Positions 1-44,073 of a DNA stretch of 44,073 nt are shown here, in pieces. The position numbers and the translations under genes are program-made. The stretch is from Acidithiobacillus marinus (GTDB taxonomy: Bacteria; Pseudomonadota; Gammaproteobacteria; Acidithiobacillales; Acidithiobacillaceae), in assembly GCF_002847505.1 (NCBI RefSeq), contig NZ_MXAV01000025.1, forward strand, positions 1 through 44,073, written 5' to 3'. Each line of letters starts with the position of its first letter. The stretch's first letter is position 1. The notes beneath the pieces are model-generated. The model searched no databases. It had not been told where the DNA came from and saw nothing but the letters and a program-made list of their open reading frames with translations.

Positions 1-59
1 CCAAATGCGTGGCCAAGAAATCGCATCGATATACAGTCTTTGGTGCAGGTAGATCATTT

Positions 60-89
60 TTGATGGGCGTTTAGACCACGGACTATAAT
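60..89 (+). promoter_or_regulatory. Sigma70-like promoter for the DUF2892 gene
   Basis: A perfect -10 box TATAAT lies at 84-89 and a -35-like TTGATG at 60-65, with an 18-base spacer. It sits about 50 bases upstream of the start codon at 138. Seen directly; activity is inferred. Confidence 0.55.
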
Positions 90-137
90 CTGCTTATGCG
101 TGAAAGTATGCTGGCAATGCCTGCAAAGGAGCTAATG

Positions 138-344
138 ATGCCTGTCAATGAAGGAAAGTTGGATCGTATGATTCGGGTGGTACTGGGACTGGTAATCATT
201 GTGGTACTGGCGGTATTTTTACCAGGAGCCAGCAAGTGGTGGGCTTTGCTGGGATTGATACCGCTGATTACCGGAATCACCGGCTTTTGCGGTTTATATA
301 CCGTGCTGGGGATCAGGACCTGTCCGGTAAAAAAACAAAGCTGA
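138..344 (+). CDS. Small DUF2892 (YgaP-like) inner-membrane protein
   Basis: Encodes about 68 residues: a short polar start (MPVNEGKLDR), two hydrophobic segments with a Gly/Leu/Ile-rich core, and the GFCGLY...GIRTCPV stretch typical of DUF2892 proteins. This domain also forms the membrane tail of the rhodanese YgaP; here it stands alone, without a rhodanese domain. The start at 138 is chosen because AAAGGAG at 125-131 is 6 bases away; in-frame ATG codons at 96, 108, 117 and 135 are possible but less well placed. The protein's function is not known. It is probably a single-gene unit, because it has its own promoter and is followed by a strong hairpin at 387-411. Confidence 0.75.
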   Translation: MPVNEGKLDRMIRVVLGLVIIVVLAVFLPGASKWWALLGLIPLITGITGFCGLYTVLGIRTCPVKKQS

Positions 345-386
345 ACCCTTGACTGCTCCGCCTCTTCCTGAAAAGGATTGCCGATT

Positions 387-411
387 GAAGGCACGGATTA
401 TCCGTGCCTTC
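387..411. repeat. Perfect 11-bp inverted repeat with 3-base loop
   Basis: GAAGGCACGGA (387-397), loop TTA, TCCGTGCCTTC (401-411). The stem is strong but no T run follows. It could be a terminator-like or barrier hairpin after the DUF2892 gene, or a leader structure for the exporter gene, whose likely starts (417 or 450) lie just downstream. Confidence 0.6.
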
Positions 412-416
412 CTGTT

Positions 417-1649
417 ATGGAAGGAACAAGGCGAAGCCAAGGAAAAATCTTGCCGCATAAAAGACGTTTAATATTTATTTTGGGCATGCTGAGTGCCTTC
501 GGTCCCATGTCGATTGACATGTACCTTCCGAGTCTGCCAACGCTGACTCGCTTTTTTTCTACATCCCATCTGACGGTCCAGCTGACGCTGGCCAGTTTTT
601 TTGTAGGGATCTCTCTGGGGCAACTTTTTTTCGGGACGCTCTCAGATCGATTTGGACGTAAAGGCCCACTACTCCTGGGTCTGATGCTTTATGTGCTGAG
701 TTCGGCTGGCTGTGCTCTTGCACCGTCTATTGGAATGCTGGTGGCCCTGCGTTTTGTCCAGGGTCTTGGCGCTTGTGCAGGAATAGTCATTTCCCGAGCG
801 GTGGTTCGGGACCTGTTTCCTCCTCGGGAAGCCCCTCATATTTTTGCGGCAATGATTTTAGTGATGGGTCTTGCCCCTATTGTCGCGCCGCTGGTGGGCG
901 GATATTTGCTCGTCTGCTTGGGTTGGCAAAGCATATTCTGGTTACTGACTGTATTTGGAATAGGTATCCTGTGCCTGGTTTATCTGGGGCTGACAGAAAG
1001 TCATGTCCCGACGGCGGAGCATTCTTTAGAGATCAAAACAGTCTTGCGGCGTTATCATGCGCTGCTGCTGGACAAGCGCTTCATGGCTTTTTCTCTGGTG
1101 TATGCTATGTGCTACGGCGGGATGTTTGCCTATATTGCCGGATCTCCTTTTGTATTTATTGATCTTTACCGGGTTCCGGCAAGTAGCTTTGGCTGGATAT
1201 TCGGTGCCAATGCACTGGGGCTGGTGTTGATGGCGCAGTTCAACCGAATCCTGCATCGCCGCTACACGGCGGAAGGCATTCTCCAGACCATTGTGAGTGT
1301 ACAGGGTCTGGCTGCCTTGCTGTTATTGGTCAGCGCCTTGAATTCGGGGATCAGCATGATCGCCATCATCTTGCCGTTGTTTGTGTATGTGGCGGGTATC
1401 GGACTGGTAGGGCCCAATGTTACTGCGCTGGCAATGGCCAGCCAGAGTCGCCATGCGGGAAGCGCTTCCGCGCTGCTCGGCGCCATGCAATTCACGGCAG
1501 CGTCATTTTCAGCCATCGTCATCGGGAGTTTGACCATCCATAGCGCTCTGGCGCTGGGCATCACAATTTTCGGCTGCGCCAGTATTGCCGGCATCGCCTT
1601 GCTTTATGCACGGACTTTGCCAGAGCCCATTTTACGCACAAAAAACTAA
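417..1649 (+). CDS. Bcr/CflA-family MFS drug/metabolite exporter
   Basis: About 410 residues with twelve predicted hydrophobic helices. The N-terminal half has the Bcr/CflA pattern SIDMYLPSLP in helix 1, followed by the MFS loop motif GTLSDRFGRKGPLL between helices 2 and 3 and VQGLGACAGIVISRAVVRD near helix 4-5, all typical of proton-coupled multidrug exporters such as Bcr and CmlA. Substrate cannot be read from the sequence. Start choice is open: the frame is open from a TTG at 378, but that would put the hairpin at 387-411 inside the gene; ATG at 417 lacks a ribosome site; TTG at 450 has AAGGA at 439-443 and would give about 399 residues, the usual family length. Expression appears independent of the convergent gene at 1650-1955. 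Confidence 0.85.
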   Translation: MEGTRRSQGKILPHKRRLIFILGMLSAFGPMSIDMYLPSLPTLTRFFSTSHLTVQLTLASFFVGISLGQLFFGTLSDRFGRKGPLLLGLMLYVLSSAGCALAPSIGMLVALRFVQGLGACAGIVISRAVVRDLFPPREAPHIFAAMILVMGLAPIVAPLVGGYLLVCLGWQSIFWLLTVFGIGILCLVYLGLTESHVPTAEHSLEIKTVLRRYHALLLDKRFMAFSLVYAMCYGGMFAYIAGSPFVFIDLYRVPASSFGWIFGANALGLVLMAQFNRILHRRYTAEGILQTIVSVQGLAALLLLVSALNSGISMIAIILPLFVYVAGIGLVGPNVTALAMASQSRHAGSASALLGAMQFTAASFSAIVIGSLTIHSALALGITIFGCASIAGIALLYARTLPEPILRTKN

Positions 1650-1955
1650 TCAGCAGGATCCGGGGCGGCACAACCAGGCATCGACCACCTTACCCGTCTC
1701 GTCCAGACGCACATGCACCTGTCCCTGTTGACGGAGGCGCTGATCACCTGCCGCTCCGAAGGGAACCAGTTCATCAAAATCAAACTGACAGAGCACTACC
1801 ACTTCGTTCCCGACATGTTCGGGGAGGCTGCAATGACATTGCGCGCCCTCCCGGATCGCCACGCCGCCCATGCTGGTGAAGCTGGCCAGCAGCTGTTTTT
1901 GGTCCAGATAGTCCAGTATGCCCGACTGGACGGCGGGATCTTCCCAGATATTCAT
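1650..1955 (-). CDS. Hypothetical protein, about 101 residues
   Basis: Small acidic soluble protein starting MNIWEDPAVQSG, chosen because GGAGGAG lies 8 bases upstream on this strand. The frame stays open upstream to 2108, but that part would overlap the nuoA leader. It contains LDYLDQKQLLASFTSMGGVAIREGAQCHC and two further cysteines, and ends with VDAWLCRPGSC. I do not recognise a family. The stop codon overlaps the last base after the MFS gene, so the two genes converge with no room for a terminator between them. It is transcribed divergently from the nuo operon. Confidence 0.6.
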   Translation of the reverse strand: MNIWEDPAVQSGILDYLDQKQLLASFTSMGGVAIREGAQCHCSLPEHVGNEVVVLCQFDFDELVPFGAAGDQRLRQQGQVHVRLDETGKVVDAWLCRPGSC

Positions 1956-2106
1956 GAGTAGCGCTCCTCCGATGCACGACAAATCATGGTCTATACTATA
2001 CAGCGTAGTCCAATGATGCGGCTGCGGTAGTATTCGCCGTGCCAGTATTCTGGAAAGGGGGTTTTTTGTATTTTCCGACAAAAATCGCAATGTGGGAGTA
2101 TTGGTC

Positions 2107-2466
2107 ATGATTCCCAGCCCCGCCCTGATCGTCGGGATTTTTGCCGCATGGGTATTGCTGGTTTTGATGGCTATCCTCTGGGTGTCGGGTCTGCTCGGCG
2201 GAAGTCATCCCAACCGCAACAAAAACGTGCCTTTTGAAAGTGGTCTCGGCACTAACACCAGTACTCATCCTGCCACGCCCGTTGCTTTTTATCTGCTGGC
2301 CGTTTCTTTTTTGGTCTTCGAGCTGGAGGCTGCCTTTTTGTTTGCGTGGGCCGTCGCCTTTCAACACTTGGGATGGGGACCGGTTGTTGCTGGTCTGGCA
2401 TTTATGCTGATTCTGGGTTTGGGTTTATTTTACGAGTGGCGCATGGGAGGTTTGCAATGGCACTAG
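2107..2466 (+). CDS. nuoA: NADH-quinone oxidoreductase subunit A
   Basis: Small membrane subunit of complex I, 119 residues with three hydrophobic helices. The family marks are the loop NKNVPFESG and the helix [13 protein letters not shown], whose acidic residues belong to the quinone-site/E-channel region shared with NuoH, NuoJ and NuoK. Start at ATG 2107, with GGGAG at 2094-2098; a GTG at 2092 in the same frame is less likely. First gene of a thirteen-gene operon; the last ten bases overlap nuoB. The 150 bases upstream to the divergent gene hold no promoter I can call with confidence. Confidence 0.93.
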
Positions 2467-2957
2467 GCCCGGGTCCCTTGTCCCTGCTGGTCGGTAAATT
2501 TGAAGAAATGCTGGCCTGGAGCCGTGCTGGCTCACTGTGGCCCCTGAATTTTGGTACCTCCTGCTGCTTTATCGAGATGGTAGCTGCGGTCACCCCCCGC
2601 CACGATTTATCGCGATTTGGCGCAGAAGTGCTGCGCGGCTCACCGCGCCAGTCTGATGTACTGATCACCTCAGGTACGATATTTGTGAAAATGGCTCCCA
2701 TGATTCTCGAGATTTATGAACAAATGCTGGAGCCGAAATGGGTGATTTCCATGGGTTCCTGCTCCAATTCCGGGGGGATGTATGATGTGTATAGTGTGGT
2801 TCAGGGAATCGACCGGCTTTTGCCGGTGGATGTGTATGTTCCCGGCTGCCCGCCCCGGCCAGAGGCCTTGATGGATGGCCTGCTGCTGCTGCAACAAAAA
2901 ATTCGCCGTCATCCGCCCCGGATATTTCAGAGAGATTTGAATCATGCTTCTGGCTGA
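2457..2957 (+). CDS. nuoB: NADH-quinone oxidoreductase subunit B
   Basis: Peripheral-arm subunit of 166 residues carrying the terminal [4Fe-4S] cluster N2 next to the quinone site. The ligand pattern is complete: adjacent Cys36-Cys37 in TSCCFIEM, Cys102 in MGSCSNSGG and Cys131 in [13 protein letters not shown]. The start at 2457 has GGGAGG at 2445-2450 and overlaps the end of nuoA; the frame is open further upstream, but that part is not NuoB-like. The last 14 bases overlap nuoCD. Confidence 0.96.
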
Positions 2958-4644
2958 AGTGTTGCAGAAGCGTTTTGCGGCTAGTCCCCTGACGGATGGA
3001 CGGGATGGCTGGCCGGATTTTCTGTTGCCCGAGGAGCAGTTACTCCCGGCGCTGCAATTTCTGCGGGAAGAAATGCAACCCCCCTTTCCCATGCTCCTGG
3101 ATTTGACCGCCGTGGACGAAGGCGTTCAACACACCACAGGGCTGACCCAATATACGTTAACTTATCATTTGCACGGTCTGGAGGGTGCAGGGGCGTTGCG
3201 TTTACGGGTGGCCCATCCCGATGCGGCAATCCCCGTGCCTTCGATCACGGGCATCTACGTGAATGCCAATTGGTATGAGCGCGAGGTGTTTGATCTTTTT
3301 GGTTTGAAATTCAGTGATCACCCGGACTTGCGCCGCATTTTGCTGCCACCCCTGTGGGAAGGGCATCCGCTGCGCAAAGCGGAAGCCATTCGTGCCACAG
3401 CGCGCCCGGCCTATCATCTGAGCAAGGCAGATCTCCATGAAGCCCTTAAGGCCTACAGCGAAGAGGTTGCCACCCCGGAAGCGGGGCAAACGATACTTAA
3501 TGTGGGGCCACATCATCCGGGAACCCACGGCATTTTGCGCTTTGTCCTGAACATTTCGGGAGAAAAAATTGCCAGCGTGGATCCGGATATTGGTTATCAT
3601 CACCGGGGCGTGGAAAAAATTGCAGAGGGTCATACCTTCCACAATTTCATACCCTATACCGATCGGGTGGATTATCTGGGTGGCGTGCTGGGCGAATTTC
3701 CCTATGTGCGCGCTGTCGAAATGCTGGCGGATCTGCAACTGCCCGCCCGCGCCGAGGGTATCCGGACGCTGCTCGCAGAAATCTGCCGCATTTCCTCGCA
3801 TCTGGTGTGGCTGGGTAGTTATGGTAATGATTTGGGCACCATGGGGCCGGCATTTTACGCATTTCGGGACCGTGCCTTATTGCTGGACCTGATAGAAAAA
3901 TACACCGGTGGTCGCTTGCATCCGCAATTTTTCCGGATTGGCGGAGTGGCGGCCGATTTACCCGAGGGTTGGCGGGAGGATCTGCAGCAGGTATTGCAGA
4001 AGGTCGAGTCGGGTTTGCGCGATAGCGAAACACTCACCGTCGGCAATCCCATTTTCCGTGCCCGGACCCGGGGGATTGGCGTGCTGTCCGCTGCACAGGC
4101 CGAAAAATGGGGTGCCTCGGGCATTGTTTTGCGCAGTACAGGCAAAGCCTGGGACATGCGCAAGGCTGCACCCTATGGACTTTACGAACGCCTTGATTTT
4201 GAAGTGCCCACTTCTACGGATGGGGATGCTTTGGCGCGGACGCAATTGCATATTGATGAAATCCGCCAAAGTATCCGTATGCTGCGACAGCTCGCCGATA
4301 AAATGCCCGAGGGACCGACTCTGGCTGCCGATGCCCGCTATGCCTTGCCCCCCAAAGATCACACCTTGCGGGATATCGAAACACTCATTCATCATTTTGA
4401 ACAGATGGCTGGAGAAATTGGCCCGCCCGCCGGACATGCGTTGAGTATCACGGAATCTGCACGGGGCATGCTGGCCTATTACCTGGTCGCCGATGGTAGT
4501 GCCCACCCTTACCGCCTGCGGGTACGCACGCCTTCTTTTCCGCATGTCCAGCTCATCACCGAGCTGGGACGTGACACCGCCCTGCCTGATTTTATTGCCA
4601 CCATTGGATCCATAGACTATGTCCTCGCCGACCTCGACCGTTGA
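2944..4644 (+). CDS. nuoCD: NADH-quinone oxidoreductase fused subunit C/D
   Basis: One 566-residue polypeptide joins NuoC (about 1-175, with the 30-kDa signature [20 protein letters not shown]) and NuoD (about 182-566, with [29 protein letters not shown] and the C-terminal [13 protein letters not shown]). NuoD forms most of the quinone cavity; the His of GTHG and the Tyr of VDYL correspond to the known quinone-head contacts. The same fusion is known from Escherichia coli and many gamma-proteobacteria. The ATG at 2944 lies inside the 3' end of nuoB, and the stop overlaps nuoE by 26 bases, so translation is probably coupled. Confidence 0.95.
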
Positions 4645-5131
4645 TCTGCATGATGATGCTCTGCTTGCCAGGCTACGGGCCTTGGTGGCGGAATCGCCGG
4701 TGCCGGAGGCGGCCATCAGCGAGGTTCTGCAGGCTCTGCAGAAGGCGCGGGGCTATATTGATGACGAAGCCTTGCAGCTCGCAGCTACACTGACGGGATT
4801 GAGTCCGGTAAAAGTCGAGGAGCTCTGCACTTTTTACAGTCTGGTGCTGCGCGAACCGGTGGGCACTCATGTCATGCGGGTATGTGACAGTATTGCCTGC
4901 CATATGGCCGGGGCTCAGGACATTCTGACCCAGGCGCGTCAGCATTGTGGCGTCGGGTTTGGAGAAGTGAGCCGGAGTGGCAAGCTGACGGTGATTCCCC
5001 ATGTATGTATTGGCATGTGTGATCGGGCGCCAGCCGTCTTGGTCGATCAGGAGGCTTTGGGGCCGATGGATAAGCAGGCTTTGACTCAACTTTTGGCACA
5101 ACTGGAGGCGGATGTATGGAAGCCATCCTGA
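4619..5131 (+). CDS. nuoE: NADH-quinone oxidoreductase subunit E
   Basis: 170-residue thioredoxin-like subunit holding [2Fe-2S] cluster N1a. The N-terminal helical part (ALQKARGYIDDEAL, CTFYSLV) is typical. The four cluster cysteines are in VCDSIACH and PHVCIGMCD, in the Escherichia coli style arrangement. It pairs with NuoF in the NADH-oxidising module. The start overlaps the end of nuoCD by 26 bases, and the 3' end overlaps nuoF by 16. Confidence 0.94.
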   Translation: MSSPTSTVDLHDDALLARLRALVAESPVPEAAISEVLQALQKARGYIDDEALQLAATLTGLSPVKVEELCTFYSLVLREPVGTHVMRVCDSIACHMAGAQDILTQARQHCGVGFGEVSRSGKLTVIPHVCIGMCDRAPAVLVDQEALGPMDKQALTQLLAQLEADVWKPS

Positions 5132-6375
5132 GTCGGCATTTTGCGGATCCGGATCCTGCTGATTTGCAGGTTTACCGTCAGGCTGGCGGCTATGCCGGTC
5201 TGGCTCGAGCGATAGAGATGGATCCTGCCGATATTATCGCCGAGGTTGAAAAATCCGGACTACGTGGTTGCGGTGGTGCTGGTTTTCCCACCGGATTGAA
5301 ATGGCGTCTGCGCGGTGCTGACGCACCTCAGCCTCGCTATCTGGTCTGTAATTTGGATGAAACCGAGCCCGGAAGTATCAAAGACCGGGCGCTGCTGTTC
5401 GGAGCTCCCCACCATATTATCGAGGGCATGCTGATTGCCGCCCACGCTCTGGGCGTGGGCTATGCGGTGATCTTTGTACGGGGGGAATATGCAGCGGGTG
5501 CCCGCATACTCGAAAAAGCCCTGCACCAGGCTCAAAAAGCCGGTTTGCTGCGTTTGCCCGACGGTGACCTGCGTCTGGATATCCACATTTCTCTGGGGCG
5601 CTATATTTGCGGCGAAGACTCGGCCATTCTCAATGCCATTGAGGGCAAAAGGGCCAATCCCCGCAAAAAACCACCCCATATCAGTCAGCAAGGGCTCTGG
5701 CTGCAGCCGACGACAGTGAATAACGCTGAAAGTATCGCGCATTTGCCGGGTATCCTGGCGCGCGGCGCCGACTGGTTTCGCAGTCTGGGCGTGAACGGCG
5801 GTGTGGGGAGCAAACTATATAGCGTCTGCGGGCCTGCCCAACGCCCGGGGGTGTTTGAATTACCTATGGGCACGACGGCTCGGGAAATCCTCTTTGATCA
5901 TGCCGGAGGAATGCAGGAAGGGCGCAGTTTGCGCGCGGTACTGCCCGGCGGTTCCTCCACACCCTTTCTGATGCCCGAGCACTTCGATACGCCCATGCAC
6001 TTTGATGCCGTGGCCAAGGCGGGCTCCAGACTGGGTACAGGAGGCTTTATTCTGATGGATGACCAACAATGTCCCGTTGATTTTCTGGTAGCGACCACCC
6101 GATTTTTTGCTCGTGAATCCTGCGGCTTCTGCACGCCCTGCCGAGAAGGGCTGCCTTATGTGCGCTGGTTACTGGAGCGCATTGAGGCAGGAGAAGGCAG
6201 CATGGAAGATATTGACACCCTGCACCATTTGGGCGGACAGATCGCCCCCAACAGCTTTTGTGCGCTGGCCCCCGGAGCTTTGATGCCAGTACTTTCGGGT
6301 CTCCATGCCTTTGCCGATGATTTTCAGGCCCATGTGCGTCTCGGCCATTGTCCGTATCGGGAGCGCCAGTCATGA
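5116..6375 (+). CDS. nuoF: NADH-quinone oxidoreductase subunit F, with altered FMN/NADH pocket
   Basis: 419 residues; normally binds FMN, NADH and [4Fe-4S] cluster N3. Cluster ligands are complete: Cys336, Cys339, Cys342 in ESCGFCTPCREG and Cys382 in NSFCALAPGA. The flavin/nucleotide motifs are recognisable but changed compared with the usual family pattern as I know it: GRGGAGF is GCGGAGF (Cys52), CNADE is CNLDE (Leu80), GAGRYICGEE is SLGRYICGED (Asp168), and KPPFPA is KPPHIS (His188). The Phe at that last place normally stacks on the nucleotide. Whether it still reacts with NAD(H) is open. TGA overlaps the ATG of nuoG (ATGA). Confidence 0.93.
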   Translation: MEAILSRHFADPDPADLQVYRQAGGYAGLARAIEMDPADIIAEVEKSGLRGCGGAGFPTGLKWRLRGADAPQPRYLVCNLDETEPGSIKDRALLFGAPHHIIEGMLIAAHALGVGYAVIFVRGEYAAGARILEKALHQAQKAGLLRLPDGDLRLDIHISLGRYICGEDSAILNAIEGKRANPRKKPPHISQQGLWLQPTTVNNAESIAHLPGILARGADWFRSLGVNGGVGSKLYSVCGPAQRPGVFELPMGTTAREILFDHAGGMQEGRSLRAVLPGGSSTPFLMPEHFDTPMHFDAVAKAGSRLGTGGFILMDDQQCPVDFLVATTRFFARESCGFCTPCREGLPYVRWLLERIEAGEGSMEDIDTLHHLGGQIAPNSFCALAPGALMPVLSGLHAFADDFQAHVRLGHCPYRERQS

Positions 6376-8669
6376 AGCATGTCTTTTATCTGGATGGTCA
6401 GGAGATTCCCTTCGTTCCCGGACAAAATGTACTGGAAGCTACCATTGCCGCGGGTCAGGATCGTCAGATCCCTTATTTCTGCTTTCACCCGGCTCTTGGC
6501 AGTCTGGGTGCCTGCCGCCAATGTGCGGTAAAAATGTATTCTCATGACAGCAAGCATCCGCCCCGCATCACCATGGCCTGTCTGCTGCCCGCCAGTGATG
6601 ATCTGCAACTGGTGACTCTGGAAAACGATGTGCATACGGAACATCGGGAGATCATTGAACTGCTCATGACCAATCACCCCCTCGACTGTCCGGTCTGTGA
6701 TGAGGGCGGGCAATGTCATTTGCAGGACATGACCGTGCAAACCGGACATAGTGTCCGCCACTATGGCGGCCCGAAGCGCACCTATCGCAATCAGAATCTT
6801 GGTCCTCTGGTTTATCAGGAAATGAATCGCTGCATTACCTGTTATCGCTGCGTACGTTTTTATCAGGATGCCGCCCTGGGAGAGGATTTCGGGGTGTTCG
6901 GCTCGCGCAACCGGGTGAGCTTCGGGCGCCTGGAAGACGGCCCTCTGGAAAGTCCTTTCAGTGGCAACCTGGTCGAGGTTTGCCCAACCGGCGTATTTAC
7001 CGACAAGGTGTTTCGCCATGATTATGTCAGGGTTTGGGATCTGCAGCAGGGGCCGTCGGTTTGCCCCCATTGTGCGGTGGGTTGCAACACTACTCCGGGA
7101 GCGCGTCTGGGGACCCTGCGACGGATTCGTAATCGCCAGCATCCCGAAATCAATGGTCACTTCCTCTGCGATCGCGGTCGCTATGCTTTTCCTTATGTGA
7201 CGGCCCATTCCCGGCCCTTGCAGCCGCGCCTGAAGGGCGAAACCAGTCGTCAGGAAGCGGTGTTGCGGCAATTGGCCAGCCGTTTGGAAGAGGGACGCAG
7301 TGGATTTCTGGGCTCTCCCCGAGAGGATCTGCAAAGCAATTTGGGCCTCTTTGCGCTGGCTGATTGTTTACATGCGCCTTTTGCTGCAGTAACCAGTTCC
7401 TGGGCGGAAGCTCTGGCACAACAATGTTTGGCGCTACCCCAGGCGCCCAGCTTGCAGGAGGTCGCAGCGGCAGATCGCATTGTGGTTATCGGAGATCTGG
7501 ATAGTATTGCGCCCATGGCTGGATTTGCTGTGCGGCAGGCCCTAGGCCGTGGCGCGCGTTTGACGGTGCTGGCCAGCAGCCGAACCGGGCTTGCCCGTAA
7601 AGGCGATTATCGCCCCCTGCGTCCCAGTGCCTTGCGTGATCAAGTAGCGCAACTGGCGGATGATCCCTGTCTGCAGGGAGGGCGAGTACCGGTGCTGTTG
7701 GCGACGGCGGAGACTTTGGGGCCATCGGGCTTGTATGCCCTGCGTAAAACCCTGGAAAAGCTCCCTGCCAACGCCCGAGCCGGCGCTTTTGTCAATCGCC
7801 CTAATTTGTTCGGAGCGGCCTATTTTGCAGCAGATGGGCACACCGAGCGTCTCCAGCAGGCCTTGCGCCAGCGTGAAATCAATCACCTGCTCTGCCTGGG
7901 GGCGGATCCCCTGGGTGAGGATTGGGGGGCAGGAGCGTGGCGGACTTTGTCTTCCGGCTTGGAGGGCTTCGCTTTGCTGGATATGGTGGATTCGGCAACT
8001 GCCCGAGCCGCAGAAGCGCTATTACCTGTTGCGGCATTCCCAGAACGTGCCGGACTGTTCGTGAATTATGAAGGGCGGATTCAAGCATTTGCTCCCGTGT
8101 ACCAGCGCGAAGCCCAGGTATTGCATTCGGCAGTGCATGGCAGCGGTTTTCCCGATGCTGCCGGAGGAATGAAGCATCCGCTGGGACCACCGTCGCCACT
8201 GTTCTGGCTGGGGCGTCTTGCCGAGCTCTTGCATGTTCATGAAGCCTGGCAAAAACGGCTTGATTTTTATCTGCATTTTCTTTGTCCTGCAGCGCCAGAC
8301 CCCGACAGTCCGGGCGTGTTGCTGCCAGACACCATTCGTGCCCGCTTTGAAATTGCGACGCTGCCTCTCCCCCCGACTGTGGGACCTGAGCAGTGGGAAC
8401 TGGATATATTCCGCTGGTATGGGGGTGAAACCCTGGCGGATACGGCGGAAGACCTGCAATCTTTGGCGCCTCTCCGGGGTTTGCGGGTGCATCCGGACGT
8501 TCAGGCCGCATCGGCCACCTTGCAGGGCCCCTGCGGGCAACTGCATTTGCCGGTCATCCCCTGTGAGGATATGGTCCAGGGCGTTATTGCTATCGATCAG
8601 GAAGGTTTTGCCGAGCTGGGATTATATCCCGGTGACCCAGTCGAGGTGACCTGGGAGCAAGAGCCATGA
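6372..8669 (+). CDS. nuoG: NADH-quinone oxidoreductase subunit G
   Basis: About 765 residues. The N-terminal ferredoxin-like part carries N1b (Cys37, 48, 51, 70), N5 (His102, Cys106, 109, 115) and N4 (Cys154, 157, 160, 204). A further set, Cys231, 234, 238 and 266, matches the off-pathway N7 cluster found only in some bacteria. The rest is a molybdopterin-oxidoreductase-like domain that in complex I is a structural relic; its C-terminal part here is weakly conserved. Start at 6372 in an ATGA overlap with nuoF; the stop forms another ATGA overlap with nuoH. Confidence 0.94.
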   Translation: MKHVFYLDGQEIPFVPGQNVLEATIAAGQDRQIPYFCFHPALGSLGACRQCAVKMYSHDSKHPPRITMACLLPASDDLQLVTLENDVHTEHREIIELLMTNHPLDCPVCDEGGQCHLQDMTVQTGHSVRHYGGPKRTYRNQNLGPLVYQEMNRCITCYRCVRFYQDAALGEDFGVFGSRNRVSFGRLEDGPLESPFSGNLVEVCPTGVFTDKVFRHDYVRVWDLQQGPSVCPHCAVGCNTTPGARLGTLRRIRNRQHPEINGHFLCDRGRYAFPYVTAHSRPLQPRLKGETSRQEAVLRQLASRLEEGRSGFLGSPREDLQSNLGLFALADCLHAPFAAVTSSWAEALAQQCLALPQAPSLQEVAAADRIVVIGDLDSIAPMAGFAVRQALGRGARLTVLASSRTGLARKGDYRPLRPSALRDQVAQLADDPCLQGGRVPVLLATAETLGPSGLYALRKTLEKLPANARAGAFVNRPNLFGAAYFAADGHTERLQQALRQREINHLLCLGADPLGEDWGAGAWRTLSSGLEGFALLDMVDSATARAAEALLPVAAFPERAGLFVNYEGRIQAFAPVYQREAQVLHSAVHGSGFPDAAGGMKHPLGPPSPLFWLGRLAELLHVHEAWQKRLDFYLHFLCPAAPDPDSPGVLLPDTIRARFEIATLPLPPTVGPEQWELDIFRWYGGETLADTAEDLQSLAPLRGLRVHPDVQAASATLQGPCGQLHLPVIPCEDMVQGVIAIDQEGFAELGLYPGDPVEVTWEQEP

Positions 8670-9622
8670 GACTTTTTCTCATGATCCTGGGTATGTTGCT
8701 GACTACCGTGATATTGCTCGGAGTAGCTGGTTTTCTGGTATTTGCTGAGCGCCGGGTGCTGGCTTTTCTGCAGAATCGCCTGGGCCCCAATCGCCTTGGC
8801 CCGCTGGGTGTCGGTCAGGCCCTAGCCGATGCTCTCAAACTGATGAGCAAGGAAAATTTTGTCCCGGATTTTGCAGACCCCGTACTCTATCGCGCCGCGC
8901 CGGTGCTGGTGGCGTTCAGTGTTCTGGCCAGTTTTGCTGTGGTGCCCCTGGATCAGCATTTTTCCTGGGCCGGCAACTGGAATATTGGCCTCTTGTTCAT
9001 TCTTGCCATGAGTTCGCTGAATGCCTATGGCGTCTTTATGGGGGGCTGGGCTTCGGGCAACAAATTTTCTCTGCTGGGTGCGGTGCGGGCAGTGGCGCAA
9101 CTGGTCAGCTACGAGTTGCCCTTAGGATTGGCGCTGCTCGGGGTGGTGCTGCTCAGTGGTTCCCTCTCCCTGAATGGCATTGTGGCGGCCCAGAGTCTGC
9201 CCTTTATCGTCCTGCAGCCCTTGGGTTTTGTCATTTTCATGATAGCCGGGGTCGCTGAAACCCATCGTCTTCCCTTTGATTTGCCAGAAGCGGAAAGTGA
9301 ACTGGTGGCAGGCTTCAATACCGAGTATGGCGGGATGCGCTTTGGCTACTTTTTTCTGGGTGAATATCTTGGAATGACCCTGATCGCCGTACTTACTGCG
9401 CTGTTGTATCTGGGTGGCTGGCATGGTCCCTGGTTGCCGGGCTGGATCTGGCTGCTGATCAAAACGGGAGCGGTGATTTTTGTATTTTTCTGGTTGCGGG
9501 CTACCTTGCCCCGTCCCCGCTATGATCAGTTGATGGGTCTGGGGTGGAAAGTGCTTTTGCCCCTGGCGTTGTTCAACATCATGGCAACAGCGCTGGCAGC
9601 GGCTCTGTGGAGGCTGGCATGA
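8666..9622 (+). CDS. nuoH: NADH-quinone oxidoreductase subunit H
   Basis: 318 residues, eight hydrophobic helices; links the quinone cavity to the membrane arm. Signatures are FAERRVLAFLQNRLGPNR near the N terminus, SYELPLGLAL, AETHRLPFDLPEAESELVAGF and RATLPRPRYDQLM. The conserved glutamates of the PEAESE and SYE motifs, which start the proton path, are intact. ATGA overlaps at both ends (with nuoG and nuoI). Confidence 0.96.
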   Translation: MRLFLMILGMLLTTVILLGVAGFLVFAERRVLAFLQNRLGPNRLGPLGVGQALADALKLMSKENFVPDFADPVLYRAAPVLVAFSVLASFAVVPLDQHFSWAGNWNIGLLFILAMSSLNAYGVFMGGWASGNKFSLLGAVRAVAQLVSYELPLGLALLGVVLLSGSLSLNGIVAAQSLPFIVLQPLGFVIFMIAGVAETHRLPFDLPEAESELVAGFNTEYGGMRFGYFFLGEYLGMTLIAVLTALLYLGGWHGPWLPGWIWLLIKTGAVIFVFFWLRATLPRPRYDQLMGLGWKVLLPLALFNIMATALAAALWRLA

Positions 9623-10149
9623 GGATGTGGCGAAATTTTGTCGATCTTGGAGCGGGGCTGTGGACAACCTTGCGTCAACTCGGCCGCATCTCGACGGTCA
9701 GCTATCCAGAAGCGCCCTTGAATTTACCCCCCCGCTGGCGCGGCAGGCCAACGCTGACCCGGGATCCCGATGGCGACGAACGTTGTGTGGCCTGTCAATT
9801 GTGTTCGGCCGTGTGCCCGACCCGCTGTATCGAGTTACAGGCGGGAGAGCGTGCTGATACGCGCCGTTATCCCTTGACGTTCCGCATCAATTTTTCCCGG
9901 TGCATTTATTGTGGCCTCTGTGAGGAAGCCTGTCCTACCCTGGCCATCCAGCTCCTCGATGAGTTTGCTTTCAGCAAACAGCATCATGCCGATTTCATTT
10001 ATGAAAAGGACGCCTTGCTCATCGACGGCACCGGAAAGCACCCGCATTACAATTTTTATCGTCATTCCGGGGTGGCTCTGGGTGACAAAAATAAAGGAGA
10101 GGGTATCAACGAAAAGCCTCCCGTCAATGTCCGGAGCAATCTGCCATGA
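9619..10149 (+). CDS. nuoI: NADH-quinone oxidoreductase subunit I
   Basis: 176-residue 8Fe ferredoxin-type subunit carrying clusters N6a and N6b. Two complete CxxCxxCxxxCP motifs are present: Cys56, 59, 62, 66 and Cys95, 98, 101, 105. The C terminus (YEKDALLIDGTG...YNFYRHSG, then a polar tail) is somewhat longer than in Escherichia coli. Start at 9619, overlapping the nuoH stop as ATGA; the reading frame is open upstream inside nuoH, but that part is not homologous. Confidence 0.95.
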   Translation: MRMWRNFVDLGAGLWTTLRQLGRISTVSYPEAPLNLPPRWRGRPTLTRDPDGDERCVACQLCSAVCPTRCIELQAGERADTRRYPLTFRINFSRCIYCGLCEEACPTLAIQLLDEFAFSKQHHADFIYEKDALLIDGTGKHPHYNFYRHSGVALGDKNKGEGINEKPPVNVRSNLP

Positions 10150-10640
10150 TGATTCTGCTCATTTTATTGCTGTTGTTGATCATTCTCATGAGTGGAGCGG
10201 CGTTGCTGGTGGTCAACGATCCCATGCACGGCGCTGTCAATCTGGGTATCAGTTTACTGGCGCTGAGTATTCTTTTTTTACTACTGGGGGCGCCCTTTGT
10301 TGCGGCCCTGGAAGTGATGTTGTACGTGGGCGCTATTCTGGTCCTTTTCCTCTTCGCCATTATGCTATTACGTTCGCCGCTGAAAGTCCGGGAGGAGGCG
10401 CGCTGGCGCCGGGGTTTTTGGTGGCCTGCCGTTTTGGTCGTGTTGCTGACCGTCGTCCTGATTCTCCTTTTTGGTCAGCGACCGGATCTTCAGGTGACGA
10501 TACAGGAAATAGGTCCCGCCAGCGTAGGACGTGCTCTTTTTGGGCCTTACCTCTGGCTGACCGAGGCCGTAGCCCTGCTTCTTTTTGCGATCATTGCGGC
10601 GGTGCTGGCCATTCATCGGAGGGACGCGCATGACACTTGA
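10146..10640 (+). CDS. nuoJ: NADH-quinone oxidoreductase subunit J
   Basis: 164-residue membrane subunit with five hydrophobic helices. The key helix VMLYVGAILVLFLFAIMLL, with its conserved Tyr-Val-Gly-Ala, is present; this is the helix that forms the pi-bulge of the E-channel. The end overlaps nuoK by 11 bases and the start overlaps the nuoI stop. Confidence 0.93.
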   Translation: MMILLILLLLLIILMSGAALLVVNDPMHGAVNLGISLLALSILFLLLGAPFVAALEVMLYVGAILVLFLFAIMLLRSPLKVREEARWRRGFWWPAVLVVLLTVVLILLFGQRPDLQVTIQEIGPASVGRALFGPYLWLTEAVALLLFAIIAAVLAIHRRDAHDT

Positions 10641-10941
10641 GCTGACGCTGGTTATTGCGGCACTGCTGTTTGTGGTCGGAGTGGCGTTGATCCTGTTGCG
10701 CCGCAATCTGATTTTTCTGCTCTTGGGTATCGAGTTGCTCTTCAACGCTGCCATGGTGATTGCCCTTGCTGGAGGCGCGCGCTGGCATTCGGCCACTGGT
10801 CAGGTGCTGGTGGTGTTCATGATGGCGCTGAGTGGCGCTGCTCTGGCATTAACCCTGGCCTTGTTGCTGCGCGTCAAGCATGAGCTGGGTGGCGATAGCG
10901 TAGATGATCTTCGCCTGCTCCGGGAGGAAGTCGATGAATGA
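10630..10941 (+). CDS. nuoK: NADH-quinone oxidoreductase subunit K, second channel glutamate missing
   Basis: 103 residues, three hydrophobic helices. The first conserved membrane glutamate is present (Glu35 in LLGIELLFN). In the second conserved place, Glu72 of Escherichia coli (AAAEASIGLALLL), the gapless match here is SGAALALTLALLL, so the residue is Ala71. Both glutamates belong to the proton path between NuoH and the antiporter-like subunits, so this replacement is notable. Start at 10630 rather than the longer open frame from 10585. Confidence 0.93.
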   Translation: MTLELTLVIAALLFVVGVALILLRRNLIFLLLGIELLFNAAMVIALAGGARWHSATGQVLVVFMMALSGAALALTLALLLRVKHELGGDSVDDLRLLREEVDE

Positions 10942-12796
10942 GTGGCTTTTTCTGGTTCCTGGTTTTCCCCTGCTGGGGGCATTGCTCAATGCCATTTTGG
11001 GAGAACATTTCGCACCGAGACAGATAGGCCGCATGGCAGCAACCATGCCCTTTTTGTCGACCTTGGTCGTTTTTGCGATATGGATGACCCATGGAAGCGC
11101 CCCCAATCTCCATGATCAGGTCTGGACCTGGATGGCTGTCGGTCATTTTCAGGCCAGTATCGCGTTTCATGTGGATCAAGTGACCTTGGTCATGATCAGT
11201 ATTGCCGCCTTTGTGGGGTTTTTGATTCATCTCTTTTCCCAGCAATATCTGAAAGGAGATTACGGCGAACGGCGTTATTATTTCTATCTGAATCTGTTTG
11301 TGGGTGGGATGTTGATTCTCACTATGGCAGATAATTTGTTGCTGCTGTACCTGGGCTGGGAAACCGTCGGTTTGTGTTCTTATGCGCTGGTAGCGCACTG
11401 GTATCGCAAGCAGGAAAATGCCTGGGCGGGACGCAAGGCGTTTGTGGTGACCCGGATTGGGGATACCGCCCTGGCCCTGGCGATTTTCATTCTCTTTGCC
11501 GAGTACCATACCCTCAATTACTCGCCGCTGTTTGCAGCAGTGGCGGCCAGCCCCGATCATCTGGCGCTGCTCATAGCCGGAATCCTGATATTGATTGGTG
11601 CGGTCGCTAAATCGGCACAGTTTCCCCTGCATATCTGGCTGCCGGATTCCATGGCAGGACCCAGTACGGTTTCTGCCCTTATTCATGCAGCGACCATGGT
11701 CACGGCAGGGGTCTATCTCTGTATCCGTCTTTATCCGATTTTTGCTGCAGTGCCCGGGATGCTCTGGGTGATCGGCCTGAGTGGGGCTTTTACGGCATTT
11801 TATGCGGCTACCTGCGGTATTGCTCAGGTGGATATCAAGCGCGTACTGGCTTACTCCACCATCAGTCAGTTGGGATACATGTTTCTTGGAGTGGGTATTG
11901 GTGCACCCTCCCTCGGTCTTTTCCATCTGCTCGTCCATGGCTGTTTCAAGGCGCTGTTGTTCATGGGTGCCGGGGTAGTCATTATTATCTATAAAGAAAA
12001 TCATGATATTCGTCAGATGGGCGGCCTTAAAAAACAGCAACCTTTTTTACGCTGGACGTTTCTGGCGGGTATTTTTGCGTTAGCTGCCGTGCCGGTGATT
12101 TCGGCCTCTTTTTATAGTAAAGATGCCATTATTGCCGCATCATTTATTGTTCCTGGTGGCAAGTTGCTCTGGGTGCTGGCGCTGTTAGGCGCGGTATTCA
12201 CGGCGATTTATGCTTTTCGGCTGTATTTTCTGGTATTTGAAGGACCTGAAAAACCGGGCGAGCCCTACCAGATGGGTTGGGGCATGAAAATTCCACTCGG
12301 CGTTCTGGCCGTGGCTAGTATTGGTATTGGCTGGCTACAGTTTCCACCCGGCTGGCCGGGACCGAAACTCTGGTTACCCTGGCTGGCCCCGGAACTGGGC
12401 ATGCCGCCAGCCCCTGCAGGTGGGGTAAACATTTTTCTACAGGTGGCAGGATCAGTGGCCACTCTCATTGGCATTGCCATTGCCTACAAGGCCGCCCAAT
12501 GGGAGCGCGAAGGCCGTGGCCTCAGTCGTATTGCCTTCCTCTTCAATGCCTGGTTTTTCGACCGGGTTTTCCTGCGTATCTTTCCGCCAATCTGGTATGC
12601 CCTGGCCCGGGTTCTGGACCGCTTTCTGGAACAGGCGGGTTTTCAACTGTTGCTGCTCGGGGGGTTGAAAGATGGCTTCGGGCTCGGAAGTCGGGTTCTG
12701 GAAAGTGGTGAAGATGGTCTGCTCAGTCGTTATGCCAGTGGTATGATTCTCGGGCTGGTGGTGCTGCTCTTTATCGCCTGGGGGTACTTGCTGTGA
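10934..12796 (+). CDS. nuoL: NADH-quinone oxidoreductase subunit L
   Basis: 620-residue antiporter-like distal proton pump with the long lateral helix at its C terminus. Key residues are intact: Glu in LYLGWETVGLCSY, Lys in GAVAKSAQFPLHIWLPDSM, His-rich HAATMVTAGVY, AQVDIKRVLAYSTISQLGY and Lys in SFYSKDAI. GGGAGGAAG at 10922-10930 supports the ATG at 10934. It overlaps nuoK by eight bases and nuoM by four (GTGA). It serves as an internal contrast to the altered NuoM and NuoN. Confidence 0.96.
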   Translation: MNEWLFLVPGFPLLGALLNAILGEHFAPRQIGRMAATMPFLSTLVVFAIWMTHGSAPNLHDQVWTWMAVGHFQASIAFHVDQVTLVMISIAAFVGFLIHLFSQQYLKGDYGERRYYFYLNLFVGGMLILTMADNLLLLYLGWETVGLCSYALVAHWYRKQENAWAGRKAFVVTRIGDTALALAIFILFAEYHTLNYSPLFAAVAASPDHLALLIAGILILIGAVAKSAQFPLHIWLPDSMAGPSTVSALIHAATMVTAGVYLCIRLYPIFAAVPGMLWVIGLSGAFTAFYAATCGIAQVDIKRVLAYSTISQLGYMFLGVGIGAPSLGLFHLLVHGCFKALLFMGAGVVIIIYKENHDIRQMGGLKKQQPFLRWTFLAGIFALAAVPVISASFYSKDAIIAASFIVPGGKLLWVLALLGAVFTAIYAFRLYFLVFEGPEKPGEPYQMGWGMKIPLGVLAVASIGIGWLQFPPGWPGPKLWLPWLAPELGMPPAPAGGVNIFLQVAGSVATLIGIAIAYKAAQWEREGRGLSRIAFLFNAWFFDRVFLRIFPPIWYALARVLDRFLEQAGFQLLLLGGLKDGFGLGSRVLESGEDGLLSRYASGMILGLVVLLFIAWGYLL

Positions 12797-14253
12797 TTCT
12801 CGTGACAGTATTGATTCTCCTGCCCTGGTGCGCCGCCCTCTGGTTATCCGCACAAAAACAGGCAGGGCAGCGTCTGGCCATGACCATCGCCCTGATCGAG
12901 TTGTTGCTGACGTTGATTTTGCGTTTCGCTCCCGACAGCATGGGCACTCTCGGACACGGGTTGCATATTCCCTATCTGGGGGGGCTTTGGACCTTGCATG
13001 CGGGTCCGCTGGGCAGCACTCTGGCCTTGCTCTGTGCCCTGTTGATACCGGTGAGTCTGGCTTTTGCCTGGCGCCTGCCGGAATTCCGGTCCCTGGCCAG
13101 TGCCGTTCTGGTCATGGCTGGTGCCTTGTTCGGTATATTTTATGCCCAGAATGTCCTGATGTTTTATATTTTTTATGAAATTCTGGCACTTGCCGGTGCT
13201 TTTCTGATTTTACGCAGCGGCCACAAAAATCGCGCTGCTGCCCTGCAATTCCTTCTGTACACTTTTGTCGGGTCTTTACTGTTTCTGGTAGCCCTGGTGG
13301 TGGTCTATGTGCTCCATGGCCAACAGACTGGGGTATATAACTTTTCCATTTTGCAGCTGGCGGACACCCGGATCAGTGCGGGGCTTGGGATCTGGTTATT
13401 CCTGGGAATGGTTGCCGGCCTGGCAGTCAAAATGCCGCTTTTTCCTCTGCATAGTTGGGCCGCTTCAGGGTATGGCCATGCCGCTCCGGCGGGGAGTGTG
13501 TTTCTCTCGGGGGCGGCGGTGACCGCCGGTGCTTATGGCCTGATCCATTTTGCGATTCCCATGTTGCCCCAGGCCGCTCTGGAATTTGCCCCGGTCGGCA
13601 TCATTCTGGGGGCTATTGGTACGCTGTATGGCGCATTTCTGGCTCTGAATGCGGCCAATTTGCGTCTATTTGCAGCCTGGGCCAGCGTCAGCCATATGAA
13701 TCTGGTGGCCCTGGGATTGTTCGCGCTGCAAAGTCAGGCCATTCATGGCAGCGTGTTTTTGCTTATTGCCCATGGAGTAGTGTCCGCCGGATTGTTCGGC
13801 GTAGTCAGTGTCATGGAGAATCGAGGCCTTACGGGCGAATGGGCCGGATTAGGCGGCTTATTTCGACGGGCTCCCCGACTCGGGGCCTGGATGCTGTTTT
13901 TCTTTCTGGCCGGTATGGGGCTGCCGGGATTGGCCAATTTTCCGGGGGAGTTTCTCAGTCTGGCCGGTGCTTTCCGGGTACTGCCTTGGGCGGCGGCCCT
14001 CGCTACCCTGGGGATTCTGGCGGGGGTGGTGTATTTTTTGCGGGCCTATGAGCGGATCATGCTGGGTCCGCTGAACCATACTCTGCCAGAAACCCTGAAA
14101 GATTTGCAGCAAGGCGAATGGTTGCTGTTCTGGGTACTGGGTTTGCTGACTTTATGGTTGGGTCTGGATCCCCAGGTCATTCTTTCTCATCTGGGTATTT
14201 TACTCTCGACCCATAGTGCCGAACTGATTCAGGGAGGCGGTCATGGCGTATAA
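12793..14253 (+). CDS. nuoM: NADH-quinone oxidoreductase subunit M, divergent proton-channel residues
   Basis: 486-residue antiporter-like subunit with GTG start in a GTGA overlap with nuoL. Conserved and present: Glu129 (FYIFYEILAL), Lys213 (AVKMPLFPLHSW) and Glu in NFPGEFLSLAGAF. Unusual compared with the family: the motif WLPDAH after the first lysine is WAASGY; the helix-8 lysine (Escherichia coli GILLKTAAYG) is Thr244 in GAAVTAGAYG (codon at 13522-13524); and the usual DIKR.IAYTSVSH is NLRLFAAWASVSH. The protein is clearly NuoM by length, position and the remaining pattern, but its central proton relay looks rebuilt. Confidence 0.92.
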   Translation: MILVTVLILLPWCAALWLSAQKQAGQRLAMTIALIELLLTLILRFAPDSMGTLGHGLHIPYLGGLWTLHAGPLGSTLALLCALLIPVSLAFAWRLPEFRSLASAVLVMAGALFGIFYAQNVLMFYIFYEILALAGAFLILRSGHKNRAAALQFLLYTFVGSLLFLVALVVVYVLHGQQTGVYNFSILQLADTRISAGLGIWLFLGMVAGLAVKMPLFPLHSWAASGYGHAAPAGSVFLSGAAVTAGAYGLIHFAIPMLPQAALEFAPVGIILGAIGTLYGAFLALNAANLRLFAAWASVSHMNLVALGLFALQSQAIHGSVFLLIAHGVVSAGLFGVVSVMENRGLTGEWAGLGGLFRRAPRLGAWMLFFFLAGMGLPGLANFPGEFLSLAGAFRVLPWAAALATLGILAGVVYFLRAYERIMLGPLNHTLPETLKDLQQGEWLLFWVLGLLTLWLGLDPQVILSHLGILLSTHSAELIQGGGHGV

Positions 14254-15571
14254 TCCGACCTTGCTGCCATTACTGATAGTTGCTTCTGCAGCACTCATTG
14301 CATTTTTGGCAGATGCCCTGACTCTGGGCCGCTTCATGCCCTGGTTGGGCGGGGCCAGCAGTATAGCGGCGGGTGCCAGTATTTTTGTGGAGCACATGGC
14401 CCTTGGTGCCGATCTGTACTGGGATCTCAGCGCCAGTCTTTTAGGCATTTATCTGAGCCTGGCCGTTGCGGCGGGATTGTTTTTTATCGCCTTTCATCCT
14501 ATTACCCGAAAAATGACTGGCAGTCTGGTGGGTTTGTTGCTGACACTTCTGGTAGGCAGTCTGATTTTGGTCAGTGCCCAGAGTCTTCTGCTGCTATTTA
14601 TTGGTCTGGAACTGCAGGTGCTGCCCTTTTTTGCCCTGCTGGCCTGGCCCGGCAGTGGTCGAGCCGCGCTGGAGTCTGCCTTTAAATATGCGTTGCTGGC
14701 GGGTCTGGCTTCTGCCCAGTTTGCCATTGGTGTTGCCCTGATCTATCTGGGAGATGGCAGTTTGGCAGTGATTCCCCCCATGGGTGACATGACTGCGAAT
14801 GTTTTCGGAATGATGGGGGTTCTGGCGCTGCTCGTGGCCTTGAGTTTTGAAATTGCCGCTGCGCCCTTTCATGCCTGGGTGGCGGACATTTATCAGGGTG
14901 CCCCTGCTCCATTTCTGATTTTTCTCGGGGGAGTCGGCAAAGTCGCCATCATGGGCGCGCTGATTACCTTGGTAGCGGCGACCCCGAAACTGGAAATTCC
15001 AGTCGCCATCATTGCCGCAACGAGTATTGTTGTGGGTAATGTTCTCGCCTATCGTGCCGGACATTTACGGAGAATGTTGGGCTATTCGGCCATTGCCCAT
15101 GCCGGCTACTTTCTTGCCGCACTCGCGGCAGGTCCGTTGGGTATCATTGCCGCAGCTATCTACGCTTTGGTTTACGGACTGATGAATGTAGGCACTTTCA
15201 TGGGGCTTTCGGCATTGCCTGAGAACAGCATCGCGATTCCTTGGTCCGCATTGCGAGAACGCCAGCCAGTTTTGGCGGGGCTTTTGGGCCTGACCTTGCT
15301 GGCCCTGGCGGGGATGCCGCCCAGCATCGGTTTTTTTGCCAAGCTGCTGGTGATTATTGCTGATGTGCATGACCAGGCCTACTGGCTGGCGATTTTGCTG
15401 GCCCTGGGGAGTGCCTTTTCTTTCGCCTACTATCTAAGTGCCTTGTGGAAGCCCGCCGTGCTCAGCAATCCTGAGCGATTGCTGCGCCGCCGCAGCTGGG
15501 AGACTTTTGCGGCACTGGGGATCGTGATTCTGCTGTTTGCCTGGTTGCTGATGCCTTATGGTTTAAGCTAA
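14243..15571 (+). CDS. nuoN: NADH-quinone oxidoreductase subunit N, lysine-to-glutamate change in the pump motif
   Basis: 442-residue antiporter-like subunit, shorter than Escherichia coli NuoN (about 485). Glu123 (GLELQVLPFF), Lys149 (SAFKYALLAG), Lys233 (GGVGKVAIMG) and Lys in IGFFAKLLVI are present. The broken-helix lysine of the motif [20 protein letters not shown] is Glu203 here (SFEIAAAPFHAWVADIYQGAP; codon GAA 14849-14851). The last gene of the operon; the start overlaps nuoM by eleven bases. Confidence 0.92.
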   Translation: MAYNPTLLPLLIVASAALIAFLADALTLGRFMPWLGGASSIAAGASIFVEHMALGADLYWDLSASLLGIYLSLAVAAGLFFIAFHPITRKMTGSLVGLLLTLLVGSLILVSAQSLLLLFIGLELQVLPFFALLAWPGSGRAALESAFKYALLAGLASAQFAIGVALIYLGDGSLAVIPPMGDMTANVFGMMGVLALLVALSFEIAAAPFHAWVADIYQGAPAPFLIFLGGVGKVAIMGALITLVAATPKLEIPVAIIAATSIVVGNVLAYRAGHLRRMLGYSAIAHAGYFLAALAAGPLGIIAAAIYALVYGLMNVGTFMGLSALPENSIAIPWSALRERQPVLAGLLGLTLLALAGMPPSIGFFAKLLVIIADVHDQAYWLAILLALGSAFSFAYYLSALWKPAVLSNPERLLRRRSWETFAALGIVILLFAWLLMPYGLS

Positions 15572-15611
15572 AAACCGAGCAAAGGATGAGCAGAACTATC
15601 CAACCAGAGAA

Positions 15612-15645
15612 AAACCTCTCCGCAGCAACGCCTGCAGAAAGGTTT
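15612..15645 (+). terminator. Possible weak terminator after nuoN
   Basis: AAACCT (15612-15617) pairs with AGGTTT (15640-15645), with a second inner GCAG/CTGC pairing. No long T run follows, so this is only a candidate end of the nuo transcript, lying between convergent genes. Confidence 0.3.
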
Positions 15646-15660
15646 CTAGTCTGAAAGTAT

Positions 15661-16095
15661 TCAAGCTGCTACGGGACGCAGGAATAAGCGGCGCAGGGGG
15701 GATGCCGCAAACATGCCAGCTCCCATGGCCAGAAAAAAGAACAAGCCACTGCTGCCGTTCAGGCCCAGCCCGGCAACAGCTGGGCCGGGGCAAAGCCCAA
15801 CCAGTCCCCAACCCACGCCAAACAGGGCTGCGCCCAAAAACAGTTCCCGATTGATTTGCACCGAGGCCGGGCCGGGCAGGGCATTGCCCAGAAACGCCTT
15901 ACCGCGTCGTGCTCCCAGAGGCCAGGCCAGCAGCATGGGTAAAATGGCACCCAGCAATACGAAGCCCAACGTCGGATCCCAGTTTCCCAGCACGTCCATC
16001 CAGCCTTGGACCCGTTGGGCATTGACCATATCGGAAACCACCAGGCCCAGACCAAATAATGAACCGGAAAATAAAGCGACCAATAACCGCATCAT
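15661..16095 (-). CDS. YeeE/YedE family membrane protein, second half (DUF6691-like)
   Basis: 144 residues with four hydrophobic segments and the motif GLCPGPAVAGL, the counterpart of the Cys motif of YeeE/YedE thiosulfate-uptake proteins. In this family the transporter is often split into two half-size genes, as here. The start codon pair ATGATG (16095-16090) overlaps the TGA of the upstream half-gene, so the two are probably made together and work as one channel. A role in moving sulfur compounds (thiosulfate or a persulfide) fits the neighbouring dioxygenase but is inferred. Confidence 0.82.
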   Translation of the reverse strand: MMRLLVALFSGSLFGLGLVVSDMVNAQRVQGWMDVLGNWDPTLGFVLLGAILPMLLAWPLGARRGKAFLGNALPGPASVQINRELFLGAALFGVGWGLVGLCPGPAVAGLGLNGSSGLFFFLAMGAGMFAASPLRRLFLRPVAA

Positions 16096-16520
16096 GGCAA
16101 CACCCCCAGAAAGTGCCTGAACAAGGAGACAGCCAGCACGCCACTGAATAAATACACCGCCGTCGCGAAAATGCTGCGGATCGAAAAGCGGGAAATACCG
16201 CAGACGCCGTGACCGGAGGTACAACCATTGGCCAGACGGCTACCGATACCCACCAGCAGGCCAGCAATAATGACCAGTCCGATATTACTGGTAACGTGGG
16301 TGTCTACCGGAGCGACGAAATGTGCCCAGAGAACAGGGATCAGAAACAGACCAAACAGAAAAACCAGCCGTTCTGCCCCATTGCCCCAGCCGGTCCGATC
16401 GATGAGGCCACCGAGGAGACCGCTCACTCCCATGATGCGTCCATTCACGAGTAAAAAAGTCAGGGCCGCCAAACCAATCAACAAACCACCCAAAAAGCCC
16501 ATCAACCATTCCTGTTGCAT
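16092..16520 (-). CDS. YeeE/YedE family sulfur-transport membrane protein, first half
   Basis: 142 residues, four or five hydrophobic helices, with the hallmark GSRLANGCTSGHGVCGISRFS, whose cysteines bind the sulfur substrate in characterised YeeE. The start (MQQEWLMGFLGG) lies about 20 bases after the dioxygenase stop on the same strand, preceded by a GGGAG-like site. Order dioxygenase - YeeE - YedE is the same as in BigR/Blh-type operons for hydrogen sulfide and persulfide detoxification in other proteobacteria. Confidence 0.87.
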   Translation of the reverse strand: MQQEWLMGFLGGLLIGLAALTFLLVNGRIMGVSGLLGGLIDRTGWGNGAERLVFLFGLFLIPVLWAHFVAPVDTHVTSNIGLVIIAGLLVGIGSRLANGCTSGHGVCGISRFSIRSIFATAVYLFSGVLAVSLFRHFLGVLP

Positions 16521-16541
16521 GGAGGATTCTCCCTTGAATAA

Positions 16542-17408
16542 TCAGACTGCGTTGAGCGGAATGCGCAGATAAGCCACGCCATTATCTTCTGCCGACGGTA
16601 GTTCTCCGGCACGGATATTCACCTGCAGAGCAGGGAGGATCAGTTTGGGCATGGCCAGGGTGGCATCGCGTTGCTGGCGCAGGGCCACGAAATCGGCCTG
16701 GGTCCGACCATTTCCCATGTGAATGTTATGGGCTTTTTCTTCACCCACGGTGCTTTCCCAGCGGAATTCATCCCGGCCCGGTGCCTTGTAGTCATGACCG
16801 ACAAAAATGCGCGTGTCATCCGGAAGCGAGAAAATGCGCTGGACCGAGCGGTACAAGGTATCGGCGCTGCCACCAGGAAAGTCGCAGCGCGCCGAACCAT
16901 AATCGGGCATAAAAATGGTGTCACCGACAAAAGCAGCATCTTCATCGACCACATAGGTCAGGCAGGCGGGCGTGTGTCCTGGTGTGTGCATGACTCGTAC
17001 CGGCATGGCGCCGATAAAAAAAGTCTCTCCATCGTCAAAGAGATGATCAAATTGACGTCCGTCCTGAGGGATTTGCTGTGACTCATTATAGAGTTTGGCA
17101 AAAGTGCTCTGTACGGTGGTGATGTGCGCACCAATACCGATTTTGCAGTGTAGTTTCTCGCGCAGATAGTGGGCGGCGCTGAGGTGATCGGCGTGGGCGT
17201 GGGTATCCAGCACCCATTCCACCTGCAGATGATCCTGCTCCACCCGTTCAAGAACGCGCTCTACCGAACTGGTGGAAGTACGACCACTCGCATAGTCAAA
17301 GTCCAGCACCGGATCGATGATGGCACAGGCAGAGCCTTCTGGTTCCCGAACTAAATAAGTGGCGGTAAAAGTGTTTTCATCAAAAAAGCATTCAACGTTG
17401 GGTTTCAT
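16542..17408 (-). CDS. MBL-fold persulfide (sulfur) dioxygenase-like protein
   Basis: 288 residues of the metallo-beta-lactamase fold, closest to the ETHE1/Blh group that oxidises glutathione persulfide to sulfite. Metal-site residues are visible: His70-x-His72-x-Asp74-His75 (THAHADH), His145 (HTPGHTP), Asp163 (FVGDTIF) and His205 (FVGHDY). GARCDFPGG-like SARCDFPGGSADTLY is the ETHE1 substrate-side motif. GAGGAG is found nine bases before the ATG. No adjacent ArsR-type regulator gene is present, though an AT-rich inverted repeat lies upstream. With the YeeE/YedE pair it forms a sulfur-handling operon that fits a sulfur-oxidising acidophile. A general MBL hydrolase is the alternative. Confidence 0.85.
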   Translation of the reverse strand: MKPNVECFFDENTFTATYLVREPEGSACAIIDPVLDFDYASGRTSTSSVERVLERVEQDHLQVEWVLDTHAHADHLSAAHYLREKLHCKIGIGAHITTVQSTFAKLYNESQQIPQDGRQFDHLFDDGETFFIGAMPVRVMHTPGHTPACLTYVVDEDAAFVGDTIFMPDYGSARCDFPGGSADTLYRSVQRIFSLPDDTRIFVGHDYKAPGRDEFRWESTVGEEKAHNIHMGNGRTQADFVALRQQRDATLAMPKLILPALQVNIRAGELPSAEDNGVAYLRIPLNAV

Positions 17409-17430
17409 ACGCTCATTCTCCTCAACTAGT

Positions 17431-17467
17431 ATTTAAGAATTGATCAGTATAATTACTTATTCTAAAT
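17431..17467. promoter_or_regulatory. AT-rich imperfect inverted repeat, possible operator of the sulfur operon
   Basis: ATTTAAGAAT (17431-17440) and ATTCTAAAT (17459-17467) are inverted copies differing by one base, with an AT-rich centre. They lie 23 to 60 bases upstream of the dioxygenase start codon. In other bacteria this operon type is controlled by the persulfide sensor BigR/SqrR from AT-rich dyads; a link here is inference. Confidence 0.4.
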
Positions 17468-17559
17468 TTATGGTCAATATGGCTGAGTTACCACAACTTT
17501 TGTTGTTCGCAACCCAAACGCGATTCTTTATTGAGCCCATGACAGACGCTGCATATGCC

Positions 17560-17588
17560 TTGACAAGACTCCGTTTCGTCGCTAGTCT
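17560..17588 (+). promoter_or_regulatory. Probable promoter of rplM-rpsI
   Basis: Perfect -35 TTGACA at 17560-17565, 17-base spacer, weak -10 TAGTCT at 17583-17588. The transcript would have a leader of about 35 bases before the rplM ATG. Confidence 0.5.
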
Positions 17589-17627
17589 CCCGCCCCTCAG
17601 TGAAAAACCCGAAGCCGGAGTTTTGTG

Positions 17628-18056
17628 ATGAAGACCTATTCTGCCAAGTCTCATGAAGTCCAGGGAGACTGGTTCGTAGTCGATGCAACCGATAAAGTAT
17701 TGGGCCGCCTGTCTGTCGAGGTAGCCACGCGTCTGCGCGGCAAACATAAGCCCGAGTACACCCCCCATGCCGATATTGGGGATCACATTATTGTCATCAA
17801 TGCTGACAAGATCGCGGTGACCGGCAATAAAGCCAAGGACAAAATGTATTACCATCATACCGGCTATGTCGGCAATCTGAAGAGCGCTTCTTTTGAAAAA
17901 ATGATGGAAACCCACCCGGAGCGGATTATCGAAATTGCGGTGAAGGGTATGCTCCCGAAAAACTCCCTGGGCCGGGCCATGTACCGCAAGCTCAAGGTGT
18001 ATAGCGGTTCCGAGCATCCCCACTCGGCGCAACAGCCCCAGACTTTAGATATTTAA
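17628..18056 (+). CDS. rplM: 50S ribosomal protein L13
   Basis: 142 residues, the usual length of bacterial L13, with [19 protein letters not shown] at the start, [19 protein letters not shown], and the later [19 protein letters not shown] typical of the family. ATG at 17628 follows a GGAG at 17612-17615; a GTG just before it is in frame but unlikely. It lies directly before rpsI, the standard bacterial pairing. Confidence 0.97.
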
Positions 18057-18069
18057 GGTGAGTACTATC

Positions 18070-18456
18070 ATGGAACAATATTACGGCACGGGTCGGCGCA
18101 AAAGCGCCACTGCACGGGTTTATTTGCGGCGCGGTTCCGGTAAGATCGTCATCAACAAGCGGAGTCTGGAAGAGTACTTCGGCCGCGAAACCTCGCGCAT
18201 GGTGGTTATGCAGCCCCTGGAACTTACCGGACACGGCAGTCAATTTGACATTCTGGTGAACGTCAGCGGTGGCGGTGCCAGTGGTCAGGCGGGTGCCATT
18301 CGTCACGGCATTACCCGTGCCCTCATGGTGTATGATGAAACCTTGCGTCGACCGCTGCGCAGTGCAGGGTTCGTGACCAGAGACGCCCGCGAAGTGGAGC
18401 GTAAGAAAGTTGGTAAGCACAAGGCACGGCGCAGTCATCAGTTCTCCAAACGTTAA
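18070..18456 (+). CDS. rpsI: 30S ribosomal protein S9
   Basis: 128 residues beginning [19 protein letters not shown] and ending with the basic tail [13 protein letters not shown] that reaches the ribosomal P site. AAGGTGAG at 18055-18062 is placed seven bases before ATG 18070; it contains an in-frame GTG (18058) that is less likely to be the start. Confidence 0.97.
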
Positions 18457-18478
18457 GATCACGCTTGGAATTGAAACC

Positions 18479-18501
18479 AGCCGCCTCCGGGCGGCTTTTT
18501 T
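18479..18501 (+). terminator. Rho-independent terminator after rpsI
   Basis: AGCCGCC (18479-18485), loop TCCG, GGCGGCT (18490-18496), then a run of T to 18501. A clear intrinsic terminator that ends the rplM-rpsI transcript. Confidence 0.9.
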
Positions 18502-18549
18502 GTGGTTTTTTCTTGGTATGGCTTTAAAAGCAATAGAAGGATAAATGAC

Positions 18550-19584
18550 ATGATTCGGGCAGGGATTGTGGGCGGTACCGGTTACACGGGAGTGGAATTG
18601 TTGCGTTTGTTGATTCCTCATCCCGAAGTGGAGGTACAAGTCATTACCTCCCGCGCCGAGGCCGGAGAAAGGGTGGATGCGCATTTTCCCAACCTGCGCG
18701 GAGTTTGTGATTTAACTTATACCGCCCCCGACCCCCAGGCGCTGACGAAACTGGATGTCGTGTTTTTTGCCACACCCCATGGCGTGGCCATGGACAGTGC
18801 TCCGGAACTGTTGGCGCAGGATGTCCGGGTGATTGATCTTGGCGCAGATTTTCGCTTGGCGAACCCTGAAGTGTTTGCGCAGTGGTATGGTATGGCCCAT
18901 CGCGCCCCAGATGTGCTCCGAGAAGCGCGCTACGGGCTGCCTGAATATTATCGGGAGACCATTGCTCAGTCGCGCCTGATTGCCAATCCGGGATGTTATC
19001 CCACGGCAGTCATTCTGGGATTAGCCCCCTTGCTGGAGGCGGGTTTGCTGCAGCAGGAAACTCTGGTGGCCGACTGCAAATCGGGCGTCAGTGGTGCAGG
19101 ACGTACCGGAAAGGTGAACCTGATCGTTCCTGAAGCCGCCGACAGTGTGAGTGCCTATGGCGTCAGTGGCCACCGGCATCGTCCGGAAATTGAGGCGATT
19201 CTCGCGGAAATCAGTGGGAATACCATCGAATTGCAGTTTACCCCGCATCTCATGCCCATGATTCGCGGTATTCATGCCACTCTTTATGGACGCCTGCGGC
19301 AGCCCATGAGCGACACTAATTTGCAGGCAGTGTTTGCAGAACGGTACGCGCAAGAGCCTTTTGTGGATGTCATGCCTTTTGGAAGCCATCCGGCTACCCG
19401 GTCGGTGCGCGGCGCCAATGTGTGCCGAATTGCCGTGCATCAGCCCCGTCCGGGACAGGTCGTGGTGTTGTCGGTGATTGATAATCTGGTCAAAGGTGCG
19501 GCCGGCCAGGCGGTTCAGAACATGAACCGCTTGTTTGCTTTGCCCGAAACCGCTGGATTGACACAAATAGCTTTGTTGCCATAG
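18550..19584 (+). CDS. argC: N-acetyl-gamma-glutamyl-phosphate reductase
   Basis: Third step of arginine synthesis: NADPH-dependent reduction of N-acetylglutamyl phosphate to the semialdehyde. 344 residues; nucleotide motif [14 protein letters not shown] at the N terminus, catalytic Cys149 in NPGCYPTA, and later [17 protein letters not shown] and the dimer region HLMPMIRGI. Start at ATG 18550 with AGAAGGA at 18535-18541; the open frame upstream to 18502 lies right after the rpsI terminator and is not conserved. Single gene, not next to other arg genes. Confidence 0.95.
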
Positions 19585-19610
19585 TGTGCTAATAATAGGA
19601 GTATATGATA

Positions 19611-19630
19611 TGCCTATGTATTCATAGGCA
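19611..19630 (+). terminator. Hairpin after argC, possible terminator
   Basis: TGCCTATG (19611-19618), 4-base loop, CATAGGCA (19623-19630): an 8-bp perfect stem. The following bases (CTACTTTGTT) are only moderately T-rich, so termination is plausible but not certain. Confidence 0.4.
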
Positions 19631-19862
19631 CTACTTTGTTGATCGGGTTGGATAATCGAAAAATGTTTTGTCACGATTTTTTCGGTGCTCTTAAGCCAGC
19701 ACCTGAATTTTCACTGTGAAGCCTTCTCAGCAGACAAGCTGGCGCTTTCCCCAGGATCTGCTTGCCTATCAGGGCCCTGTCAACCTTCCATCTAAGCTGC
19801 TGATGGAGTAGCACAAAGGGTTTTTCTGGACTTCTCAGGATGAATGCGGTAACTTTTGCCGC

Positions 19863-20837
19863 ATGGAAGTCCCAACTCTCACCGAAAACCAGCAAGCCAG
19901 CCTGCACCGTGTTCAGGTGCGACCCATCCTGCCCACGGAGCGGGAACGCTGGAATACGCTGATGCAAACGTATCACTACCGGGGCTTTCGCACCTTGGCG
20001 GGCCGTAACCTGCGCTATGTGGCTACGCTCGATGGTCGCTGGGTAGCGTTACTGGGCTGGCATGCCGCCGCTTTTCAATGCCAGGCGCGGGATCGGTGGA
20101 TCGGCTGGTCCTGGATCTTGCGCCGCCAGCGCTTGCATCTCATCGCCAACAATGCCCGTTTTCTGATCCTGCCCGGAGAATCCTTCCCGAATCTGGCGTC
20201 CCGTATTCTGGCGCTGAACCTGCACAGGCTCTCTGCGGACTGGCAATCCGTCTATGGGCATCCCATCGTGCTGGCTGAGACCTTTGTGGAATCCCCCCGT
20301 TTTACCGGTGCCTGCTACCGGGCCGCCAACTGGGTGGATGTCGGCGGAACCAAGGGCTTCGCCCGCCGTCCCGGTGGTGGCTATGTCCACCACGGCCAAC
20401 CTAAACGTCTTCTGCTCTTTCCTCTCCATCCACAGGCGCGGGCCTGGTTGGCCCAGCCGCAGCCCCAACTCGAATGGACCCATACCCCCATGCAAACCGT
20501 GACGTTGAGCGACCGCGCAAATGGAAGGCTTGCGCCAAATCTTTTTCCGCCTTCCCGATACCCGCAGCAAACTAGGCAAGCAGCATCCCCTCCCGGCCAT
20601 CCTGACGGTGGCCGTGGCCGCTGTCCTGACGCGGGCCGAAAGTTATGCCGCCATCGCCGAGTGGGGCGGTCGCTTGACCCAGGCTCAATTGAAGCGCATC
20701 CGCGCCCGATTCGATCCCAAAACCAAGCGCTACCTCGCCCCCTCCGAACCGACCATCCGGCGCGTCTTGCAAGGGGCCGATGTGGAGGCGCTGGATGCGG
20801 CGATCGGCGCCTGGCTACTGGGTACGGCGGGCTTTGA
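19863..20837 (+). CDS. DUF4338 (DruA-like) protein of the ISAs1 element
   Basis: The first 220 or so residues match the DUF4338 pattern: VRPILPTERERWNTLMQTYHYRG, RNLRYVATLDGRWVALLGW, RDRWIGWS, FLILPGESFPNLASRIL, HPIVLAETFVES, FTGACYRAANWVDVG and TKGFARRPGG. After about 20520 the frame continues to 20837, but this tail is simply the transposase sequence read out of frame. In related elements DUF4338 and the ISAs1 transposase occur side by side or as one protein. Function within the IS is not known; the same domain is DruA in Druantia defence, but none of the other Druantia genes is here. Start at ATG 19863 lacks a clear ribosome site. Confidence 0.65.
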   Translation: MEVPTLTENQQASLHRVQVRPILPTERERWNTLMQTYHYRGFRTLAGRNLRYVATLDGRWVALLGWHAAAFQCQARDRWIGWSWILRRQRLHLIANNARFLILPGESFPNLASRILALNLHRLSADWQSVYGHPIVLAETFVESPRFTGACYRAANWVDVGGTKGFARRPGGGYVHHGQPKRLLLFPLHPQARAWLAQPQPQLEWTHTPMQTVTLSDRANGRLAPNLFPPSRYPQQTRQAASPPGHPDGGRGRCPDAGRKLCRHRRVGRSLDPGSIEAHPRPIRSQNQALPRPLRTDHPARLARGRCGGAGCGDRRLATGYGGL

Positions 20838-21619
20838 AGCGGTGGCCGTCGATGGCAAAGTCCTCAAAGGGGCCGCACGCGCAGACGGCGCTCAGGTGCA
20901 TCTGCTCAGCGCGTTCCTGCATGGACAGGGGGCCACCATCGCGCAAAAAGAAATCGCCCGGAAAACCAACGAAATTCCAGAACTGCGCAACCTGCTCCAG
21001 GACGTCAACATCGCGGGCAAGGTCGTCACCGCCGATGCCCTGCATACCCAGCGGGAGACCGCCCGCTTCCTCGTCGAAGACAAGAAAGCCGATTATCTCT
21101 TCACCGCCGTCAAAGGCAATCAACGAAAACTCCGCGACCGTCTGACGTGCCTCCCTTGGGGCGATTTTCCCCCTCAACGCTGAAACCACAGAGGTCGGGC
21201 ATGGCCGCTTTGAATACCGCAAAATCATCGTCGCCACCCGGGCAACCGGCCTCCATTTTCCGCATGTCGGACAAGCTTTCCTGATCCAACGCTCCACCAT
21301 CAACAGCAAAGAGGGCACGATTCGGGATGATTATGCCTTCGGACTCACCAGCCTGACCCCGGATCGTGCCACGCCCGAAAATCTGTTGGGCTTGGCCCGT
21401 GGTCACTGGGAAATTGAAAACCGGAACCATCATGTCCGCGATGTGACTTTCCACGAGGACCTCTCCCAAGTCCGTACCCAGAACGGTCCCCATATGATGG
21501 CGACCTTGCGCGAACTGGCCATGAGCATTATGCGTCTCACTGGCGTCAAGAATATCGCCAAAGCGTGCCGGGATTTCGCCGCCAGCGCGCACAAAACGCT
21601 CCGCCAACTCGGATACTGA
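20521..21619 (+). pseudogene. ISAs1-family transposase, frameshifted
   Basis: The first frame (20521-21183) gives 220 residues beginning MEGLRQIFFRLPDTRSKLGK, with catalytic Asp111 in AVDGK and Asp172 in TADALHTQ. It stops at TGA 21181-21183. Homology goes on in the next frame from about 21180 (AETTEVGHGRFEYRK...) to the stop before 21620, including the third acidic residue in HWEIENRNHHVRD and DVTFHED. The DDE site is thus split between two frames. A third frame holds DUF4338 upstream, so two +1-type shifts separate the parts. Without slippage the transposase is inactive. Confidence 0.8.
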
Positions 21620-21768
21620 GGCGCCACCACGGGGTTTACCTATCCGAGAATAGCTCCGGAGGGCGAGCTGCGTCCGTCAGCCACCCCATTCACGATTCTG
21701 CACCCAAAATCGCCTGAAAATGCCGCATTTCCACCAACTATAGCCCCTTCAAACCACCATTAAAATCA

Positions 21769-22848
21769 GTGGCGAAAACCTCTGCTACTATATCTGGCGA
21801 GCTTGACGGAGCCCTGCTTGCCTATTTTCAGCCCGAATACTCCATCAACCAGCAAAAAATAGTCGGCATTGAAGCCCTCGCACGTATGCGCGATCCCTCT
21901 GGGCAGATTCTCTCTCCCGATAGCTTTATTCCGTTTCTGGATATGGATGAGCGTCGGGAGCTCAGCCGCTTGATGCTGGTGGCCGGCCTCCAGGTTCTCG
22001 AGTCTCTAGATGCGAAAGGGATTTTTTTGAATCTCTCCTTCAATGTAGACCCTGATTTTATGGTGGACCATGATTGTGCGACTTGTTTTACCGGGACGAT
22101 GGCTACCAGTCCTATTGCTCCAGCCAGAATTTTTCTGGAACTTCTGGAGAGTGGCGATTTTCTGAACCGGAATATCGCCAAGGAGCGATTGTTGGCTTTG
22201 CGGGCTACGGGGGTACGTATTGCCCTGGATGATGTGGGTTCGGCCTATTCTTCCCTGCTCCGCATGAAAGACCTACCTATTGACAAAATCAAGCTGGATC
22301 AAGGCTTCATCCGCGATTTGTGCGCGCAGCCCAAAAATCTCGCTTTTGTTCAGAGTATTCAACTGTTGGCGAATGCCCTCAATGCCGAGCTGGTCATTGA
22401 AGGAGTCGAAACCCTATCCATACTGGATGCCATGCGCGCCCTGCGGCTCGACCATGTACAGGGCTATGCCATTGCCAGACCCATGCCTGCTGATGTTTTG
22501 CTGACCATGCTGCAATCGGATTACATCATGCCCGAAGGAACAGCCAGCCATCCCGCAACCCTGCTGGGTGCTTACGCAGCGCACCTGTTGCGCCGCCCCC
22601 TGATGGACGCCCTTCGGCGGGGCTGGATTGATGTCTCTCTTGCGATCGAGCCCCCGCCTTGTCCTCTGGTGACCTATCTGCATGAGCACGGCGCACCGCC
22701 CGATCATCCGCTTTTGCTGGCCCATGCCCGCTTGCGTCAGGCCAAATCTGACCCGGGACAGGGATATCTGGATCAGGCGTTGACGCGTATTGAAGCTGAA
22801 ATACAGGAGCTGGTTCGCGAAGCCATTCTCTTTGAGAGCGACCGTTGA
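21769..22848 (+). CDS. EAL-domain cyclic-di-GMP phosphodiesterase, probably 5'-truncated
   Basis: 359 residues. EAL domain at about 14-245 with the catalytic set visible: Glu35-Ala-Leu37, Asn89 (FLNLS), Glu124 (ELLES), Asp154-Asp155 (LDDVGSAYSSL), Lys175 (IKLD), Glu211 and Glu214 (IEGVET) and Gln231 (QGYAIARPMP). It should therefore be able to cleave c-di-GMP. The 110-residue tail is not recognised. The only start-like codon is GTG 21769, with no ribosome site, and the frame is open upstream into the IS with no ATG, GTG or TTG. This suggests the original 5' part (perhaps a sensor or GGDEF domain) was lost on IS insertion, so expression is doubtful. Confidence 0.75.
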   Translation: MAKTSATISGELDGALLAYFQPEYSINQQKIVGIEALARMRDPSGQILSPDSFIPFLDMDERRELSRLMLVAGLQVLESLDAKGIFLNLSFNVDPDFMVDHDCATCFTGTMATSPIAPARIFLELLESGDFLNRNIAKERLLALRATGVRIALDDVGSAYSSLLRMKDLPIDKIKLDQGFIRDLCAQPKNLAFVQSIQLLANALNAELVIEGVETLSILDAMRALRLDHVQGYAIARPMPADVLLTMLQSDYIMPEGTASHPATLLGAYAAHLLRRPLMDALRRGWIDVSLAIEPPPCPLVTYLHEHGAPPDHPLLLAHARLRQAKSDPGQGYLDQALTRIEAEIQELVREAILFESDR

Positions 22849-23145
22849 TAAGCCTGAGTTTGGAATAATTACCCTCAGCTTGTCGGCGACCTTCACCTGG
22901 TATTATTTTTATTCCTGATATGGGCGACAGGGTAACCCGTTAGAAAGCAGTTGTTTTTTTCTTTTGGAGCAATTTTTGTGGCGATTTGGCTACAGAGCCT
23001 CTTGGTATCGCATTGAATAATAACGTGCATAATCTGGCAAGCTTCTTGCTTGTGTTTCTTGTTGATCCGATAATTAAAAGCAGTATCCTGATAATTTTCG
23101 GCAAAGGCGAGTGCCCAGATGGGCCTGATGGCTCAAGGAGAAACT
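22849..23145. other. Intergenic region without a recognised gene
   Basis: 297 AT-rich bases between the EAL gene and the exported protein. A run of seven T near 22950 is not preceded by a good stem. TTGATC followed after 16 bases by TATCCT (about 23064-23091) could be a promoter for the next gene. I see no RNA gene or convincing repeat. Confidence 0.4.
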
Positions 23146-23547
23146 ATGAAAAATAGAGGGATAGATTCTATGCATCGTTTGCCGCAATGGACAATTTTTG
23201 TGGGATTATTTGCGGCGCTATGCATGGGAGTGGATCGCCCTGCCTGGGCGGATAGTGACTTATCCCTGGGCGTTGCGGTCCCGGGTTTGCGCGTGTTTCT
23301 TGGGAACAACCAGGGATATTATGGGGCTCCGGTGTATGTTCCCCCGTCGGTATATTACGTGCCACCACCACGGCGCGTGTATTATGTACCAGCCCCGCCG
23401 CCACCCCCACCGGTCTTGGCGTATCCAGCACCAGGCTATTATGTGCAGCCTGCGCCCATTCGCTATTATCGTCCCCGGCCATGGAAGCATCACGGCCCGC
23501 CTCCTTGGGCGGGTCGCTGGCGCCATGATGATGACTGGAGACATTGA
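23146..23547 (+). CDS. Exported Pro/Tyr-rich protein of unknown function
   Basis: 133 residues. A signal peptide (hydrophobic WTIFVGLFAALCMGV, cleavage after about PAWA) is followed by VAVPGLRVFLGNNQGYYG and a low-complexity region of Pro, Tyr and Val (repeated YYVPPP/YYVPAPPPPPP units). It ends with a His/Trp/Arg/Asp-rich tail. CAAGGAG at 23134-23140 supports ATG 23146. Proteins of this make are common in the envelopes of beta- and gamma-proteobacteria and are often annotated only as YXWGXW or Pro-rich; no activity is known. It is followed by a lipoprotein gene, likely in the same transcript. Confidence 0.75.
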   Translation: MKNRGIDSMHRLPQWTIFVGLFAALCMGVDRPAWADSDLSLGVAVPGLRVFLGNNQGYYGAPVYVPPSVYYVPPPRRVYYVPAPPPPPPVLAYPAPGYYVQPAPIRYYRPRPWKHHGPPPWAGRWRHDDDWRH

Positions 23548-23602
23548 CTGCCCCATAAGTCCAGTTATCAGTCTTTTGAGGCAACGTAGAGGAGAAGTTC
23601 TG

Positions 23603-23875
23603 ATGAAGGTCAATATTCGCACCTGGGAGCATCGTCCCAGAAAAAGTAGCTGGTTAATCATTCCGTTATGTGTGCTTGCCCTGAGTGGCTGCGCCAATAT
23701 GAGTCCTACCGGACAGCGGGCGCTGAGTGGTGGCGCTATTGGTGCTGCTGGTGGTGCTGTGCTGGGTACTGTGGCCGCCGGCAATCCCGCTGTTGGCGCC
23801 GCAGTGGGTGGTGCGGTCGGCGCTGGCGTGGGCGCAGCCCTACCCAAGATTGAGAGAACCCTGAACGGCAATTAA
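23603..23875 (+). CDS. Glycine-zipper lipoprotein
   Basis: 90 residues. A basic N terminus, hydrophobic stretch and lipobox ALSGC (Cys30) mark a lipoprotein; Asn is at position +3 (C-A-N). The mature part is largely a glycine zipper (GGAIGAAGGAVLGTVAAGNP, then AAVGGAVGAGVGAAL), a motif that packs helices in membranes. AGAGGAG at 23588-23594 sets the start; a longer overlapping frame from 23198 is not supported. Probably outer-membrane anchored; role unknown. Confidence 0.8.
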   Translation: MKVNIRTWEHRPRKSSWLIIPLCVLALSGCANMSPTGQRALSGGAIGAAGGAVLGTVAAGNPAVGAAVGGAVGAGVGAALPKIERTLNGN

Positions 23876-23896
23876 TCTTTTTTGTCCTGAAGACGG

Positions 23897-23922
23897 AAAC
23901 CCGGCCATGCGCCGGGTTTTTT
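23897..23922 (+). terminator. Rho-independent terminator
   Basis: AAACCCGGC (23897-23905), loop CATGC, GCCGGGTTT (23911-23919), T run to 23922. Ends the exported-protein/lipoprotein transcript. Confidence 0.9.
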
Positions 23923-23950
23923 ACGGGCGGAAGAATGCTTGCACGGGAAA

Positions 23951-23965
23951 AGTGCGCTGCGCACT
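23951..23965. repeat. 15-bp palindrome AGTGCGC-T-GCGCACT
   Basis: A perfect dyad about 70 bases upstream of the Fur-like site and 160 bases before the beta-barrel gene; a nearby half copy GGTGCGC lies at 23971-23977. It may be an operator; the binding protein is unknown. Confidence 0.4.
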
Positions 23966-24021
23966 AAATTGGTGCGCTTGCTTGCTGTTTTCATAGGTTA
24001 AATATTATTATCATATTGTTT

Positions 24022-24040
24022 AATAATGATAATTTTTATT
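24022..24040. promoter_or_regulatory. Fur-box-like operator
   Basis: AATAATGATAATTTTTATT agrees with the classical 19-base Fur consensus at 15 positions by my count. A second, overlapping inverse run of NAT units (ATTATTATCAT) lies at 24004-24014. It is about 85 bases upstream of the beta-barrel gene start, a fitting place for iron control. Confidence 0.6.
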
Positions 24041-24122
24041 CTGGCGGGGTATGAATCATTGGGCATGTACTTTGCTGTTTGACCACAGCTTTGATTGTTT
24101 TCATACATGCCAAGGAGTCAAC

Positions 24123-25307
24123 ATGTCGCACTACAGCAATCGTTATTTCCGTCGTGCCATCCTCGCCAGCTTATGCGTGGGTCTTCCTCTCGTTGCCGGT
24201 GTGGCTGATGCCAGCCCGTTATCCTTGCCCAATCCCCTGACATTCTGTGCCGGCCCCCTGGGCCAGCTGGATGTGCAGGGCGTTGCCAGTGGTATGGCTT
24301 TTTATCAGGATAATCCTCAGGGAGCAGCAGGTACCTTGGGGGCTAAGCGGGTGGGTGCGTCCATTACCAACGGCATGGTCATCATCCAGAAAGAAAATGG
24401 GCCGATCCAGTTTTATATTCAGGCGGGTGCATACAGCTTTCCAACATTAGTAGCAAGTTTATCCACAGCGACGCCAAGTAATACGATCAATGATTTTGGG
24501 GCCTTGCCTGTTGCATATCTAAAATTTGCCCCATCTTCTCATTATTCTGTGGAAATTGGCCAGTTACCCACCTTGATTGGTGCAGAAGGTGGCTTCACCT
24601 ATCAGAATGTCAACATTGAGCGTGGCTTGCTGTGGGATATGGAACCCATTATCAGTCGTGGTATTCAGTTCAATGGTAGTGCGGGTCCATTGAGTGCATC
24701 GCTGGCCTGGACAGATGGTTATTTCTCCAATCGTTATAACGTACTCAGCGGCTTGGTCAGCTACGCCATTAACGGTTCGAATACCGTCAGTATTTACGGC
24801 CAAGGTTCCCTGGGTAAATCCCGTGTGAGTTCCAATGAGGTGGCTTACAGTCCCATTGGTAATGAAAGCCAGATTTACGGCATTGAATATGAATACAGCT
24901 CCGGTCCGTGGATGATCGAGCCTTATTTCCAGTATATGCATACCCCTGAATCCGCACGGCTAGGCATTCCACACTCTTTCGATAATTATGGTGGTGCTTT
25001 GTTGGCTGACTACAGCTTCACTAACACACTCTCTTTGGGTGCGCGTGCAGAATATTTGCATGTGGGCGGACCCCTGGGTTCTGGGCTGAATAGCGATAGT
25101 ATTGCCTCAACACTCACAGACCTCCCCGCCGATTCTCACGCCTGGTCCATCACCCTCACGCCGACCTATCAGGATGGCGGTTTCTTCGCCAGAGCGGAGC
25201 TGTCCTATGTCACCGCATCGACTCCGGCTAGCTACGGCTTCTCCGGAGCGGATGGGACCAACACCAATCAGTTACGCGGAATGGTCGAAACCGGCTTTAT
25301 GTTCTGA
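24123..25307 (+). CDS. Outer-membrane beta-barrel (porin-like) protein
   Basis: 394 residues. Signal peptide (RRAILASLCVGLPLVAGVADA), then alternating amphipathic strands rich in Tyr, Ser and Gly, ending with the C-terminal aromatic signature ...GMVETGFMF of outer-membrane barrels. Parts such as YLKFAPSSHYSVEIGQLPTL and LLWDMEPIISRGIQFNG resemble the 'porin-2'/BBP2-type outer-membrane proteins. AAGGAG at 24111-24116 sets the start at 24123, although the frame is open from 24051. The Fur-like box upstream suggests iron-dependent expression. Substrate unknown. Confidence 0.8.
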   Translation: MSHYSNRYFRRAILASLCVGLPLVAGVADASPLSLPNPLTFCAGPLGQLDVQGVASGMAFYQDNPQGAAGTLGAKRVGASITNGMVIIQKENGPIQFYIQAGAYSFPTLVASLSTATPSNTINDFGALPVAYLKFAPSSHYSVEIGQLPTLIGAEGGFTYQNVNIERGLLWDMEPIISRGIQFNGSAGPLSASLAWTDGYFSNRYNVLSGLVSYAINGSNTVSIYGQGSLGKSRVSSNEVAYSPIGNESQIYGIEYEYSSGPWMIEPYFQYMHTPESARLGIPHSFDNYGGALLADYSFTNTLSLGARAEYLHVGGPLGSGLNSDSIASTLTDLPADSHAWSITLTPTYQDGGFFARAELSYVTASTPASYGFSGADGTNTNQLRGMVETGFMF

Positions 25308-25342
25308 GGCAAACACACATTGCGTATTTAGGAGAGACGAAC

Positions 25343-25888
25343 ATGAAAAATTCTGCGCCATTCATCAAATTACTGCTTTCAGGAGGGCTGCTGGCTGCCT
25401 CGGGTTGTGGCCTCTATGATGTAACCCCCTGTCCGGCGGGTCCGGCGCCAGTGGCTCCGGTGGTCTCTGCGCCCACCCCGCCGCCGCCTGCCCCCATCGC
25501 TCCAGTGGAAAAAACGGTGCTGATCAGTAAGCCCATTACCATCACCGGGATCAATTTCAAGACCGGTTCCGCCCAGTTGATGGGGACGGATATTGCGGTT
25601 CTGGATAAGGTGGCAGCTTTTGCCAAAATGCATCCAGATGCGACCTTGGATATTAATGGGTATTGCAGTAAAACTGGAAGCTATGCTTATAACTACAAAC
25701 TTTCCAAGGCCCGTGCCGGCAGTGTGGCGGGCTATCTGGAAAATCGTGGTGTCGCAGCGGACCGAATGACCGTTAAAGGCCACTCCTATGAAGACCCCAT
25801 TGCCAGTAACAAAACCCCGGAAGGCCGATTCAAAAATCAGCGTGTTGAAATCAATTCCAGTGTGATGCTGCGCAGTACGGTAAAATAA
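25343..25888 (+). CDS. OmpA-family peptidoglycan-associated lipoprotein
   Basis: 181 residues. Lipobox LAASGC (Cys22), a Pro/Ala/Val linker at about 30-55, then an OmpA-like domain from about 65 (INFKTGSAQL) to 175. The residues that bind diaminopimelate in this family appear kept: Asp in HSYEDPIASNKT and Arg in EGRFKNQRVE. The usual GHTD turn is GYCSKTG. GGAGAG at 25331-25336 precedes the ATG. It could tie the outer membrane to the cell wall near the preceding barrel protein; the two genes are 35 bases apart and end at a common terminator. Confidence 0.87.
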   Translation: MKNSAPFIKLLLSGGLLAASGCGLYDVTPCPAGPAPVAPVVSAPTPPPPAPIAPVEKTVLISKPITITGINFKTGSAQLMGTDIAVLDKVAAFAKMHPDATLDINGYCSKTGSYAYNYKLSKARAGSVAGYLENRGVAADRMTVKGHSYEDPIASNKTPEGRFKNQRVEINSSVMLRSTVK

Positions 25889-25921
25889 ATCCGGCCAATC
25901 AATACTGGTGATGTTTGTCAC

Positions 25922-25948
25922 AACCCGCAGTTTTCAAGCGGGTTTTTT
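25922..25948 (+). terminator. Rho-independent terminator after the OmpA-like gene
   Basis: AACCCGC (25922-25928), 9-base loop, GCGGGTT (25938-25944), T run 25943-25948. Confidence 0.85.
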
Positions 25949-26160
25949 GGCTGGCCATATTCAAGCCAATGTTCTCCCTGTTTTGGGGGAAATTTACCAA
26001 AATTGTGCCATAGCGCAGCGTATCTGGCACTGGATATCTGGGTCGAGCAGTTTCCGTGTATTCTCCTTTAAGCAGTATTCTTGGGTGGGAAGCCGCCCAT
26101 TTATTCGGGTTGAGCGCTACCCGGGGCTTGGTTATTCAGGTGCGCTGTGTGGCTTGGCTC

Positions 26161-26190
26161 TTGACGATTTACGTCAGCCTAGGCCATCAT
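26161..26190 (+). promoter_or_regulatory. Candidate pdhA promoter overlapped by a dyad
   Basis: TTGACG at 26161-26166, 18-base spacer, CATCAT at 26185-26190 (four of six positions). The -35 is part of the perfect inverted repeat TGACG...CGTCA (26162-26176), which could be an operator. Confidence 0.35.
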
Positions 26191-26221
26191 CCCTAAGAAT
26201 TTAGCTGAAATTTTTCACTAC

Positions 26222-26243
26222 GACCACGTTTGCCAATGTGGTC
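26222..26243. repeat. Inverted repeat GACCAC-N10-GTGGTC in the pdhA leader
   Basis: Perfect 6-bp arms at 26222-26227 and 26238-26243, shortly before the ribosome site of pdhA. It may be a protein-binding dyad or a small leader hairpin. Confidence 0.4.
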
Positions 26244-26266
26244 CATTTACTTTGTCTGGGAGGACC

Positions 26267-27247
26267 ATGGACGCCACGGACCAGAAGCGCCTGTTGCGTG
26301 AAATGCTTTTTGCCCGCCGCTTTGAAGAACGCTGTGCGGAGGCCTATCACGAACGCCAGATCGGCGGTTTTTTGCACCTTTATCCGGGTCAAGAGGCCTG
26401 TGCCATTGGCGTTCTGGAAAAAGCCCAGACGGGTTCTGACTATGTGGTGACCGGTTATCGGGATCACATCCACGCCCTGAAATCCGGCATGGATCCCAAG
26501 GCGCTGATGGCAGAGCTGTTCGGAAAAGAAGCGGGTTGCTCCAAGGGGCGTGGTGGTTCCATGCACCTGTTTGATCCCGATGTGCATTTCATGGGGGGCT
26601 ATGCTCTGGTGGGCGGGCCCTTTCCCCTGGCTGCGGGTTTTGCCAAGGTCATTCAGTTGCGTGGCGGTCAGGAAATTTCTATTTGCTTCCTGGGGGATGG
26701 TGCCAACAATCAGGGTACCTTTCATGAAACCATGAACATGGCGAGTCTCTGGAAGCTGCCCGTCCTCTTCATTTGTGAAAATAACCTCTACGGCATTGGT
26801 ACAGCCATCGAGCGCGCTACAGTAGAAATCAACCAGTACAAGCGGGTGGCGCCCTATGGTATCGAGGCCGCGCAATGTGACGGACAGGACATCGACATCG
26901 TCATGTCCCACGCCGAAAAAGCCGTCAATTATGTGCGCGAACAGCGCAAACCCTATTTTCTGGAGCTCATGACCTACCGTTTGCGCGGACATTCCATGTC
27001 GGACTCCGGTGCCTATCGCAGCAAGGAAGAAGTGGAAGAATGGGCGCAACGTGATCCTATCGGCATATACAAGCGCCGTCTGGTAGAAGCCGGAGTGGTG
27101 ACGGAAGAAGAGTTCCATGCCATGGACAAGGCCATCCAGGATGAAATCGAGAACGAGGTGGTACGTTACGCCATGGAGTGTCCGGAACCCCGCGTTGAAG
27201 ATGTAGCGCGTTATGTGTATACCGAAGGAGGTAATCACCATGGCTGA
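26267..27247 (+). CDS. pdhA: Pyruvate dehydrogenase E1 component, alpha subunit
   Basis: 326 residues of the heterotetrameric (alpha2beta2) E1 type, which decarboxylates pyruvate with thiamine diphosphate. The ThDP motif GDGANNQGTFHETMN is complete (GDG...NN type), with the upstream GGSMHLF and the later phosphorylation-loop region RLRGHSMSD. GGGAGG at 26258-26263 is only three bases from the ATG 26267, a rather tight spacing; a TTG at 26252 is the alternative. The 3' end overlaps pdhB by eight bases. A branched-chain 2-oxoacid substrate cannot be fully excluded, but context with the E2-E3 gene fits pyruvate. Confidence 0.9.
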   Translation: MDATDQKRLLREMLFARRFEERCAEAYHERQIGGFLHLYPGQEACAIGVLEKAQTGSDYVVTGYRDHIHALKSGMDPKALMAELFGKEAGCSKGRGGSMHLFDPDVHFMGGYALVGGPFPLAAGFAKVIQLRGGQEISICFLGDGANNQGTFHETMNMASLWKLPVLFICENNLYGIGTAIERATVEINQYKRVAPYGIEAAQCDGQDIDIVMSHAEKAVNYVREQRKPYFLELMTYRLRGHSMSDSGAYRSKEEVEEWAQRDPIGIYKRRLVEAGVVTEEEFHAMDKAIQDEIENEVVRYAMECPEPRVEDVARYVYTEGGNHHG

Positions 27248-28220
27248 ATTGATGTATTGGCAGGGAATTCTGCGTGCCCACGATGAAGAAATGGCGCGTG
27301 ACCCGCTGGTATTCGCCATGGGTGAGGATATTGGTGTCGCTGGTGGTACCTACAAGGCGACTTCCGGACTTTTTGCCAAATATGGTGAACAACGGGTGAT
27401 TGATACTCCTATTTCCGAAAACAGCTACACCGGCATTGGCGTTGGTGCGGCCATGCTCGGCGCGCGCCCCATTGTCGAAATCATGAGTGTCAATTTTGCC
27501 TGGCTGGCCATGGATCAGCTCATGAATAATGCTGCCAAAATTCATTACATGTCCGGTGGCCGGATTCGCTGTCCTTTCGTCATGCGGGTTCCTGGTGGAA
27601 CGGCGCATCAGTTGGGCGCCCAGCACTCTGCGCGCATGGAAAAAGTGTTCATGGGGATTTCCGGTTTGCGGGTGGTGACTCCGGCAACGCCTCGGGATGC
27701 CTACGGCTTGCTGAAAAGTGCTGTCCGTTCGGACGATCCGGTGGTGATCATCGAACATGAAAGCATGTACAACCTCAAGGGCGAAGTCCCGGATGAAGAG
27801 TTTTTCACGCCATTGGAAGGCGTCGAAATCATGCGTCCGGGTAAGGACATCAGTATTTTTGCCTACAATATCAGTGTTCACTGGGCGCTGGATGCGGCGC
27901 AAAAGCTCGCCAGCGAATATGGTATTGATGCCGAAGTCATTGATTTGCGTGCCCTGAAACCGCTGGATCGGGCCGGCATTGCCGCCAGTGTGCGCAAAAC
28001 CCATCGCGCCCTCATTGTCGAAGAGGACGAGGCTCCGGTCGGTGTCGGTTCAGAAGTCATCGCCATTATCAATGAAGAATGCTTTTTTGATCTGGATGCC
28101 GCCCCAGTGCGGGTGCATGCGCTGGATGTTCCCATTCCGTACAATCACCGCCTGGAAAAAGCGGCCATTCCCAATGCCGGGGATGTAGTTGCTGCCGTCA
28201 AGAAGATGTTCGGTCGTTAA
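27240..28220 (+). CDS. pdhB: Pyruvate dehydrogenase E1 component, beta subunit
   Basis: 326 residues; the partner of the alpha subunit, typical in VFAMGEDIGVAGGTYKAT, RVIDTPISENSYTGIGVGAA, NNAAKIHYMSGG, MRVPGG and the C-terminal domain DAEVIDLRALKPLD. GGAGGT at 27225-27230 is well placed for the ATG at 27240 inside the end of pdhA. A 94-base gap follows before the E2-E3 gene, holding a CCCGTC/GACGGG hairpin (28251-28268) without a T run. Confidence 0.93.
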   Translation: MAELMYWQGILRAHDEEMARDPLVFAMGEDIGVAGGTYKATSGLFAKYGEQRVIDTPISENSYTGIGVGAAMLGARPIVEIMSVNFAWLAMDQLMNNAAKIHYMSGGRIRCPFVMRVPGGTAHQLGAQHSARMEKVFMGISGLRVVTPATPRDAYGLLKSAVRSDDPVVIIEHESMYNLKGEVPDEEFFTPLEGVEIMRPGKDISIFAYNISVHWALDAAQKLASEYGIDAEVIDLRALKPLDRAGIAASVRKTHRALIVEEDEAPVGVGSEVIAIINEECFFDLDAAPVRVHALDVPIPYNHRLEKAAIPNAGDVVAAVKKMFGR

Positions 28221-28314
28221 GATCGTCCATTTTTACACATGCTCGCCGCCCCCGTCGCAGCTGACGGGTGTGCGGATTGCTTCTGATCTAGAGATTCTCA
28301 AAACAGGGTGAAAC

Positions 28315-31308
28315 ATGGCTGAACCTTACGTCATCAAGATGCCACAACTGACCGATACCATGACGGAAGGCGTCGTCGTTTCCTGGGAAAAACCCATTGG
28401 GGCCCGGGTGGAGCGCGGCGATGTGGTGGCGACCATTGAAACCGACAAGGCGATCATGGATGTGGAAGTGTTCCGCTCCGGTTATCTGGCCGGACCCTTG
28501 GCAGCGGTGGACAGTGTCATGCCGGTGGGGGCAGCCATGGCTTATCTCACCGAAACACCTGAAGAAGCACAGTCCCTGGCAGCGGGCGGGGGGGCGGTAG
28601 AGAATGTTTCTGCCGAAGCTGCTCCTGCTGCTCCAGCCTCTGAAATGCCGGAACCCCTTTCCGGGCATGCCATCAAAATGCCTCAGCTTTCCGATACCAT
28701 GAGCGAAGGCGTGCTGGTTTCCTGGGAAAAGTCTCTGGGCGATAAAATCCAGCGCGGGGACGTGGTGGCGACCATTGAAACCGACAAGGCCATCATGGAT
28801 GTGGAAGTATTTCGTGAAGGCTATCTGTCCGGTCCCCGCGTCGCGGTGGATGCGGTGGTTCCCGTGGGTGACGCCATTGCCTGGTTGGTGGAAACGGCCG
28901 AACAGGTGCGGGATACCAGTAGTGCGGTGGCATCCACCCAGCCTGCAGCACCCGTTGTCAGTGTGGACAAGGCAGCGCCTGCCGTAACCAGCAGGCCTCA
29001 GCCATCCGTCGCGGAAGTGGCCATACAGCGCGTTCCCGGGGCGCAACCCGCAGCCCGCCCCCGGCAGGGAGCAGCCAGTCCTTTTGCCCGCCAGCTGGCG
29101 GGACAGCAGGGCGTGGATCTGAATCTGCTGCAAGGTAGCGGGCCGGCAGGGGTGATTGTCGGCGCCGATGTGCTGGCCGCTGCCAGTCGCGCCGCCCCGG
29201 CCATGCCCGGTGCCCGCGTGCCGGAGCCTGCCGTACCTGGGGAAGGGCGGGCGATGAGTGCCATCGAAAAGGCCATCAGTCAGGCGATGGTGGCGTCCCT
29301 CAGTATTCCGGTGTTTCATGTCACCGTCAAAGCCAAGCCGGAAGCGCTGATGCGTGCCGCCAAGGCCCACAAGGTGTCGCTGACCGTGGCCATTGCCAAG
29401 GCGGCGTCTCAGGCGTTGGCCAGGCATCCCCTGGTCAATGCCGCCTATCAGCCGACCGACAAAATTGTGGAACGCGCCCAGCATGATATTGGCATTGCCG
29501 CGACCACCGAAGATGGCGGGCTGGTGGTGCCGGTGCTGCGCTCGGTGGAGGGCAAGGCGCTGGAGCAGTTGCAGCAGGAATGGACGCCCCTGGTGGAAAA
29601 AGCCCGTAAACGTCGGCTCAGTCCTCCCGAATACACCCATCCTACCTTTACCATCTCCAACATGGGGATGTATGGCGTTACCCAGTTTGATGCCATCGTC
29701 ACTCCGGGTACGGCGGCCATTATTGCCATTGCCGGAAATAGCCCGGAGGGCATGCCCATTACCATTACCGCCGATCATCGGGTGGTGAACGGGGCGGAAG
29801 CAGCGCTATTTCTCAAGGATCTCAAAAAAGCCATTGAACACCCGGAAAGCTGGCTGGAAACTGGTGCGACCCCGATTCCCGAGGGCGACTATGATGTGCA
29901 GGTGCTGGTCATCGGAGCTGGTCCGGGGGGCGAGGATTGCGCCCGCGAACTGGTTGAAAACGGCGTCAAGGTAGCCATGGTCAATAATGCGCCTTACCCC
30001 GGGGGTGAATGCCTGTGGCGCGGTTGCATCCCCTCCAAGGCCTGGCGGGCTGCCGCCGACCGCATCCGGGATCGGGAACATGATGCGGCCATGGGCTTGC
30101 AGATGGGCACTCCAAAGCTGGACTGGGCACAGTTGGAAAAACACCGTCGCGGCATTTTGCAGGCGCGGGGCGAAATGGCCCTGAAAACCGATCAGGGTAT
30201 GAAAATTCAGGTGCTGGAAGGCGCTGCCCGCTTTACCGGTGAGCACAGCGTTGAAATTACGGGTAAGGATGCCCGGAGTCTGAGTTTCGGGGCCTGCGTC
30301 ATCGCCACCGGGGCTCCCGCCTTTGTGCCTCCCATTCCGGGGGTGCAGGAAGCGTTAAAGAGTGCTGCGGCGGTCACCTCAGATACGGTCTGGGATCTGG
30401 CCCAGCCGCCCAAGCGGCTGTGCGTGATCGGTGCGGGTGCCATCGGTATGGAAATGGCCCAGATGTTCCACGATTTTGGTGCCGAGGTGCTGGTGCTGGA
30501 AGCACTGCCGCGCCCGGTGGCCGAAATGGAAAAAGAAGTTTCCGAGCAACTGATGAAGGCTCTGGCCCATAACAGCCCGCGTCTGCAGGTACTGACCAGC
30601 GTCAAGGTGCAGGAAGTATCCGGCAAGCCTGGTGCTCTGGATATTCACTACCAGGTGGGCGATACCGACACCCATCATGTCTGTGACCTGCTCCTGGTGG
30701 CTACCGGCAAGCGTCCGGATACCAGCGCCCTGAACCTGACCGCTGCGGGGGTGACTCTGGCGGAGCGCGGCGCCATTGCCGCGAGTGCCACAGGGCAGAC
30801 CAGTGTTCCACATATTTATGCGGTGGGGGATGTGGTGGGAGGGTACATGCTCGCACACACGGCGGGCCAGCAGGGGCGGGTGGCAGCGGCCAATCTGCTC
30901 GGCCATGGGGCTCGTTATGATGCGGCCAAAGATAGCGGCGTAACTTTCACCCGACCCCAGTGTGCCTTTGTCGGGCTTTCTCTGGAACAGGCCAAGGCCG
31001 CCGGAATGGATGTGGCCGAAGTCAAGGTGCCCATGAGTATTGATGCCAAGGCCATGATGACCGGTGAAACCGATGGCCTGATCAAAATGATTGCCGACAA
31101 GGTCAGCCACCGGATTGTGGGGGTGCATTTCCTGGCAGATCATGCTGATCTGCTGGTGGGTGAGGCCGTCATGATGGTCAGCGCGGGCTTGACCCTGGAA
31201 CAGGTGGGCGAAGCCATTCATCCCCATCCGACCCAGACGGAGCTATTTGGCGAAATGGCCAGACGGCTGCTTTCGCGCTTGCGGCGTTCAGCCCGGGCGG
31301 CGGGGTGA
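28315..31308 (+). CDS. Fused dihydrolipoamide acetyltransferase (E2) - dihydrolipoamide dehydrogenase (E3)
   Basis: One 997-residue chain. Two lipoyl domains (1-80 and 117-195; lipoyl-lysines Lys45 and Lys158, each in ETDKAIMDVEV), an Ala/Pro linker, a peripheral-subunit-binding domain (about 253-290), the acetyltransferase core (about 310-515) and a full flavoprotein E3 (about 525-997). In E2 the catalytic motif HxxxDG reads DHRVVNG (His488, Asn492). E3 has FAD motif VIGAGPGGE, redox cysteines Cys566 and Cys571 (GGECLWRGCIPSK), NAD motif VIGAGAIGMEMA, YAVGDV and the C-terminal HPHPTQTE pair. With pdhAB it would make a complete complex. The retained E3-binding domain is surprising if E3 is already covalently attached. 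Confidence 0.92.
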   Translation: MAEPYVIKMPQLTDTMTEGVVVSWEKPIGARVERGDVVATIETDKAIMDVEVFRSGYLAGPLAAVDSVMPVGAAMAYLTETPEEAQSLAAGGGAVENVSAEAAPAAPASEMPEPLSGHAIKMPQLSDTMSEGVLVSWEKSLGDKIQRGDVVATIETDKAIMDVEVFREGYLSGPRVAVDAVVPVGDAIAWLVETAEQVRDTSSAVASTQPAAPVVSVDKAAPAVTSRPQPSVAEVAIQRVPGAQPAARPRQGAASPFARQLAGQQGVDLNLLQGSGPAGVIVGADVLAAASRAAPAMPGARVPEPAVPGEGRAMSAIEKAISQAMVASLSIPVFHVTVKAKPEALMRAAKAHKVSLTVAIAKAASQALARHPLVNAAYQPTDKIVERAQHDIGIAATTEDGGLVVPVLRSVEGKALEQLQQEWTPLVEKARKRRLSPPEYTHPTFTISNMGMYGVTQFDAIVTPGTAAIIAIAGNSPEGMPITITADHRVVNGAEAALFLKDLKKAIEHPESWLETGATPIPEGDYDVQVLVIGAGPGGEDCARELVENGVKVAMVNNAPYPGGECLWRGCIPSKAWRAAADRIRDREHDAAMGLQMGTPKLDWAQLEKHRRGILQARGEMALKTDQGMKIQVLEGAARFTGEHSVEITGKDARSLSFGACVIATGAPAFVPPIPGVQEALKSAAAVTSDTVWDLAQPPKRLCVIGAGAIGMEMAQMFHDFGAEVLVLEALPRPVAEMEKEVSEQLMKALAHNSPRLQVLTSVKVQEVSGKPGALDIHYQVGDTDTHHVCDLLLVATGKRPDTSALNLTAAGVTLAERGAIAASATGQTSVPHIYAVGDVVGGYMLAHTAGQQGRVAAANLLGHGARYDAAKDSGVTFTRPQCAFVGLSLEQAKAAGMDVAEVKVPMSIDAKAMMTGETDGLIKMIADKVSHRIVGVHFLADHADLLVGEAVMMVSAGLTLEQVGEAIHPHPTQTELFGEMARRLLSRLRRSARAAG

Positions 31309-31312
31309 TGGC

Positions 31313-31786
31313 TTGGCCAAGTCAGGCGCGGAGGAATCCCTGCCTACTATAGGCGTCAGCGGTCTGCGCGGGCGCATTCTGCGCTTCTACGAACGATTTC
31401 TCGATTTCATCGTGGTCGTGCTGATTTTTGTCATGCTGCTGACGCTGGTCGCCTCGTTGGTGGGGGTGGTCTGGGATGTGTATGAAACCTTCCTGTCCTT
31501 CCGCGAAGAAGATGCCATTCAGGGACTTGTGTCTGACGTGCTTTCTGTGTTCGTGCTGATTGAATTGTTTCGGACTTTCACGGATTATCTGGAGTTTCAC
31601 CGCATCCGTTTGCGGGTGTTGTCGGAAGTGGCCATAGTCTTTGTTTTGCGTGAACTGTTCATTGGCCTTTATGCCCATCACCTCGGGCCCATGGATCTCA
31701 TCGCCACAGCGGTGCTTCTGGCGGTGTTGGTTGGTGCACGGGTGGCCGCTGTGAAGTACGCCCCCCAGTCTCCCGAAAAAGACTGA
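31313..31786 (+). CDS. PsiE-family membrane protein
   Basis: About 157 residues with four hydrophobic helices; VVVLIFVMLLTLVASLVGVV, LSVFVLIELFRTFTDYLEFHRIR and VAIVFVLRELFIGLYAH match the PsiE (phosphate-starvation-inducible E) pattern. Function is unknown even in model species. The start is uncertain: TTG 31313 has GGGGTGA nearby (31302-31308); an ATG at 31247 would overlap the E2-E3 gene by 62 bases. The gene directly follows the E2-E3 stop and is likely read through with the pdh genes. No terminator seen after it. Confidence 0.72.
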   Translation: MAKSGAEESLPTIGVSGLRGRILRFYERFLDFIVVVLIFVMLLTLVASLVGVVWDVYETFLSFREEDAIQGLVSDVLSVFVLIELFRTFTDYLEFHRIRLRVLSEVAIVFVLRELFIGLYAHHLGPMDLIATAVLLAVLVGARVAAVKYAPQSPEKD

Positions 31787-31809
31787 GCCGGGGCTTACAT
31801 TCCGACAAC

Positions 31810-31839
31810 TTGACGCTACCCTGAAAAAGCGAGCAAAAT
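31810..31839 (+). promoter_or_regulatory. Candidate erpA promoter
   Basis: TTGACG at 31810-31815, 18-base spacer, CAAAAT at 31834-31839 (four of six positions), 50 bases upstream of the erpA start. Confidence 0.4.
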
Positions 31840-31888
31840 AGTCGGGTATCCACTGAACAACGCGCTGCGGCGCATGGAGTTAAGCACA

Positions 31889-32260
31889 ATGAGCACAGCA
31901 ACAGAAACAATGACCAATCTGGATTCCATTCCTCCGGTAATGACCCTGACCCAAAATGCGGCGGATAAAATCAGCGCCCTTATTGAAGAGGAAGGTTCTG
32001 AAGACCTCAAGCTGCGCGTTTTTGTGACCGGCGGTGGCTGTTCCGGTTTTCAGTATGGTTTCACCTTTGATGAAAACATGAACGAGGGAGATACCGAAGT
32101 CCATCAGTTTGGTGTCAGTCTCCTTATTGATCCCATGAGTTATCAGTACCTTGTGGGTGCAGAAATTGATTACAGTGAAGGTCTGGAAGGCGCACAGTTC
32201 GTCATCAAAAATCCCAATGCGACCACCACCTGTGGTTGCGGGTCTTCTTTTTCTGCCTGA
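31889..32260 (+). CDS. erpA: A-type iron-sulfur cluster carrier (ErpA-like)
   Basis: 123 residues of the HesB/IscA/ErpA fold. The three cluster-binding cysteines are Cys51 ([14 protein letters not shown]), Cys115 and Cys117 ([13 protein letters not shown]-terminal). The spacing and the GFQYGF wording fit ErpA better than IscA or SufA. It delivers Fe-S clusters to apo-proteins; this cell's complex I alone needs many. It stands as its own unit with a promoter candidate and a terminator. GGAG at 31875-31878 is about ten bases before the ATG. Confidence 0.9.
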
Positions 32261-32285
32261 ATAAGCGGGTAAATCATCATTAATG

Positions 32286-32315
32286 GGGAGGCTCGCGGCC
32301 TCCCTTTTATTTTTC
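32286..32315 (+). terminator. Rho-independent terminator after erpA
   Basis: GGGAGGC (32286-32292), loop TCGCG, GCCTCCC (32298-32304), then a T-rich stretch to 32315. Confidence 0.9.
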
Positions 32316-32432
32316 CGGCGCGTTATGATGACAATCATCGGCTGCTGTTCTGTGTCCAGATCAGTAGCGGCTGATAGTGCATGACCCGACGACGCTTGGA
32401 TACAGGACTGATCAGAATAAAAGGGGTTCGAT

Positions 32433-33605
32433 ATGGCAGATACGAACGTAGCTCCCGGTCTGGAAGGAGTGGCGGCCACCCACTCCAGTATTTCTCACAT
32501 AGATGGCGCGGCAGGTTTGCTGAGCTATCGCGGTTACGCGATTGACGATCTGGTGGCGCACAGCAGTTTTGAAGAAGTGGCCCTGCTGCTTCTGGATGGC
32601 GCACTACCCGCAGCTGGCGATCTGGAAGCCTTTGACCAGGGCCTGCGCAGCCACCGCCAGGTCAAATACAACGTGCGGGAAATCATGAAGTTCATGCCGG
32701 TTACCGGACACCCCATGGATATGTTGCACTGCGCTGTGGCTAGCCTCGGCATGTTTTATCCGCAGCAGGAACTTTCCGATGCCGAGCGCGAAAATGTTCC
32801 GCATCTGGACGCCATGGCCATGCGCATTATTGCGCGCATGCCCACGATCGTAGCCATGTGGGAGCAGATGCGTTTCGGTAATGATCCCATTGCTCCGCGC
32901 ACAGATTTGAATCACGCCGCCAACTTTCTGTATATGATTTCCGGAAGCGAGCCGGATCCTGCGCTGGTCAAGATTCTGGATACCTGTCTCATTCTCCATG
33001 CGGAACATACCATTAACGCCAGTACTTTTTCAGTACTGGTGACTGGCTCGACACTCACCAACCCTTATCATGTCATTGGCAGTGCCATTGGGACTCTGGC
33101 GGGCCCGCTGCACGGCGGCGCCAACCAGAAGGTGGTGGAGATGCTGGAAGAAATTGGCAGCGTCGACCGGGTTGCTGCCTATCTGGATGCAAAAATGGCA
33201 AACAAGGACAAAATCTGGGGCTTTGGGCATCGGGTATATAAAACGCGGGATCCGCGTGCAGCCATTCTCAAAGAAATGATGGAAAAGCTGGCGAGCAATG
33301 GCCATCTGCGCCACAGCCAGCTTTTTGAAATTGCTATCGAGGTCGAAAAGCTGGCGACAGAGCGGCTTGGACCCAAGGGCATTCACGCCAATGTGGATTT
33401 CTACTCCGGCGTGCTGTACCACGAAATGGGGATCAAGGCCGATTTGTTTACCCCCATTTTCGCCATGGCCCGTTCCGCAGGCTGGCTGGCCCATTGGCGC
33501 GAACAATTGGCGGATAATCGCATATTCCGCCCCACCCAGGTATATAACGGAGCCAGTCCACGTCAGTATGTGGCTATCGATAAAAGGAATCAGGTCCAGG
33601 CATGA
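32433..33605 (+). CDS. gltA: Citrate synthase (short, type I-like)
   Basis: 390 residues; condenses acetyl-CoA with oxaloacetate. Active-site residues: His227 (GPLHGGAN), His266 (WGFGHRVYK) and Asp322 (HANVDFYSG), with the AEHTINAS motif at 190-197. The length and the N terminus (GLEGVAATHSSISHIDGAAGLLSYRGYAI) fit the shorter dimer-type citrate/2-methylcitrate synthases rather than the hexameric Escherichia coli enzyme. No prp genes are nearby, so citrate synthase is preferred. AAGGGG at 32420-32425 precedes the ATG. The stop overlaps the gshA start (ATGA). Confidence 0.93.
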   Translation: MADTNVAPGLEGVAATHSSISHIDGAAGLLSYRGYAIDDLVAHSSFEEVALLLLDGALPAAGDLEAFDQGLRSHRQVKYNVREIMKFMPVTGHPMDMLHCAVASLGMFYPQQELSDAERENVPHLDAMAMRIIARMPTIVAMWEQMRFGNDPIAPRTDLNHAANFLYMISGSEPDPALVKILDTCLILHAEHTINASTFSVLVTGSTLTNPYHVIGSAIGTLAGPLHGGANQKVVEMLEEIGSVDRVAAYLDAKMANKDKIWGFGHRVYKTRDPRAAILKEMMEKLASNGHLRHSQLFEIAIEVEKLATERLGPKGIHANVDFYSGVLYHEMGIKADLFTPIFAMARSAGWLAHWREQLADNRIFRPTQVYNGASPRQYVAIDKRNQVQA

Positions 33606-34912
33606 CCGGAGTTTTACAAAACATCCCCCTGCTTGCCACGGAACGCACCGAGGCTTTACTGGATATTGAGCGGCACCTGATAGCCGGACAATCGGCTATT
33701 GAACGCTGGTTTCGCAGTCAATTTCAGACGACACCAGCCCCCTTTTATGCGTCGGTGGATTTACGCAATTCCGGTTTCAAGCTGGCACCGGTAGATACCA
33801 ACCTCTTTTCGGCGGGTTTCAATAATCTCAACCCCGAATTTTCTTCGCTCTATGTGTCGGCCATTCAGCATTACCTGAACCAATATTATCCCGGTTTGGA
33901 ACGGCTGCTTCTGATTCCGGAAAATCACACCCGTAACCTGTTTTATCTGGAAAATGTGGCGAGATTGCGGGAATTGCTGGAAATGTCCGGACTGGAGGTC
34001 AGGGTCGGCTCTTTGTTGCTCGAAGAACGGACAGCCTATGATTTACCTTCTGGTAATGTTCTGCTCCTGGAGCCGATTTTTCGTGAGGGTGCCCGCCTGC
34101 AGGCAGCGGACTTTGATCCACAGCTGATTTTGCTCAATAACGATTTGTCCGGCGGTGTGCCGGAAATACTCGAAAATCTGGAACAGCCCATTTCGCCGCC
34201 ACTGGCGGCGGGGTGGCGGTCCCGGCGCAAGTCCCAGCACTTTGCTCACTACCGGGCTGCTGCCCATGAGCTGGCGGAGGTCATTGATATTGATCCCTGG
34301 TTGATTGATCCCTTTTTTCGACGCTGTCAGGGCATTGACTTCATGCGTGCTGAGGGTCGTGACTGCCTGGTTGCTAATGTGGATGCCATTCTGGAAATGA
34401 CCCGTGAGCGCTATGATCATTATGGCATCACCCAGCGTCCATTTGTCATTGTCAAAGCCGATGCCGGTACTTATGGCATGGGCATCATGACCGCCTATTC
34501 CGGGGCGGAGTTCATGGATCTCAATCGCAAGGAAAGAACGCGCATGGCCAAAAGCAAGGAAGGCTTGCCGGTCAGCGACGTGTTCATTCAGGAAGGGGTA
34601 TACACCTTTGAGCAAACCGCCGAGGAAGCTGTGGCGGAACCAGTGGTGTATATGGTGGGTCAGCAGGTGCTGGGCGGTTTTTATCGGGTCCATACCGGAC
34701 GGGGCCGGGATGAAAATCTGAACGCTCCCGGAGCACATTTTGAGCCCATGGCTTTTGGCGAGCCCTGCATATTGCCCTGCCGCAAATCGCCGCCCGATGC
34801 TCCAGTCAATCGCTATTATGCTTATGGCGTCATTGCCCGCCTGACACTGGTTGCGGCAGCACGGGAAATGGCCGACTGGCGTCAGCAGCAAACAACGGGA
34901 GCCGCATCATGA
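33602..34912 (+). CDS. gshA: Glutamate-cysteine ligase, 'ferrooxidans' family
   Basis: 436 residues; the first step of glutathione synthesis. The sequence (SVDLRNSGFKLAPVDTNLFSAGFNNLNP near the N terminus, then VKADAGTYGMGIMTA, IQEGVYTFEQT and VVYMVGQQVLGGFYRVHTGRG) belongs to the separate glutamate-cysteine ligase family named for Thiobacillus ferrooxidans, unrelated in wording to the Escherichia coli enzyme. As I recall, linkage of this gene to citrate synthase has been reported for that organism, which supports the species inference. ATGA overlaps with gltA and gshB. Confidence 0.92.
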   Translation: MTGVLQNIPLLATERTEALLDIERHLIAGQSAIERWFRSQFQTTPAPFYASVDLRNSGFKLAPVDTNLFSAGFNNLNPEFSSLYVSAIQHYLNQYYPGLERLLLIPENHTRNLFYLENVARLRELLEMSGLEVRVGSLLLEERTAYDLPSGNVLLLEPIFREGARLQAADFDPQLILLNNDLSGGVPEILENLEQPISPPLAAGWRSRRKSQHFAHYRAAAHELAEVIDIDPWLIDPFFRRCQGIDFMRAEGRDCLVANVDAILEMTRERYDHYGITQRPFVIVKADAGTYGMGIMTAYSGAEFMDLNRKERTRMAKSKEGLPVSDVFIQEGVYTFEQTAEEAVAEPVVYMVGQQVLGGFYRVHTGRGRDENLNAPGAHFEPMAFGEPCILPCRKSPPDAPVNRYYAYGVIARLTLVAAAREMADWRQQQTTGAAS

Positions 34913-35847
34913 CGACTTTGAAAGCGGCGATTCTCATGGATCCCATCTCCGCAATCAAACCCGCCAAGGATACCACCTTTGCCATGCTGCTGGCGGCCCA
35001 GGCGCGCGGGCATCAGTGCTGGGTGTTCAGCTTGCCGGATTTGTTTCTGCGCGATGGCAAGGTCTGGGCGCGACTGCGTGAGGTGACGGTACGCGATGAA
35101 AGTAATGACTATGTGACCCTGGCTGCCGTGGAAGAGCGGCCTCTCGCCGAAATGGATGTGGTCCTCATGCGCAAGGATCCGCCGGTGGATCTGGAATATC
35201 TGACCGCCTGTTATCTGCTGGAACATGCAGGTACATGGGTGGTGAATAACCCGGTGAGTCTGCGCAATGCCAATGAAAAATTGTACGCATTGCATTTCCC
35301 GGAGTTGCTGCCGCCCTTGCTGGTCAGTCGTGATCTGGGAGACTTGCGCGCCTTTCTCGCCGAGCATGGGGAGGCTGTGGTCAAGCCCCTCTCGGCGCGG
35401 GGGGGCGAAGGGGTGTTTTATCTCCACCAGCAGGACCGCAATGTGGGGAGTATTCTCGAAACCGTGACCGGTTGGGGGCAGCATTACGTCATGGCGCAAC
35501 GCTACATTCCCGCCATTCGCGAAGGCGACAAGCGGATTTTGCTGGTGGATGGACAAGCGGTTCCCGGGGCCATGTTGCGGGTGCCTTCGGAAAAGGATTT
35601 TCGTGGAAATCTGGTAGCCGGAGCCACGGCAGTGGCGGCCGAGCTTACGGAGCGTGATCAGGAAATCTGTGCGGCCCTGGGGCCGGCTCTCCGTGCCGCC
35701 GGCTTGCTCTTTGTTGGACTCGACGTGATCGGTGGCTATGTGACCGAAATCAATGTCACCAGCCCCACCGGTGCCCGGGAAATTCGCCGCTTTTTCGGGG
35801 TGGATGCCGCCGAATTACTCTGGCAGCGTCTGGAGCGGGGTCAATAA
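34909..35847 (+). CDS. gshB: Glutathione synthetase
   Basis: 312 residues of the ATP-grasp type; adds glycine to gamma-glutamylcysteine. Typical parts are MDPISAIKPAKDTTFAML at the N terminus, MRKDPPVDLEYL, NNPVSLRNANEKLYAL, VVKPLSARGGEGVF, EGDKRILLVDGQAVPGAMLR and the metal-binding EINVTSPTGAREI. The start overlaps gshA (ATGA), so GltA, GshA and GshB are likely made from one message. This joins thiol production to the entry of the carboxylic-acid pathway. Confidence 0.95.
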   Translation: MTTLKAAILMDPISAIKPAKDTTFAMLLAAQARGHQCWVFSLPDLFLRDGKVWARLREVTVRDESNDYVTLAAVEERPLAEMDVVLMRKDPPVDLEYLTACYLLEHAGTWVVNNPVSLRNANEKLYALHFPELLPPLLVSRDLGDLRAFLAEHGEAVVKPLSARGGEGVFYLHQQDRNVGSILETVTGWGQHYVMAQRYIPAIREGDKRILLVDGQAVPGAMLRVPSEKDFRGNLVAGATAVAAELTERDQEICAALGPALRAAGLLFVGLDVIGGYVTEINVTSPTGAREIRRFFGVDAAELLWQRLERGQ

Positions 35848-35913
35848 GGGGGTGATGCATCTTCCCGCCCAGGTCATCTGCCGTTTTACTCAGAAAACCC
35901 GTATGATAACGGC

Positions 35914-36474
35914 ATGACGACTTTCTCATCACTTAAAAATCATCTCCTCATCGCCATGCCGGCTCTGCATGATGGCCTTTTTGATCGTACGGTCATCGTG
36001 GTCTGTGAGCATAGCCCTGAAGGGGCCATGGGGGTGGTCATCAACCGTCTTGTCGATATCAACATGGCCGATGCCCTCAAGGCCGTGGATATCCAGCCCT
36101 CTGAAGAAATGATCCACCGTCCGGTCTATTGGGGCGGGCCGGTGCAGCCGCAGCACGGCTTTATTTTGCACAGTCCTCGGGGTGAGTGGCTCTCCAGCCT
36201 GGAAATCAATGAGGATCTGGCGCTGACCAGTTCCCCGGATATTCTCCAGGCCATTGCCCAGCATGAAGAACCTCAGCGCTATTTGCTGGCGCTGGGCTAT
36301 GCCGGTTGGGGCGCGCAGCAACTGGAAGAAGAATTGAAAGAAAATTCATGGCTGCACGGTCCTCTGGATATGCAGGTCATCTTCGATTTGCCGGCCAGTG
36401 AACGCTGGCAGGCTGCAGCCCGCTCTATGGGGGTGGATATGCGTCTGCTCAGTGGTGCTGCGGGCCATGCCTGA
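35914..36474 (+). CDS. YqgE/AlgH family protein (DUF179)
   Basis: 186 residues with the family pattern: NHLLIAMPALHDGLFDRTVIVVCEHSPEGAMGVVINR, VYWGGPVQPQHGFILH and LALGYAGWGAQQLEEE. Biochemical role is not known. In many proteobacteria it sits before yqgF/ruvX and the pyrR-pyrB genes, exactly as here. Overlaps the next gene by eight bases. Confidence 0.92.
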   Translation: MTTFSSLKNHLLIAMPALHDGLFDRTVIVVCEHSPEGAMGVVINRLVDINMADALKAVDIQPSEEMIHRPVYWGGPVQPQHGFILHSPRGEWLSSLEINEDLALTSSPDILQAIAQHEEPQRYLLALGYAGWGAQQLEEELKENSWLHGPLDMQVIFDLPASERWQAAARSMGVDMRLLSGAAGHA

Positions 36475-36898
36475 AGTTTCGGGACCGCTGCTCGGTATTG
36501 ATTTTGGCGAGCGGCGCATTGGTATTGCCGTGCTGGGAGAATCTGGATTACCCCCCCAGGGCGTGATTACCCTGCGCAATGGTGAGGCTGGCCCCGATTG
36601 GGAAGGCTTTGCGCGGATTTTCCAGGAGTGGCAACCGCGTGCCGTGGTCCTGGGCTTGCCCCTGAATATGGACGGGAGTGAAGGATTGATGGTGCGGCGA
36701 GTGCGCAATTTTGCCGAGCGTCTGCAGCGCCGTTTTCCCCTGCCCATGCACTGGGTAGATGAGCGCCTCAGCAGCCATTCCGCCGAAACCATGCTCAAAG
36801 ATCAGGCCTTTTCCCCCAAAAAGCGCGCCCAGCTTTTGGATCAGGCCGCTGCCTGCGAAATTCTTCAGACTTTTCAGGATCTCGGGGTCAGCGTATGA
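36467..36898 (+). CDS. ruvX: Putative pre-16S rRNA nuclease (YqgF/RuvX)
   Basis: 143 residues of the RNase H-like YqgF family, starting MPEVSGPLLGIDFGERRIGIAV. The acidic metal-binding positions are in LGIDFGERRIG, the Glu of WVDERLSSHSAE and the Asp of LDQAAACEIL. It matures the 5' end of 16S rRNA in characterised species. The start at 36467 lies in the end of yqgE; the earlier open frame from 36398 is not conserved. Stop overlaps pyrR (ATGA). Confidence 0.93.
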   Translation: MPEVSGPLLGIDFGERRIGIAVLGESGLPPQGVITLRNGEAGPDWEGFARIFQEWQPRAVVLGLPLNMDGSEGLMVRRVRNFAERLQRRFPLPMHWVDERLSSHSAETMLKDQAFSPKKRAQLLDQAAACEILQTFQDLGVSV

Positions 36899-37407
36899 AC
36901 GCAGATTGGGATGTGAGTAGCTTGCTGGAGGGTATGGTCCGGGATTTGCTTCCCCGGGTGGATCCCGAGCAGACGGCCATGATCGGGATTTTTACCGGCG
37001 GGGTCTGGGTTGCCCAGGCATTGCACCATGCTTTGGGTCTGCAAACCGCACTGGGGCGCCTGGATATTTCCTTTTACCGGGATGACTTCAGTCAGATAGG
37101 GCTACACCCACAGGTCAGAGCCTCGGATATCCCCTTTGATGTGAATGGCCGCTCTATCATTCTGGTGGATGACGTGCTCTACACCGGGCGCACCATCCGC
37201 GCGGCCCTTAACGAGATTTTTGATTATGGCCGCCCTGCCAGTGTGATGCTGGCCGTGCTGGTGGATCGTGGAGGCCACGAATTGCCGGTGTCTGCGGACA
37301 TTGTCGCTCTGCGCCTTAATGGCGCGGCGGGTGGACAAATCAAGTTGCGGGGGCCTGACCCTTTGCGTCTGGAATGGCTGGCGGCTGCGCCGGGGAGTGT
37401 GACATGA
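36895..37407 (+). CDS. pyrR: PyrR pyrimidine regulator / uracil phosphoribosyltransferase
   Basis: 170 residues with the PRPP-binding signature [14 protein letters not shown] (about 87-100), [13 protein letters not shown] and YRDDFSQIG. In Gram-positives PyrR binds pyr mRNA; in proteobacteria its role is less clear. I see no anti-terminator structure in the short overlaps here, so in this operon it may act as an enzyme or through another route. Overlaps both neighbours by four bases. Confidence 0.92.
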
Positions 37408-39668
37408 GCCTTCAGACCTTCCGCCTCGGGGACGGAAATCCCCAATATGATGACCAGGGACGCTTACGCCATCTGCTCAGTACCGAGGGATTGCGTGAGC
37501 GGGAGTTGTTGCAGATTCTCGATACTGCCGAATCTTTTTTGAGCATAGCCCAGCGTAGCGTCAAAAAAACCCCCACCCTGCGCGGCAAGACCATCGTCAA
37601 TCTGTTTTTTGAGAATAGTACCCGAACCCGCAGTACCTTTGAACTCGCCGCCAAGCGGCTGTCCGCAGACGTGCTGAATATTGCCGCCAGTACCAGCAGT
37701 GCCAGCAAGGGCGAATCCCTGATTGATACCGTTGATAATCTCATGGCCATGCAGGTGGATGGTTTCGTGATCCGTCATCCAGAGGCGGGAGCGGCTCACC
37801 TTATCGCCCGCCATCTGGGCGATTCGGCGCTGGTCATCAATGCTGGTGATGGTCAGCACGCCCACCCGACCCAGGCGCTGCTGGATGTGTTCACTATCCG
37901 CCGCCTAGCTGGCCCCATTGAAGATCGGGTGGTGGCAATAGTCGGCGACATCCTGCATTCGCGGGTGGCCCGTTCCCAGATTCATGCCTTGTCCATTCTG
38001 GGTTGCCCGGAAATCCGCGTTATTGGTCCCCGGACTTTGGTCCCCAAAGAGCTTGCTGCCCTGGGTGTGCATGTGTATCACGACTTGCAGGCAGGCTTGC
38101 GGGGGGTGGATGTCATTTGTGCTCTGCGTCTGCAGAAGGAGCGCATGGAATCCCATCGCCTGCCCAGTCTGGATGAATTTCATCGGCGTTTTGGTCTGAC
38201 TCCGGAGCGCTTGCAGTGGGCGCAGCCCCACGCCCTGGTGTTGCATCCCGGCCCCATGAATCGTGGCGTCGAAATTGCCTCGGAAGTGGCGGACGGGAAT
38301 CAGGCGGTAATTTTACAGCAGGTTTCCCATGGGCTGGCGGTGCGCATGGCGGTGTTGACGCTCCTGGCGGGCGCGGCGGGGGGGGAGAAAGCCATGCGTA
38401 GAATCATCCGCAATGTGCGCGTGCTGGACCCTGTCGATGGCTTCGATGCCATCACCGATCTTGGGATTGCGGATGGAAAAATCACCACAAGAGGCCCTAT
38501 TCCCCGGGATTTTCACGCCGAGGAAATTCTCGATGCTACCGGCCTGGTCGCTTGTCCGGGATTTATTGAGAGCAGTTTTCAGGGGCATAGCCCCGGTCAT
38601 GGGCGGGACGGGGATCTGGCCAGTGAATTGCGGGCGGCAGTAGCCGGTGGCGTTACCCGGGTAGTCCTGCGTCCCGACACCCAGCCGGTCGCAGATACCC
38701 CTGCAGTGCTCCAGGAACAGCGGCTCATGGCCGAGTCCCTGGGACTGGCGCGCGTCCACGGGAGTGGCGCCTTGAGTATGGGGCTGCAGGGACAGGCATT
38801 GAGTGAAATGGCGGCGCTGCAAGAGGCGGGTGCCCTGGTCTTCAGTCAGGCCAAGGAACCCATCCGCAATGCCGCCTTGCTCCGATTGGCACTGAGCTAT
38901 GCCGCCGACCTCGGCTGTCCCGTATTGCTGCATTCAGAAGATGCCGATCTGGCTGCCCAGGGGGTCATGAACGAGAGTGGCTTGAGTATGCGTCTGGGGC
39001 TTCCGGGGCGCAGTGCGACAGCGGAGCTGGTGGGTATCCAGCGGGATCTGGCGGTGGCGGCGCTGAGTGCTTGCCCGGTATTTTTCCCCCATCTCAGTAC
39101 GGCTGCGGCCGTTGCGGCAGTTCAGGCCGCCCGGCAACGGGGTGAAGCCGCCCACTGCGGAGTGAGCATTCATCACCTGCTCCTCAGTGAGCAGGATGTG
39201 GGCTATTTCAATGTCCATGCCAAGGTGCTGCCGCCCTTGCGTTCTCTCGCCGAACGGGATGCCTTGCGGCGTGCTGTGGCAGCGGGAGAGGTTGCGGCCA
39301 TCAGCAGTGATCACTGCTCCTGGGGCATCGATCGTGAGGGGATGACTTTTATGCAAGCTCCTTTTGGAATCAGTGCCGTTGAGTGGCTGTTACCGTTGAC
39401 CTTGCGTCTGGTGGACGATGGTCTGATTACTCTGATGGATGCCCTGAAATTACTGAGTAGCGGTCCCGCCAAAGCCCTGGGGCTGCCGCCTCCCACGCTG
39501 CAAGTCGGCAGTGCCGCCGATATCTGCCTGTTTGACCCCGATGCTGGGTTTACCCTGAATCCTGTTTCCGGCGCCAGTCGCGGTCGCAACCTCCCCTACG
39601 CCCAGTGGGATTTACGGGGTCGGGTGCGTTATACCCTGGTAGGTGGGAGCGTGGTGTATCGGGGGTGA
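37404..39668 (+). CDS. pyrB: Aspartate transcarbamoylase fused in frame to inactive dihydroorotase-like domain (PyrB-PyrC')
   Basis: A continuous frame of 754 residues. Residues 1-330 are ATCase: carbamoyl-phosphate loop [13 protein letters not shown] (Ser72-Arg76), [14 protein letters not shown] and HPGPMNRG. Residues 331-754 start [13 protein letters not shown] and match the PyrC' (PyrX) type dihydroorotase homologue: where active enzymes have the metal pair His-x-His, this one has [12 protein letters not shown], so it should be inactive and serve ATCase assembly, as in Pseudomonas. In relatives these are two overlapping genes. Here they are joined through a run of eight G at 38378-38385; with one more G, pyrB would stop at TAG 38399-38401, just over the ATG (38394) of pyrC'. 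Confidence 0.92.
38378..38385 (+). repeat. G8 tract at the pyrB/pyrC' junction
   Basis: Eight consecutive G lie 8 bases before the ATG of the dihydroorotase-like part. The tract keeps the two parts in one frame; adding one G would give ...GGGESHA and a stop. It is a candidate site for slippage or for strain-to-strain (or sequencing) variation. Confidence 0.75.
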
Positions 39669-39708
39669 TTTTTGAAAAAGTTGCAGATACCCAAAGGGGA
39701 AAACGCTG

Positions 39709-41274
39709 GTGGCAAGCAATAACGGTAAAGACAAATCCCTCGAATCGTGGATCTGGGACGCAGCCTGTTCCATTCGTGGCGCCAAGGACGCGCCGAAGTA
39801 CAAAGACTACATCCTTCCCCTGATCTTCACCAAGCGCCTGTGCGACGTCTTCGATGACGAGCTGAACCGCATCGCCGCCGAGGTTGGCTCGCGCCAGAAG
39901 GCCTTCCAGCTCGCGAGAGCTGACCACAAGCTCGTCCGTTTCTACCTCCCCCTGGTGCCAGACGATCCCGAGCAGCCGGTCTGGTCCGTCATCCGCAAGC
40001 TCTCCGACTGGATCGGTGAAGGCGTCACCAGCCACATGCGCGCCATCGCCCGGGAAAACCCGCTGCTGCAGGGCATCATCGACCGCGTCGATTTCAACGC
40101 CACCACCCACGGCCAGCGCGACCTCGATGACGACCGCCTCTCCAACCTCATCGAGGCCATCAGCACCAAGCGCCTCGGGCTCGATGACGTCGAAGCCGAC
40201 ATCATCGGCAAGAGCTACGAATACCTCATCCGCAAGTTCGCCGAAGGTGGCGGCCAGAGCGCCGGCGAGTTCTACACCCCGCCCGAGGTCGGCAGCATCA
40301 TGTCCCGCGTGCTCCAGCCCGAGCCCGGCATGGAAATCTACGACCCCACCTGCGGCTCCGGCGGCCTCCTCGTGAAATGCGAGATCGCCATGGAAGAACG
40401 CACCCAGGGCAAGAAGCGCAGCGTCGCCCCGCTGAAACTCTTCGGCCAGGAATTCACCCCCGAGACCTGGGCCATGGCCAACATGAACATGATCATCCAC
40501 GACATGGAAGGCCAGATCGAGATCGGCGACACCTTCAAGAACCCCAAATTCCGCAGCAAGCAGGGCAAGCTCCGCACCTTCGACCGCGTCGTCGCCAACC
40601 CCATGTGGAACCAGGACTGGTTCACCGAGGCCGACTACGACAACGACGAACTCGACCGCTTCCCCGCCGGAGCCGGTTTTCCCGGCAAGTCCTCCGCCGA
40701 CTGGGGCTGGGTGCAGCACATCCACGCCAGCCTGAACGCCACCGGCCGCGCCGCCGTCGTCCTCGACACCGGCGCCGCCTCACGCGGCTCGGGCAATGCC
40801 GGCACCAACAAGGAAAAGATCGTCCGCCAGTGGTTCGTCGACCACGACCTCATCGAAAGCGTCCTCTACCTGCCCGAAAACCTCTTCTACAACACCACCG
40901 CCCCGGGTATCGTGCTGTTCCTCAACAAGGCCAAGGCGAAAGAGCGCCAGGGCAAGGTCTTGCTCGTCAATGCCAGTCAGGTCTTCGAAAAGGGCGACCC
41001 CAAGAACTTCATCCCCGAAGCTGGCATACAGCGCATCGCCAACACCCTCATCGGCTGGAAGAAAGAAGAAAAACTCAGCCGCATCGTTGACCACGCCGAG
41101 CTGAAGAAGAACGACTACAACATCTCCCCCAGCCGCTATATCCACACCTCGGATGCCGAAACCTACCGGCCCATCGCGGAAATCGTCTCGGAGCTTAAAG
41201 TTATCGAGGCCGAGGCGCGCGAGACGGATGCGGCCTTGCTGAACATCCTTAAGCAACTCGGAGTCGGTGCATGA
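39709..41274 (+). CDS. hsdM: Type I restriction-modification system, DNA methyltransferase subunit
   Basis: 521 residues. N-terminal helical HsdM domain (LESWIWDAACSIRG...KDYILPLIFTKRLCD), then the N6-adenine methyltransferase core: FYTPPEV (188-194), SAM-binding DPTCGSGGLL (212-221) and the catalytic-type NPMW (297-300). Starts at GTG 39709 with AAAGGGGA at 39692-39699. Codon use is unlike the genes before it: third positions are mostly C or G, so that long false frames appear on both strands. The gene begins only 40 bases after pyrC', with no terminator between, and its end overlaps the next gene by four bases. Probably acquired. Confidence 0.95.
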   Translation: MASNNGKDKSLESWIWDAACSIRGAKDAPKYKDYILPLIFTKRLCDVFDDELNRIAAEVGSRQKAFQLARADHKLVRFYLPLVPDDPEQPVWSVIRKLSDWIGEGVTSHMRAIARENPLLQGIIDRVDFNATTHGQRDLDDDRLSNLIEAISTKRLGLDDVEADIIGKSYEYLIRKFAEGGGQSAGEFYTPPEVGSIMSRVLQPEPGMEIYDPTCGSGGLLVKCEIAMEERTQGKKRSVAPLKLFGQEFTPETWAMANMNMIIHDMEGQIEIGDTFKNPKFRSKQGKLRTFDRVVANPMWNQDWFTEADYDNDELDRFPAGAGFPGKSSADWGWVQHIHASLNATGRAAVVLDTGAASRGSGNAGTNKEKIVRQWFVDHDLIESVLYLPENLFYNTTAPGIVLFLNKAKAKERQGKVLLVNASQVFEKGDPKNFIPEAGIQRIANTLIGWKKEEKLSRIVDHAELKKNDYNISPSRYIHTSDAETYRPIAEIVSELKVIEAEARETDAALLNILKQLGVGA

Positions 41275-41531
41275 AGAAAAAAGCCACCAACGCTACAATC
41301 AATGTCCGGGGCACCGAGGTCTCCGTCATTCGGCGGGAGGATCAGGACTACATCTCCCTCACCGACATGCTCAAGGCCAAGGACGGCGATTTTTTCATCT
41401 CCGACTGGCTGCGCAACCGCAACACCGTCGAATTCCTCGGCATCTGGGAGACAGTCCACAACCCCGATTTTAATTCCGGCGAATTCGCCATAATTAAAAG
41501 TCAGGCCGGGCTCAGGAGATTCCGGAGATGA
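41271..41531 (+). pseudogene. Truncated KilA-N domain protein
   Basis: 86 residues. It begins MKKKATNATINVRGTEVSVIRREDQDYISLTDMLKAK and contains the KilA-N DNA-binding pattern (DFFISDWLRNRNTVEFLGIWE, HNPDFNSGEFAIIKSQAGL). Full members found between type I RM genes are about three times longer and go on after the SQAGL with another DNA-contacting part; here the frame stops after LRRFRR. The remnant overlaps hsdM and hsdS by four bases each, so it may still be translated. Its role is unknown. Confidence 0.75.
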
Positions 41532-42721
41532 GTGAGTGGAATCAAAAACCCCTGGGAAGTCTTTGCGCGATCAAAACGGGCAAGAAAGATGTGAACGAAG
41601 GATCGCCAAACGGCGCATATCCATTTTTCACATGCTCCCGGGACGTTCACGCTTCGGATTACTACTCGTTTGATACCGACGCAATCCTTATCGCTGGGAA
41701 CGGCGCAGTTGGCGAAACAAAACTCTACCGGGGAAAGTTCGAAGCCTATCAGCGCACTTACGTTCTCGATGGGTTCGAAGAAGATTTGGACTTCATCTTC
41801 TACGTTCTCAAAGGCTCATTGAGCGAGGCTCTCAGCAAAGTGGTTTCCGGTTCAACCATGCCTTACATCCGAAAGGGTGATCTGGAACGGTTTCCCATCC
41901 CGCTCCCCCCTCTCCCCGAACAGAAGAAGATCGCACACATCCTTTCGACGGTGCAGCGGGCGATCGAAGCGCAAGAGCGGATCATTCAGACCACCACCGA
42001 GCTGAAAAAGGCCCTCATGCACAAACTCTTCACCGAAGGCCTCCGCAACGAGCCCCAAAAACAAACCGAAATCGGCCCCGTTCCTGAAAGCTGGGAAGTG
42101 AAACCACTGATCGATACCGTGGAGTTCATCGACTACGGTGTCTCGCAGGCTATCCCAAAGACACCTACTCCAGAGGGAGTCAAAATCGTCAGCACTGCTG
42201 ACATCGACAAACAGGGAAATCTGCTCTACCGGAAAATTCGCCGCATTGTGGTTCCTGTGAAAACGGCCAATCGCCTTGTTCTGAAAGATGGCGACGTTCT
42301 TTTCAATTGGCGGAACAGTGCCGAATTGATCGGGAAATCGGCAATCTATGAGGAGCAGGACGAGCCACATATCTTTGCGTCGTTCATCTTGAGAATCTGT
42401 GCGGGCGAGAAAAAGTCGCACAACTACTTTCTCAAACATCTGATGAATCACTATCGCGAAGAAGGCGTGTTCGTGAAGCTCGCCCGACGTGCCGTGAATC
42501 AAGCGAACTACAACAAGAACGAGATATCGGTTCTTAAAATTCCGTCGCCGCCCTACGAGCAGCAGGTCGAAATCGCTAAAACAATCGGTGCCGTTGACGC
42601 AAAAATTTGGAGTCATGCCGACAAGAAGCGCAGCCTTGAAGACCTCTTCCGCACCCTCCTTCACGAACTGATGACCGCGAAGACCCGCGTTAACGAAATT
42701 CGATTGGGGGCTAACACATGA
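41528..42721 (+). CDS. hsdS: Type I restriction-modification system, specificity subunit
   Basis: 397 residues with two target-recognition domains (about 1-125 and 190-340), each ending in the conserved segment rich in P and Q-K/E (IPLPPLPEQKKIAHILSTV; KIPSPPYEQQVEIAKTIGAV) followed by a coiled-coil helix (AIEAQERIIQTTTELKKALMHKLF; KKRSLEDLFRTLLHELM). It sets the two-part DNA site recognised with HsdM; the site cannot be read from sequence. Base composition falls toward AT from hsdM to this gene. The end overlaps hamA by four bases. Confidence 0.93.
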   Translation: MSEWNQKPLGSLCAIKTGKKDVNEGSPNGAYPFFTCSRDVHASDYYSFDTDAILIAGNGAVGETKLYRGKFEAYQRTYVLDGFEEDLDFIFYVLKGSLSEALSKVVSGSTMPYIRKGDLERFPIPLPPLPEQKKIAHILSTVQRAIEAQERIIQTTTELKKALMHKLFTEGLRNEPQKQTEIGPVPESWEVKPLIDTVEFIDYGVSQAIPKTPTPEGVKIVSTADIDKQGNLLYRKIRRIVVPVKTANRLVLKDGDVLFNWRNSAELIGKSAIYEEQDEPHIFASFILRICAGEKKSHNYFLKHLMNHYREEGVFVKLARRAVNQANYNKNEISVLKIPSPPYEQQVEIAKTIGAVDAKIWSHADKKRSLEDLFRTLLHELMTAKTRVNEIRLGANT

Positions 42722-43569
42722 GTGTTTTTGCCGACAAGCCAGCCCCATTCTTTAACATTGTCACCCACGACTTAGGCCGTTCACCCGGACTCACCGCCGC
42801 ATCTTCTGGTTACGAAGGCGGAAAATGGCGCCATGAAGCACTGGCATCCTACCTATTTGAGTGGCTACCTGAGTTTGCGCTGCACTACTCAGACCTTGAG
42901 AGTATGAATTCAGCGACCGCGATGCGGTTGATCAAGAAGGCTGCCGTCACGGTCTACACCACCGAGAAATATAAGAAGAGGGGGGAGTTTGGAGAACTTC
43001 TCCTACATGCCTTAATACGCGAGGTCTTTAATTCACAACCCGCAATCAGCAAACTCTATTTCAAAACATCTACGAATGAAACCGTAAAGGGATTTGATGC
43101 TGTACATGTGGTAGAGAATGATGATGGTCTTGAACTATGGCTTGGCGAAGTAAAGTTCTACGAAGATATCCACCAAGCAATTTATGCCGTCATCCCTGAA
43201 TTACAGTCACATACTGACGGAGACTGGCTGCGGAGGGAATTCATTCTTATCGATTCAAAAATAGATCCTAAGTGGCAACATGCTGACGCACTTAAAAAAC
43301 TAATCAGCGATCGCACCTCTTTGGATGTCATTTTCAAGCGTACATGCATTCCTGTTCTACTGACATACGATAGCGAGTGCGTAAATCAACACTCAGAGGT
43401 TACAGCCCCCTTTGTTGCAGCACTTCAATCAGAGCTAGAGTCAATCTATGCCAGTTTTGCAGATCGGAAATTGCCTGCACTGAGAGTGCACCTTTTTCTG
43501 GTGCCTCTCGCATGTAAAAAGACACTACTTGAGGTGTTACAGCAAAAACTGGAGGGCCTTCAAAGGTGA
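42718..43569 (+). CDS. hamA: Hachiman anti-phage protein HamA (DUF1837 nuclease)
   Basis: 283 residues of the DUF1837 family. The nuclease core is visible: KKRGEFGELLLHALIREVF (Glu93), KGFDAVHVVE (Asp127) and LWLGEVKFYED (Glu144-x-Lys146), the PD-(D/E)xK-like arrangement. In Hachiman, HamA is the DNA-degrading effector held by the helicase HamB until phage DNA is sensed. The next gene is a helicase as expected. AT-rich codon use differs sharply from hsdM. The start overlaps the hsdS stop (ATGA), so it is expressed in the same operon as the RM genes. Confidence 0.85.
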   Translation: MSVFADKPAPFFNIVTHDLGRSPGLTAASSGYEGGKWRHEALASYLFEWLPEFALHYSDLESMNSATAMRLIKKAAVTVYTTEKYKKRGEFGELLLHALIREVFNSQPAISKLYFKTSTNETVKGFDAVHVVENDDGLELWLGEVKFYEDIHQAIYAVIPELQSHTDGDWLRREFILIDSKIDPKWQHADALKKLISDRTSLDVIFKRTCIPVLLTYDSECVNQHSEVTAPFVAALQSELESIYASFADRKLPALRVHLFLVPLACKKTLLEVLQQKLEGLQR

Positions 43570-43574
43570 CAAGG

Positions 43575-44073
43575 ATGCCTCTCACTCAATTCTCCGACCC
43601 GCAGTGGCTCAAGGACAATGCATTTCAGGCACTTGCAGAGATTTCATCTTTGCTTACGCAGAACGAGAATGCAGGTCGTGAGGCATTAATTCGTACTCTT
43701 GAGTTTCGTTCTGTTCTTGATGGGTATCAGGCCATTATAACGGCACTAGTGCAAAGAGCGGGACTTTATCCATACACGTCAAACCCGGAAAACCTCTCCA
43801 CCACAGATTTGCTCAACTTCGAGTTCCACAAAGTTGTTGGCCTCAATGAAATCGTTCTGCATTCCGTACAGGGCCAAGTGTATCGGGCGCTTCTTGATGG
43901 AGCCAATGTCATCCTTAGCGCACCAACGAGCTTTGGCAAAAGTTTGCTTATTGATGCAATGGTTGCATCGCGCAGGTACGCACGCATTGTGGTGATTGTT
44001 CCAACGATTGCGTTGATTGACGAGACACGCCGTCGGCTCTCTGAGCGCTTTTCGCCGGAGTTCAAAATCATGG
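43575..44073 (+). CDS. hamB: Hachiman helicase HamB, N-terminal part (cut by window end)
   Basis: The frame is open from ATG 43575 to the end (166 residues seen). After a 90-residue helical start (PQWLKDNAFQALAEISSLLTQ...) come the superfamily 2 helicase motifs: Walker A APTSFGKS (116-123) after GANVIL, and motif Ia IVPTIALIDETRRRL (141-155). AAAGGTG at 43562-43568, inside the end of hamA, is six bases before the start. The DEAD/DEAH and later motifs must lie beyond the window. Position directly after a DUF1837 gene is the Hachiman layout. Confidence 0.83.
   Translation, partial: MPLTQFSDPQWLKDNAFQALAEISSLLTQNENAGREALIRTLEFRSVLDGYQAIITALVQRAGLYPYTSNPENLSTTDLLNFEFHKVVGLNEIVLHSVQGQVYRALLDGANVILSAPTSFGKSLLIDAMVASRRYARIVVIVPTIALIDETRRRLSERFSPEFKIM

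Follow-up and report, generated by a model that had tools for sequence, protein, structure and literature searches.

Sequence comparisons confirm that the E2-E3 fusion of Acidithiobacillus marinus, an acidophilic sulfur bacterium, is a real and widespread form of a predicted pyruvate dehydrogenase (PDH), in which E2 and E3, ordinarily two separate proteins of the complex, are covalently joined. With a probability of roughly 75% we regard it as part of a PDH complex that carries E3 at the end of E2, docks E1 on the peripheral subunit-binding domain (PSBD), and employs the fused E3 in PDH and probably in other lipoate systems as well. The sequence studied is a window, i.e. the whole stretch of DNA that was analysed, of 44,073 nt on contig NZ_MXAV01000025.1 (assembly GCF_002847505.1). 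Positions 28315-31308 of the forward strand form one ATG-to-stop frame of 997 aa with zero internal stops, and GC3 hardly changes over its length, with 0.66-0.69 in the domains and 0.61 in the junction of 31 codons. The earlier note had placed two lipoyl domains, an E3-binding domain, the acetyltransferase core and E3 in this single 997-residue frame, and all of them were found by Pfam above cut-off: Biotin_lipoyl twice, E3_binding at residues 254-287, 2-oxoacid_dh at 313-514 and, in the E3 half, Pyr_redox_2 at 529-854 and Pyr_redox_dim at 875-981. The E1 genes pdhA and pdhB, which are of the alpha2beta2 type, stand upstream of the fused gene. The features of the locus are:

26252..27247, + strand: pdhA, E1 alpha subunit (TTG start as listed; PF00676, 3.7e-78; TIGR03182 over cut-off; scanned as 26249-27247)
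27213..28220, + strand: pdhB, E1 beta subunit (PF02779, PF02780; NF006667 over cut-off)
28315..31308, + strand: fused E2-E3, 997 aa (open frame; Pfam architecture; 86 distinct full-length sequences including that of A. marinus)
28321..28548, + strand: lipoyl domain 1, residues 3-78, with lipoyl Lys45 (PF00364 in two stretches; K45 in 86/86)
28663..28899, + strand: lipoyl domain 2, residues 117-195, with lipoyl Lys158 (PF00364 at 119-189; K158 in 86/86)
29074..29175, + strand: PSBD, residues 254-287 (PF02817, 1.4e-10; R259 in 86/86)
29233..29859, + strand: acetyltransferase core, residues 307-515, with S448, H488 and N492 (PF00198; modelled core aligns to E2 cores, Z up to 26.8; residues in 86/86)
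29860..29892, + strand: linker from the end of the E2 core to E3, residues 516-526 (residue 515 aligned with the canonical E2 chain end)
29893..31305, + strand: E3, predicted dihydrolipoyl dehydrogenase domain, residues 527-997, with C566/C571, E729 and H971/E976 (PF07992, PF02852; TM-score 0.85-0.90; residues in 86/86)
31243..31287, + strand: conserved basic helix at the C-terminus of the fused E3, residues 977-991 (helix in the predicted model; R983, R984, L985, R988 and R991 in 86/86)

Among 109 loci examined, 107 gave a match, and 96 of these together with A. marinus cover the chain in one frame, beginning at residues 1-5 and reaching 980 or beyond. After removal of identical sequences 86 of the 97 full-length fusions are distinct; the full-length fusions share 54-96% identity with A. 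marinus over the best segment. A scan of one genome per species yielded 325 relatives, the best 80 of which were retained. In 73 of 80 named loci both pdhA and pdhB lie upstream of the fusion, and both are present in 66 of the 67 loci that have a full N-terminus and >2.5 kb of upstream DNA. The earlier note had suggested looking for the same fusion in other Acidithiobacillia, where it proved common: 28 of the 31 genomes sampled in the order have fusion matches, 21 full length in one piece and 7 partial or split. The remaining three (completeness 81, 91 and 69%) yielded paralogues only and no fusion match, and as one of them is 91% complete, the fusion may not be universal in the order. In a sample of 370 genomes of the class, 80 match the fusion at E<=1e-150. 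Read from the result rows, 67 of these matches run in one piece from residue <=118 to >=937, while the other 13 are shorter or split, several of them at contig ends. The claim of a single-chain E2-E3 is thus borne out by the frame and its domain architecture, by the genomes of the order and by genomes far outside it.

A sequencing or assembly error, by which two adjoining genes would be read as one, could be suspected from a frame break near residue 714 in a genome of the family, represented by loci L035 and L107, which seem to come from the same organism, and from an in-frame TAA in G095, one of the 67 one-piece class matches. It is difficult to reconcile with 86 distinct full-length fusions of 54-96% identity from many assemblies, or with the long one-piece match in 67 of the 80 matching genomes. 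Since the fusion is conserved across independent genomes, a false join near 29880 is very unlikely, and we give this explanation practically no weight. Moreover, as can be read directly from the sequences, the catalytic residues are intact: K45, K158, S448, H488, N492, C566, C571, E729, H971 and E976 are invariant in 86/86 fusions, and so is the lipoyl motif DKA (D44 K45 A46 and D157 K158 A159).

The phylum sample produced three matches among 397 genomes, all from the own or same class; as its out-of-class share is not given, this count is not taken as absence elsewhere. Two named MAGs, one with the label Spirochaetia (L068) and one with Desulfobacteraceae (L071), contain the fusion as well if these labels are taken as given. 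Plasmid records contributed 342 matches, all of <60% identity; among the 15 of them listed, the annotated ones name E2 and/or E3, mostly as separate adjoining features.

The E3 domain has the hallmarks of the family, that is the FAD/NAD fold, the redox Cys pair C566/C571 and the His-Glu dyad H971/E976; E729 we presume to be an NAD+ marker. Against the Lpd model TIGR01350 it scores 362.8 bits (365.9 in the genome search), below the curated cut-off of 408.8, and it is only 27-33% identical to 30 standalone Lpd sequences. The E3 domain of the predicted model superimposes on Lpd structures with TM-scores of 0.85-0.90, normalised by target. A tree of 19 fused E3s and 30 Lpd rows separates the fused domains, as a single clade, from the standalone enzymes (support 100/100, with a long-branch warning), and the basic C-terminal helix is unlike the 18 standalone Lpd tails listed. 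Could the domain be another flavoprotein disulfide reductase, fused by chance, and not the dihydrolipoyl dehydrogenase of PDH? The score under the Lpd cut-off, the MerA model in second place (308.8 bits) and the mercuric reductases within the top 50 structures would fit this idea, yet Lpd is the best-scoring model and accounts for most of the top 50 structures, and two elements are invariant in 86/86 fusions, namely the Cys pair followed by Ser-Lys, and His971-Pro-Thr with Glu976. We therefore regard a chance fusion of this kind as highly improbable. By the strict model the fused E3 would be termed Lpd-like, and it may act on another disulfide substrate.

Conceivably, the fused gene also gives rise to free E3, either through an internal start (GTG codons 528 and 530) or through cleavage of the linker. 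A. marinus has GAGGG ten bases upstream of GTG codon 528, and a product begun at this codon would resemble a normal E3 N-terminus, but only 4 of the 86 fusions combine a start codon and a Shine-Dalgarno-like core within residues 517-532, which is no higher than the counts for 39 control stretches taken from the same genes (range 0-41, median 4). As the signal is not enriched over the control stretches, an internal translation start finds no backing, and we consider free E3 improbable. The controlled count supersedes a looser one over a longer stretch of the junction, in which an in-frame ATG was present in 43 of 85 loci and any start with a Shine-Dalgarno-like core in 7 of 85. Since E3 is covalently linked to E2, the two should occur at a ratio of 1:1, as the earlier note had anticipated; no conserved internal start for free E3 was seen in the 86 fusions.

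On the E2 side, the catalytic His and D/N of the PDH E2 signature DHRxx(D/N)G correspond to H488 and N492 in 86/86 fusions; the title of structure 1dpb names Ser558, His610 and Asn614 as catalytic residues. A separate predicted model of the E2 core (pLDDT 84.8, pTM 0.82) aligns with solved E2 cores at Z up to 26.8 and 1.6-2.6 A (VIA alignments, model residues ~25-211) and with OdhA/KGD at 2.9-3.5 A (VIA alignments); the Foldseek rmsd for the E2 model is mostly ~10 A. The full-length predicted model is poor (pTM 0.54) and uninformative on domain packing. The aligned range often stops at model residue 211, which is protein residue 515, and the same alignments reach the chain end in several canonical cores (1eaa 637, 8piu 647, 1b5s 425), positions that we take, partly from alignment ranges and chain lengths, to be the last chain residues. 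The accessible text of PMC8421416 describes the C-terminal helix of E2 as a knob through which trimers are connected on the two-fold axis; the fused E3 would therefore start at the contact between two E2 chains of a normal core. Most of the 86 fusions have a short tether, with a spacing from W513 to V530 of 16 residues at the median (range 16-43). A plain loss of the knob is unsupported, because W513, which lies close to where the canonical chain has its hydrophobic C-terminus, is invariant in 86/86; the trimer knob may persist in the fusion, with the chain running on beyond W513. Two segments are missing from the core. After residue 349, 15 fused and six second (unfused) E2s are without 5-10 (mostly 9-10) residues that are found in 29 unfused E2s, and after residue 479 the fused E2s lack 12-14 residues, the second E2s one fewer, compared with the same 29.

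In view of the attachment site, it is plausible that the addition of E3 has altered the 24- or 60-mer architecture of the E2 particle, as the earlier note had supposed. The fusion links a trimer-forming domain with a dimer-forming one right at the trimer-trimer knob, and E3 dimers might therefore build or brace the edges of the particle. This particle might be a cage, or a D3 hexamer like that of OdhA, in which, according to the accessible part of PMC10415282, the joining of trimeric E2 to dimeric E1 in a single chain leads to a homohexamer. E3 would then belong to the scaffold and not to the periphery, and the PSBD would be for E1 alone; in sulfur oxidisers like A. marinus the scaffold E3 would also reoxidise the lipoate of glycine cleavage and of LbpA, the lipoate protein of sulfur oxidation, with the electrons passing to NAD+. 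We put this forward as a tentative and rather doubtful extension.

The earlier note had pointed to the retained E3-binding domain as an oddity. Its presence holds true, and the domain is probably functional and no relic, since it is well conserved: the mean majority identity in the fusions is 0.70 for the PSBD, compared with 0.20-0.32 for the three linkers before the E2 core and 0.61 for the E2-E3 linker. The central residue Arg259 is kept in 86/86 fusions. Other basic residues have disappeared. At PSBD position 263, K/R is present in 14 of 29 unfused E2s, R at position 280 in 28 and K/R at position 283 in 26, versus none of the 86 fused chains in each case, and the mean net charge of the PSBD is +1.9 (range -1 to 5) in unfused and 0.0 (-4 to 4) in fused E2s. 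The unfused set consists of 29 sequences because one of the 30 loci fetched (L161) gave no usable match; R280 is kept in all three unfused E2s for which an E1 beta gene could be seen in the short locus as well. An arginine at the position equivalent to 280 is not universal, as solved PSBDs carry V (1w4i) or K (6zlm) there. It would be tempting to ascribe the erosion to the fusion, but this idea is weakened by the six second, unfused E2s compared: all six lack K/R at 280 and 283 (two of them have R at 263), and in an E2 tree with 15 fused E2s, 6 second E2s and 29 unfused ones they branch as the sister group of the fused clade rather than from within it. As these unfused sisters share the loss, it may precede the fusion or have another cause.

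For the partner of the PSBD, it is important to consider that the domain binds E1 of the alpha2beta2 type (PMC2663715, in the available part) and that binding of E1 and of E3 is mutually exclusive in bacteria, as far as the available part of PMC2880790 describes it. Together with pdhA and pdhB next to the fused gene, this makes service to E1 the simplest reading, and judged by sequence the retained PSBD most likely docks the alpha2beta2 E1 rather than E3. Alternatively, the PSBD could still bind E3, of its own chain or of a neighbour, the fusion merely adding a tether. The retention of the domain and of Arg259 in all 86 fusions agrees with this, while the complete loss of the basic residues at 263, 280 and 283, common in unfused E2s, speaks against it, as does the fact that docking is redundant once E3 is tethered, whereas E1 still requires a site; we deem E3 binding unlikely. 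With E1 as the partner, encoded next door, and the basic residues gone, the paradox seen in the earlier note is probably only apparent.

E3 is a shared, exchangeable subunit of lipoate-dependent complexes. In the A. marinus genome (65 contigs) no protein scores above the curated Lpd cut-off, and the fused E3 is the best match at 365.9 bits; the search for another lpd proposed earlier thus returned the fused domain, itself under the cut-off, in first place. It is followed by a glutathione reductase (326.3 bits, above the cut-off of its own family), a 477-aa Lpd-like flavoprotein (323.7 bits, with PKK after the Cys motif), which might serve as an E3, and a CoA-disulfide-reductase-like protein (141.3 bits). 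A weak sixth match (contig 5, E 5.8e-5, 465-aa frame) had no Lpd match at 1e-20. Neither 2-oxoglutarate dehydrogenase nor a standalone canonical E3 was found in the genome, which does encode glycine decarboxylase with an adjoining H-protein gene and a second E1-E2 operon. It also has a cluster of two CCG-domain and two Fer4 proteins, an FAD protein, DsrE, two H-protein-like lipoate carriers and a lipoate ligase, which we read as a putative Hdr-like sulfur oxidation cluster. According to the accessible part of PMC6067878, bacterial Hdr-like clusters are without an apparent E3 gene, and the E3 is supposed to be common with 2-oxoacid dehydrogenases.

Standalone Lpd was counted in 58 of the 80 fused genomes. 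At >450 bits a canonical Lpd is present in 29 of 30 genomes with 2-oxoglutarate dehydrogenase versus 1 of 28 without (29 of 30 versus 3 of 28 at the curated cut-off), and in several fused genomes its gene and that of 2-oxoglutarate dehydrogenase are no more than a few kilobases apart. Glycine decarboxylase occurs in all 29 fused genomes surveyed out of the 40 without 2-oxoglutarate dehydrogenase. The fused E3 thus seems to be the only clear E3 in A. marinus and in most fused genomes without this enzyme. With no other clear dihydrolipoyl dehydrogenase found in these genomes, the fused domain probably works for glycine cleavage too and, in A. marinus, for the second E1-E2 complex.

Many carbon-fixing bacteria share the fusion, and its carriers are mostly carbon-fixing: members of the RuBisCO large-chain family, RuBisCO-like proteins possibly among them, are present in 77 of the 80 fused genomes versus 109 of the 290 others of the class sample. 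The E1 of 2-oxoglutarate dehydrogenase is present in 40/80 versus 234/290, i.e. absent in 40/80 versus 56/290. Fisher p-values make both associations look stronger than they are, as the genomes are related. Absence of 2-oxoglutarate dehydrogenase is enriched, but it is not the sole reason for the fusion; since 40 of the 80 fused genomes have its E1, absence would favour the fusion without being required.

For enzyme activity, PSBD-E1 binding, dimer pairing and NAD+ use, we infer the following course. The alpha2beta2 E1 from the two upstream genes would dock on the PSBD, free of competition with E3 because the latter is tethered. Docked E1 would decarboxylate pyruvate and acetylate both lipoyl domains, which would move to the active sites of the E2 trimer, where the acetyl group is transferred to CoA. 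The lipoyl domains would then reach the tethered E3 domains. These have to form dimers, and would use NAD+ to reoxidise the lipoyl groups. The fused chain should work like a PDH complex, albeit not of the canonical three-protein type, since E3 is no separate protein.

Among the literature matches listed, titles and abstract openings describe no E2-E3 fusion; most subscription journals lie outside the search. The pdh genes of Thiobacillus ferrooxidans were reportedly cloned in the 1990s, and domain databases list an E2-E3 fusion architecture, so we claim no priority. The fusion offers a testable answer to the question of which E3 serves bacterial lipoate-dependent sulfur oxidation, only a supposition in the part of PMC6067878 available. 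Widespread, mostly carbon-fixing bacteria have given PDH a covalently bound E3, and thereby provide a natural experiment on the purpose of the PSBD, the importance of the competition between E1 and E3, and the building of E2 cages.

Fusions of E3 to a lipoyl-type domain are known from the Neisseria P64K-type E3, which appeared among the similarity matches and has its lipoyl domain at the N-terminus, and from haloarchaeal LpdA; to our knowledge neither has an acetyltransferase core or a PSBD. In LpdA the domain in question is called 'biotin-dependent' (PMC11237513, in the part available). With the canonical PDH complex with alpha2beta2 E1 (Geobacillus stearothermophilus type; accessible part of PMC2663715) the system has in common the E1 alpha and beta genes, the lipoyl domains, PSBD and core of E2, and the expected chemistry, but here E3 is not separate, the E2 core is without two segments and the PSBD is less basic. 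Actinobacterial OdhA/KGD, an E2o-E1o fusion, likewise combines a trimer-forming acyltransferase and a dimer-forming partner in one chain (PMC10415282, in part). In OdhA, however, E2 is joined to the E1 of 2-oxoglutarate dehydrogenase and the lipoyl groups act in trans, whereas here a predicted PDH E2 is joined to E3 and carries two lipoyl domains of its own; no E1 domain was detected among the 18 Pfam matches of the 997-aa chain, which is thus not of the OdhA type. Finally, the actinobacterial E2p, which forms only trimers owing to a C-terminal insertion (PMC10415282, same part), is also changed at the E2 C-terminus where trimers meet, but there the insertion amounts to three residues, and in the fusion a whole E3 follows.

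The bacterium's own genome carries a second E1-E2 operon, located on contig 38 (locus L007):

8763-12045, minus strand: genes for both E1 subunits (alpha and beta) and for an E2 that is not fused

The E2 encoded here has a single lipoyl domain, and no clear E3 gene was seen within the operon. It lies next to acetate kinase-, phosphotransacetylase- and phosphofructokinase-like genes as well as genes for pyruvate kinase and enolase, all named by eye. The E1-E2 set is present also in 17 further family regions examined, with one short contig lacking E1 alpha. At the catalytic position, which is usually occupied by D or N, this E2 has F (DHRVIFG), as do the other second E2s shown. A further gene cluster lies on contig 28 of the same genome (locus L206):

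3131-13995: probably an Hdr-like cluster for sulfur oxidation, encoding two lipoate carriers and a lipoate-protein ligase together with a radical SAM protein and an FAD protein

No match to the fusion was found in G011, G023 and G027, three genomes from the bacterium's own genus or family; one of them is 91% complete, and the result reflects either real loss or missing sequence. One Acidithiobacillus MAG, represented by loci L035 and L107, shows a break in the fused frame near residue 714, which is either an error or real. Within the class sample of 370 genomes, some fusions (G322, G101, G339, G379, G265, G133 and others) match only from about residue 112-118. Their frames comprise about 900 residues; together these features suggest that they have one lipoyl domain rather than two.

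The fused E3 ends in a basic helix:

31243-31287 of the window: ARRLxSRLRR, with R983, R984, L985, R988 and R991 in 86 of 86 distinct full-length fusions

In the tail comparison this end is unlike the 18 standalone Lpd tails shown, and the helix may serve as a docking element. In the E2 core, this lineage (fused and second E2s alike) lacks two segments, after residues 349 and 479 of the chain encoded at 28315-31308 of the window, that the 29 unfused E2s of the comparison set have.
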